A stretch of 45,701 nucleotides of DNA from Coriobacteriia bacterium (GTDB taxonomy: Bacteria > Actinomycetota > Coriobacteriia > Coriobacteriales > UBA8131), in NCBI GenBank assembly GCA_009784425.1, contig WRBR01000005.1:1-45701 (forward strand). Reading direction: 5' to 3'. The notes beneath the pieces were generated by a model. The model made no database searches. It was not told where the DNA came from and was given only the letters and a program-made list of their open reading frames with translations. The position numbers and the translations under genes are program-made. Shown here one piece after another: positions 1 through 45,701 of this stretch; within the stretch, counting starts at the first letter, position 1; the number at the start of each line of letters is the position of its first letter.

Positions 1-852
1 AGCTTCTCAAATGTATGGATGGATATAAACGCCAAAGATGGCCAACGGATTACCATGCAGGCTGAGCCGGGGCGCATCTCGTCTTTTGGCGAGGTCTATG
101 CAACAAAAACACTTCTCGTTGCCAACGCGCGCATCAAGGGCTTTAACCTTTACAGCGAAACAAGCACGCCGGAGTTCCTCAAAATACGCCAAGCCGTGCA
201 GTACGCCAAAACCCTTGATGCATTTGCCGAGGCAATGCTCCAAGGAAACGGCGGAGGCTTGGCCTCTACTTGGCTGGTTGGTGAGTTTGAGACCAGCGAG
301 ATTATGAAGCTTGAAGTGGGCCTCTCATTTAATAATCTGGAAAAACTCACCGATGGGTATTTTGCCTGTTCAAATGGCATGGAAGACACACGCATTCTCA
401 ACGCTGAAACAGAAAACAGCAGCTTGCCCAACACACGTCAGGGCACCGGATCGCGCACCCAGCGGCTTGCTGACCTCATTGACCCCTATCTGGGAACCCT
501 TACGCCAGATGATGCCAAGGTCATCATCTCCGACCACTTTGATCTGTATCTCAGCAGGGGCTCAGCCAGCTCGCGCAGTGTCTGTGCCCACTTTGAAGAC
601 GACGACGCCCGCTATGCAGACGCCTCACAAATGCTTCCTCACATGCCTTTTGGCACCACTGATGCCAAGGTGACAAGCACCGAGCTTTTTAAGGATAAGA
701 CCTTCATGGCGCGTTGGGGCAGTGCCTGCGGCAGAGCCTTTGACTCGGGACTCTTCCTCAGACAGAACCCTCAATACCAAACGCTCAGTGACTATCTCTA
801 TGACAGGCCAACGCATTTTTGGCACCAGTTACAACCTCTGGATGCGCAGTGA
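1..852 (+). CDS. C45-like peptidase / acyl-transferase-type Ntn hydrolase, 5' partial (open frame continues to base 1)
   Basis: Frame 1 is open from base 1 (SFSNVWMDINAKDG...). Motifs such as TQRLADLIDPYLGTLTPDDAKVIISDHFD...SVCAHFE resemble the C-terminal half of C45/AAT-like Ntn hydrolases. Confidence 0.55.
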   Translation, partial: SFSNVWMDINAKDGQRITMQAEPGRISSFGEVYATKTLLVANARIKGFNLYSETSTPEFLKIRQAVQYAKTLDAFAEAMLQGNGGGLASTWLVGEFETSEIMKLEVGLSFNNLEKLTDGYFACSNGMEDTRILNAETENSSLPNTRQGTGSRTQRLADLIDPYLGTLTPDDAKVIISDHFDLYLSRGSASSRSVCAHFEDDDARYADASQMLPHMPFGTTDAKVTSTELFKDKTFMARWGSACGRAFDSGLFLRQNPQYQTLSDYLYDRPTHFWHQLQPLDAQ

Positions 853-1020
853 TGGAACACCCCTGGCAGCCCTCGCCGCAGATGCTGGAGAACGAGACGG
901 CATGCAAATGAACATCAGTTAAATGCCAGTTGAGCACCAAATTACACTGCCAAGAGATGCGGACTGGTAATACATCGTGTATACTCACACGAATGAGAAT
1001 TCTACGACTACGGGGTGAGG

Positions 1021-1827
1021 ATGGCATTTAAAGGTTTGCTCTCAATAAGTGAGTTTTCAAAGCTTACGGATATCCCCCGTTCAAAGCTTATTTATTACGA
1101 TGAAATTGGACTTTTTCCGGCTGTTGAGCGCGGCGAAAACAACTACCGATACTACTCGCTTAATCAGATAATCATCGCCGGTTTTATCAACGACATGGCC
1201 TCTTTTGGCATATCGCTGAAGGAGCTGCTGGCGCTCAAGGACATACGCACCCCCGAGATGATGATTGGCGTTTTGGAGAAAGCCTCCAAGGAGCACCGAG
1301 AAAAGATCATCAAGCTCAGAGAAACCTTGAGCATCATGGGGGTCATGACCGATTTGATGAAGGAGGGCCTTAAGGCAGAGGGCAAAGATGTTGAGGTTTT
1401 GGAGTTTGAGCCGCATAACTACATCATGGGCAGTGAAAACGTTCACCAAGAAGCTTCGACCTTCTACCCGGCGTGGCTCACCTTCATGAATTCGGCACAA
1501 AAGGCCGGAGTCAACATCAAGTATCCCGTGGGCGGCCTCTTCAACGACCTGGAACGGTTTGTTGCCAATCCCAATATGCCCTCGCGGTTCTATTTTCTCA
1601 ATCCTCACGGCAGGGATCAGAGCGTGGGAGGAAAATGGCTCTGCGGTTATGTTCGCAGCTTTTATGGGCAGGCTGCCGACGATCTTCCCCAAAACATGAT
1701 TGCTTATGCCAAGGAGCATAAACTTGAGCTCACCGGCCCGGTTTTCAACACCTTTTTGCTGGACGAGATATCCACCATCGACCACGATCAATATCTCCTG
1801 CGCGCCTCCATCAAGATAGTGGAATAG
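1021..1827 (+). CDS. MerR family transcriptional regulator with C-terminal effector-binding (GyrI-like) domain
   Basis: N-terminal LLSISEFSKLTDIPRSKLIYYDEIGLFPAVERGENNYRYYSLNQI is a MerR HTH. The ORF track starts at GTG 1015, but ATG 1021 is equally plausible. Confidence 0.85.
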   Translation: MAFKGLLSISEFSKLTDIPRSKLIYYDEIGLFPAVERGENNYRYYSLNQIIIAGFINDMASFGISLKELLALKDIRTPEMMIGVLEKASKEHREKIIKLRETLSIMGVMTDLMKEGLKAEGKDVEVLEFEPHNYIMGSENVHQEASTFYPAWLTFMNSAQKAGVNIKYPVGGLFNDLERFVANPNMPSRFYFLNPHGRDQSVGGKWLCGYVRSFYGQAADDLPQNMIAYAKEHKLELTGPVFNTFLLDEISTIDHDQYLLRASIKIVE

Positions 1828-1847
1828 GCAGGTCATACGAGGACATA

Positions 1848-3158
1848 ATGGATTCCGCGATAATCGTTACCGTAACCATCATCTTAATACTTATCAGCGG
1901 CTACTTTTCTATGGGTGAGCTGGCGTTGATTTCTGCCCGCCGTGGAATTTTGCAACAATTCGTTGATGGTGAAACAGACCGATCAAAAAAGGCCTCTCGC
2001 GCTTTGGATCTGGCGCAGAGATCAGACCGTTTGCTGGCCACTACACAAGTTGCCATTACCATAGTGGGCTTATTGGCAGCCTCTTTTGCCGCCGTTTCGT
2101 TTTCTGAACCCCTCGCCAATTGGCTCTCAGGCTTTGGGCTCAGCTGGCTTGCCGTGGCTGCACCGATTCTCGGCATCATCATCACTACGCTCATCGTGAG
2201 CTACGTCACCCTCATCCTGGGAGAACTGCTCCCCAAGCGCATAGCGCTCTCCAACGCAGAGAACACCGCCATGCGGGTCAGCGGAACCATCAGGTTCTTT
2301 GAGCGTCTGCTCTCCCCAGTGGTAACCTTTTTGGCTGCCTCTACCAATGTTTTGGCGCGCCTCTTTCGCATCAAAAAGCAGGTGGACTCCACAGACCTTG
2401 CTGAGGAAGAAATCAAGATCATGGTGAGCGAGCAAGACAGCTTGCTAGACGAAGAAAAGCGCATGATCACGGAGATATTTGACCTGGGTGACACCGTTGC
2501 TCTAGAGATCATGACTCCGCGTGTAGACATGGTGTGCGTGGACACTACGCAAAGTGTGAGCGAAGCCGTGGCGCTGATGCGCAAAACAGGCCTGAGCCGC
2601 CTGCCGGTGATTCAGGACACACGCGACAAGGTCCTGGGCGTGGTCATGCTCAAAGATCTGTTGGAGCCACTGCTGGGCAGCCTGCTGGATGAGTCGGTCT
2701 CTCGCTATATGCGCGTTGCTGTCTTTGTGCCCGAGACCAAGTCGATACTGCCCCTGCTCTCCGAGATGCAGACCACCAAGATGCAGGTGGCCATTGTTGT
2801 GGACGAGTACGGCGGCACTGCCGGGCTGGTGAGCATTGAGGACATCATCGAAGAGATTGTCGGTGACATCGACGACGAGTACGACCCCTCCACTAAACAC
2901 CTTGCCCAACTGAGCGAGAACATCTGGATGATAGACGGCCGCCTGCCGGTGGTTGATGCCATAGAGCTGGGCTTTCCTCTCTCTGAGGGCGAAGACTACG
3001 AGACGGTAGCCGGATGGATGATGAACGAGCTTGACACCCTGCCTCAAAAGGGCGAAACCCTAGAAGTTGAGGACTTCACCTTTACCGTAAAAGGCGTAAC
3101 CAAAAACCGCATCGCCATGATCAGGGTCACCAAAGACGAATCAAAGCCAGCCGAGTAA
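1848..3158 (+). CDS. Hemolysin/CorC family protein (CNNM/DUF21 membrane domain, CBS pair, CorC-HlyC domain)
   Basis: N-terminal DUF21-like TM region (SGYFSMGELALISARR), CBS repeats (IMTPRVDMVCVDTTQSVSEAVALMRKTGLSRLPV), VDEYGGTAGLVSIEDIIEEIVGDIDDEYD motif. Confidence 0.92.
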   Translation: MDSAIIVTVTIILILISGYFSMGELALISARRGILQQFVDGETDRSKKASRALDLAQRSDRLLATTQVAITIVGLLAASFAAVSFSEPLANWLSGFGLSWLAVAAPILGIIITTLIVSYVTLILGELLPKRIALSNAENTAMRVSGTIRFFERLLSPVVTFLAASTNVLARLFRIKKQVDSTDLAEEEIKIMVSEQDSLLDEEKRMITEIFDLGDTVALEIMTPRVDMVCVDTTQSVSEAVALMRKTGLSRLPVIQDTRDKVLGVVMLKDLLEPLLGSLLDESVSRYMRVAVFVPETKSILPLLSEMQTTKMQVAIVVDEYGGTAGLVSIEDIIEEIVGDIDDEYDPSTKHLAQLSENIWMIDGRLPVVDAIELGFPLSEGEDYETVAGWMMNELDTLPQKGETLEVEDFTFTVKGVTKNRIAMIRVTKDESKPAE

Positions 3159-3389
3159 CTCCCACAATGTCATTCTGAGCGTAGCGCGTGGCGCGTAGTT
3201 GAGAATCCAGTCAGCGAATTGCTGGCTAGGCCCTTCGCCTCGCTTCTCTTCGCTTCGCTACTCCCAGACAAGGAAGAGGAGTTTTTACACTCTGATGTAT
3301 AAGGCATCAGGTTAAAAGAAAACAACTCGGCCCCCTTGACGCACTCAACGGATATACTGCTAGGTTACCTATAATGAAAGAAGTTCACC

Positions 3390-6200
3390 ATGTTGTACCT
3401 ATTTGAAAACAATGAAGATACTGCGGCGGAGATAGAAGCGGCCAATGAGGCTCTGCGCAAGGATATCCAGCTGCTTGGGGGAATACTGGCAGATACTGTT
3501 CGTGAGGTAGAAGGGGAGGAAATCTCTGAAATAGTGGATACGCTGCACAAGCTCTCAGTGCGTAGTTACCGCTTCAATGATAAGGCGGCTCAAGAAGAGA
3601 TGGACGCTATCTTGCACAGGCTCTCCGATGATGAGATGAGTCTGGTTACCAGCTCTGTTGGTCACTTGTCCACCTTGTCAAACATCGCAGAAGATCACCA
3701 GCACCTGCTCCGCTGGCGCAAGCAGCAGATTGCCGGCGCTTTGCCGCGCGAGGGCAGCTTGGAGGCTGCCACGGCACTTGCCACAGAGCACGGTTTTGAC
3801 CAAGCACGCTTGAAGGAGTTTTTTCACTCGGCGTACATTGCGCCGGTGCTCACTGCACACCCAACGGAGGTGCAGCGGCGCTCTATCCTTGAGAACATCA
3901 ACGCCATTGCCGCCTTGCTCTACAAGCGCGACAGGCAGGCCAACACCGCAGAAGAACTTGCAGAAATCGAGGCCGCGTTGCGCACGCAGATACTCACGCT
4001 CTGGCAAACGCGGGTGGTGCGCAGCTCAAAGCTGACCGTGCTTGACGAAGTGGAAAACGTGCTGGCTTTTTTTGACTCAACCTTTTTTGCCGCCATGCCC
4101 AAGCTTTACACTGCCGTTGAGCGCGCCCTTGACGAAGAGGCAGGCGCTTTGCCGCCGTTTTTTCACCTCGCAAGTTGGATCGGCGGAGACCGTGACGGAA
4201 ACCCCTTTGTGGATGCCGGCGTGCTTGCCAAGGCGCTGTCTCGCTACACCGAGAAGGCGTTTGCTTTTTACATGGCCGAGACACAGCAGTTGAGCCGTGA
4301 GTTCTCACTAACCGGACTACCCTCACAGATTACGCCGGAGTTTCAACGGCTCATCGATGAATCGCCTGATGACTCGGTGCATCGCGCTGATGAACCCTAC
4401 CGGCTTGCGATGGCCACAGTCCGCGCGCGCCTGGTGGCGACCCATGTGTCCTTCTTTGCATACATGCCTGTGGCCGAAATGATTTCCTGTATACGCAACG
4501 CAGAGGCACTGCCCTACGCATCGGTGGATGACTTTGCAGCTGACCTTGCCGTGATTGAGCAAGCGCTCATTAGCCACGGCATGGAACTTCTGGCACGCGG
4601 CAGGCTGGGCAACCTGCTGCGCGCCGTGCGCGTTTTTGGATGGACGCTGGCACCGCTTGACCTACGTCAAAACACCGATGTGCATGAGCGTACCGTTGCC
4701 GAGCTCTTAGAAGTTGCGGTACCCGGCACCAACTATCTTGCATTGGATGAGACTCGCCGCTCGCAGATCTTGCTGGAGGAGCTCACAAAAGCCCGACCGC
4801 TTTTTTCTCGCCATGTGGAATACAGCGAGGAAACGGTGAGAGAGCTGGCGATATTTGATGCCGCCCGTGAGGCGCACCTGCGCTACGGAACAAGCTGTAT
4901 TCGCTCAGCCATCGCGTCTAAGACCGATGAGCTCTCTGACATCCTCGAGCTAGCGGTGCTACTCAAGGAGTCCGGCATACTACGCCCGTCTGAGTGCGCG
5001 CTGGATGTCAACATAGTGCCTCTCTTTGAGACAATCAAAGACTTGCGTGCGGCTCCGCACATCATGGATACGTTGCTCTCCCTGCCCTTCTATCGCAAGC
5101 TGCTTGCCAGCCGAGGGGACGTGCAGGAGGTGATGGTAGGCTACTCAGACAGCAACAAAGACGGAGGTTATCTCACCTCTCGCTGGGAGCTTTACCGTGC
5201 CGAAGTGGAGCTTGTTAGGGTGTTTGCCCAGCACGGCGTGAGGCTTAGGGTGTTCCACGGCCGCGGCGGGTCGGTTGGCCGAGGCGGGGAGCCAAGTTAT
5301 AGAGCTATTATGTCGCAGCCAAAAGGGGCTGCCCAGGGTCAACTGCGGCTCACCGAGCAAGGCGAGGTGATAGCTGCCAAGTACGGCAATGCCGAGGTTG
5401 GCCTGCGGAACCTTGAGGTCATCGTTGCCGCTACGCTTGCCGCCACCGCTGCTCCCTCGCAAACTGAGCCCACAGACGAGCGCTACCATCTAGCCTTTGA
5501 GGAGCTCTCAAACACCGCCTTTGTTGCCTATCGCAGCCTGGTCTATGAGACGGAAGGCTTTGAGGACTATTTTTGGGAGTCCACGGTAATCTCTGAGATT
5601 GCGGCGCTCAACATTGGCTCGCGCCCGGCTTCGCGCGCCGAAGGGCGCAGCATAGAGAGCCTGCGTGCCATACCGTGGGTATTTTCGTGGTCTCAGTGCC
5701 GGGTGATGCTGCCCGGTTGGTACGGCTTTGGCGTGGCGGTTGAAGCGTTCTTGGCCAAGCACGGGCAAACGGAGGGCTTGGCGCTGCTACAGTCCATGTA
5801 TGGACACTGGCCCGTGTTCTCAACGCTGATATCCAACATGGACATGGTATTAGCCAAGGCCGACATGGACATTGCCGAGCGCTACGCCGCTATGGTAGAA
5901 GATGAAGCTCTACGCAATGCCATATTCCCTCGCATCAAGGCGGAGTACGAGCGTTCGTGCAAGTATCTACTGGCTATCACCGGGCAAAGCGAGCTACTGG
6001 AGCGCAACCCGGCGCTTCGAAGAGTAGTGGCTAATCGCATCCCCTATCTCAACCCGCTCAACCACGTGCAGGCAGAGATGATGCGCCGCGTCAGAGACAA
6101 GATCCTCGACGGCAGCCCAGAAGAAGTTTCCGCCCGCACCCGCCGCGGCGTACACATATCCATCAACGGCATAGCCGCAGTGCTGCGCAACAGCGGGTAA
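3390..6200 (+). CDS. ppc: Phosphoenolpyruvate carboxylase
   Basis: 936 aa; diagnostic VLTAHPTEVQRRS, GGDRDGNPFV, VMVGYSDSNKDGGYLTSRW, FHGRGGSVGRGGEPSYRAIMSQP, C-terminal ISINGIAAVLRNSG. Confidence 0.98.
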   Translation: MLYLFENNEDTAAEIEAANEALRKDIQLLGGILADTVREVEGEEISEIVDTLHKLSVRSYRFNDKAAQEEMDAILHRLSDDEMSLVTSSVGHLSTLSNIAEDHQHLLRWRKQQIAGALPREGSLEAATALATEHGFDQARLKEFFHSAYIAPVLTAHPTEVQRRSILENINAIAALLYKRDRQANTAEELAEIEAALRTQILTLWQTRVVRSSKLTVLDEVENVLAFFDSTFFAAMPKLYTAVERALDEEAGALPPFFHLASWIGGDRDGNPFVDAGVLAKALSRYTEKAFAFYMAETQQLSREFSLTGLPSQITPEFQRLIDESPDDSVHRADEPYRLAMATVRARLVATHVSFFAYMPVAEMISCIRNAEALPYASVDDFAADLAVIEQALISHGMELLARGRLGNLLRAVRVFGWTLAPLDLRQNTDVHERTVAELLEVAVPGTNYLALDETRRSQILLEELTKARPLFSRHVEYSEETVRELAIFDAAREAHLRYGTSCIRSAIASKTDELSDILELAVLLKESGILRPSECALDVNIVPLFETIKDLRAAPHIMDTLLSLPFYRKLLASRGDVQEVMVGYSDSNKDGGYLTSRWELYRAEVELVRVFAQHGVRLRVFHGRGGSVGRGGEPSYRAIMSQPKGAAQGQLRLTEQGEVIAAKYGNAEVGLRNLEVIVAATLAATAAPSQTEPTDERYHLAFEELSNTAFVAYRSLVYETEGFEDYFWESTVISEIAALNIGSRPASRAEGRSIESLRAIPWVFSWSQCRVMLPGWYGFGVAVEAFLAKHGQTEGLALLQSMYGHWPVFSTLISNMDMVLAKADMDIAERYAAMVEDEALRNAIFPRIKAEYERSCKYLLAITGQSELLERNPALRRVVANRIPYLNPLNHVQAEMMRRVRDKILDGSPEEVSARTRRGVHISINGIAAVLRNSG

Positions 6201-6379
6201 CGGTCACCAGCCCCGCCCCTCTTTCCCCATCAGCCCCGCCACTCTGTCTCGCAGAAGGAGGCCTGTGGCAAAAACTGGCAGGGCTGAAGGGGGAAGGGGA
6301 CACAGCGGTAACAAGCTGCTAACAAGGGTGCGGGCGAGGCGCAAAGAGCGGTATTATCGTTTTGCTACTCATCGTTTTT

Positions 6380-6421
6380 AAGGGCGCAAGCTGCGAGGTT
6401 AACAGTGGCGCCCTTCTTTTT
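6380..6421 (+). terminator. Rho-independent-like terminator
   Basis: Stem AAGGGCGC (6380-6387) / GCGCCCTT (6408-6415) followed by CTTTTTCC. Confidence 0.6.
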
Positions 6422-6458
6422 CCAGGATGTTACTCACAATGGTAGAGAATGTGAGCAA

Positions 6459-7421
6459 GTGAGCAAAAAGAGACTATACAAAAGCTCAAATGTTGTTATC
6501 GGCGGAGTCTGTGGCGGGATAGCCGAGTATTTTGATGCTGACCCCACGCTGGTTCGCATCATTGCTGTTGCTCTGCTCATTGTTGCCTGGGGTGTGCCGG
6601 CAATCGTCTATGTTGCCCTCCTGCTCGTTATGCCTCCTGATCCGGCTGCAGCCCAAGGCTATGTGGATGCACGGGTTGAGACCAAGGGCTCTCAAGGCAA
6701 AACAGACGGAGAGGGCTTTGAGGCAATGAGCTCTCAGGTTGGATGGTCTAACCCCAGCACCAGCCCCACAACAAAACCTGATGCTTCTGTAAAGCAAGCT
6801 CCTCCCCCTCCGGATCCAACCACACGGGTTACGGCATCTAGCTATCATACAGTGGGAGATTATCCACAGACTAATGGCGCCTCTTCTGCGTCATCTCGAG
6901 TAACCAACGTTGCAGACTCGGTTAAGAGCAATCCGCCCTTGGTGCTGGTGCTGGGCGCCGTGCTGATTGGCGTAGGGGTCATTGCGCTGCTCAGTAATTT
7001 TGTACACATCTCTCTGTGGCGTTTTTGGCCGGTAGTGCTGGTAGTGGTTGGCCTTGTGTGCCTGTTTACTCCCGGTTCTCGAGGTTGGTCACTAGAGCGC
7101 GCCGGAAACTCCATTGTGCTCATTGCCGTAGGGTTGGCGCTTTTGGCGTGGATGCTACAGCTCATTCAAACACGGGTGTTCATTGCCGCCTTCATTGACC
7201 TGTGGCCGATATTCTTGGTAGTGCTGGGCCTCGTCATCATTGGCAGCGCGCGCAAAAGCAGCATATTCAACCTCGCAGGGTCCCTGGTTCTTGCAGCAAC
7301 AATCGTTTTTGGCCTGTGGGTCTACGGGGGGCTCGAATGGGAGAGCGTGAGGGCAACCTCACTCCTCTCAGAGAACGACGGTTTTCAGGAGCTGATTTGG
7401 GACATCACTCACTCTCGATAG
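6459..7421 (+). CDS. PspC domain-containing multi-pass membrane protein
   Basis: KKRLYKSSNVVIGGVCGGIAEYFDADPTLVRIIAVALLIVAWGVPAIVYVALLLVMP is a PspC domain. Start moved from 6405 to in-frame GTG 6459 because the upstream part overlaps a terminator-like hairpin. Confidence 0.85.
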   Translation: MSKKRLYKSSNVVIGGVCGGIAEYFDADPTLVRIIAVALLIVAWGVPAIVYVALLLVMPPDPAAAQGYVDARVETKGSQGKTDGEGFEAMSSQVGWSNPSTSPTTKPDASVKQAPPPPDPTTRVTASSYHTVGDYPQTNGASSASSRVTNVADSVKSNPPLVLVLGAVLIGVGVIALLSNFVHISLWRFWPVVLVVVGLVCLFTPGSRGWSLERAGNSIVLIAVGLALLAWMLQLIQTRVFIAAFIDLWPIFLVVLGLVIIGSARKSSIFNLAGSLVLAATIVFGLWVYGGLEWESVRATSLLSENDGFQELIWDITHSR

Positions 7422-7436
7422 AACAGGGGATAATTA

Positions 7437-7910
7437 GTGGTCAGTGACGGGTCAAAGAAACCCAATAAAAACAACAAGCCGCCCGGCGGCAAGGTGAGCT
7501 TTTCCACCGTTGCCTTGGCCGTAGGCATTTTGTTGGTGCTCTTTGGTATCTGGCAGCTGGCCGAGCGCTTCCTCGGAACCTGGTTCCATGAAATCTGGCA
7601 GATCATCTCCTTGGTGATAAGCATTGTGTGGCCGCTTTTAATCATCGCGGGAGGCGTGTGCCTGATGCTCCTTGCGCGCAAGGGCAACTTGAACCTGCCG
7701 GTAGACCGAAAGCTCTACCGCTCTCTTCGCAATAAGAAGATCGGGGGGATTTGTGGGGGAATTGGGGAGTATCTGGGCGCAGACCCCGCCGTGGTGCGCG
7801 TGGTGACCATCGTACTCGCCATTCTTTGCTGGTATGTGATCTTGCCGCTGTATCTGCTTTTCTGGATTATCATCGAGCCAGATAACAAAAACTACACCAA
7901 CTACGTTTAA
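7437..7910 (+). CDS. PspC domain-containing membrane protein (C-terminal PspC domain)
   Basis: RKLYRSLRNKKIGGICGGIGEYLGADPAVVRVVTIVLAILCWYVILPLYLLFWIIIEPD; follows the previous PspC gene closely on the same strand. Confidence 0.85.
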   Translation: MVSDGSKKPNKNNKPPGGKVSFSTVALAVGILLVLFGIWQLAERFLGTWFHEIWQIISLVISIVWPLLIIAGGVCLMLLARKGNLNLPVDRKLYRSLRNKKIGGICGGIGEYLGADPAVVRVVTIVLAILCWYVILPLYLLFWIIIEPDNKNYTNYV

Positions 7911-8057
7911 GTGACTCACTCAGCAAGCACAGCTATTTATTTCTGCCTTGGGGCCCCGGCTCGCTCCAGTATGCCTTTGCCAGCTTGCGGCAGAGCCGAG
8001 CTGCTCACCCCCAAGTCAGAAGCCAAACAGCTGGGCTTGCTGAGTGAGTCACTTAAA
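7906..8057. mobile_element. MITE-like nested palindromic element with 29-bp terminal inverted repeats
   Basis: TTTAAGTGACTCACTCAGCAAGCACAGCT (7906-7934) versus AGCTGGGCTTGCTGAGTGAGTCACTTAAA (8029-8057), one mismatch. Inner pair TTCTGCCTTGGGG (7941-7953) / CCCCAAGTCAGAA (8009-8021), one mismatch. No ORF inside. Confidence 0.65.
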
Positions 8058-8116
8058 TTACGTTTAACGCTATAATAGGATGCTCCGAATAAAGATTCCT
8101 TGAAAGAGGTGAAGCT

Positions 8117-8350
8117 ATGATTGACCGTAATTTGGTAGAAGAGGCCCTGGAGGTCATCAGACCGGTACTGCAAAACGATGGAGGAGATGTCAAGCTCGTT
8201 GATGTTGACTCAGAAGGAGTGGTGACCGTTGAACTGCAGGGTGCCTGCAAAGGTTGCCCCATGAGTCAGCTGACCTTGTCAAACGGTGTTGAGCGTATTC
8301 TCAAGGAGCGCGTCCCCGGTGTTACCAGAGTTATACCTGCTGAGCTTTAG
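8117..8350 (+). CDS. NifU-like C-terminal domain protein (Fe-S scaffold)
   Basis: VEEALEVIRPVLQNDGGDVKLVDVDSEGVVTVELQGACKGCPMSQLTLSNGVERILKERVPGV with CxxC (CKGC). Confidence 0.93.
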   Translation: MIDRNLVEEALEVIRPVLQNDGGDVKLVDVDSEGVVTVELQGACKGCPMSQLTLSNGVERILKERVPGVTRVIPAEL

Positions 8351-8370
8351 TAAGCAGAGAGGAGGAAGCT

Positions 8371-8664
8371 GTGGTTCAAAAAAGCTCGCCTCCTCAATCG
8401 CTCAAGGGTAGAGAGCAAGCCATGTACTGTTGGCAAAAACGTGGGTGCGATGAAGAAATGGCTTCTCGGTGTCCCTTTGCAACCTCGAGCGCAGATAACG
8501 TCTGTTCAGCCAGCTGCTATTACGCCAATTGCGTGCTACAGCAGCGCAGCTTTCCCAGCAATCTGGACATCCTGCTCGACCCAACCGTTGACCGCTCAGC
8601 TGCGGTCAAAGAACCCTGTACCTCCTGTGAGTTTTTTCTCTTGAATGGACCCCGCCTTGCTTGA
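8371..8664 (+). CDS. Small cysteine-rich protein resembling two-CW-type proteins
   Basis: YCWQKRGCDEEMASRCPF...NVCSASCYYANCVLQQ...PCTSCEFF. Overlaps the lgt start by 20 nt, consistent with coupling. Confidence 0.55.
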   Translation: MVQKSSPPQSLKGREQAMYCWQKRGCDEEMASRCPFATSSADNVCSASCYYANCVLQQRSFPSNLDILLDPTVDRSAAVKEPCTSCEFFLLNGPRLA

Positions 8665-9526
8665 TGAACTGTACCACGCAATAGACTCCATTGCCTTTTG
8701 GATTGGCCCCTTTGCCGTGAGGTGGTATGGCCTTGGTTATATCGTGGGCATCCTTGGCGGCGGTGCGGTTTTGATGCTGCTGGCCAAGCGCTGGAAGATC
8801 CACTTTACCCTTGATGCCCTGCTGAGCCTCTACATTGCCTCGGTGCTGGGCATTGTGCTGGGAGCCAGGATAGGGTACATCTTCTTTTATGGCGCAGGCT
8901 ATTACTTTGAAAACCCCGGAGAGATAATCTCCACGAGTATCTCCGGCTTGAGTTTTCATGGAGGAGTTTTGGGCATGGCCCTGGCCATCTTTGTAATCAG
9001 CCGCATCTATAAAATGCCCTTTACCAGCCTGGCAGACCTTGTTTTGATTGTTGCTCCCATCGGCATCTTTTTGGTGCGTTGCGCCAACTTCATCAACGGA
9101 GAGCTCTGGGGAGCACCCACCGATCTGCCCTGGGGAGTGACCTTTGAAAGCGGGGGAGGTATAGCCCGCCACCCAACGCAGCTCTATGAGGCCCTGCTTG
9201 AAGGGCTGGTGCTGTTCACCGTTTTGATAATCCTGGCACGCCGCAAGCCGCCACTGCCGCGCGGCAGCTACATGGGTGTCTTCTTTGTGCTGTATGGAGT
9301 CTTCAGAATTGCTGTTGAGTTTGTGCGTCAGCCTGACTCACAAATCGGCTACCTGGCCGGCGACTGGCTCACTATGGGTATGGTGCTCAGCTTGCCTATG
9401 GTGCTCATAGGCATTGCCATGCTTATTTATGCGTATAAAACACAACATTTACAAGCTGGATTGCCGGCTCCAAAAGCAACTGGCAACGGTATAATGAAAC
9501 CTTCACAATCTGACCCCAAGGAATGA
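8645..9526 (+). CDS. lgt: Prolipoprotein diacylglyceryl transferase
   Basis: RWYGLGYIVGILGG, GARIGYIFFYG, SFHGGVLGM, RCANFINGELWGAPTDLPWGVTF, HPTQLYEALLEG. Confidence 0.96.
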   Translation: MDPALLDELYHAIDSIAFWIGPFAVRWYGLGYIVGILGGGAVLMLLAKRWKIHFTLDALLSLYIASVLGIVLGARIGYIFFYGAGYYFENPGEIISTSISGLSFHGGVLGMALAIFVISRIYKMPFTSLADLVLIVAPIGIFLVRCANFINGELWGAPTDLPWGVTFESGGGIARHPTQLYEALLEGLVLFTVLIILARRKPPLPRGSYMGVFFVLYGVFRIAVEFVRQPDSQIGYLAGDWLTMGMVLSLPMVLIGIAMLIYAYKTQHLQAGLPAPKATGNGIMKPSQSDPKE

Positions 9527-9554
9527 AAATACTCATAGATAGGTAATAGATATC

Positions 9555-11450
9555 ATGGAAAAACCAACAACAAGCTGGCAGGAATTATTCAATCAGTTAC
9601 AGGGTGGAGCAAGTGGCCCCGGCTCCGGCGGCTCAGGCTCGGGCGGGGGCTCAGGATCAGGCGGTTCGGGCTCTGGCGGCTCTGGCGGCTCAGGCAGCGG
9701 TCAACCCAACCCAGGCTCAATATGGTCCATGACTCAGGAGCAGATGACCGAGAAACAACGCAAGATGCTGGCAAAACTACTTAAGGTTTTGCTGGTTCTT
9801 GCCATCCCCATCATCTTGTTCTGCTATTGGTATTTTCACCCGCCCCTTAATATTCAGAGTGTAGACCTCTGGTACTTTGTGGGCTTTTTTGTTTTGCTTC
9901 CGGTGTTTGTTTTTTTCTACTATCGTTACAAGCTCTATCAGCAGGGCACCAAAAAGCATAAAAAAGATGCCAAAAAATCCAAGCTCAACAAACGCTTGAT
10001 GATGATTCCTTTGGCAGTGGTTGTGCTGGGCTTGGTGGGCGCCTTGACCTCGGCCGTGTTTTTCCCTGGCAATGCTCAACGGTATTCCAGCATTTTGAGC
10101 ATCACAGACCTGGAGTTTGTCCATGATATCCAGCAGGTCAATTTTGAGCAGATTCCCATTATCGATCGTAACTCTGCGGCTAATTTGGGGATCAGGGTTA
10201 TGGGAGAAATCCCCGAGTACGTAAGTCAGTTTGAAATCAGCCCTCTTTATAGCCAGATCAACTACCAAAATCAGCCGGTGCGGGTTAGCCCCCTGCTCTA
10301 TGCCGATGTTATCAAGTTTTTCACTAACAGCGGCTCGGGCCTCCCTGCCTACGTCATGGTGGAAATGACCACGCAAAACACCCAAATTGTGCGCCTTGAC
10401 CAGCCCATGCGCTATTCGCAGTCAGAGCTGCTCACTCGCAACATCTACCGCCACGTTCAGCTCTCCTATCCCTTTTATCTGCTGGATGAATTCTCCTTTG
10501 AGATAGACGACGAAGGTCATCCTTGGTGGATCTGCCCGGTGCAAAAGCGCACAATTGGCCTCTTTGGCGGCACCACTATTCAGCGTGTCATCATGTGCGA
10601 TGCAGTTACCGGAGAAACCACTGATCTTCCGATAGAAGAAGTTCCCCAATGGGTAGACAGGGCGTTTCCGGCAGAGCTGCTCATTACGCAGTACAACTGG
10701 TTTGGTGCCTACCACAACGGCTTCATCAACTCGTTCCTGGGCCAGGAGGGCGTGGTGCAAACCACCCCGGGCACCGACGGCATGCTGGCTTATAACTACA
10801 TTGCCAAGGACGACGACGTTTGGGTATACTCCGGCGTGACCTCTGCGGTGGCAGACAGATCAATCGTGGGCTTTATGCTTATCAATCAGCGCACGGGAGC
10901 AGGACACTACTATGCCATAGCCGGCGCAACTGAGGATTCGGCCATGCGTTCGGCCGAGGGCCAGGTGCAGCACCTCAATTACCGTGCCACCTTCCCCATT
11001 CTCATCAACATTGCCGATGTGCCCACTTACTTCATGGCCTTGAAAGATAACGCCGGCTTGGTAAAGAAGTTTGCCATGCTTGATATCCAGCGCTTCCAAA
11101 ACGTGGCGGTGGGTGACACCGTGGCAGAGACGGAGCGAGCGTATTTACAACTACTCATCACCAACGGTGTGGAAGTTAAAACCGACGAGACCGTTGCCGT
11201 GTACGATAACGTTTCTGGCGTGGTATCACGCATCACTCCTATGGTCGTTGACGGAAACTCAGTTTTCTTCGTCAAGCTCAAAGGCGATAGCAACGTCTAC
11301 CAGGCTTCTCTGCCTGTGCTGATCTATTTGCTGGACGTGGATCTGGGAGACGAGATTAATATCGGCTACTGGCAAGATGAAGGTATGAGAATCATTGAAG
11401 AGCTGGAAATAATCAAAAAGGCTCCCGTTGAAGTGCCGCTAGAAAACTAA
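9555..11450 (+). CDS. Membrane protein of unknown function with N-terminal Gly/Ser repeat segment, TM helices and large extracytoplasmic domain
   Basis: 631 aa; GGASGPGSGGSGSGGGSGSGGSGSGGSGGSGSG then hydrophobic segments at KLLKVLLVLAIPIILFCYWYF, YFVGFFVLLPVFVFFYY and RLMMIPLAVVVLGLVGALTSAVFF. Confidence 0.7.
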   Translation: MEKPTTSWQELFNQLQGGASGPGSGGSGSGGGSGSGGSGSGGSGGSGSGQPNPGSIWSMTQEQMTEKQRKMLAKLLKVLLVLAIPIILFCYWYFHPPLNIQSVDLWYFVGFFVLLPVFVFFYYRYKLYQQGTKKHKKDAKKSKLNKRLMMIPLAVVVLGLVGALTSAVFFPGNAQRYSSILSITDLEFVHDIQQVNFEQIPIIDRNSAANLGIRVMGEIPEYVSQFEISPLYSQINYQNQPVRVSPLLYADVIKFFTNSGSGLPAYVMVEMTTQNTQIVRLDQPMRYSQSELLTRNIYRHVQLSYPFYLLDEFSFEIDDEGHPWWICPVQKRTIGLFGGTTIQRVIMCDAVTGETTDLPIEEVPQWVDRAFPAELLITQYNWFGAYHNGFINSFLGQEGVVQTTPGTDGMLAYNYIAKDDDVWVYSGVTSAVADRSIVGFMLINQRTGAGHYYAIAGATEDSAMRSAEGQVQHLNYRATFPILINIADVPTYFMALKDNAGLVKKFAMLDIQRFQNVAVGDTVAETERAYLQLLITNGVEVKTDETVAVYDNVSGVVSRITPMVVDGNSVFFVKLKGDSNVYQASLPVLIYLLDVDLGDEINIGYWQDEGMRIIEELEIIKKAPVEVPLEN

Positions 11451-11472
11451 GATTGCTTAACAGCAAACTGTT

Positions 11473-11503
11473 ACGACCCGAGGGGACAGACCCCTCGGGT
11501 CGT
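11473..11503. terminator. Bidirectional terminator-like hairpin between convergent genes
   Basis: Perfect 13-bp stem ACGACCCGAGGGG-ACAGA-CCCCTCGGGTCGT between the 9555 gene (+) and coaX (-). Confidence 0.75.
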
Positions 11504-11520
11504 TATCATTGCAGGGCAAC

Positions 11521-12297
11521 TCAGAGCAAAGCGCGCTCATAAGCCAAGCGAAGGCCCTCTAAAGTGAGGTTGTCGTTGACGTCGGTGATGGTTTGGGAGA
11601 GCTTGAGTACGCGCCTCGATAAGCCGCCGGTGGCGATGACGGGAGCTTCATAACCCAGCTCGTCAAACACGCGCCTCACCAGTCCGTCAATGCGGTCTAT
11701 CTCCCCATAGGTGAGCCCGCTTTGCACAGCGGTCTTGGTTGATATGCCAATAACCTGAGGCGGCGTTTCTATGTCTATGCGCGGGAGTCGGGCGGCCGCA
11801 TCAAACAGGGCATTGGTGGAGGTGACTAGTCCCGGCGCGATGATGCCTCCCACAAAGGCACCTTCTTTGTTGATGACCTCCATGTTGGTGGCGGTGCCAA
11901 AGTCCACCACTATAACCGGTGCGCCATAGAACTCTACGGCTGCCAGGGCATCGGCAATGCGGTCGGCGCCAATCTCCTCCGGTGTTGCATAGCTGCATGA
12001 AAAACCCACCGCTGTTTCGTGGGTCAAGAGCAGGGGCTCTGAGCCGCTGAGCTTTTGAGCCGCCACCCGCCACTCGCCGCTCAAGGCCGGCACCACCGAA
12101 GCAACGGCCACTGCATGAATGAGCAAAGGTTCCAAGTCATTGGCAAGAAGGGTTCTGAGCGATATCAACAGCTCATCTGCCGTATCGGTTGCGCGTGTTG
12201 AAAGACGCCAGCTCAACACCAGGTCCTTGCCGTCATAGACTCCCAGGTGGGTCTGAGTATTACCGATGTCTGCAACCAGTAACATGAAAACCTCCAA
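11521..12297 (-). CDS. coaX: Type III pantothenate kinase
   Basis: MLLVADIGNTQTHLGVYDG, GADRIADALAA, VIVVDFGTATNMEVIN, GGIIAPGL, ATGGLSRR. True start probably the internal MLLVAD. Confidence 0.95.
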   Translation of the reverse strand: MEVFMLLVADIGNTQTHLGVYDGKDLVLSWRLSTRATDTADELLISLRTLLANDLEPLLIHAVAVASVVPALSGEWRVAAQKLSGSEPLLLTHETAVGFSCSYATPEEIGADRIADALAAVEFYGAPVIVVDFGTATNMEVINKEGAFVGGIIAPGLVTSTNALFDAAARLPRIDIETPPQVIGISTKTAVQSGLTYGEIDRIDGLVRRVFDELGYEAPVIATGGLSRRVLKLSQTITDVNDNLTLEGLRLAYERALL

Positions 12298-12401
12298 AAC
12301 CTCAAATACTGCGGTAGGCTACGCAAAATCTAACGCCCATTGTATCGCAGGTGAGTGGTATCATTAACGTAAGTCATGAGGTGCTGTTGAAGGGAGACGC
12401 A

Positions 12402-13115
12402 ATGACCGACACACCAGCCCATATCCTCGTTGTTGACGACGAGCCCTCAATAACCGAATTTGTTGGCTATAACCTGCGCAAAGAAGGCTATGAGGTGAGT
12501 ATAGCCGCCGATGGGGCTGCGGCACTCGAGCTTGTTAACTCCCAGCATTTTGACCTGGTAATCATGGACGTTATGTTGCCCAATATGGACGGTTATGAGG
12601 TAGTGAGGCGCATTCGAGCCAACTACACCATGCCCGTTCTCTTTCTCAGCGCGCGCGACACCGAGCTTGATAAAGTTGTGGGCCTTGAAATCGGCGGAGA
12701 CGACTATCTGGCCAAGCCCTTTGGGGTCCGCGAGCTTATCGCCCGCGCCAAAGCGCTGCTCAGACGTTCTGCCAGCCAAGAAAACGGCGGCCTCGGAGAC
12801 GACTTTGATGAGGTAATCGAAGTCAGCGGCATCAAACTCGACGAAGGCACCCATATTGCGGTGAGCGAAAAAGGCCCCATTGAGCTGACACCGCGGGAGT
12901 TTGAGCTCCTCGCTGCGCTGATGCGTCACGCCGGCAAGGTGCTTTCGCGCGACCAGCTCTTGCACGACGCCTGGGGGTGGGAATACCTGGTAGAAACCAA
13001 AACCGTCGACACACACGTCAAACGTTTGCGTGACAAGCTTGAGGCGGCCAAGGTAGACCCGGGCCTCATTGAAACGGTACGCGGCTACGGATACCGATTC
13101 AAAGTTCTCACCTAG
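12402..13115 (+). CDS. OmpR-family DNA-binding response regulator
   Basis: ILVVDDEPSITEFVGYNL, LVIMDVMLPNMDG, KPFGVREL, winged-helix ELTPREFELL...VDTHVKRLRDKL...RGYGYRF. Start taken at ATG 12402 (MTDTPAHILVVDDE). Confidence 0.95.
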   Translation: MTDTPAHILVVDDEPSITEFVGYNLRKEGYEVSIAADGAAALELVNSQHFDLVIMDVMLPNMDGYEVVRRIRANYTMPVLFLSARDTELDKVVGLEIGGDDYLAKPFGVRELIARAKALLRRSASQENGGLGDDFDEVIEVSGIKLDEGTHIAVSEKGPIELTPREFELLAALMRHAGKVLSRDQLLHDAWGWEYLVETKTVDTHVKRLRDKLEAAKVDPGLIETVRGYGYRFKVLT

Positions 13116-13182
13116 ATGCAACCTGCCGTTAGTCAGCCAGTAATAGGGGGCTGCTCTCCCTCCCGTTTTCCAGGAGGTACGC

Positions 13183-14232
13183 TTGCACTATAAAACACTC
13201 AGAATACTGCTGGCAATCATCTGCGCTGCCATAGCCATGATTATTGCGCTTATTGCCGTAGCGCTGATTTTTGCACAGATTGAGAGTGAACTCCTGGTAG
13301 TGACCGTAATACTGCCCCTGGGCCTGATAGCTTTTGTGTGTGCCTATGCCGCCACGGGCTTTTATCTGGGCCCCATTGGCAAGGTGATGCTGCGCGTTAA
13401 GCAACTGGCCGACGGGCACATTTCGGTGCGCTTTATGGACGAAAGAATGGCGCGTGCCCCCTTGGGAGTTCAGGAGCTGGCAACTGAATTAGACTCGGTT
13501 GCCTCAAAGATGCGCACCCAGCTGGCCGAAGCTGCCGCAGAGAGCAAGCGGCAAAACCAGTTTGTCAGCGATGTCTCGCACGAACTGCGCACGCCGCTCA
13601 CTTCAATCCGCGGCGCGGCAGAGACCATGATGGATGAGGACATCTCCTTTGAAGACCGACACTTCTTTTGTGAGAGTATCGTCCGCGAAAGCGAGCGGCT
13701 GACGCGCCTGGCCAATGAGCTGCTCACGCTGCAGCGCATTGACGGCAGAGGAGAGATAGTCCTTGAGCGTGTAAATCTTCATAAGGTGGTGGAAGATGCG
13801 GTTAACTCGCTCGCGCCGCTGCTGGAGGAGCGCAATGTTGAGATCACGCTCAACGGCGAAGCTCCGGACGTACTGGGTGACACCGACCGCCTTCAGCAGG
13901 TGACGGTGAACCTCATTGAAAATGCCAGCCGTTTTACTAACCCTGAGCATGGGCGGATTTGGGTGGAGCTCTCCGGTATCAGAGGGCATAGCATCCTTGC
14001 GGTGAAGGACAACGGAAAAGGCTTTGGCGATGTTGACCCGGCTCGACTCTTTGACCGTTTTTATCGAGGCGATGCCAGCCGAGCCCGCACCACCGGAGGC
14101 ACAGGTCTTGGTCTTACCATAGTCAAGGCAATCGTTGACTCGCACGACGGTACCGTTGAGGCTGTCAACTTGCCCGATGGCGGCGCTTGTTTTATTGTTG
14201 CTATACCTTCATTGCCACCCCGATCCGAGTGA
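13183..14232 (+). CDS. Sensor histidine kinase (HAMP-like, HisKA, HATPase_c)
   Basis: FVSDVSHELRTPLTSIRGAAETM, VNLIENASRFT, VKDNGKGFGDVDPARLFDRFYR, GGTGLGLTIVKAIVDSHDG; TTG start. Confidence 0.93.
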   Translation: MHYKTLRILLAIICAAIAMIIALIAVALIFAQIESELLVVTVILPLGLIAFVCAYAATGFYLGPIGKVMLRVKQLADGHISVRFMDERMARAPLGVQELATELDSVASKMRTQLAEAAAESKRQNQFVSDVSHELRTPLTSIRGAAETMMDEDISFEDRHFFCESIVRESERLTRLANELLTLQRIDGRGEIVLERVNLHKVVEDAVNSLAPLLEERNVEITLNGEAPDVLGDTDRLQQVTVNLIENASRFTNPEHGRIWVELSGIRGHSILAVKDNGKGFGDVDPARLFDRFYRGDASRARTTGGTGLGLTIVKAIVDSHDGTVEAVNLPDGGACFIVAIPSLPPRSE

Positions 14233-14291
14233 GCTTGAGGTTTGCGAATATGAGAGGTCCTTGCCCATGACATCGATTTTGAGGAAGTGAA

Positions 14292-15749
14292 GTGCCAATG
14301 ACCCCAACGGTTGCCAATACGAGTATTGACACCAGTGACCCCCGCATTAAGCAGCGCGTGAGACAAAAGCTGCTGGATATCAACGCACGGCGTATGCTGG
14401 TGTTGTGCCTGTTATTTGTGGTACTGCAAGCAGCAACGTTACTCCTGGGCTCTGCAAACATCGCCTTTTTCTATCCCGATAGCGGCCACCGCATTTTTTA
14501 CCTGGGCAGCAATGAGTTTGTCTTTCTGCTCAATGTGGGAACCTTGAGCTTACTCAGGATTGTCTCCCTTTGTTTGGGCGCGCTTTTTGCCCTACTCTTC
14601 GCCCTGGGCATTCGCGGCTTAATTAAGAGCCCTAAAACACAGAACAACCTCGTGCACGCATGCATTATCATACTGTCCGGCATACAGATCATTGTGTTTA
14701 GTCTTGAATTTGATAGCTTGAACCTCCTGTTCAACTTGGTGGTGTTCTTGCTGATGCTGGGGATCCTGCCGGTGCTGCCGCGCCTGCACATACTGGGTTT
14801 CGCCCTTGCTTTTGCCTTGTTAAGTGGCGTGAGCTTTATCGTGGGGCTCCCCAGCTATGGGGAATATATCTCGTCGGTAGGCGTCTACACCTCGCTTGCC
14901 ATTGTTGCGCTCCTGGCAAGCCTGTGTGCCTCGTGGTTGAATTATAGCTCTGTTGAAAAGACGATAGCGATTGGCCTTGAGCTTGAGGATCAAAAAGCCA
15001 ATAACGAAGCATACATCGAAGAACAAACTGCTGAGTACAGAGAAAAAGCCCGCGCTGCCGAGGCCGCCAATCTTGCTAAGACCCGTTTTCTCACACGCGT
15101 CAGCCACGAAATGCGCACCTCTCTCACCACCATCCTCGGCATGGTTTTTGTTGTCAAGGAAACCAATGACCCCAAGAGTAGGGAAGAGAGCCTTCTGGCC
15201 ATCGATCAGGCATCGCATAAGCTCAGGGATATCGTGGCCAACATCATCGATACCACCAAGATTGAGCTGGACTTTGCCGGCGATGATCTCAACCAGGAGT
15301 TTGCCTTGCTCAATGCGGATAAAGCTTTGCCGCAGCGCATGGGCGAGCGTGTCGAGGCACCTAACCTTGCGGGCAAAAACATTCTCATCGTCGAAGACCT
15401 TGAGACCAACCGTTTTGTGCTGCGGGAGTATCTCAAGGTTACCAAAGCAAATGTTGAAGAGGCAGAAAACGGCAGAATTGCGGTTGAGATGTTCAGCGCA
15501 TCTCCTGTTGGGTACTACAACTTTGTTTTCATGGATCTGCTCATGCCCGAGATGAACGGTCATGATGCCACCCGAGCAATCCGCTCATTAAAGCGCGGCG
15601 ATGCCTTGGATGTCCCCATAGTGGCAGTGAGCGCCAATGCCTTCAAAGAAGATATTGAGGCCTCGCTGGCGGCAGGCATGGACATGCATCTGGCAAAACC
15701 GGTAGAGCAGTCAACCATCTTTAGTGTATTGATTGAGAGAATCATATGA
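14292..15749 (+). CDS. Membrane histidine-kinase-like protein: TM region, HisKA phosphoacceptor helix, receiver domain, no recognisable HATPase_c
   Basis: VSHEMRTSLTTILGM (H-box), then after ~95 aa KNILIVEDLETNRFVLREYL...FVFMDLLMPEMNG...VAVSANA...LAKPV (complete REC). No N/G-box motifs between. Ends in 4-nt ATGA overlap with purB. Confidence 0.85.
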   Translation: MPMTPTVANTSIDTSDPRIKQRVRQKLLDINARRMLVLCLLFVVLQAATLLLGSANIAFFYPDSGHRIFYLGSNEFVFLLNVGTLSLLRIVSLCLGALFALLFALGIRGLIKSPKTQNNLVHACIIILSGIQIIVFSLEFDSLNLLFNLVVFLLMLGILPVLPRLHILGFALAFALLSGVSFIVGLPSYGEYISSVGVYTSLAIVALLASLCASWLNYSSVEKTIAIGLELEDQKANNEAYIEEQTAEYREKARAAEAANLAKTRFLTRVSHEMRTSLTTILGMVFVVKETNDPKSREESLLAIDQASHKLRDIVANIIDTTKIELDFAGDDLNQEFALLNADKALPQRMGERVEAPNLAGKNILIVEDLETNRFVLREYLKVTKANVEEAENGRIAVEMFSASPVGYYNFVFMDLLMPEMNGHDATRAIRSLKRGDALDVPIVAVSANAFKEDIEASLAAGMDMHLAKPVEQSTIFSVLIERII

Positions 15750-17098
15750 TTGATCGTTATTCGCGTCCCGAGATGTCTCACATCTTCTCACTTGAGAACA
15801 AATTTGCCCTGTGGCAGGAGATTGAGGTGCTCTTTGCCGAGGCCTGCGCAAAGCAGGGAAAGATTGGCATCACCTTGGAAGAAGCGCGCTGGATACGCCA
15901 ACACGCAGGCTTTGATTTGGCTGCCATTGAAGAGATTGAGGCCGTCACCAACCACGATGTCATTGCCTTTCTCACCAATCTGGGCCAGCATGTGGATGCA
16001 GGGGTTTCTGAAGGAGACCCCAAGCCCTCGCGCTGGCTACACTATGGCATGACCTCTTCGGACCTGGGCGACACGGCGCTCTGTTGCCAGATAACCCAGG
16101 CGGTGGACTTAATCCTGGCTGCCGTGCGCAAGTTGGGTGAGAGCTGCAAGCGCCGAGCCCTTGAAGAGCAGGGCACACTCTGTGTGGGTCGCACGCACGG
16201 CATTCAAGCGGAGCCAATGACCTTTGGCATGAAGTTTGGTGCCTGGGCCTGGGCTCTCAAACGAGCCGAGCAGCGGCTGCTTGATGCCCGCGCCTTGAGT
16301 GCGGCACGGGGAGCGCTCTCCGGTGCTGTAGGCTCATATTCCAGCATTGATCCGGCTTTGGAAGCCTATGTGTGCGAGCACCTGGGCCTCACGCCCGACC
16401 CCCTCTCAACGCAAGTCATTGCGCGCGACAACCATGCCCATGTTTCAGCGGCCCTTGCCGGCTCTGCTGCTACTCTTGAACAGATCGCCACAGAGATACG
16501 CGCGCTGCAAAAGTCCGAAGTGCTGGAGGCAGAGGAGCCCTTTACCAAAGGCCAAAAAGGCTCTAGCGCCATGCCCCATAAGCGCAACCCCATAACCTGC
16601 GAGCGCGTATGCGGCCTGGCGCGCGTGGTCAAGGCCAATATGCAGGTTGCCCTCGATAACGTTGCCCTTTGGCACGAGCGGGATATTTCCCATTCCTCCG
16701 CGGAGCGCGTGGTGGTGGCTGATTCGTTCATAGCCCTTGACTATATGCTCGCCAAGATGCAGTGGGTTATCGACGGGCTCGTTTTGTACCCTGCCAACAT
16801 GCTGGCAAACCTAGAGCGCACCCGTGGGCTGATCTATTCAAGCAAGGTGCTCCTTGTTCTGGTGGACGCTGGTATCACCCGCGAAGAAGCCTACGCCATT
16901 GTGCAGCGCAACGCCCTCGCCGTTTGGGATGACATTCAGCAGGCCGCTACCGGTCTGAGCTTTCGTGAGCGCCTCGAAGCAGATCCGGACGCGGCCAGTC
17001 TCATTGGCCCCGAGACCCTCGACGCAGTGTTTGACCCCTGGAGTTTCCTAGGCACTACCTCCATCCTCTTCGACCGCCTCAAAAAGTTGGAATTTTAG
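15746..17098 (+). CDS. purB: Adenylosuccinate lyase
   Basis: HYGMTSSDLGDTA, GRTHGIQAEPMTFG, and the fumarase/lyase signature KGSSAMPHKRNPI. Confidence 0.97.
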   Translation: MIDRYSRPEMSHIFSLENKFALWQEIEVLFAEACAKQGKIGITLEEARWIRQHAGFDLAAIEEIEAVTNHDVIAFLTNLGQHVDAGVSEGDPKPSRWLHYGMTSSDLGDTALCCQITQAVDLILAAVRKLGESCKRRALEEQGTLCVGRTHGIQAEPMTFGMKFGAWAWALKRAEQRLLDARALSAARGALSGAVGSYSSIDPALEAYVCEHLGLTPDPLSTQVIARDNHAHVSAALAGSAATLEQIATEIRALQKSEVLEAEEPFTKGQKGSSAMPHKRNPITCERVCGLARVVKANMQVALDNVALWHERDISHSSAERVVVADSFIALDYMLAKMQWVIDGLVLYPANMLANLERTRGLIYSSKVLLVLVDAGITREEAYAIVQRNALAVWDDIQQAATGLSFRERLEADPDAASLIGPETLDAVFDPWSFLGTTSILFDRLKKLEF

Positions 17099-17110
17099 GC
17101 GTGAGGTACT

Positions 17111-17231
17111 GGTACAGAGGGACGGGGTTGGTGTGGTACAGAGGGACGGGGTTGGTGTACCACTTTTTGAGGCAAAAAGTGGTACACCAACCCCGTCCCT
17201 CTGTACCACACCAACCCCGTCCCTCTGTACC
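17111..17231. repeat. 121-bp near-perfect palindrome of two duplicated 24-mers per arm
   Basis: Left arm GGTACAGAGGGACGGGGTTGGTGT x2 (17111-17134, 17135-17158) + ACCACTTTTT, 5-nt loop GAGGC, right arm exact reverse complement AAAAAGTGGT + ACACCAACCCCGTCCCTCTGTACC x2 to 17231. Degenerate GGGGAC units continue to ~17275. Confidence 0.95.
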
Positions 17232-17293
17232 ATACCAGCCCCGTCCCCCTGCCCAAAACGCCCCGTCCCCTTTGTCCATGCTATACTAAGCCA

Positions 17294-18373
17294 ATGAAAA
17301 CACGGCATAAGTTCAACAATCTTAGAGTGTTTCTCAGGTGCATCTTGGCAACGGTGCTTGCCACTGCCCTCTTTGCTCCCGTTACCCTGCAAAGTGCTTT
17401 TGCTGAGCCAAGCTCGGCAGAAAAGCAGGCAGAGGTTGATGAGGCCAGCGCCAGGCTGGCTGCTACTGAAGCAGAGATGTTCAGGATTGGCGAGGACTAT
17501 CAGGTAGCCTTTGCCGCGCATGAGCAAGCCGTAGCGGCAATGGATGAAGCGCAAGAGCGCATCGACACCGCCCAAGCCATCATCACCGATACCCAGGAGC
17601 GCTTGGGTGCTCGCGCTGTCTACATGTATCGCCAAGGCCCACTCTCGCTGCTTGAGGTGCTCTTTGGAGCCACCAGTTTTGCAGAGTTTGCCTCCAGCTG
17701 GGATTTAATCAATGCTATCAACCTTGAAAACGCCCAGCTCATTCAAAACAACAAAGATGCTCGCATTGAGGCCGAGGAAGCCCGCGAGGAATTTGCTGCA
17801 CAAGAAAAGATAGCTGCCAGCAACCTGGCAGAAGTTGAGGCGCTGATAGCTCAGGCGCAGGCAGTGTATACTGCTCAAGAGGCAGAGCTAGCCTCGCTCA
17901 GCGCAGAAGTTGCCGAGCTTGTTCTCAGAGAGCAAGAAGAACGCCAAGCCGAGGCTGCAGAGAACAACGAAGGACCCTACAACAATGACTATAATCCTCC
18001 GCCAGTGCCCACCGGCGGGTACCCTGATGTGGTGGCCGCGGCTGTCAGCAGGCTCGGTTGCCCCTATGTCTACGGAGGCACAGGCCCGGACTACTTTGAC
18101 TGCTCAGGCTTTACCTCCTGGTGTTACACGCAGGCAGGGCGCGGCTACATAGGACGCGGCCCCGGCAATCAATACGCAGCCGCTTCTGCGCGCTGGCCCT
18201 ACGCCGCCGGCGGCGCACAACCGGGTGATGTACTGTGGTGGCCGCCAGAAACCGGCTATACCCACGTGGCCATCTATGTAGGCGGTGGGACGTATATACA
18301 CGCCCCTCTACCGGGGCAGAGCGTCTGTTATGCGTCTTGGGGCATAGAAAACCTCATAGTTTTGCGCTTTTAG
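17294..18373 (+). CDS. Secreted NlpC/P60 peptidoglycan hydrolase with N-terminal coiled coil
   Basis: Signal peptide, Glu/Ala coiled coil, VVAAAVSRLGCPYVYGGTGPDYFDCSGFTSWCY (catalytic Cys), HVAIYVGGGTYIHAP (His). Confidence 0.9.
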   Translation: MKTRHKFNNLRVFLRCILATVLATALFAPVTLQSAFAEPSSAEKQAEVDEASARLAATEAEMFRIGEDYQVAFAAHEQAVAAMDEAQERIDTAQAIITDTQERLGARAVYMYRQGPLSLLEVLFGATSFAEFASSWDLINAINLENAQLIQNNKDARIEAEEAREEFAAQEKIAASNLAEVEALIAQAQAVYTAQEAELASLSAEVAELVLREQEERQAEAAENNEGPYNNDYNPPPVPTGGYPDVVAAAVSRLGCPYVYGGTGPDYFDCSGFTSWCYTQAGRGYIGRGPGNQYAAASARWPYAAGGAQPGDVLWWPPETGYTHVAIYVGGGTYIHAPLPGQSVCYASWGIENLIVLRF

Positions 18374-18498
18374 TTTGAAAAAAGGTAAATAAGCAGTATA
18401 CTGAGCATCAAACGATTTGGTTACATGCTTTTTTATCAATACCGATGTTCGATATGATGAAAAACTGCAATAGCGAGCATTAACGGAGATTTTATAAT

Positions 18499-19602
18499 AT
18501 GAATCACACTGGCAGGTTAGGGCAGAAAGGTAGGCTCAATACACAGTTGAGGCTTGCCTTGGTAGTTTTACTGACTATCTCCCTCCTTATTCCCATTAAC
18601 ATGCAGGCCGCCTATGGCACCCCTACTTCTGCAGAAGTACAGGCGCAGGCTGATGAGGTCAGCGCCAGACTTGCAGCCTCAGAAGCTGAGATGGTCATCA
18701 TACGTGCTGACTATTGGCTGGCAGTTGAGGCTCATGATCAGGCTCTTGCCGGAATGACAGAAGCTCAGGGACGCATTGATGCTGCCCAGCTGATAATTCA
18801 AGAGACCCAGGAGCGCCTGGGTGCTCGCGCCAATCAAATGTATCGCCAGGGACCCCTCTCCTTCTTGGAGGTAATCTTTGGGGCTTCAAGCTTTGAGGAG
18901 TTCACCAGCACCTGGGATCTCATCAATATGATCAACCAAGAAAACGCCAACCTGATTCAAGCCAATAAAGATGCCCGCACAGAAGCCCAGGATGCACACG
19001 ATGAATTCTCTGCTCAAGAGAAAATTGCCGCTGATAGGCAGGCAGAAGCCGCGGCTATTCAGGCAAGGGCCTTGGAGATTATTGAGCAGCAACAGGCAGA
19101 GCTTGCTGGCCTCACTGCCGAGGTAGCAGCGCTTGTACAGCAAGAAGAAGCAGCGCGTCTGGCAGCAGAGGAGGCTGCCGCCAGAGCGGCAGTAGCTACT
19201 CCCGGCCCTGGTGTCAGTAACCCCCCACCCGGCTTTACTGCCCCACCGCCACCATCCGGCGGCTACGGTGACGTGGTATCTGCAGCGGCCAGTCGTTTGG
19301 GTTGCCCCTACGTTTATGGCGCTGCTGGCCCGGATGCTTTTGACTGCTCCGGCTTAACCTCGTGGAGTTATATGCAGGCAGGACGTGGCTACATTGGACG
19401 CACCGACAGCTCCCAGTATGCCAACGCCCATGCTCGCTGGCCTTATTCCAGCGGCGGCGCAGCCCCTGGCGACGTATTGTGGTGGCCGGGTCATGTGGCA
19501 ATCTACGCCGGAGGAGGGTCGTACATTCACGCCCCCTTGCCCGGACAGGTTGTCTGCTATTCATCCTGGAACATCGGAAGCGCAGTAGTCCTGCGTTTCT
19601 AA
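18499..19602 (+). CDS. Secreted NlpC/P60 peptidoglycan hydrolase, tandem paralogue of the preceding gene
   Basis: Same architecture; VVSAAASRLGCPYVYGAAGPDAFDCSGLTSWSY, GHVAIYAGGGSYIHAPLPGQVV. Confidence 0.9.
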   Translation: MNHTGRLGQKGRLNTQLRLALVVLLTISLLIPINMQAAYGTPTSAEVQAQADEVSARLAASEAEMVIIRADYWLAVEAHDQALAGMTEAQGRIDAAQLIIQETQERLGARANQMYRQGPLSFLEVIFGASSFEEFTSTWDLINMINQENANLIQANKDARTEAQDAHDEFSAQEKIAADRQAEAAAIQARALEIIEQQQAELAGLTAEVAALVQQEEAARLAAEEAAARAAVATPGPGVSNPPPGFTAPPPPSGGYGDVVSAAASRLGCPYVYGAAGPDAFDCSGLTSWSYMQAGRGYIGRTDSSQYANAHARWPYSSGGAAPGDVLWWPGHVAIYAGGGSYIHAPLPGQVVCYSSWNIGSAVVLRF

Positions 19603-19624
19603 CAATCTCAAACAACGTAGTTTT

Positions 19625-19652
19625 GGGCCTGCCGTGAGAGCGGGCCCTTTTG
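19625..19652 (+). terminator. Rho-independent terminator-like hairpin after the second NlpC/P60 gene
   Basis: GGGCCTGCCGTGAGAGCGGGCCC followed by TTTTGTT. Confidence 0.6.
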
Positions 19653-19675
19653 TTATTGTGAGCCTTTTGTCACCG

Positions 19676-19734
19676 GGGGACTCAACCCGCAATCCTACAA
19701 GCTCGTAAAGATTGCGGCTTGGAAGCCGCAACGA
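19676..19734. repeat. GATTGCGG-type palindromic repeat (copy 1)
   Basis: ACCCGCAATCCTACAAGCTCGTAAAGATTGCGGCTTGGAAGCCGCAACGAC; CCGCAATC/GATTGCGG and GCGGCTT/AAGCCGC stems. Similar to the reverse complement of 32434-32502. Confidence 0.65.
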
Positions 19735-19796
19735 CAAACATGAGAGTGTTATAATCCCTAACGTAGGTAACAATTCAAGATTCTAAGGAGCAGAGC

Positions 19797-20351
19797 ATGG
19801 ATTTTGCATCATCTAAGACTAAAGAGAATTTAGCAACTGCCTTTGCGGGAGAGTCCCAAGCAACAAACAAATACGCATACTTTGCCAAGCAGGCACGCAA
19901 TGAGGGGTATCAGCAGATTGGCGCAATCTTTGACGAGACCTCAGGAAACGAGCGTCAGCACGCCAAGATGTGGTTCAGGGCTCTTTGCAATGACGGAAAC
20001 GCCAGGGGCGCAGTGCCTAACACGCTCGCCAATCTTGCCGCTGCAGCTGCCGGCGAAAACGAAGAGTGGACTCAGATGTACAAGGAGTTTGCCCAAACCG
20101 CCCGCGAAGAGGGCTTTGATGAGCTTGCCGTGCTGTTTGAGCATGTGGGCGAGGTAGAGAGGCATCACGAAGAGCGCTATCTCAAAATCCTCGAGCATAT
20201 TGAAAAGGGCACAACCTTCAAGAGTGAGAGCGAAGTAGCCTGGAAGTGCCTTGAGTGTGGATTTATCCACTTTGGCACCGAGGCACCGGATCTGTGCCCG
20301 GCCTGCGCACACCCCAAAGCTTACTACGAGCTTAGGTGTGAGAACTACTAA
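19797..20351 (+). CDS. rbr: Rubrerythrin
   Basis: Ferritin-like [20 protein letters not shown], ExxRH motifs, C-terminal rubredoxin-like [31 protein letters not shown]. Confidence 0.95.
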
Positions 20352-20381
20352 ACCCTGGGAGCATCTGACCAAGTTATCACC

Positions 20382-21197
20382 TTGACCGCTCCTATCCATA
20401 CCATAAGATTCCTCGGCACTGCCGCTTTTTGCGGCGTGCCGAGTTTCTATTGCGGTTGCAAGGCCTGCGAGGAGGCGCTGCAAAACCCCGCTGCACGGCG
20501 AACCAGTGCGGCGCTGCTCATCAGAGGCCCACAAAACACGCTAATAGACGCAGGCCCGGACCTGCGTATGCAGCTCTCTCTTGCCGGAGCAAAAGACGTA
20601 AACCAGGTGCTCTTGACCCATCAGCACTTTGATCACATAGGCGGCATTCCCCATTTGGAGTTTTACTCTCGCATAAAAACCACTCAGCCAGTTAAGATTT
20701 ATGCGGGAGGCCTCACTCTGGCAACCATTGCCCGGCAGTTTCCTTTCATGCAAGATGTGCTGGAGCCGCATGAACTTTTTGCCTGGCAGCCGGTGAAATT
20801 TGACGGGGTGCGCTATACTCCTTTGCCCGCCACGCACGGCACAGAGACCTTTGGCTTTCTCATAGAAAAGACCGGCGAGAGCGCACTGGGCAACAAGCGC
20901 ATTGCCTACTTCCCAGACACGGGGCCACTTTCTACTGAAACGGCTGATGCGCTCAAAGGAGTGGACGTACTCATCATCGATTCAAGCTTCCACGGCAAGA
21001 ACCGCAAGCCCGAGGGACATCTCAACATTGACGAAGCTATCGAGCAGGCTGAGCTTCTGGGAGCCAAAAAGACTTTTCTCACCCACTTCACCATGCACTA
21101 CGACGAGCCAATAACTGCCTATGAACTACAAGAGCTGCTAGCTCCCTACCAGGGAAAAATCCTTGCAGCAAACGACGGCCTAGAAATCCCACTGTGA
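20382..21197 (+). CDS. MBL-fold metallohydrolase (PhnP-like)
   Basis: IRFLGTAAFCGVPSFYCGCKACEEA, DAGPDLRMQL, LLTHQHFDHIGGIPHLE, TFLTHFTMHYDE; TTG start. Confidence 0.85.
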   Translation: MTAPIHTIRFLGTAAFCGVPSFYCGCKACEEALQNPAARRTSAALLIRGPQNTLIDAGPDLRMQLSLAGAKDVNQVLLTHQHFDHIGGIPHLEFYSRIKTTQPVKIYAGGLTLATIARQFPFMQDVLEPHELFAWQPVKFDGVRYTPLPATHGTETFGFLIEKTGESALGNKRIAYFPDTGPLSTETADALKGVDVLIIDSSFHGKNRKPEGHLNIDEAIEQAELLGAKKTFLTHFTMHYDEPITAYELQELLAPYQGKILAANDGLEIPL

Positions 21198-21357
21198 GTC
21201 ACTGGGGACGGGGCTGGAACAGGGGGACGGGGTTAGTGTTCCAATTTGACCAAGGTCAAATTGGAACACTAACCCCGTCCCCCTGTTCCAGCCCCATCTC
21301 TCTGTCACCCAAACGCCACGTCCCCTTGTCACTTTCCCCGTCCCCAGTGAGTCACAG
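21192..21357. repeat. Nested GGGGAC-family palindrome: 22-bp outer inverted repeats around a 38-bp perfect stem
   Basis: Outer CTGTGAGTCACTGGGGACGGGG (21192-21213) / CCCCGTCCCCAGTGAGTCACAG (21336-21357). Inner stem 21214-21251 / 21254-21291 is a perfect 38-bp match with a 2-nt AA gap. Confidence 0.95.
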
Positions 21358-21444
21358 TTTGCCGTGACGTGGTACAATCATTACAGAGAGTAAAAATTCT
21401 TTAGGATTCATTAGTTTTAATAAGAAACTGGAAATGGAGGAACT

Positions 21445-21939
21445 ATGGCCAAGGGGAGACTGACTGCACTCTTAATAGGAGGTGTCATCGGTGCTGGAGT
21501 TGCACTGCTGCTTGCTCCACGCAGTGGCAAGGAAACAAGGGCATTTCTCGCCGACAAAGCTGAGGAAATGTGGGGAGAGGGAGCTGACTTCTATTCCCAG
21601 AATTTTGAGAGAGTCAAGGCAGAAGCTGCCAACGTGCAAAGAACAGCAGTCCAGGCCAACGAAGAGCTGAGAGCTAAGATTGAGAATGCTCGTAGCGCTA
21701 TCGCTGATCAAATAGCAAAGAATGCTCAAAGTGCACGCGAGGCTATCAACGCTCAGATACCTCTTGGCGCTGACAAAATCACTCAGGAGGCAGACGTTGT
21801 GAAGGGTCAGATTGACGAGGCCGCAGATCAGATTAAGAGTGCCGCCGCAAATCTGGCTTCTCAGGATGCTGCCGCAGTTGAAGAAGCTGCTGACGCGGTA
21901 AAGCAACCAATGGTCAATCCTGACGCGCAAAATAACTAA
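21445..21939 (+). CDS. YtxH domain-containing protein
   Basis: LTALLIGGVIGAGVALLLAPRSGKETRAFLADKAEEM is a YtxH-type N-terminus followed by an Ala-rich amphipathic helix. Confidence 0.8.
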   Translation: MAKGRLTALLIGGVIGAGVALLLAPRSGKETRAFLADKAEEMWGEGADFYSQNFERVKAEAANVQRTAVQANEELRAKIENARSAIADQIAKNAQSAREAINAQIPLGADKITQEADVVKGQIDEAADQIKSAAANLASQDAAAVEEAADAVKQPMVNPDAQNN

Positions 21940-21963
21940 TAAACTGTCTGTGTCGATGGTTTT

Positions 21964-23238
21964 ATGTTAGACGCACGGTTCACCAGAGAACATATCAACA
22001 TCGTAGAAGAGGCTCTGCTATCCCGTAATCATCCGTGGGATAGCAGTGCTTTTCTTACTGCGGACGCGCGCCGTCGCGAGCTGATAGCTGAGTCAGAAGC
22101 GCTCAAAGCTAAGCGCAACACAAGCTCTAAGCACATTGGCGAGCTGATGAAAGCCGAGAAAAAAGAAGAGGCCGCCCTTGCCAGAGAAGAGGTGCGCCTC
22201 TGGGGAGAGCAGATAAGCGCCCTTGACGAGGAACTTGCAGCCGTTGAGGAAAGCCTTAATACCGAGCTGCTCTGGCTTCCAAATTTACCGTCTGACTCCA
22301 CCCCAAAAGGTGCTGGCGAAGAAGACAATGTGGAGGTGCGCAGCTGGGGCACGCCACGCCAGTTTGATTTTGAACCCAAGGCCCACTGGGATTTGGGCAC
22401 CGAGCTTGGCATCATAGACTTTGAGCGAGCGGTTAAGCTGGCAAAGTCGCGCTTTGTGCTGCTCGGGGGGCTCGGCGCCAGCCTTGAGCGCGCGCTCATC
22501 AATTTCATGGCCGACACACATATCTCCCGTGGATATAAGGAGTGGTGGGGCCCGGTGCTCGCCAATAGCGAAACACTCACCGGTACCGGTAACTTGCCCA
22601 AGTTTGAAGAGGATCTCTTTAAAACCACCGAGGGGCTCTATCTCATACCTACGGCCGAGGTCATGCTTACGAATATCCACCGCGATGAGATCTTGGATGC
22701 GGCAGACCTGCCGCTAAGGTACTGCGCGTTTACCGCCTGCTTTAGAGAAGAAGCCGGCAGCGCGGGGCGCGACACCCGAGGGCTCATCAGGGTGCACCAG
22801 TTTGACAAAGTGGAGATGGTAAAGTTTGCACACCCGGATGACTCTCTTGCCCAGCTTGAATCTATGGTGGCTGATGCGGAGAACATCCTGCAACTCCTGG
22901 AGCTGCCCTACCGGGTCATAGAGCTCTGTACGGGCGACCTGGGATTTGCCTCGGCTAAGACCTATGATTTAGAGGTCTGGCTTCCTTCTTACGAAGACTA
23001 TAAGGAGATATCCTCCTGTTCTAACTGTGGGGATTTTCAGGCTCGTAGGGCCAATATCCGCCTGCGTGATGAGGCGGCCGGCGGCAAGCCGCAGTTCCTC
23101 CACACTTTAAACGGAAGCGGTGTGGCCGTGGGCAGAACTATGGCTGCCATTCTAGAGAATAACCAACGCGCAGATGGCTCTGTGGCCATCCCCAAGGTGC
23201 TGCAGCCCTATCTGCGTGGCATTGAGGAAATCAGATGA
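21964..23238 (+). CDS. serS: Serine--tRNA ligase
   Basis: N-terminal coiled-coil arm, [96 protein letters not shown]. Confidence 0.98.
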
Positions 23239-24605
23239 AAATAACCCCTCGCGAGGTGAGAGAGACCCTCGCAATGGTCTCCGAGCAGCACCTCGATATC
23301 CGCACCATAACTCTCGGTTTGTCGATTCGTGACTGCGCACACGCCGATATCAAGATATGCTCCCGGCTCATCTATGAGCGCCTCACCCGCGCTGCGGAAA
23401 ACCTTGTGCCGGTTGCTGAGCAGATTGCGCGTGACTACGGCATTCCTATTGTCAACAAACGCCTGTCGGTTACTCCGGTGGCAGAGGTTTGCGCAGCTGC
23501 TGCTGGCTCAGCCGAGGACTTTGTTCCCATTGCTGAGGCTCTTGACAAGGCTGCCTCTGAAGTGGGAGTAGATTTTGTGGGCGGCTTTTCTGCCCTGGTA
23601 CAAAAAGGCATCAGCGCAACGGATGCCAAGCTCATTGCCTCAATTCCGCGCGCGCTGGCGAGCACGGAGCGGGTTTGCTCAAGTGTAAACGTGGGCACCA
23701 CACGCGCAGGCATCAACATGGATGCGGTGTTGCTGATGGCTCAGACCATGCTGAAAACTGCTCATCTCACAGCCGCAGACAACTCCATTGGCTGTGCCAA
23801 GCTGGTGATTTTTGCCAACGCCGTGGAGGATAATCCCTTTATGGCAGGCTCCTTTCATGGATCGGGTGAGCCGGAGGCGGTAGTTAACGTGGGAGTTTCC
23901 GGTCCGGGCGTAGTACGCGCCGTTCTCGAAGACATGCCCGCCGATGCCAACCTTACACAGGTAGCCGAGAAGATTAAAGCGACTACCTTCAAAATCACCC
24001 GCGCCGGTGAGTTGGTGGCTCGCGAAGCCTCCAAGCGCCTCGGCGTGGCTATGGGTATCTTGGACCTCTCCCTTGCCCCCACCCCCGCCGAGGGCGACTC
24101 GGTTGCCCAGATTATAGAAGCCATTGGCGTGGGCAAATGTGGCGGTCCGGGAACCACGGCAGCCCTTGCCCTCTTGAATGATGCAGTCAAGAAGGGCGGC
24201 GTCATGGCGTCCTCTTCTGTGGGCGGCTTGTCCGGTGCCTTCATCCCCGTGAGTGAAGATGCCGGCATGATTAGCTCGGTTGAAATGGGCGCACTCACGC
24301 TTGATAAGCTTGAGGCAATGACCAGCGTGTGCAGCGTGGGGCTCGACATGATAGTAATCCCCGGCGACACCAGCGCCGAAACCATCTTTGGCATCATCGC
24401 CGACGAAATGGCTATTGGGGTCATCAACAATAAAACCACCGCCGTGCGCCTGGTGCCTGCCATAGGCAAAAAAGTAGGGGAGTTTGTGGAGTTTGGCGGC
24501 CTGCTTGGAGCCGCGCCCGTCATGGAAGTAAACCCCTTTGCCGGAGAAGTCTTTGCCAACAGAGGCGGCCGCTTCCCCGCCCCACTCAGCAGCCTACGCA
24601 ACTGA
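23235..24605 (+). CDS. PFL (DUF711/UPF0210) family protein
   Basis: [89 protein letters not shown]. Confidence 0.93.
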
Positions 24606-24652
24606 CTCATTGGGGACGGTTCGTCTGACTTAGAACGAACCGTCCCCTTGAC
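24603..24652. repeat. GGGGAC-family hairpin between convergent genes
   Basis: GGGGACGGTTCGT (24612-24624) / ACGAACCGTCCCC (24635-24647), perfect 13-bp stem, preceded by TGACTCATT whose TGA is the upstream gene's stop codon. Confidence 0.9.
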
Positions 24653-24655
24653 ACG

Positions 24656-26749
24656 CTAACTGTTCTTGATGAGCTTGGTTAGTAGCTCGGCAAACTCCAC
24701 GCGATACGGACAGCTGGTAGCGGCAGCTTGCTCAGCAATCTTCACGAGCTGCAGAGCTTCTTTGAGGGTTGAGCTGCCAATGTAAGCGCTTTGAGAAAGT
24801 ATGAGACCTGCCTCAATTACTCCTGAGATGAAGACCCAGTCTTTGTCGGGGTCATCGGTGTACACGCTGTCGTCAACAACAAACTGGATACCCTTTGAGA
24901 CAGGCTCACCGGGAACCTTGTACCTGAGCGACACAGTGCACCACTGATTTACATCAAGCGCGTCCGAGCTGTCTGCTTCAAGGATAGCTTCGTCATCGTC
25001 GAGCCCTTCAAGCTCTTCTTCAGAAGCGGCTTCTTCTACAGCGTCATTCTCTACAACGTCTTCCTCTGTGGTCTCGTCTTCGAGAGCTGTATCCTCTAGA
25101 GCGTTTTCTTCAATTACCCCGTCTTCAACGATCTCGTCTTCAATAATCTCATCTTCTACAACATCCTCTTCAGTGCCCTCTTCCTCAGTGGCTTCAGGCT
25201 TTTCCTTCATGATAATCTCATAGGCAACAATCATCTGGTGGCCTGCGCCCATCTCGGCGGCATCCTTGGTGTCATCAAGAAAATCCTCGTCATTCAGGCG
25301 GCGGTTATCATAGCCAATGAGGCGATAGCTCTCAATGACATCAGGGTTAAACTCAACTTGCAGCTTGACGTCGTCGGCCACGCTCACCATGTTGGCCATT
25401 AGGTCAGTGCCCAGCACCTTTTTGGCCTCATCCAAGGAATCTATGTAGAAGTAATTGCCGTTGCCGTGATGTGCCAGGGTCTCCATCTTGTCGTCTTTGT
25501 AGTTTCCGGCACCAAAGCCGAGAACGGAGAGATACACACCGGTATGCCTCTTATAGGTCACGAGGTCGTGCAGGTCATCAACAGAGGTGACGCCCACGTT
25601 CATATCGCCATCTGAGGCCAGGATGATGCGGTTGTTGCCGCCTTCCTGAAAGTGCTCCTCGGCAAGTGCGTACGCCCTGAGAATCCCGTCACTGCCGTTG
25701 GTGCCGCCGTTGGTGTTGAGACCGTTGATGGCATCTTTGATACGCTGCGTTTCGCTTCCATTAACTCCGGAGAGCACGGTGTCCACACCATTGGCGTAGG
25801 TGACAATAGAGATTGTGTCGTGCTCTGTGAGCTGGTCAGCCAAAAAGCAGAAAGCCGGCTTGAGCAGCTCCATCTTGTTGGGCGCGCTCATTGAACCTGA
25901 TACATCAATGAGAAACACCAGATTGGAGCCCAGGTAGCCATCTCGCAAGCCCTGCGCCTGAAGGCCAAGAATCATAAGGCGCGAGTCAGGGTTCCAGGGG
26001 CAATCGGCAACCTGAGCGTTAAGTGCAAAGGGTTTGCCCTCCTCGGGCATAATGAAGTCATAGTTAAAGTAATTGAGCATCTCCTCTATACGCACGGCGC
26101 CGGCGGGAATCTGGCTCAAAACTCCCCCTTCATTGATGATGCGGCGCAGATTGCTATAGCTTGCCGTGTCCACATCAGCAGAAAAAGTTGAAAGCGGATT
26201 GGTAGCCGTGTCAAAAAAGCCCTGCTCATCTGGCTTGGCGTACTCCTCATTATTGAGGGCTCCTTCTGCATAGCCGTAATCAACACCGGGTGCAACATCA
26301 GCGGTTGACTGATAAGGGGAGCCCAAGGGAACTTCGGCCTCTACAATGGTCAATGCAGCTGGTGGAGGGGTGTGCTCAACAATATACTCCTCTAGAGGCT
26401 CTAGCTCAACAAAAACCACATCGCCATTCTCGTCAATGTATATCTCATACTCAGGCTCAGGCGCAGGTTCAGGCTCAGGCTCAGGAAGGAGCACTGAAGG
26501 GATTTGCGGGGCGTCTGGCTCCGGTGGCAGTTCCTGATCAGGAAGATCCGTCCCCGGCAACGAGACAAAGCGACTTTCTCCTGTAGGAGTAGGCACCGTT
26601 GGATCAGTGGTGAATGCAGCGCCACAGCCAGTGGTTGTAAACGCCAGCACCCCTGCGAGGACAACGATAAAAAATCTTTGGGTAAGCTTTCTGCCAGAAG
26701 TGCTCCCCGGGCACCTGGCGGTTTTAATTCGTAGACCTAATGTTTTCAT
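24656..26749 (-). CDS. vWA-domain lipoprotein (YfbK-like: vWF N-terminal, VWA and C-terminal DUF3520-like regions) with internal acidic low-complexity insert
   Basis: Lipobox-like TTGC, NPLSTFSADVDTASYSNLRRIINEG, LVFLIDVSGSMSAPNKMELLK (MIDAS DxSGS), acidic run TEEEGTEEDVVEDEIIEDEIVEDG.... Confidence 0.9.
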   Translation of the reverse strand: MKTLGLRIKTARCPGSTSGRKLTQRFFIVVLAGVLAFTTTGCGAAFTTDPTVPTPTGESRFVSLPGTDLPDQELPPEPDAPQIPSVLLPEPEPEPAPEPEYEIYIDENGDVVFVELEPLEEYIVEHTPPPAALTIVEAEVPLGSPYQSTADVAPGVDYGYAEGALNNEEYAKPDEQGFFDTATNPLSTFSADVDTASYSNLRRIINEGGVLSQIPAGAVRIEEMLNYFNYDFIMPEEGKPFALNAQVADCPWNPDSRLMILGLQAQGLRDGYLGSNLVFLIDVSGSMSAPNKMELLKPAFCFLADQLTEHDTISIVTYANGVDTVLSGVNGSETQRIKDAINGLNTNGGTNGSDGILRAYALAEEHFQEGGNNRIILASDGDMNVGVTSVDDLHDLVTYKRHTGVYLSVLGFGAGNYKDDKMETLAHHGNGNYFYIDSLDEAKKVLGTDLMANMVSVADDVKLQVEFNPDVIESYRLIGYDNRRLNDEDFLDDTKDAAEMGAGHQMIVAYEIIMKEKPEATEEEGTEEDVVEDEIIEDEIVEDGVIEENALEDTALEDETTEEDVVENDAVEEAASEEELEGLDDDEAILEADSSDALDVNQWCTVSLRYKVPGEPVSKGIQFVVDDSVYTDDPDKDWVFISGVIEAGLILSQSAYIGSSTLKEALQLVKIAEQAAATSCPYRVEFAELLTKLIKNS

Positions 26750-26807
26750 GGTTCCTCCTGTTCGTGTAATTACTACTAATACGAACAGGAGGGAGCAAGT
26801 GTCGGAA

Positions 26808-27536
26808 TTATTTTTGCTGTGTTCTCCGCCAGGAGAGAACTGCCCTTATGGTTATAAAGATCGCCGCAAGTAATGCCAAGGCAGAAAGCGTCAGGGCTAC
26901 ATAGTCTACAGGCGAAGGCCAGGGATCTGGTATCACCATAGGGGGTATTTCAGCTTCAACAGTGATGGGAGGCGCATAGTTAGGGGCTTCAGCCATCTCC
27001 ACCTCTACCGCTTCCTCAACAACAACAGATAATGGTGGAACAGAGCCTGGCGTGCTTTCTGGAGCTACCATTGCGGGGTCATCGGCGGGGTTGAGCGGCA
27101 CAGGCGTTTCTGCTGTGTCGCCGGGAGCGGTGTCTTCGGGCTGCTGGTTGTTCGGCTGTTCGTTACCCGGCTGCTCGCCTTCTGTTTCAAGCGAAGACTC
27201 GGAGCCCTCCTCCGTTACTTCTAAAGTAAAGTCGTTTGAGTCCTCGGAGTAAGAGGGGGGAGCGGTGCTCTCCTCAAAAGCAGTCACAATTTCTGGCAGT
27301 GTCGGAGGTATAAGAGCGGCAAAGAGCAAGCAGGCCGCTATGGGCAGGGCATACCTTAACAGTGAGAACTGTCCTCTGGGGGAGCGTCGCGGCTGCGTCT
27401 GGGGCTGCTCTTCAGGCTGTGCTTCTGCGCCAACGCCGGCCTCATGGGCTTGGAGGATGTTCTGCAGCATGCGCTCGCGCGCTGCCTCATCCGGACCCAT
27501 GTGGTCAAATGCGTCTCTGAGCTTGTGCTCACTCAT
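26808..27536 (-). CDS. Single-pass membrane protein, probable anti-sigma-like partner of the adjacent ECF sigma factor
   Basis: Start overlaps the sigma factor end; short N-terminal cytosolic part MSEHKLRDAFDHMGPDEAARERMLQNIL, TM YALPIAACLLFAALI, Pro/Glu-rich extracytoplasmic region, second hydrophobic segment near the C-terminus. Confidence 0.55.
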   Translation of the reverse strand: MSEHKLRDAFDHMGPDEAARERMLQNILQAHEAGVGAEAQPEEQPQTQPRRSPRGQFSLLRYALPIAACLLFAALIPPTLPEIVTAFEESTAPPSYSEDSNDFTLEVTEEGSESSLETEGEQPGNEQPNNQQPEDTAPGDTAETPVPLNPADDPAMVAPESTPGSVPPLSVVVEEAVEVEMAEAPNYAPPITVEAEIPPMVIPDPWPSPVDYVALTLSALALLAAIFITIRAVLSWRRTQQK

Positions 27537-28032
27537 CAAAGTCACCGCCTAGTTTTTCCCTCAGCACTTTTCGTGCGTCACTTAAATAGTTCCTGATTGT
27601 AGAGTGTGGCTTATCCAGTAACTCTGCAATCTCTGAGGCGTTGTAGCCCTCGTAGTAATACAGATAAATACAGCTGCGAAGGTTATCCGGGAGGGCCATA
27701 ACAAGGGCAAGCGTGCTGTCGTAGGAATCTTCCGGGCTGGCATCGGGGGCAATGGGCTCCGGGATACTTTCCATGTCAAGGCGCTTGTTCCAACTGCTCT
27801 TCAAAAGATCCTTGCAGCGGTTTATCGCAACGCGGATAAGCCAGGCCTTCTCATGCTCAACGCTTTGAAACTCCGGTGTTTTGGCCAGCACCTTGAGAAA
27901 GATGTCCTGCGTGGCGTCTTCCGTATCCGCCGTGTTGCGCAGATGCGTGCGACACACACGATACACCGTGTCAACATGCCGCTCATAAAAAGCAGCAAAC
28001 CACACGCTATCCTTTTCGCCAAGCGTTGCCAA
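27529..28032 (-). CDS. ECF-type RNA polymerase sigma factor
   Basis: FYERHVDTVYRVCRTHLRNTADTEDATQDIFLKVLAKTPEF (region 2), LPDNLRSCIYLYYYEGYNASEIAELLDKPHSTIRNYLSDARKVLREKL (region 4). Confidence 0.93.
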   Translation of the reverse strand: MATLGEKDSVWFAAFYERHVDTVYRVCRTHLRNTADTEDATQDIFLKVLAKTPEFQSVEHEKAWLIRVAINRCKDLLKSSWNKRLDMESIPEPIAPDASPEDSYDSTLALVMALPDNLRSCIYLYYYEGYNASEIAELLDKPHSTIRNYLSDARKVLREKLGGDFDE

Positions 28033-28108
28033 TTACGCTTCCTATCAATAATACGATTCAATACTGCCAAGTGTCGGAGCTAAGAGTATAACCAATCCGG
28101 CGGTGTGT

Positions 28109-28147
28109 CAGCTGGGGACAGTGAAACTGACTCACTGTCCCCAGCTG
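28109..28147. repeat. GGGGAC-family hairpin
   Basis: CAGCTGGGGACAGTG (28109-28123) / CACTGTCCCCAGCTG (28133-28147), perfect 15-bp stem, immediately 3' of the permease remnant on the minus strand. Confidence 0.9.
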
Positions 28148-28149
28148 GA

Positions 28150-28266
28150 CTACTCGGTTCGCAGGGCAACTACGGGGTCTTTTTTGGCGGCGAGGCGTGC
28201 GGGGATGAAGCCGGCAATTAGATTGAGGCCTACGCTGATGGCGATGAGGATGAGGCTGTACTGCAT
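28150..28266 (-). pseudogene. C-terminal remnant of an FtsX/MacB-type ABC transporter permease
   Basis: Minus-strand MQYSLILIAISVGLNLIAGFIPARLAAKKDPVVALRTE* matches the canonical end of MacB/FtsX permeases (GLIPARxAAxxDPVxALRxE). The frame upstream runs antisense into the response regulator. Confidence 0.75.
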
Positions 28267-28267
28267 C

Positions 28268-28885
28268 TTTCTTGAGAAGGAGAGATTTCTGCCAGTTGGG
28301 GTTTTTGATGGTACGCAGGCATTGTCTGAGCTTGCCTCCCAAGACAGAGACCTTATCTTGTGTGATGTCATGATGCCCGGCATCAACGGGTGCACCTTGG
28401 TTGACATCATCCGCAAGTCTGATTCACAGATTCCCATACTCATGGCAACGGCAAGGAGCAGCTTTGCTGACAAGCAGCGGGCGTTTTCGGCGGGCAGCGA
28501 TGACTATATGGTAAAACCCATAGACCTCAACGAGCTTAAGTTGCGTGTTGCCGCGCTTCTGCGCCGCGCAAGCAAGATGAACAATCGCTCCATGACCATT
28601 GGCAATGCGCTGCTGGATCTTGACACGCTCACCGTGACCGAAGGAAGCAGCTCAGAGCAGCTTCCGCAAAAGGAGTTTTTGCTGCTCTTTAAGCTGTTGG
28701 CGTCACCGGGGAGAATATTTACCCGGCGAGACATCATGAACGACATTTGGGGCAGAGAGACCGATTCGGACGAGCGCACCGTGGACGTGCATATCAGAAG
28801 ACTCAGGGAGCGTTTTGAGGGCAGCCCGAGCTTTGAGATTATCACGGTGCGGGGGCTTGGGTACAAGGCAATGGTGTCCTCATGA
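28268..28885 (+). pseudogene. 5'-truncated OmpR-family response regulator lacking the receiver N-terminus
   Basis: Homology starts at FLEKERFLPVGVFDGTQALSEL and includes LILCDVMMPGING, MVKPIDLNEL and an intact winged helix (VDVHIRRLRERF...VRGLGYKAM). The expected first beta strand and DD/DE pair are absent. The ORF track extends to 28103 through unrelated sequence. Confidence 0.75.
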
Positions 28886-30042
28886 AAAACCGAGGCGCAA
28901 CAGGCGGTCAGGGAGAGAAGCCTGCAGGCACAAAGAGCAACAACCCAAGCAGGCGAGCCCCAACAAAGCATCATCTCCTGGGTTTTTATGCGATGTTTGT
29001 GTTGGGCATTGCCGTCATCTTGGTGGTGTCGTTATTCATTGGGGTCATTATCCTCTATCTGTTGTTTACCAGCGGACTCATTGAGCCGCAAAGAGGGAGC
29101 CCCTTTCCGGCTATCTTGATGATTGCGCTGCCGAGTATCCTTATCAGCTTGGTGCTTATCACCGGTTTTGGCAGAAATGCAATCAAACCTCTCAATGACT
29201 TGTCCAAGGGACTCAACGAGGTTGCATCAGGCAATTTCACTGTGCGGCTGAATGAGCAGACGCTGGGCCAGTATAGCGAGACGAGCCGTAATTTTAACCA
29301 GATGGCACGGGAGCTTGAGAGTATTGAGATGCTTCGCGAGGATTTCATTCTCAATGTGTCGCATGAATTCAAGACCCCTCTTTCAGCAATTCAAGGCTAT
29401 GCAACCTTGCTGCAAGACCCTGACTTGGGAGAGGCTGAGAAGGCGGAATATCTCGACGGTATTTTCAGTGCCACTCGCTCACTCTCAAACCTGTCGAGCA
29501 ACATCCTTGAGCTTTCTAATCTGGAGACCCAAGCCTCTGAGCTATCCAAAGAGGAATACTCACTGGATGAGCAGCTCAGGCAGGTCATTGTAATGCTCGA
29601 GCCCGCCTGTTCCAAGAAAGGGCTTGAGCTAGAGGTTGACCTGGACACTGTTGACATCATTGCCAATCAAGACCTGCTCGAAACAGTGTGGATCAACCTC
29701 TTAGGCAATGCCATAAAATTCACGGAAGAAGGAGGGAGTGTCACGGTGCGCATGCGGTGCCTTGATAAACAAACCGGAGCCGCCCGAGCAAGCTCTCCTG
29801 CCAGCAAGGTTGAAGTCAGCATTGCCGACACCGGCTGCGGCATAGAAGAAAAAGAACTCTCCCGCATCTTTGACAAGTTCTACCAAACAGACCAATCCCA
29901 CAAATCAGAAGGCAACGGCCTGGGCCTCGCCCTAGTAAACACAATAATTGCTAAACACAATGGCAGTATAGAGGTTCAGAGCACCCCTGGTAAAGGCTCC
30001 TGCTTCAGGGTTCATTTGTGTGCCATTTTATCGCCTGTGTGA
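28882..30042 (+). CDS. Sensor histidine kinase (HAMP, HisKA, HATPase_c)
   Basis: LNVSHEFKTPLSAIQGYATLL, WINLLGNAIKFTEEGGSV, IADTGCGIEEKELSRIFDKFYQ, GNGLGLALVNTIIAKHNGSIEV. 4-nt overlap with the upstream response regulator. Confidence 0.93.
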   Translation: MKNRGATGGQGEKPAGTKSNNPSRRAPTKHHLLGFYAMFVLGIAVILVVSLFIGVIILYLLFTSGLIEPQRGSPFPAILMIALPSILISLVLITGFGRNAIKPLNDLSKGLNEVASGNFTVRLNEQTLGQYSETSRNFNQMARELESIEMLREDFILNVSHEFKTPLSAIQGYATLLQDPDLGEAEKAEYLDGIFSATRSLSNLSSNILELSNLETQASELSKEEYSLDEQLRQVIVMLEPACSKKGLELEVDLDTVDIIANQDLLETVWINLLGNAIKFTEEGGSVTVRMRCLDKQTGAARASSPASKVEVSIADTGCGIEEKELSRIFDKFYQTDQSHKSEGNGLGLALVNTIIAKHNGSIEVQSTPGKGSCFRVHLCAILSPV

Positions 30043-30131
30043 CAAAATGTGACATATTTCTGCGGGTTTCTGCGGGTTTCTGCAGATTTCAACAATCAAT
30101 CTACCAGCAGTTAAGCGTGTTTTATCCCAAA

Positions 30132-30157
30132 ATTAGTGGCGGAGAGCCGGGGATTCG
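30132..30157. repeat. 26-bp direct repeat of the tRNA-Ser 3' end (att-like)
   Basis: ATTAGTGGCGGAGAGCCGGGGATTCG, identical to 30328-30353, which covers the tRNA-Ser 3' end. Confidence 0.9.
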
Positions 30158-30289
30158 CGTGTATTTGCTGCGCAAATCCACGTGGTCCTCGCTCAAGAGC
30201 TCGGACGTTTTTGCTACAAACGAGCCACTGGCTCGTTTGCTTAACGCAAAAACCCCTCTCGGGTTCGAATCCCAGCGAGTTCAACGAAT

Positions 30290-30330
30290 AATACCTTCAG
30301 AGACTTCTTTTAGAAGTCTCTGAAGGTATT
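30290..30330. terminator. Perfect 19-bp hairpin directly downstream of tRNA-Ser (minus strand)
   Basis: AATACCTTCAGAGACTTCT-TTT-AGAAGTCTCTGAAGGTATT. Confidence 0.6.
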
Positions 30331-30332
30331 AG

Positions 30333-30423
30333 TGGCGGAGAGCCGGGGATTCGAACCCCGGAACGGGTTTTGCCCGTTACTCGCTTAGCAGGCGAGCACC
30401 TTCGGCCTCTCGGTCAGCTCTCC
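30333..30423 (-). tRNA. tRNA-Ser (anticodon GCT), CCA encoded
   Basis: Reverse complement GGAGAGCTGACCGAGAGGCCGAAGGTGCTCGCCTGCTAAGCGAGTAACGGGCAAAACCCGTTCCGGGGTTCGAATCCCCGGCTCTCCGCCA. 7-bp acceptor stem, anticodon loop CTGCTAA, long variable arm, TTCGAAT T-loop. Confidence 0.97.
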
Positions 30424-30480
30424 ACCTCGTAACGCGCTTTGAAGACGCGCAGCGCCTAATGATACAGCAAATCCTTCTTA

Positions 30481-30547
30481 TGAGACAGGGGGACAGTTCT
30501 TCTGTCTCGCCGGGTCAGAAGACAGAAGAACTGCCCCCCCTGCCTCA
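30481..30547. repeat. GGGGAC-family imperfect palindrome
   Basis: TGAGACAGGGGGACAGTTCTTCTGTCT (30481-30507) / AGACAGAAGAACTGCCCCCCCTGCCTCA (30520-30547). Confidence 0.85.
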
Positions 30548-30561
30548 AGGCTATTCATCAG

Positions 30562-31131
30562 TCACTCTTTCTTTCGTTTATCTCGCTTAATGGTGTGTTT
30601 TATTCTCATAACAGCAAAATTAACTTCGATTGTAGTTTCATCACCAGATACTTCCAAAGCGTTGTCATCTAAGACTTCGGCAAGTATTTCACCACTTCTT
30701 TTCATCAGTGATTTTTGCTGGTCTTCTTTTTCAATATCTGGTAGCTTGCTTATCGTTCTGGATAGCTCACGAATTTTTGCGAATGTTTCCACAATAGCTA
30801 TTGTTGTTTGGGTAGCGCTAGGGCTTTTGAGAATTGTGGCAAGCATATACAAGCCTTTTTCAGTAAAGGCCGTTGGCGAGACAGTTGAGTGCTTTATTGT
30901 GATGAAGCGGTCGAATTTTTCGACCAGTTCAGTTTTATCCTTATTTGTTAGCGTTATTAAATAACCAGGAGGAAATTTATCAGGGTTATTCTTTACGGCT
31001 TCGTTGATGCGCTTAGTTTCAACTCCATAAAGCTTTGCCACATCCCTATCAATGAGAACCTGCTGGTTGCGAATTACAAGAACAAAGTCACTTACTTCGG
31101 GCAGTCCTTTTGTGCTAGCCACGCTAAACAC
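30562..31131 (-). CDS. ORF6N (KilA-N-associated) domain protein
   Basis: VLVIRNQQVLIDRDVAKLYGVETKRINEAVKNNPDKFPPGYLITLT...AFTEKGLYMLATILKSPSATQTTIAIVETFAKIREL is a typical ORF6N domain. Confidence 0.88.
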   Translation of the reverse strand: MFSVASTKGLPEVSDFVLVIRNQQVLIDRDVAKLYGVETKRINEAVKNNPDKFPPGYLITLTNKDKTELVEKFDRFITIKHSTVSPTAFTEKGLYMLATILKSPSATQTTIAIVETFAKIRELSRTISKLPDIEKEDQQKSLMKRSGEILAEVLDDNALEVSGDETTIEVNFAVMRIKHTIKRDKRKKE

Positions 31132-31342
31132 TCCTTATTCATCATTACTAAAGAAACATCTGGCCACCATGAAAATCGAATAGCAATTCCTAGACATCTG
31201 TGCTTGTTGCTGAATAATCACTACTACCAAAACAGTATACTACTAGAATACTAACATTGCTGTCAAAATCAATATATTAATGCTAATGTTTCCTAATACG
31301 AAGTATTTCTCTCCTTACATCCCAAAGCTTTGTTCCATGCTG

Positions 31343-31371
31343 TTGACTAGAGAGAGAATAAGGTCTACAAT
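31343..31371 (+). promoter_or_regulatory. Candidate sigma70-type promoter for modA
   Basis: TTGACT (31343-31348), 17-nt spacer, TACAAT (31366-31371), ~60 nt upstream of the modA start. Confidence 0.6.
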
Positions 31372-31433
31372 ATCAATTATGCGCAGCCAGGAATATATGC
31401 AAGCGAGGCTAATAACAAGAAGGAGAGAAGCAA

Positions 31434-32330
31434 ATGTTCCAGACTAAAAACGAAAACAAGAATAGGCTGAGCAAGGTTGTAGCCCTGCTGCTGAGCCTCA
31501 TGTTGGTAGCTTCTGCTGCTCTAGTATTGGGAGCGTGCAATGGTCAGGCTCAGAGTGAATCCAGCAACAACTCCAACGGTGCCCAAGTTGAACAAGAAGC
31601 TGTTCAGCTGCAGATATTTGCGGCCAACTCTCTTGAAAGGGCGCTTCCAGAGGTACAAGCGCTTTACACTGAGCAAAACCCCCACGTGACTTTCAAGGAC
31701 ACGCAATTCAAGGGATCCGGTGACCTGGTAACCGAGCTGCAGGGTGGCGCTCCGGCAGATATACTGATAACTGCCTCCGCTTCTACCATGAACACGGCAG
31801 TTGAGAACGGCTCCATTGATGAAGCTACTCGCATCGACCTATTTGCCAATGACTTAATCGTCGTCAAGCAAGAGGGTTCCAATGTCAACGCTTCTTCTCT
31901 TGCAGACGTCAACAGCAGCGCAATCACCAAGGTGGCTATCGGCGATGCCGACGCTGTTCCGGCCGGCGCCTATGCCAATCAAAGCCTCTTTACCGTAGGG
32001 CTTTACTCGGATGAGTCCGGCAAGGGTGGCACTTATACTCAGGGCTTTGATGCCAAGGTCATCATTCAATCCAGTGTAGGCAACGTAGCCAAAACGGTTT
32101 CCACCGGCGACGTGCAGATTGGTTTTGTCTACAGCAGCGATCTCTACCGCTATGACGGAATCGAGCAACTCTTTGTGGTGCCGAGTAACACCCATAAGCC
32201 TATCGTTTATCCGGGCGCTGTAGTGGCCAACTCAGCAAACGCCAACGAGGCTGCCAAATTCCTGGACTTTTGCCTAAACAATCCCGAGGCACTTAAGATT
32301 TGGGCGCAATACGGATTTGAGCTCATCTAA
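31434..32330 (+). CDS. modA: Molybdate ABC transporter substrate-binding lipoprotein
   Basis: Lipobox LGAC; LQIFAANSLERALPEVQALY, FKGSGDLVTELQGGAPADILITAS, PAGAYANQSL, AAKFLDFCLNNPEALKIWAQYGFE. Confidence 0.93.
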   Translation: MFQTKNENKNRLSKVVALLLSLMLVASAALVLGACNGQAQSESSNNSNGAQVEQEAVQLQIFAANSLERALPEVQALYTEQNPHVTFKDTQFKGSGDLVTELQGGAPADILITASASTMNTAVENGSIDEATRIDLFANDLIVVKQEGSNVNASSLADVNSSAITKVAIGDADAVPAGAYANQSLFTVGLYSDESGKGGTYTQGFDAKVIIQSSVGNVAKTVSTGDVQIGFVYSSDLYRYDGIEQLFVVPSNTHKPIVYPGAVVANSANANEAAKFLDFCLNNPEALKIWAQYGFELI

Positions 32331-32334
32331 AGTG

Positions 32335-32420
32335 ACACCGATTAAAGTCTGAGGCTTAAAGCCTTTCTCACTTTTCCTGTCTCAGATACCGCTTCTGAGC
32401 CTCAGGCAATTAATCGGTGT
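32335..32420. other. Structured intergenic element between modA and modB
   Basis: ACACCGATTAA (32335-32345) / TTAATCGGTGT (32410-32420), perfect 11 bp, and nested CTGAGGC (32349-32355) / GCCTCAG (32399-32405). Confidence 0.7.
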
Positions 32421-32433
32421 TGCTTTCCACTTC

Positions 32434-32502
32434 CGTCATTGCGGCCCCCGAGCCGCAATCTTGAACTCGCTAGCAAGATTGCGGGTCAAGCCCAGAGTGA
32501 CG
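32434..32502. repeat. GATTGCGG-type palindromic repeat (copy 2)
   Basis: CGTCATTGCGGCCCCCGAGCCGCAATCTTGAACTCGCTAGCAAGATTGCGGGTCAAGCCCAGAGTGACG; termini CGTCA/TGACG. Confidence 0.75.
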
Positions 32503-32559
32503 TTGGGGGACGCAATAACGGCAGCTCGGACTACGCGAACAGAGGTATAATACTCAACT

Positions 32560-33939
32560 ATGAATAATAGCCCCAAACGATTCGTGCTCGTAGTGATGGT
32601 GCTCATCCTTGTGCTGGGCACCATGTTTGCGCTTCCCTTGCTGGCTCAAGCTAACGAGCAGGTGAGCATAGATGCTCAGGGAACAGCTGCAGGTTCAGAG
32701 GGCGCCAGCTTTGGCATCGATGATTTTGCCCGCAACAACAAGGGGAGCGCTCGCACCTACGAGGGCAGGGATGTTGGTTACCGTTATCCTATGGCAGGTG
32801 CCAGCGCCTTTGCCGCCCTGGTGCTTGAAGACAAGCTGGTCATCTTCATTCCAGAAGAGGTGCAGGCCACTCTAGGCCTGGATTTTACCAACAACAAAGC
32901 AGCTCAAGAGCAGTTTGTCACCCTCCTCAAAGCACTCGATGCCCATAATGCCCGCGGTGGCATAACTCTTGAGCAGCTGAATCTACCGGTGGTCTTTACC
33001 AACGCAGAGAGCATTCAACACGCGGGAAGCATCATCACCTTTGGCGTTGAAGTTGAGCCGGGATATTACTATGTGGTTCTCACGGCTGACCCAAGCGCAG
33101 CAACCACGCCGGACACCAGTAAGCTGATTTCCTTTATGGCCACTGGCACTATTGTGGCAAGTGAAAACCTGGTAATCACCCCCGCGCCCAAAGGCCTGGA
33201 GGCTTTCAAGGAGTTCCTGACTCACATGGATTACCGCCCCTTCTGGGTGTCAATGAGAACAGCACTCACTGCGCTGGTATTTGTCTTTATTCTGGGCTTG
33301 GCAGCAGCACGGCTGACCCTCAGGGTCTCCAATAACGTCAAAGATCTCCTTGATGCAATCTTTACCATTCCTTTGGTGTTGCCTCCCACGGTCATAGGTT
33401 TTCTGCTCTTGGTGACCTTTGGTAACTCCACCGCCTTTGGGCGCTGGCTCATCGATAACGGAATTGAGGTGGTGTTCTCCTGGCCGGCAGCTGTGATTGC
33501 TGCCACTGTGGTAGCTTTCCCCCTCATGTATCGAACCGTCCGCGGCGCCTTTGAGGCGCAGGATCCGGAAATGCTCGACGTTGCCCGCACTCTGGGCTGG
33601 AAGGAGTCACGCATCTTCTTCCGTCTGATGTTGCCGCTTGCGTGGCCCTCCATCGCAGCAGGCACGGTGCTCTCCTTTGCCAGAGCCTTGGGTGAGTTTG
33701 GCGCCACTTTATTTGTGGCAGGCAACTTTGCCGGAGTCACCCAAACCATGCCGCTCGCCATCTACTTTGAATGGATGGGAGGCCGCAGCGATGCCGCGGT
33801 CTTTTGGGTTGTGGTAGTCATCATCATCTCGTTCATCGTCATCTTCTTCATCAATCTTTACGCACGCCACACCCAAAAGTTCCGCATGGGCACGGCAAAG
33901 GAAGAAGATAAGGGAGAAGGGATCTATCGTTTTGAATGA
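32560..33939 (+). CDS. modB: Molybdate ABC transporter permease with a ~220-aa N-terminal extracytoplasmic extension
   Basis: C-terminal half is ModB (TIPLVLPPTVIGFLLLVTFG, FEAQDPEMLDVARTLGWKESRIFFRLMLPLAWPSIAAGTVLSFARALGEFGATLFVAGNFAGVTQTMPLAIYF). The N-terminal half is a signal-anchor plus soluble region. Confidence 0.9.
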   Translation: MNNSPKRFVLVVMVLILVLGTMFALPLLAQANEQVSIDAQGTAAGSEGASFGIDDFARNNKGSARTYEGRDVGYRYPMAGASAFAALVLEDKLVIFIPEEVQATLGLDFTNNKAAQEQFVTLLKALDAHNARGGITLEQLNLPVVFTNAESIQHAGSIITFGVEVEPGYYYVVLTADPSAATTPDTSKLISFMATGTIVASENLVITPAPKGLEAFKEFLTHMDYRPFWVSMRTALTALVFVFILGLAAARLTLRVSNNVKDLLDAIFTIPLVLPPTVIGFLLLVTFGNSTAFGRWLIDNGIEVVFSWPAAVIAATVVAFPLMYRTVRGAFEAQDPEMLDVARTLGWKESRIFFRLMLPLAWPSIAAGTVLSFARALGEFGATLFVAGNFAGVTQTMPLAIYFEWMGGRSDAAVFWVVVVIIISFIVIFFINLYARHTQKFRMGTAKEEDKGEGIYRFE

Positions 33940-33942
33940 AAC

Positions 33943-33970
33943 CGTCATTGCAAGCTTGACCCGCAATCTT
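33943..33970. repeat. GATTGCGG-type repeat, partial copy 3
   Basis: CGTCATTGCAAGCTTGACCCGCAATCTT; reverse complement shares AGATTGCGGGTCAAGC with copy 2. Confidence 0.6.
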
Positions 33971-33990
33971 TTGGGACAGCAGGGAGTAAG

Positions 33991-35040
33991 TTGAGCATAG
34001 AAGTTGACATAAAAAAAGAGTTTGCTGACTTCAGCCTGCATGTCTCTTTTACCGCAGACGATGAGACCTTGGGCTTTCTCGGAGCTTCCGGCTGCGGCAA
34101 GAGCCTGACCCTGCGTTCAATTGCCGGCCTGGTTACCCCGGACGAGGGGCGCATTGTTGTGAACGGGGAGGTCTTCTTTGACTCTGCTCAAAAGATTGAC
34201 CTCAAGCCTCAGCAGCGCAAGACCGCACTGCTCTTCCAAGACTACAAGCTCTTTCCCAATCTCACCGTAGCAGGCAACATAGCCGCGGGCATGCCGAGCC
34301 ACCTGAGCAAAGAAGAGATTCATCAGCGAGTCAAACATCAACTGGAGAGATTCAAGCTCAAGGGCTACGGCTCGCGTTATCCGGTAAGACTTTCCGGAGG
34401 CCAGCAACAGCGCGTTGCCCTGGCAAGGATGCTGGCTGCCGAGCCGGGCATCCTCATGCTTGACGAGCCTTTCTCCGCCTTGGACGCACACCTCAAGAGC
34501 GACCTAGAAGAAGACCTCATAGAACTGTTTGAGCGCTTTGAGGGCACGGTGCTGTATGTTTCCCACGATGTTGACGAGGCCTTCCGTTTCTGTGACCGCA
34601 TAGCCGTATTTGATGAAGGCAGGATCGCACAGGTATCTACGGCATCTGAGCTTGTGTCAGCTCCTGAAAGCCTGGCAAGTCTCAAGGTGTCCGGAGTTAA
34701 AAACATCAGCGCAGCCAAAAAAATCGATGAGCATCACGTTGAGGCAGTGGACTGGGGTATCACCCTCACAACAAAAGAGGCGGTGCCCAATGATGCAAAA
34801 TGGCTGGCGATTAGAGGCAACTACATCAGGCTCGCCTTACCAAACGAAACAGAAAACTGCTTTGAGTTCACCGTACGCCTAACCACCGACTCGCGCTTCA
34901 AGCGCACGGCAGCCCTCGACCCCAGCGGCATCCGCTGGAACGCCGACAAGCTCTCACTCACTCCAGAGCAACTCCCCGAAAAAGGCAAAAAACTCCGCCT
35001 ACACTTTCCCCCACAACACATCTACGTAGTTGAGAATTAA
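33991..35040 (+). CDS. modC: Molybdate ABC transporter ATP-binding protein
   Basis: GFLGASGCGKSLTLRSIAGL (Walker A), LSGGQQQRVALARMLAAEPGILMLDEPFSALD, C-terminal TOBE-like region; TTG start, in modABC order. Confidence 0.92.
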   Translation: MSIEVDIKKEFADFSLHVSFTADDETLGFLGASGCGKSLTLRSIAGLVTPDEGRIVVNGEVFFDSAQKIDLKPQQRKTALLFQDYKLFPNLTVAGNIAAGMPSHLSKEEIHQRVKHQLERFKLKGYGSRYPVRLSGGQQQRVALARMLAAEPGILMLDEPFSALDAHLKSDLEEDLIELFERFEGTVLYVSHDVDEAFRFCDRIAVFDEGRIAQVSTASELVSAPESLASLKVSGVKNISAAKKIDEHHVEAVDWGITLTTKEAVPNDAKWLAIRGNYIRLALPNETENCFEFTVRLTTDSRFKRTAALDPSGIRWNADKLSLTPEQLPEKGKKLRLHFPPQHIYVVEN

Positions 35041-35146
35041 CAGAAAAAGTGGCATAAACACTCAGGTGACACCTCCAGTGCTTGAAAAAATAGTCAATAA
35101 CATATAAAATGCTAGCTGTAAGAGGCGAAAAAGCATTGGAAACTAT

Positions 35147-35437
35147 ATGTTAAAGGACGATATTGAGCGCTCAGCAAAGGTTCTGGGCGAAAACATCAGC
35201 ACGTGGCGCAAACTACTTGGCCTCAGGGCAGAGCAGGTGGCTGAGCGCGCGGGTATTTCACTCGCCACGTATTCCAAGATTGAAAACGGCCATCAGGGTG
35301 TTTCGCTGTCAAAATTCCTGGCTGTGCTCAGGGCGCTGGGCTTGCTGCAAAAGATTGAAGACGCAATCGATCCCTATGAGTCAGACCTCGGCAGAGCCCG
35401 CGCTGACCTTCTTCTCCCCAAGCGGGTAAGGCGATGA
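35147..35437 (+). CDS. XRE-family HTH regulator (HipB-like antitoxin)
   Basis: LGENISTWRKLLGLRAEQVAERAGISLATYSKIENGHQGVSLSKFLAVLRAL; 4-nt overlap with hipA-like gene. Confidence 0.9.
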   Translation: MLKDDIERSAKVLGENISTWRKLLGLRAEQVAERAGISLATYSKIENGHQGVSLSKFLAVLRALGLLQKIEDAIDPYESDLGRARADLLLPKRVRR

Positions 35438-36516
35438 CAACTATTTACGTGTATACCGGGGAAATTGCGGCAGAGCGCAATAACAGTTGGCCCGCCTCGC
35501 AGGCGATAGGACTTGCCTACGTTAACCAGCGACGAGGTCGCCTTGCCACAACGTTTGCTTACGACCCAGATTACCTGGCACACCCCAGCTCGTGCGCCAT
35601 TGACCCAGAGCTGCCCCTGCAAGCCGGCAACTGGCCGGTGCTACACGAGCTTCCGGGAGCCTTGATGGACTCAACTCCCGACAGGTGGGGAAGAAACCTG
35701 ATAAACAAGCGCTATCCTGGGAAAAAACTCAATAGTCTTGATTACCTGCTGGGCGTGAGTGATGTCACCCGCCAGGGCGCTCTGCGCTTTAAGACAGAAA
35801 AAGAGGGAGCTTACCAATATCCGGACGCCAGGGTTCCAAAACTGGTGGCTTTACCAGAATTGCTGAGTGCCGCAGAGAGCATCGACAGCCCGCGTAAAGG
35901 CAGCGAAGCCATCAAGTTTCTACTTGAAGCAGGCTCTGGGTCTTTGGGCGGCGCGCGACCTAAGGCTGTCATTGATAAAAACGGTGAGCTCTATTTGGCA
36001 AAGTTTCCTCATAACAATGATCAAGAGGATGTGGTTACGGCTGAATACCAGGCGTTGCAAGGAGCTAAAAAGAAGGGGATGGATGTTCCTGACTGCGAGC
36101 TGGTAAAGGTGGCAGACAAGAAAGTACTGCTAACTAAGCGTTTTGACCGCAGAGTCAACGCTGGAGAAACTGAGCGCTTGCTGTATATCAGTGCCATGAC
36201 TGCCCTCGGCGCAATAGATGGTGAGCAACGAGACTACCTGGAGATAATTGATTTTATTACCAAACACGGCTCAAGACCCAAGCAAGATATTGCTGAGCTG
36301 CTGAGGAGAATCAGGTACACCATCGAAATCAACAACACCGACGATCACTTGAGGAACCACGGCTTTTTGTACGAGAAAGGCGGGTGGTGCCTGTCTCCCT
36401 TGTTTGATGTAAACCCAAACAATAACAAGCGAGAATCAAGACAAACCTCACTAGGCGGCCACACTGATTCAGCTGGCAGCATGCAAGTGCTTGAACAGCT
36501 AGAGAGCCAGTACTAA
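35434..36516 (+). CDS. HipA-family Ser/Thr kinase toxin, apparently C-terminally shortened
   Basis: LPGALMDSTPDRWGRNLI, SGSLGGARPKAVIDKNG, YLAKFPH, NNTDDHLRNHGFLYEKGGWCLSPLFDVNPN. Ends ~30 aa after the DVNPN motif. Confidence 0.88.
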   Translation: MTTIYVYTGEIAAERNNSWPASQAIGLAYVNQRRGRLATTFAYDPDYLAHPSSCAIDPELPLQAGNWPVLHELPGALMDSTPDRWGRNLINKRYPGKKLNSLDYLLGVSDVTRQGALRFKTEKEGAYQYPDARVPKLVALPELLSAAESIDSPRKGSEAIKFLLEAGSGSLGGARPKAVIDKNGELYLAKFPHNNDQEDVVTAEYQALQGAKKKGMDVPDCELVKVADKKVLLTKRFDRRVNAGETERLLYISAMTALGAIDGEQRDYLEIIDFITKHGSRPKQDIAELLRRIRYTIEINNTDDHLRNHGFLYEKGGWCLSPLFDVNPNNNKRESRQTSLGGHTDSAGSMQVLEQLESQY

Positions 36517-36534
36517 CCCTAGGACACAAGTCAA

Positions 36535-36573
36535 GAGGACGGTTCGGCTGACTTAAAAGCAAACCGTCCCCTC
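36535..36573. repeat. GGGGAC-family hairpin between convergent genes
   Basis: GAGGACGGTT (36535-36544) / AACCGTCCCCTC (36562-36573). Same subfamily as 24603-24652 (shared GACGGTTCGnCTGACTTA). Confidence 0.8.
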
Positions 36574-36582
36574 TGACGATAA

Positions 36583-36975
36583 TCAGATTTTCTTGTGCTC
36601 GGTAAACACTACGGCGTAGCCGTCAATATCGGCTATGGCAAACTCTTTGGCGCCGTAGAAGGTATCGTGCAGCTCGCAAAGAAGCTCGGTTTTGGCTTTG
36701 AGCTCCTCATAAAGCTCGTTGAAGTTATCCACCATAACGTAAAGGGTCGCCGACGGCTTCACGCTCGGCGCACCGTAAGTTGGTAGCTCAGAAACTAGGC
36801 TTGCGCGCTCTTGAATCATGAGCATAATGCCGTCTTTTGCAAGAATGGCAAACTGCAAACCGCCGCTTTCGTTCGGCACGGTTGTTGTGACGGCAAAACC
36901 CAAAAGTCCCTCGTAAAAGCCCAGTGAATCCTCCACATTCTCAACCATCAGATTGGTTGTCATGCTTGTGTACAT
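36583..36975 (-). CDS. VOC family (glyoxalase/bleomycin-resistance-like) protein
   Basis: TNLMVENVEDSLGFYEGLLGFAVTTTVPNESGGLQFAILAKDGIMLMIQE...FAIADIDGYAVVFTEHK. Confidence 0.9.
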   Translation of the reverse strand: MYTSMTTNLMVENVEDSLGFYEGLLGFAVTTTVPNESGGLQFAILAKDGIMLMIQERASLVSELPTYGAPSVKPSATLYVMVDNFNELYEELKAKTELLCELHDTFYGAKEFAIADIDGYAVVFTEHKKI

Positions 36976-37063
36976 GGTGTGCCTCCGTTTTCCGTTTTCT
37001 CGCTCATTTCTAGCAAATGATAAGAGAAGTCTTTTGAGTTGTATTGTATAAATGCGCCAAAGC

Positions 37064-37849
37064 TCACAGATTCCTGCGAGGGTACCGATGCACGAGCTGT
37101 AGGGGAGTAATGCCGAGGTGCTTCTGAAAATCTTTAATCATGTGCGATTGATCGTAGTACTCGGTGATGCGCAGTATGTCTGCAGGGCTTGCCTTGGGTG
37201 AGCACAGAACCTTAAGGCACTTTTGAAACCGCAGGATAGACAAGGCTATTTTGGGCGAGTAGCCAAAGTGCTCGGCAAACAGCCGCTGGCATTGTCGCGA
37301 GCTGAGGTGCAGCAAGTCGCTGAGCTCCTTGGCATTTGCGGGCGGCGCATCGCACAGCTCATCAAAAAGCTTGGTGAATCTGTTGGGAGAGGAGTTTTTC
37401 ATGAGCTCAATCAGCATGCTCTTCATTTTGGCCTTCATTGCTTCGGGTGAGAGGGAGAAGAAGGAGCTGGGGTCAAAGCCTTCATCCACCTCGGCGAGCG
37501 GCAAAAAGCAGTCCATTGCATCGGCGGCCGGGCGTCCCGTAAGCTGGTGAAAAACACCCGGAGCAAGCCGCGCGCCAAAGAACCATGCAGGCAAACGGAG
37601 CTTATAGCTAAAATCAGTAATGCTCATGCCAGAAAAGCCAATACGCTCTTCCGAGGGCTCAACCACGAGGTCGATGCAACCGTCGGTTACGATGATGTTT
37701 TCTACAATGCAGGGGTTTGCGTGCTTAGACTGCATCTCCCAAAAGCAAATCACGTAGTTACAGAAGCGCTCGTCTATATCTTCTGTGTAAAGCACGTTCT
37801 CAGAAAAAACAGGGTTCAGGACAAACGGAATTTGAATCGGGTAGTACAA
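37064..37849 (-). CDS. AraC-family transcriptional regulator
   Basis: C-terminal HTH LSDLLHLSSRQCQRLFAEHFGYSPKIALSILRFQKCLKVL...ILRITEYYDQSHMIKDFQKHLGITPLQL. Confidence 0.92.
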   Translation of the reverse strand: MYYPIQIPFVLNPVFSENVLYTEDIDERFCNYVICFWEMQSKHANPCIVENIIVTDGCIDLVVEPSEERIGFSGMSITDFSYKLRLPAWFFGARLAPGVFHQLTGRPAADAMDCFLPLAEVDEGFDPSSFFSLSPEAMKAKMKSMLIELMKNSSPNRFTKLFDELCDAPPANAKELSDLLHLSSRQCQRLFAEHFGYSPKIALSILRFQKCLKVLCSPKASPADILRITEYYDQSHMIKDFQKHLGITPLQLVHRYPRRNL

Positions 37850-38000
37850 GGGTTATCTCCTAGCAGCTAAACGGGGAGCCAACGGTCTTATCCTAACCTA
37901 GCTATTTTAGCTGAGAAAGCGGGCTCACTGAGGAGCCGATAAGTTAATGGGTATAATAATCGGAGTGTCACCACGCAGTTAAATCAGGGAGGGGCTTTGC

Positions 38001-38438
38001 ATGAACAATAAGACTCAAAGCAATACTAGCTACAGAGTATGGCGAAGCATTCTGCTTGGGCTTTGCCTCTTTATTGCCGCTGGTGCCGTTGGTGGCGCTG
38101 CGCTTGCCTTTATCCCCGCATTGAGCGCGTTTTCGGGTGCAAATGAAATAGTGCCCGTGCTTCAACAGGCGCCGCTCGTTGGTCAGTACATTAACTCACT
38201 GGTAATTCCAGGCTTTGCTCTGATGCTGCTGGTTCTTGTCCCGCAGGGCCTTGCCTGCATATGCATGCTCAGAAAGCATCCCCGACAAATTGACGCAGGC
38301 ATCTTTGCTGGCGTTATGCTTATAGTCTGTCAAATTGGCGAGCTCGTGCTAATCCCAAACCCTTTGTCCGTGATTTACCTCACCCTCGGCGCAATCCAAA
38401 TCTTCGCTGGCATCATGTGCCTGCGCGTGAAGGGCTAA
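38001..38438 (+). CDS. Small membrane protein, ~4 TM helices, unknown function
   Basis: 145 aa with four hydrophobic segments and plausible RBS (GGGAGGGG) upstream of ATG. Confidence 0.65.
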   Translation: MNNKTQSNTSYRVWRSILLGLCLFIAAGAVGGAALAFIPALSAFSGANEIVPVLQQAPLVGQYINSLVIPGFALMLLVLVPQGLACICMLRKHPRQIDAGIFAGVMLIVCQIGELVLIPNPLSVIYLTLGAIQIFAGIMCLRVKG

Positions 38439-38484
38439 GTGACACAGCTTCCCTGTCCGCACGTGTCTCCCCGTGACACCCCTG

Positions 38485-38886
38485 TTATCTGTAGCCATAG
38501 ATAGTAATCACACCACCATCTACTTCATACGGAATACTATACTTAACTAGAATTGCCAAAAACTCATCTGTTATGTCTTCAGCAATAATGTCAGGCAATA
38601 GGCGGCCTTGATGTTTTGTATATCTTGGCCGGACTTTTATCCACTCAATAGCAAAGTAATCGCCCCAATCGTAGAGACCCTCGTCGCTCCAGTCGCCCCA
38701 CCACCACACATCTTCATCAAACGCAGAAATATTCACTTCTTCTTCGCAAACATCTTTTAGAACAAAAGGCGGAGGAAAAGGCAAATCGTCGATAGCATTT
38801 TGAAGCTCTTTCCATTTCGTATTGTTCATACAGCTATATAAGCCTTTTCTTGAGACGATTTCTAAGACTCTTTCTTTCCTGGTCAT
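38485..38886 (-). CDS. Small acidic Trp-rich protein, possibly DUF6678/immunity-like
   Basis: 133 aa; LYSCMNNTKWKELQNAIDDLPFPPPFVLKDV...WWWGDWSDEGLYDWGDYFAIEWIKVRP. Confidence 0.5.
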   Translation of the reverse strand: MTRKERVLEIVSRKGLYSCMNNTKWKELQNAIDDLPFPPPFVLKDVCEEEVNISAFDEDVWWWGDWSDEGLYDWGDYFAIEWIKVRPRYTKHQGRLLPDIIAEDITDEFLAILVKYSIPYEVDGGVITIYGYR

Positions 38887-39062
38887 GGTGCCACTACCTT
38901 CGAGACGATAAACCCTCCATAGGCGTCATTGTTAATTTTCATGCACTTACCTCCTGTAAAGCTTGTTCTAGCTTAAGCTTACATGTGCTTGTCGCTTTGA
39001 GCAGGGTTTTGGCTCTTGGCGGAGATCTCCCTAATTCTGGGCACCAAATCAGCCTTGCTAGA

Positions 39063-39086
39063 ACACAAAGGACCGTCCCTTTGTGT
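39063..39086. repeat. Short hairpin with a CCGTCCC core 3' of the DUF2510 gene, possibly diverged GGGGAC-family
   Basis: ACACAAAGG-ACCGTC-CCTTTGTGT. Confidence 0.5.
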
Positions 39087-39104
39087 CACCTTTGTGTCAT
39101 TGTG

Positions 39105-39632
39105 TCAGTGCATAGACCACATGAACGCCAGGGCTACAAAGTAAAAAATGAGATTGGCAATCACGCCAGCTAATGAAATTATCCCAAGGGTCAATCCTGC
39201 AGTTGCCATGCCCTTGTTTACAGTACTCTTTCTTCCTATTGCGCCAAGGATTATCGCTGCAACAGAGGTAAAACCAAAGGTGAAAAAACCGGCAATGCCG
39301 CATACAAGCGAAGCAATAGCAAGGCCGTTTGTCTGCCCACCAGCAGCTTGCGAATAATAATGACCCCCAACTGGACTGTAATCCATTGCCTGCGCAAGAA
39401 CGTGCTGTGAGCCATTGGGATGTACTTGCTGTATTGGTTGTGCGGGCACCTGCGTTGGTTGCACCGGAAGTTGCGGCGGCTGCGCAGGACGCGCAACCGC
39501 ACGAGAATCAGTAATGTCATTAGTCCATTGCAACCCGTCCCAGTATCGGAGTTTTGAGGCATCGCCCGATGGATCTGGGTACCATCCTACTTGTGCATTC
39601 ATGCTTGTTGATGTCTCCCTTATGCTAGACAC
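39105..39632 (-). CDS. DUF2510 / DUF4190 domain membrane protein
   Basis: VGWYPDPSGDASKLRYWDGLQWTND (DUF2510), Pro/Gln linker, NGLAIASLVCGIAGFFTFGFTSVAAIILGAIGRKSTVNKGMATAGLTLGIISL (DUF4190-like). Confidence 0.8.
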   Translation of the reverse strand: MSSIRETSTSMNAQVGWYPDPSGDASKLRYWDGLQWTNDITDSRAVARPAQPPQLPVQPTQVPAQPIQQVHPNGSQHVLAQAMDYSPVGGHYYSQAAGGQTNGLAIASLVCGIAGFFTFGFTSVAAIILGAIGRKSTVNKGMATAGLTLGIISLAGVIANLIFYFVALAFMWSMH

Positions 39633-39635
39633 GGA

Positions 39636-41123
39636 CTATTTTACATCGTCAATAGGCTTGAGATGCTGCTTCTTGGTGTAGCGGCCTGGAGATAATCTTC
39701 TCAGGATCAATCTGAGTGCCACATAAATCAGAGGCCCAAATATGATTATCAGCCACGCGAGGATTTCTAAGCTGGTATAGCTTATATGCGGACGAGATAT
39801 ACTCTCTTCATAGAGCCCAAGACTCAGGATAACTCCAAAGGCCAGCCATGCAACTACGGCGATAATCGTGGAAATTGTCTCGACCTTATCAAGTTTGTCG
39901 TGCTTTTGGTGGAGCGCCAGAATGCCATAAGCAAGATATCCAATCCAAGCGGCACTGCCAGCTACCCCTAGGGCAATAGACATCGCACCAAATCCAAGGT
40001 CAAAGTCATCGATTGCAAAGAAACCAACAAACAAAAATCCTATGCTAAAAACCCCTACAACAGTTGACACAAAAATAAGTCTGATGACGTACAAAGTCTT
40101 GTTAACAGTAAGAAGTGCTTTGTTTGGTGCAGTGTCCAAGCTCGATGGTTGATAGTGATAGAGAGTCAATGTCTTGATAAAGCCCAGTATTACATTAGCA
40201 ATGGCGGTGAGCAGAAGCCCGCCTATAAGAACTCCAAACGGTCCTAAGTCCATACCGCCACCGTTAGAAAATCCGTCAACGATAGTAACGATGTTGACAA
40301 TAAAATAGAGAGTGCCCAGCACAGCCGGAAGAATCATTATGGCTCTGAGAACCTTGAATACCCACGTCAAGCTCTGCTCTTTCAGGGCATGATTCACCAG
40401 GTTTGCACCAGGAAGCTGATCGGCGGACTGAGCCTCCTTGTTGTTACCGCTGCCCCTCTCTCCTCTGCTCCATAATCCACTGAACGAGGCATTGGGATAT
40501 GCCAAAAACCATACTTTATAGCACTTTGCGCACTCGTACCATTCTTCACGGCGCTCCTTGCTTTTCTGCTTTGGAGAAATCTTGCGCAGCATCTTGTTCT
40601 TGGTCAGCCGGGCAAGCTGCGCTTGGGCTAGCTTAAAATCAGCGCTGGAGAAATCAATTGCATCTTCAAGCATTTCACACTCACAAGGTGAGTTTTCTAA
40701 AGAGGATCTGATGGTTGTGTCGTCGACGTAAACGAGCGGATTTCCGCGTAAATCAAAATGGATTGGATAGCCCCTGTTGTCTTCAAAATCAATGGAAGAG
40801 AATTCGTCTTTATCACTTTGAGAGATGATTTTTAAAATCTGCAGTTTCTCTTCAGGGGTAACGGGCGCATTGGAATTAAAGGGCTGTGCGTGAGCCCTTC
40901 TCCATACCACTTCTTCTTCAGCAGACTTGATCTCTTTGGCGTTTGGCCTCGGCTGAGCCTTGAGCCACTCTAACGATCTTTCAGCGTCCCCAATCGCCAC
41001 ATCCCAAGAAAGCCACTCGGCCTTGTTAATTGATACCAGATAGTCATAATTGCTCTTAAACTCAAGAAGCCTTCCCTCGTATTCAATAACTAGTGACCAA
41101 GGTGTCACAGCAATCTTTCTCAT
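39636..41123 (-). CDS. Large multi-domain membrane protein of unknown function
   Basis: 495 aa; soluble N-terminal half with WYECAKCYKVW, C-terminal half with ~6 TM segments. Confidence 0.65.
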   Translation of the reverse strand: MRKIAVTPWSLVIEYEGRLLEFKSNYDYLVSINKAEWLSWDVAIGDAERSLEWLKAQPRPNAKEIKSAEEEVVWRRAHAQPFNSNAPVTPEEKLQILKIISQSDKDEFSSIDFEDNRGYPIHFDLRGNPLVYVDDTTIRSSLENSPCECEMLEDAIDFSSADFKLAQAQLARLTKNKMLRKISPKQKSKERREEWYECAKCYKVWFLAYPNASFSGLWSRGERGSGNNKEAQSADQLPGANLVNHALKEQSLTWVFKVLRAIMILPAVLGTLYFIVNIVTIVDGFSNGGGMDLGPFGVLIGGLLLTAIANVILGFIKTLTLYHYQPSSLDTAPNKALLTVNKTLYVIRLIFVSTVVGVFSIGFLFVGFFAIDDFDLGFGAMSIALGVAGSAAWIGYLAYGILALHQKHDKLDKVETISTIIAVVAWLAFGVILSLGLYEESISRPHISYTSLEILAWLIIIFGPLIYVALRLILRRLSPGRYTKKQHLKPIDDVK

Positions 41124-41176
41124 GGTCTCCCACCTTAAACGTCTGGTTGTTGAATAGCTCCCCTGCTAGCTTTTTC

Positions 41177-42154
41177 TTAGAAATCTTTGAACGGGACTGC
41201 TCGGTAAGGACTTTCCTCATCAAAGAGTAAAAACTTCATCGTTCGGTAAAGCTCCGAGGAATCATCTTCAAATGCGATTGCCCGCCCCAAGATATATGCT
41301 GCCATGTATTCGTGCCAGCTTGAGTACACTCTAGACGCATTTGTTGCTGCACCCTTCATGAAAGCCCATGCTTCATCTTCACTCAGATACCCGGCATTTG
41401 CGCTGTATCTGGCAACAAAACCGCAGCGCCCATAGTCCCACGCAGCAACGGATGTAATTGCCGACAATGCTTCTTCGGTATACCCAAGGTCAATGAGCGT
41501 CTTTTTTGCAGAGACATAGCACTGCAGCCCTGCGCCTATCCTGGTAAATAAGTTCTGAACAACCAATTCAAAAAATTCATCGTCTGTTAAATTTTCTGTG
41601 AGCTCTGCGCTCACGCGCTCTGCTGTATCCCTAAATGCAGCTTCAAGGATGGATAAATCAAGGGTAATAGGGTCAGAATCAATCTCATCATCACTTTTGT
41701 TGATAGTTGCCAAAAGCTCTTCTTCGTTCTTTTTAATAAAGTCAAACACCTCGTCCGCATAAGGAGTATGCCCTTCTGCCATAGATAAATAGCGGGCAGT
41801 CCGGATTGCTTCAAAGGTGTCCGCAATCCCCCACGTCTGGTAAAGGAGTGCCCAGAGATCCTTCTTTGTTCCGGGCACCCAAAATGTTTGGCATGAATCA
41901 CCGTTGAGAACATGCAGCACGGCGGCAAAGGTTTGATAACGTACTCTTTCTTTGGGGAGGTGTTCCGGTGGCCGAAACAAGTTCTTTTTACTTATTACTA
42001 TCCATACAATACCGCCGATTACACACAATGAACAGAAGACAAGCATAAAAATCGTATCTCCAACGTCATCGCGGCTATAAACAAACGCAGCAATTATCCC
42101 GATGATTCCGAGAAAAATCATCAGATAAGGAACCCGCTCCAGTGATATAAACAT
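41177..42154 (-). CDS. Membrane-anchored DUF1266-like protein
   Basis: Two N-terminal TM segments; LLYQTWGIADTFEAIRTARYL...AAWDYGRCGFVARYSANAGYLSEDEAWAFMKGAATNASRVYSSWHEYMAAYILGRAIAF fits a DUF1266-like pattern. Confidence 0.65.
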   Translation of the reverse strand: MFISLERVPYLMIFLGIIGIIAAFVYSRDDVGDTIFMLVFCSLCVIGGIVWIVISKKNLFRPPEHLPKERVRYQTFAAVLHVLNGDSCQTFWVPGTKKDLWALLYQTWGIADTFEAIRTARYLSMAEGHTPYADEVFDFIKKNEEELLATINKSDDEIDSDPITLDLSILEAAFRDTAERVSAELTENLTDDEFFELVVQNLFTRIGAGLQCYVSAKKTLIDLGYTEEALSAITSVAAWDYGRCGFVARYSANAGYLSEDEAWAFMKGAATNASRVYSSWHEYMAAYILGRAIAFEDDSSELYRTMKFLLFDEESPYRAVPFKDF

Positions 42155-42552
42155 AAAGACACCTCTAAATATTATTGTATAAATTCTGTGCTACCAGACG
42201 CCTATTGCACGTAAGTTTACCATACTCCGGTTTTTGCCAAGACGCCCCCAATGTGTCCCCCGGTCACACTCTACACGTCTTGTGTTATGACACCTGACCG
42301 GGCCCCCATATGTCGTAGGTGTATCCAAAAAAATCTCCCCTTTTTACTCTTAACTCTTTACTTACAGAGCGGTGTGTCCATGATTTACGAGCCATTCAGC
42401 CAATTATTGGCTAAAATACGAATAATTTCGGGTGTATCCCTTGATAAATTTGCTATTTTCATTAGTATAATTCTCCTATATAATGTTTGGGACTCTATTT
42501 AGCTGACCCTACTAACGTTGCAGTTATACATACACCGTACGGAGGACACACC

Positions 42553-43704
42553 ATGTGGGAGCCAGAAGGCACAGTTAGCAGCACCAGCAGCAGCCTTGCG
42601 CTTATTAAAGTCGTAGGCGTTGGCGGTGGTGGCACCAATGCTGTCAATAGGATGATTGAGGCTGGAATCAAAGGCGTGGAATTTGTGGTCATCAATACCG
42701 ATGCCCAAGATCTTCTCATGTCCAACGCAGACAGAATCGTTCATATTGGCGAGAGCCTTACCAAAGGACTCGGCGCAGGGGCAGATCCCGGCAAGGGCGC
42801 ACAGGCTGCAGAAGAATCGCGCAAAGAAATCGCCGAAGCCCTTGAGGGGGCAGACATGGTTTTTGTGACCGCCGGCGAAGGAGGCGGCACCGGTACCGGT
42901 GCGTCACCCATCGTTGCAGAGATTGCGCACGACACCATCGGAGCGCTCACCGTGGGGGTTGTCACCAAGCCTTTCTCTTTTGAAGGACGCAAGCGCATGG
43001 CACAGGCAGAAGACGGCATCATGCTGCTCGCCCAAAATGTTGACGCGCTTATCGTCATCCCTAACGATCGCCTCCTACAAATAGTGGAAAAGAAAACCAC
43101 GATGCTCGATGCCTTCCGCATTGCAGACGACATTCTCCGTCAGGGCACCCAGGGTATCACCGATCTTATCACCATCCCCGGCACCATCAACGTTGACTTT
43201 GCCGATGTGCGCACGGTGATGAAAGATGCCGGAACCGCCATGATGGGCATTGGCGTTGCCGCTGGCGAGAACCGCGCAATAGAGGCAGCCATTCAGGCTA
43301 TCTCGAGCAAGCTGCTTGACTCCTCAATCGTTGGCGCCAAGCGCATCCTCGTATCCGTGGCTGGTTCATCAGACATGGGTCTGGCCGAGGTGCACGAGGC
43401 AGCAACCGCCGTTACCGAATCTGCAGACAGCGATGCAAACATCATCTTTGGCTCGGTCATTGACGATACCCTCGGAGACCAGGTTAAGGTCACCGTTATT
43501 GCCACCGGCTTTGACCGGGTAGCAACCCAGGCTGCTATGGACTTTGACGGTCATGAGTCCGGCTTCAGGCAAAGCGCAGGAGCACTGGACGATTACGGGT
43601 ACGATTATCAGCCCGCTCGCTCAAGCCAAACTTACGGCAGGCAGGCACAACCTCTGACCTTTGATGATGAGTTCATTCCAGAATTCCTCCGGCAAGGACA
43701 CTGA
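42553..43704 (+). CDS. ftsZ: Cell division protein FtsZ
   Basis: [54 protein letters not shown]-terminal peptide [20 protein letters not shown] at 42541 supports ATG 42553 rather than the ORF-track start. Confidence 0.98.
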
Positions 43705-44398
43705 GATCATCACTCAGTTTGAAAAGAATTATCAAGAAATACAGCTAGCAATAAACTCCGCTGCGGCTTGTGCTGGCAGGGATCCAGACGAGGTGTTACT
43801 GGTGGCAGTGAGCAAGGCAGTGGGCATACCCGAGATAGAAACCGCCATCAAGGCGGGCATCAGCGATTTTGGAGAGAACCGCACGCACAGCCTGCGTGAA
43901 AAGCAAAACCTGCTCCCCTCAAAGCGCTGGCACTACATTGGGCATATCCAAACCAATAAGCTCAAAGACCTGGTAGGAAGAGCGCACCTCATACACTCAG
44001 TTGCAAGCCTGCGTGCCCTCAACGCCATCAGCCGCCTGGCTGAGCAGCAAGAAATCAACCAAAAAATCCTCATAGAGGTCAATGTTTCCGGCGAGGAAAG
44101 CAAAGACGGCCTGGCCCCCTCAGAGCTACCCAACTTCCTGGAGGCCGCAAGCACCACACAAAACATAGAGGTTAAGGGCTTCATGACTATGGCGCCCCTG
44201 CTGGAGTCCGCAGAGGATAAAACAGCGCGCCAGTGCTTTGCTGCTCTGAGAGAACTCCGCGACAATCTGGTACCGATTTTTGCCGGAGCAGAAAATATCA
44301 GCTTAAATGAACTGTCAATGGGTATGTCTGGTGATTTTTCAGACGCCATACAAGAAGGAGCTACGATTGTTCGCATCGGTCGCAGACTTTGGAGCTAA
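43667..44398 (+). CDS. YggS/PLPBP family pyridoxal-phosphate homeostasis protein
   Basis: [39 protein letters not shown]...[17 protein letters not shown]...[27 protein letters not shown]. Start could also be 43661 or 43664. Confidence 0.94.
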
Positions 44399-44400
44399 TT

Positions 44401-45240
44401 ATGGGACTACTTGATAACATCAAGAGCCGCCTGGGCGGAGACCAGGGCGAGTACGACGAGAACGACCAGTACTACGATGACCAAGAAACCTACGAGGCAG
44501 ACTACGATGATGGTCGCCACTATAATGACGCGCCCTACTACGACGATGCTGCCGACGAATCATCTGCGGCAAGCAGTCGCAAGTCAAGCGTCTTTGATAA
44601 TTACACGCCGCTGGTCTCAATGAGCGACGTGCGCTCGCAAGAGATCCCCCGCCACACACAAAACACCCCAATACCCCGCGCGGGGCACCAGGCTAACCCG
44701 CAGATCAGAACCAGTCTGCCCTACGTGAGCACTTCGTTGGAGAGACCCACGTTTGCTCAGGGCGATTCATCAAACTACCCAACCGGTTCATTTGCCGCAG
44801 TTGAGAAAAGAGACACCGCAATTTACGCTAACGAAGAAATATCCGACCCTCTGTTCAGAAAACATTCGCTCTCCAACACCGGAGACTTCTCCGCCACCAG
44901 TCCTGCCTACTATGCCAGCAGAAGTGGCGTTGGCCACGTGAGGCCGGCTGGGCAGCTGCGGAGAACCCATAAGTTCAGAGAGGTTGTGGTGGTTACCCCG
45001 GCAAGTTACGCCGAGGCCGAGGTGGTTGCCAATAACCTCAGACGGCACAATGCCGTGGTATTGGTGCTCACGCAAACCAGACCGGAGCTTGCCAAGCGAA
45101 TCCTCGACTTTTCCTTTGGCGCTGCCGCCGTGGCAGAGGCACAGGTGGTGACGATAAGCGAGCGGGTTTACGCCCTCACCGCCAGCCACCCCCTCACCGA
45201 TGCCGAAATCGAACTTCTTCAAACCAGAGGAGTCCTATGA
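44401..45240 (+). CDS. sepF: Cell division protein SepF
   Basis: MGLLDNIKSRLGG N-terminal amphipathic helix, disordered linker, C-terminal REVVVVTPASYAEAEVVANNLRRHNAVVLVLTQTRPELAKRILDFSFGAA. Confidence 0.92.
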   Translation: MGLLDNIKSRLGGDQGEYDENDQYYDDQETYEADYDDGRHYNDAPYYDDAADESSAASSRKSSVFDNYTPLVSMSDVRSQEIPRHTQNTPIPRAGHQANPQIRTSLPYVSTSLERPTFAQGDSSNYPTGSFAAVEKRDTAIYANEEISDPLFRKHSLSNTGDFSATSPAYYASRSGVGHVRPAGQLRRTHKFREVVVVTPASYAEAEVVANNLRRHNAVVLVLTQTRPELAKRILDFSFGAAAVAEAQVVTISERVYALTASHPLTDAEIELLQTRGVL

Positions 45241-45701
45241 AAAACCCCACCTTGCAGCCTGAGGTCATAGAAAAACTGGGCAAAATCGCTCTCATTGGCG
45301 GCGGAAAGATGGGAGAGGCAATACTAGCCGGTTTGGTGCACGGCACACTGCTAAACCCTGAGACTATCGCGGTTGCCGAGCCAAGCCCTGAGCTTGCCGC
45401 CTATCTCAACGAAACTTACGGCGTTGACTGCGTGGACGATGCCGCAGTAATAACCCACGCCCAAACCGCGCTTTTTGCCATAAAGCCGCAGGTTTTTAAG
45501 CAGGTAGCAGAACATCTGGCGGCTGCCGAGGGCTTTGCCCCCGAGCGGGTCATCTCCATAGCCGCCGGCATCACCACAGAAACAATTGCCGCGTACTTTC
45601 CCAACGCTTATATCATCAGGGTCATGCCCAACACTCCTCTTATGGTGTCAGCAGGCATGAGCGTGGTGGCGGTGGGCGAGGGCACACCCAATTCAGAAGG
45701 C
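45237..45701 (+). CDS. proC: Pyrroline-5-carboxylate reductase, 3' partial (runs off the window)
   Basis: Not in the ORF track. ATG 45237 overlaps the sepF stop (ATGA): MKNPTLQPEVIEKLGKIALIGGGKMGEAILAGLVHG...LFAIKPQVF...VISIAAGITTETIAAYFPNAYIIRVMPNTPLMVSAGMSVV. Confidence 0.95.
   Translation, partial: MKNPTLQPEVIEKLGKIALIGGGKMGEAILAGLVHGTLLNPETIAVAEPSPELAAYLNETYGVDCVDDAAVITHAQTALFAIKPQVFKQVAEHLAAAEGFAPERVISIAAGITTETIAAYFPNAYIIRVMPNTPLMVSAGMSVVAVGEGTPNSEG

Follow-up and report, generated by a model that had tools for sequence, protein, structure and literature searches.

The nested palindrome at positions 21191-21358 of a Coriobacteriia contig raises the question of whether the small stem inside each of its arms matters and, if it does, whether it is read as RNA or as DNA. 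The initial annotation, made from the letters of the window (the whole stretch of 45,701 nt that was analysed), had taken each arm to be itself a hairpin, had read covariation with a second palindrome as a sign that this substructure matters, and had leaned towards a structure formed in RNA. The window makes up contig 5 in the assembly of a gut bacterium (G000; 2.0 Mb, 86% complete).

Architecture of the palindromes in the window

The palindrome is intergenic and lies between the gene of a metallo-beta-lactamase-fold protein (20382-21197, plus strand) and that of a YtxH-like protein (21445-21939, plus strand). Its left outer arm (21191-21213, plus), a TGACTCA-type unit (ACTGTGAGTCACTGGGGACGGGG), supplies the TGA stop of the upstream gene and is complemented at 22 of 23 positions by the right outer arm (21336-21358, minus); the outer inverted repeats of 22 bp described initially were correct in substance. 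The inner palindrome (21210-21295) consists of arms at 21210-21251 (plus) and 21254-21295 (minus) that pair without a mismatch over 42 bp and leave AA as a 2-nt loop, exactly as had been stated for the inner stem counted with its GGGG/CCCC, and an inverted-repeat search extends the arms by adjoining bases to 45 nt at 98%. Each inner arm holds a GGAACA/TGTTCC sub-stem enclosing a GGGGACGGGG loop. The sub-stem pointed out in the annotation corresponds to the hairpin unit TGGAACA-GG-GGGACGGGG-TTAG-TGTTCCA at 21215-21243 (plus), whose mirror image lies in the right inner arm at 21262-21290 (minus).

The second palindrome (17110-17232), also intergenic, separates the gene of an adenylosuccinate-lyase-family protein from an NlpC/P60 gene. 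It has perfect 60-bp arms, the left one (17110-17169, plus) made of two tandem GGTACA-type units and the right one (17173-17232, minus) perfectly complementary to it. Both 27-mers that had been aligned between the two palindromes are present, including the exchange of A/T for T/A at the third position and the base paired with it. A divided result was obtained for the right flank, which had been described as shared with 17250-17275. The stretch at 21307-21331 (minus) is a real, degenerate copy of TGACAAGGGGACGGGGCGTTTGTCA, the terminal repeat of a RAYT element (see below), as it matches at 21 of 25 positions and ten shuffles of the window gave at most 18; the RAYT-end-like unit at 17252-17278 (minus), degenerate and with one extra base, matches ungapped at 17 of 25, which is chance level.

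Other inverted repeats were noted in the window. At 7909-8055, the inverted repeat AAGTGACTCACTCAGCAAGC...GCTTGCTGAGTGAGTCACTT encloses 86 nt, and it looks like a related longer element that has lost its core, because its end sequence also occurs after a GGGGACGGGG core at L003 12286-12490. The hairpin GGGGGACAGTTCTTCTGTCT / AGACAGAAGAACTGCCCCCC at 30486-30541, near tRNA-Ser(GCT), is a GGGGACAG (TIRYT-consensus) palindrome of a different family. Finally, the 3′ part of tRNA-Ser recurs as an incomplete inverted copy (30246-30373) beside the intact gene, from which it is separated by a perfect 20-bp hairpin (30289-30331); this structure is possibly a tRNA remnant or an integration scar. A known RNA family was ruled out, as Rfam at gathering thresholds gives no family match in the window.

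The palindrome family and the pairing within its units

Pattern searches of the 2.0-Mb genome for the core GGGGACGGGGTT gave 165 matches on the plus strand and 147 on the minus strand (312 together), against 2 + 1 = 3 for the reversed control. Whereas these whole-genome counts are pattern searches, the statistics on units come from ~240 units in 459 kb of the genome, in stretches partly chosen for holding copies. The 459 kb contain 88 clusters of copies, most of them multi-unit with plus units left of minus units, and the spacers of 54 inner pairs are mostly 40 or 42 nt long. Arms of one element share 97% identity, compared to 81% between elements, and of 110 differences from the most frequent arm sequence, 88 are common to both arms of the element. 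When genes were called by codon usage, 46 of the 65 clusters that could be classified fell between genes, while intergenic DNA makes up ~16% of positions; the 19 clusters that stay 'in' genes include some in probably spurious ORFs or at gene ends. An earlier ORF-based count, which placed 25 of 74 clusters inside genes, is superseded by this call. The copies are mostly extragenic inverted pairs, and form a REPIN-like population with the high copy number expected of REPIN/REP sequences. The listed copies, however, have no unpaired GTAG (or CGTC) next to their stems at the foot of the hairpin, and GACG/CGTC is part of the loop.

Contigs C2, C3, C7, C9, C12, C16, C19, C22-C24, C35 and C48 end inside palindromic repeats, which leaves the assembly fragmented, and palindromic contig ends such as those of C12 and C9 could be fold-back assembly artefacts. 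A GGACAGAAGGGGACGGTTCATGTGTCC palindrome is located within the spacer of a GGGGACGGGG element (L024, 387-504), and GGGACGGTTCAT represents a further repeat family of this genome. At L040 (G000:C42, ~1815-1940), the exact symmetry centre of an older, larger palindrome (AAGTGACTCACTGAAAACGGGGGAACTGGCTCTCTCGG and its inverse) is occupied by a GGAACA palindrome, which suggests insertion at a hairpin tip.

The layout of the unit is stem, GGGGACGGGG(TT/CT/CG/AA), stem. The main stems in this genome are GGAACA, GGTACA and GGGACA, which differ from each other by paired changes at one position, and TGACAA and TGACTCA types are also found. Among 88 distinct units, position 3 and its partner form A-T in 39, T-A in 21 and G-C in 3, and are unpaired in 25. 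The A/T exchange gives p = 1.5e-9 in a Fisher test, which treats the copies as independent although they are not. Most of the unpaired units look like hybrids that combine a left arm of the GGAACA type with a right TGTACC arm. Of 193 distinct units, 120 have no stem of 6 bp or longer; such a stem was observed in 68 of 90 innermost units compared to 13 of 122 outer tandem units, a count that adds further short stretches beyond the 459 kb. In view of this difference, we propose that most stemless units may be read as truncated outer units, in which the next unit has taken the place of the 3′ half. Single-stranded DNA folding prediction gave the expected hairpins for GGAACA, GGTACA and TGACAA units and no clean hairpin for a TGACTCA-type variant. 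The outer unit of this type in G000 has a C-C mismatch in its stem.

The RAYT gene, its ends and signs of movement

The assembly contains one intact Y1 transposase gene (G000:C48:14443-15216), a relative of the RAYTs. Its product matches PF01797 with 49.3 bits (cut-off 23) and carries both the HUH motif (H60-V-H62) and the Y...NP signature of a Y1 transposase domain, with Y120, N124 and P125 invariant in 26 relatives; the HVH and Y...NP motifs are invariant or nearly so across relatives. A phmmer search with this protein gave no match among PDB sequences, and only the comparison of folds was informative. The predicted fold (mean pLDDT 85.9) found its best PDB match in 4er8, TnpA-REP bound to a REP hairpin (E 1.7e-7, TM 0.74 by target), with IS200/IS605 structures ranking behind, so that a TnpA-REP fold is indicated. 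With the NCBIfam equivalog for REP-associated tyrosine transposases, NF047646, the protein scored 46.2 bits, below the cut-off of 80, and it is to be called related only. At its C-terminus, helices are predicted at 219-231, 236-243 and 247-255 together with a conserved SIRQIERLTG motif, and no Pfam HTH or DnaA_C match was obtained at 1e-3.

The ends of the RAYT element, TGACAA-GGGGACGGGGCGT-TTGTCA, are the same kind of unit as that in the palindromes. The repeat TGACAAGGGGACGGGGCGTTTGTCA stands upstream of the gene, and downstream its inverse begins before it is interrupted by the contig end; in the congener G004, whose RAYT is 87% identical, both ends are complete. The same end repeat also forms stand-alone palindromes in G000, and it is the main palindrome found in G004, with 58 exact copies compared to 23 in G000. 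On its contig, the RAYT lies downstream of an ORF that starts like an RHS core end (L001, 33-1280), for which no Pfam match was obtained.

RAYT relatives were sampled from the family, the order and the class (Coriobacteriia). At most of the relative loci with enough flank, inverted repeats face the RAYT gene from both sides. Within 350 bp of these RAYT genes there are 102 GGGAC[GA] motifs, of which 49 form part of a hairpin loop closed by a stem of 6 bp or more; the count covers selected loci and is not corrected for phylogeny. Swapping the right-hand flanks between units left ~8 with such a stem, and unrelated GGGAC[GA] motifs in G000 have one in 12 of 106 cases. The RAYT-end stems of the relatives include TGACAA, GTGCCAAAA, GCGTGTC, ATGATACGAA, GCACGAAA, TGATCCAAAAG and TGTATCAAA; 30 representative units have 22 different innermost 6-mers, and all four pair types occur at stem positions 2-6. 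The sub-stem covaries across lineages, being replaced but paired while the loop GGGAC[G/A] is constant, and this is the strongest support for the original idea. Two RAYT relatives, at L083 and L084 (G375 and G329), have tandem inverted repeats with another core, CACCGGAGG and TTACCCCGGAGG, in place of GGGAC; these cores are possibly a second class of loop motif.

Taken together, the claim that the arms are hairpins whose covariation shows that the sub-stem matters holds for the most part: the three paired types at position 3, the stems kept in innermost units and the swapped but paired stems of the relatives speak for it, and the 25 unpaired units of 88 speak against it. Unpaired substitutions in more copies, which had been named as what would overturn the claim, are found in this minority of distinct units, and the covariation is strong but not universal. 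The lean towards RNA structure needs correction, as the evidence favours the end of a single-strand-DNA transposable element. Judged from these comparisons of sequence, the sub-stem is most likely recognised as single-stranded DNA by the transposase rather than as RNA.

Signs of movement come from four derivatives of the RAYT element on two contigs (C31 and C49). All of them join element position 49 to 524 and hence lack the same 474 nt, while their flanking sequences differ. They keep the element ends around an internal deletion at several sites, as MITEs of the RAYT element would, except that one right end is truncated. Movement of the element is suggested because one deletion junction recurs with different flanks, as for a non-autonomous element. 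Local recombination may instead have been the source of the derivatives, because three of the four lie within 7 kb on one contig. On L029 (G000:C31, 1-8000) and on C49 the derivatives are interspersed with small ORFs, and C31 and C49 may adjoin, as 113 bp at the start of C31 match the end of C49. As for the palindrome at 21191-21358, it is absent from the orthologous intergenic sites of the congeners G001, G002, G003 and G004, and would therefore have been gained in the G000 lineage or lost in all others. Exact insertion ends and target duplications were sought through these empty sites, where the junctions could not be placed as the congener DNA is only ~70-75% identical. We infer that the palindromes were propagated by transposition.

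Explanations and known systems

The palindrome is probably a nested, REPIN-like non-autonomous mobile element, whose unit is a hairpin of the kind found at the ends of TIRYT / subclass 2.1 RAYTs and would be handled by a RAYT. In such a scheme, the unit would be a 6-9-bp stem around a loop containing GGGGACGGGG, hairpins of this kind would form both ends of the RAYT element, and two inverted units with a short spacer would make up one palindrome that is propagated as a block. Whenever the DNA becomes single-stranded, for example on the lagging-strand template, every unit could fold into a small hairpin; the RAYT would then bind it, with the stem recognised by its structure and the GGGAC loop by its sequence, and would cut and rejoin the strand. 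New copies would favour intergenic DNA and sites inside or beside older copies, which would produce nested arrays with the whole stem only in the innermost unit. The single-strand chemistry, the cleavage by a RAYT and the choice of the RAYT that drives the dominant GGAACA/GGTACA families are what we infer within this scheme.

The explanation is not matched by every finding. Besides the units without a stem and the C-C mismatch in the outer unit, the intact RAYT of G000 has TGACAA ends, whereas most palindromes of this genome are GGAACA/GGTACA, and a RAYT with GGAACA/GGTACA ends was not found in the 86% complete assembly. A variant of the explanation, in which these palindromes were moved by a second RAYT lineage that is missing from the assembly or was recently lost, and not in trans by the TGACAA-ended RAYT, has close to an even chance, if slightly under it. 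In the congener G004, a second RAYT (39% identical) stands between a GGGACAGGGGGACGGGG unit ~150 bp away and a degenerate palindrome of the GGGACA type, and it is by paired changes at one position that GGGACA, GGAACA and GGTACA are separated. Nevertheless, only 3 copies of the exact pattern GGGACAGGGGGACGGGG occur in G004, and, with one of the two flanking units pointing away from the gene, the ends do not make up a clean terminal inverted repeat. With the second RAYT of G004 as query, only the TGACAA-ended RAYT and fragments were found in G000, an assembly without ~14% of the genome.

We hold it unlikely that the palindromes are primarily host RNA elements, such as bidirectional terminators or mRNA-stabilising or RNase III hairpins, whose spreading was incidental. 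The copies in the window do lie just 3′ of stop codons and 5′ of the next gene, and REPs of other bacteria act in these ways (PMC3733652, PMC8266576). By gene orientation, the intergenic clusters fall into 33 co-directional, 10 convergent and only 3 divergent ones, a deficit of divergent pairs that is not significant (p = 0.32). A terminator leaves the constant GGGAC loop unexplained, and the identical kind of hairpin flanks transposase genes of many genera, pointing inward from both sides. Moreover, the congeners without a palindrome at the same gene pair indicate that it is not needed there.

That the sub-stem is a by-product of palindrome growth through template switching or fold-back synthesis, recognised by nothing, is in our judgement very unlikely. 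Fold-back synthesis could yield palindromes that extend past the element into the flanks, as those at L010, L014 and L040 do, and would agree with the near identity of the arms within each element. The sub-stem, however, lies within one arm, so that it does not arise from pairing between the arms; innermost units have mostly kept it and most outer ones have lost it, and it recurs with unrelated stems at single RAYT ends that are not palindromic pairs. We find it scarcely credible that an unrelated DDE-type insertion sequence gave rise to the repeats as its MITEs, or that they are an artefact of assembly, in spite of their MITE-like perfect inverted repeats and the many contigs that end inside palindromes, given hundreds of copies with distinct flanks on many contigs, related repeats in four congeners, RAYT ends that match the unit, and no target-site duplication evident by eye at the window copy.

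Returning to the mobile, hairpin-ended element, we put forward a broader idea as tentative, and hold it to be plausible rather than probable. Group-1 (subclass 2.1) RAYTs may recognise single-stranded hairpins by the loop GGGAC, with a stem that is free in sequence and drifts by paired changes as a changeable address; sister species would then be filled by different stem families (TGACAA in G004, GGAACA/GGTACA in G000), and these RAYT elements would be truly mobile and not domesticated. RAYT genes are regarded in the field as immobile, domesticated transposases. Loop-motif hairpins, >300 cores and deletion derivatives would give subclass 2.1 a defined DNA substrate, and how RAYTs choose and spread repeats would become directly testable. 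Coriobacteriia were not found named in the main RAYT/REP surveys searched.

Among known systems, the ends of IS200/IS605 elements (IS608, ISDra2) are alike in that a Y1/HUH transposase acts on subterminal single-stranded hairpins, and the fold matches. There, a guide sequence is located 5′ of the hairpin, whereas here inverted copies of one hairpin point inward at both ends; guide/target pairing was not identified at the RAYT element ends. The CGTC-tagged REPs (PMC3733652) are likewise small palindromes in inverted dimers with CGTC on one strand. Their CGTC, however, stays unpaired at the foot as a tag, the loop has 4-5 nt and no transposase is associated, while the motif here lies in a larger loop and is RAYT-linked.

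The REPINs or REPs with their RAYT (REPtron; Pseudomonas, E. coli, Stenotrophomonas) share more: short hairpins outside genes that number in the hundreds and mostly come as inverted pairs, a related RAYT gene with repeats of the same kind on its flanks, and non-autonomous copies that far outnumber the transposase gene. Unlike them, the hairpins of G000 have no GTAG at the foot, the tag by which classical REPs are defined, and carry a conserved GGGAC[G/A] in the loop, and the stems are sequence-free across lineages. RAYT deletion derivatives are found here at several places, whereas Corneloup et al. reported no evidence of tnpA-REP mobility (PMC8266576).

RAYT-like genes with terminal inverted repeats (TIRYT, TIRtron) were described by Di Nocera et al. 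in 2013, with a GGGGWSAS motif in repeats that include some self-complementary and some moderately abundant families (PMC3733652). Quentin et al. in 2018 assigned most TIRYTs to TnpA-REP subclass 2.1, which equals RAYT group 1, and their automatic and manual searches found no REP-like structures adjacent to subclass 2.1 genes (PMC6006769). The present system also has a RAYT-like gene between inverted repeats with a G-rich motif (GGGGWSAS there, GGGAC[G/A] here), a protein that extends beyond the Y1 domain into a C-terminus predicted to be helical and possibly HTH-like, and repeats that can form families, dimers and clusters. The flank motif GGGGAC[A/G] of the RAYTs fits GGGGWSAS in its A form and departs at one position in its G form, which is that of G000. 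The published subclass 2.1 surveys knew the flanking inverted repeats and did not find REP-like hairpins; the repeats described here are loop-motif hairpins with covarying stems at many such genes, with >300 cores in one genome. The best fit for the G000 system is TIRYT / subclass 2.1, with a putative C-terminal HTH that is unrecognised by Pfam and a score below the NCBIfam equivalog cut-off. In its working, by analogy, it appears to resemble the REPIN/REPtron, except that its conserved motif is located in the loop and not at the foot.
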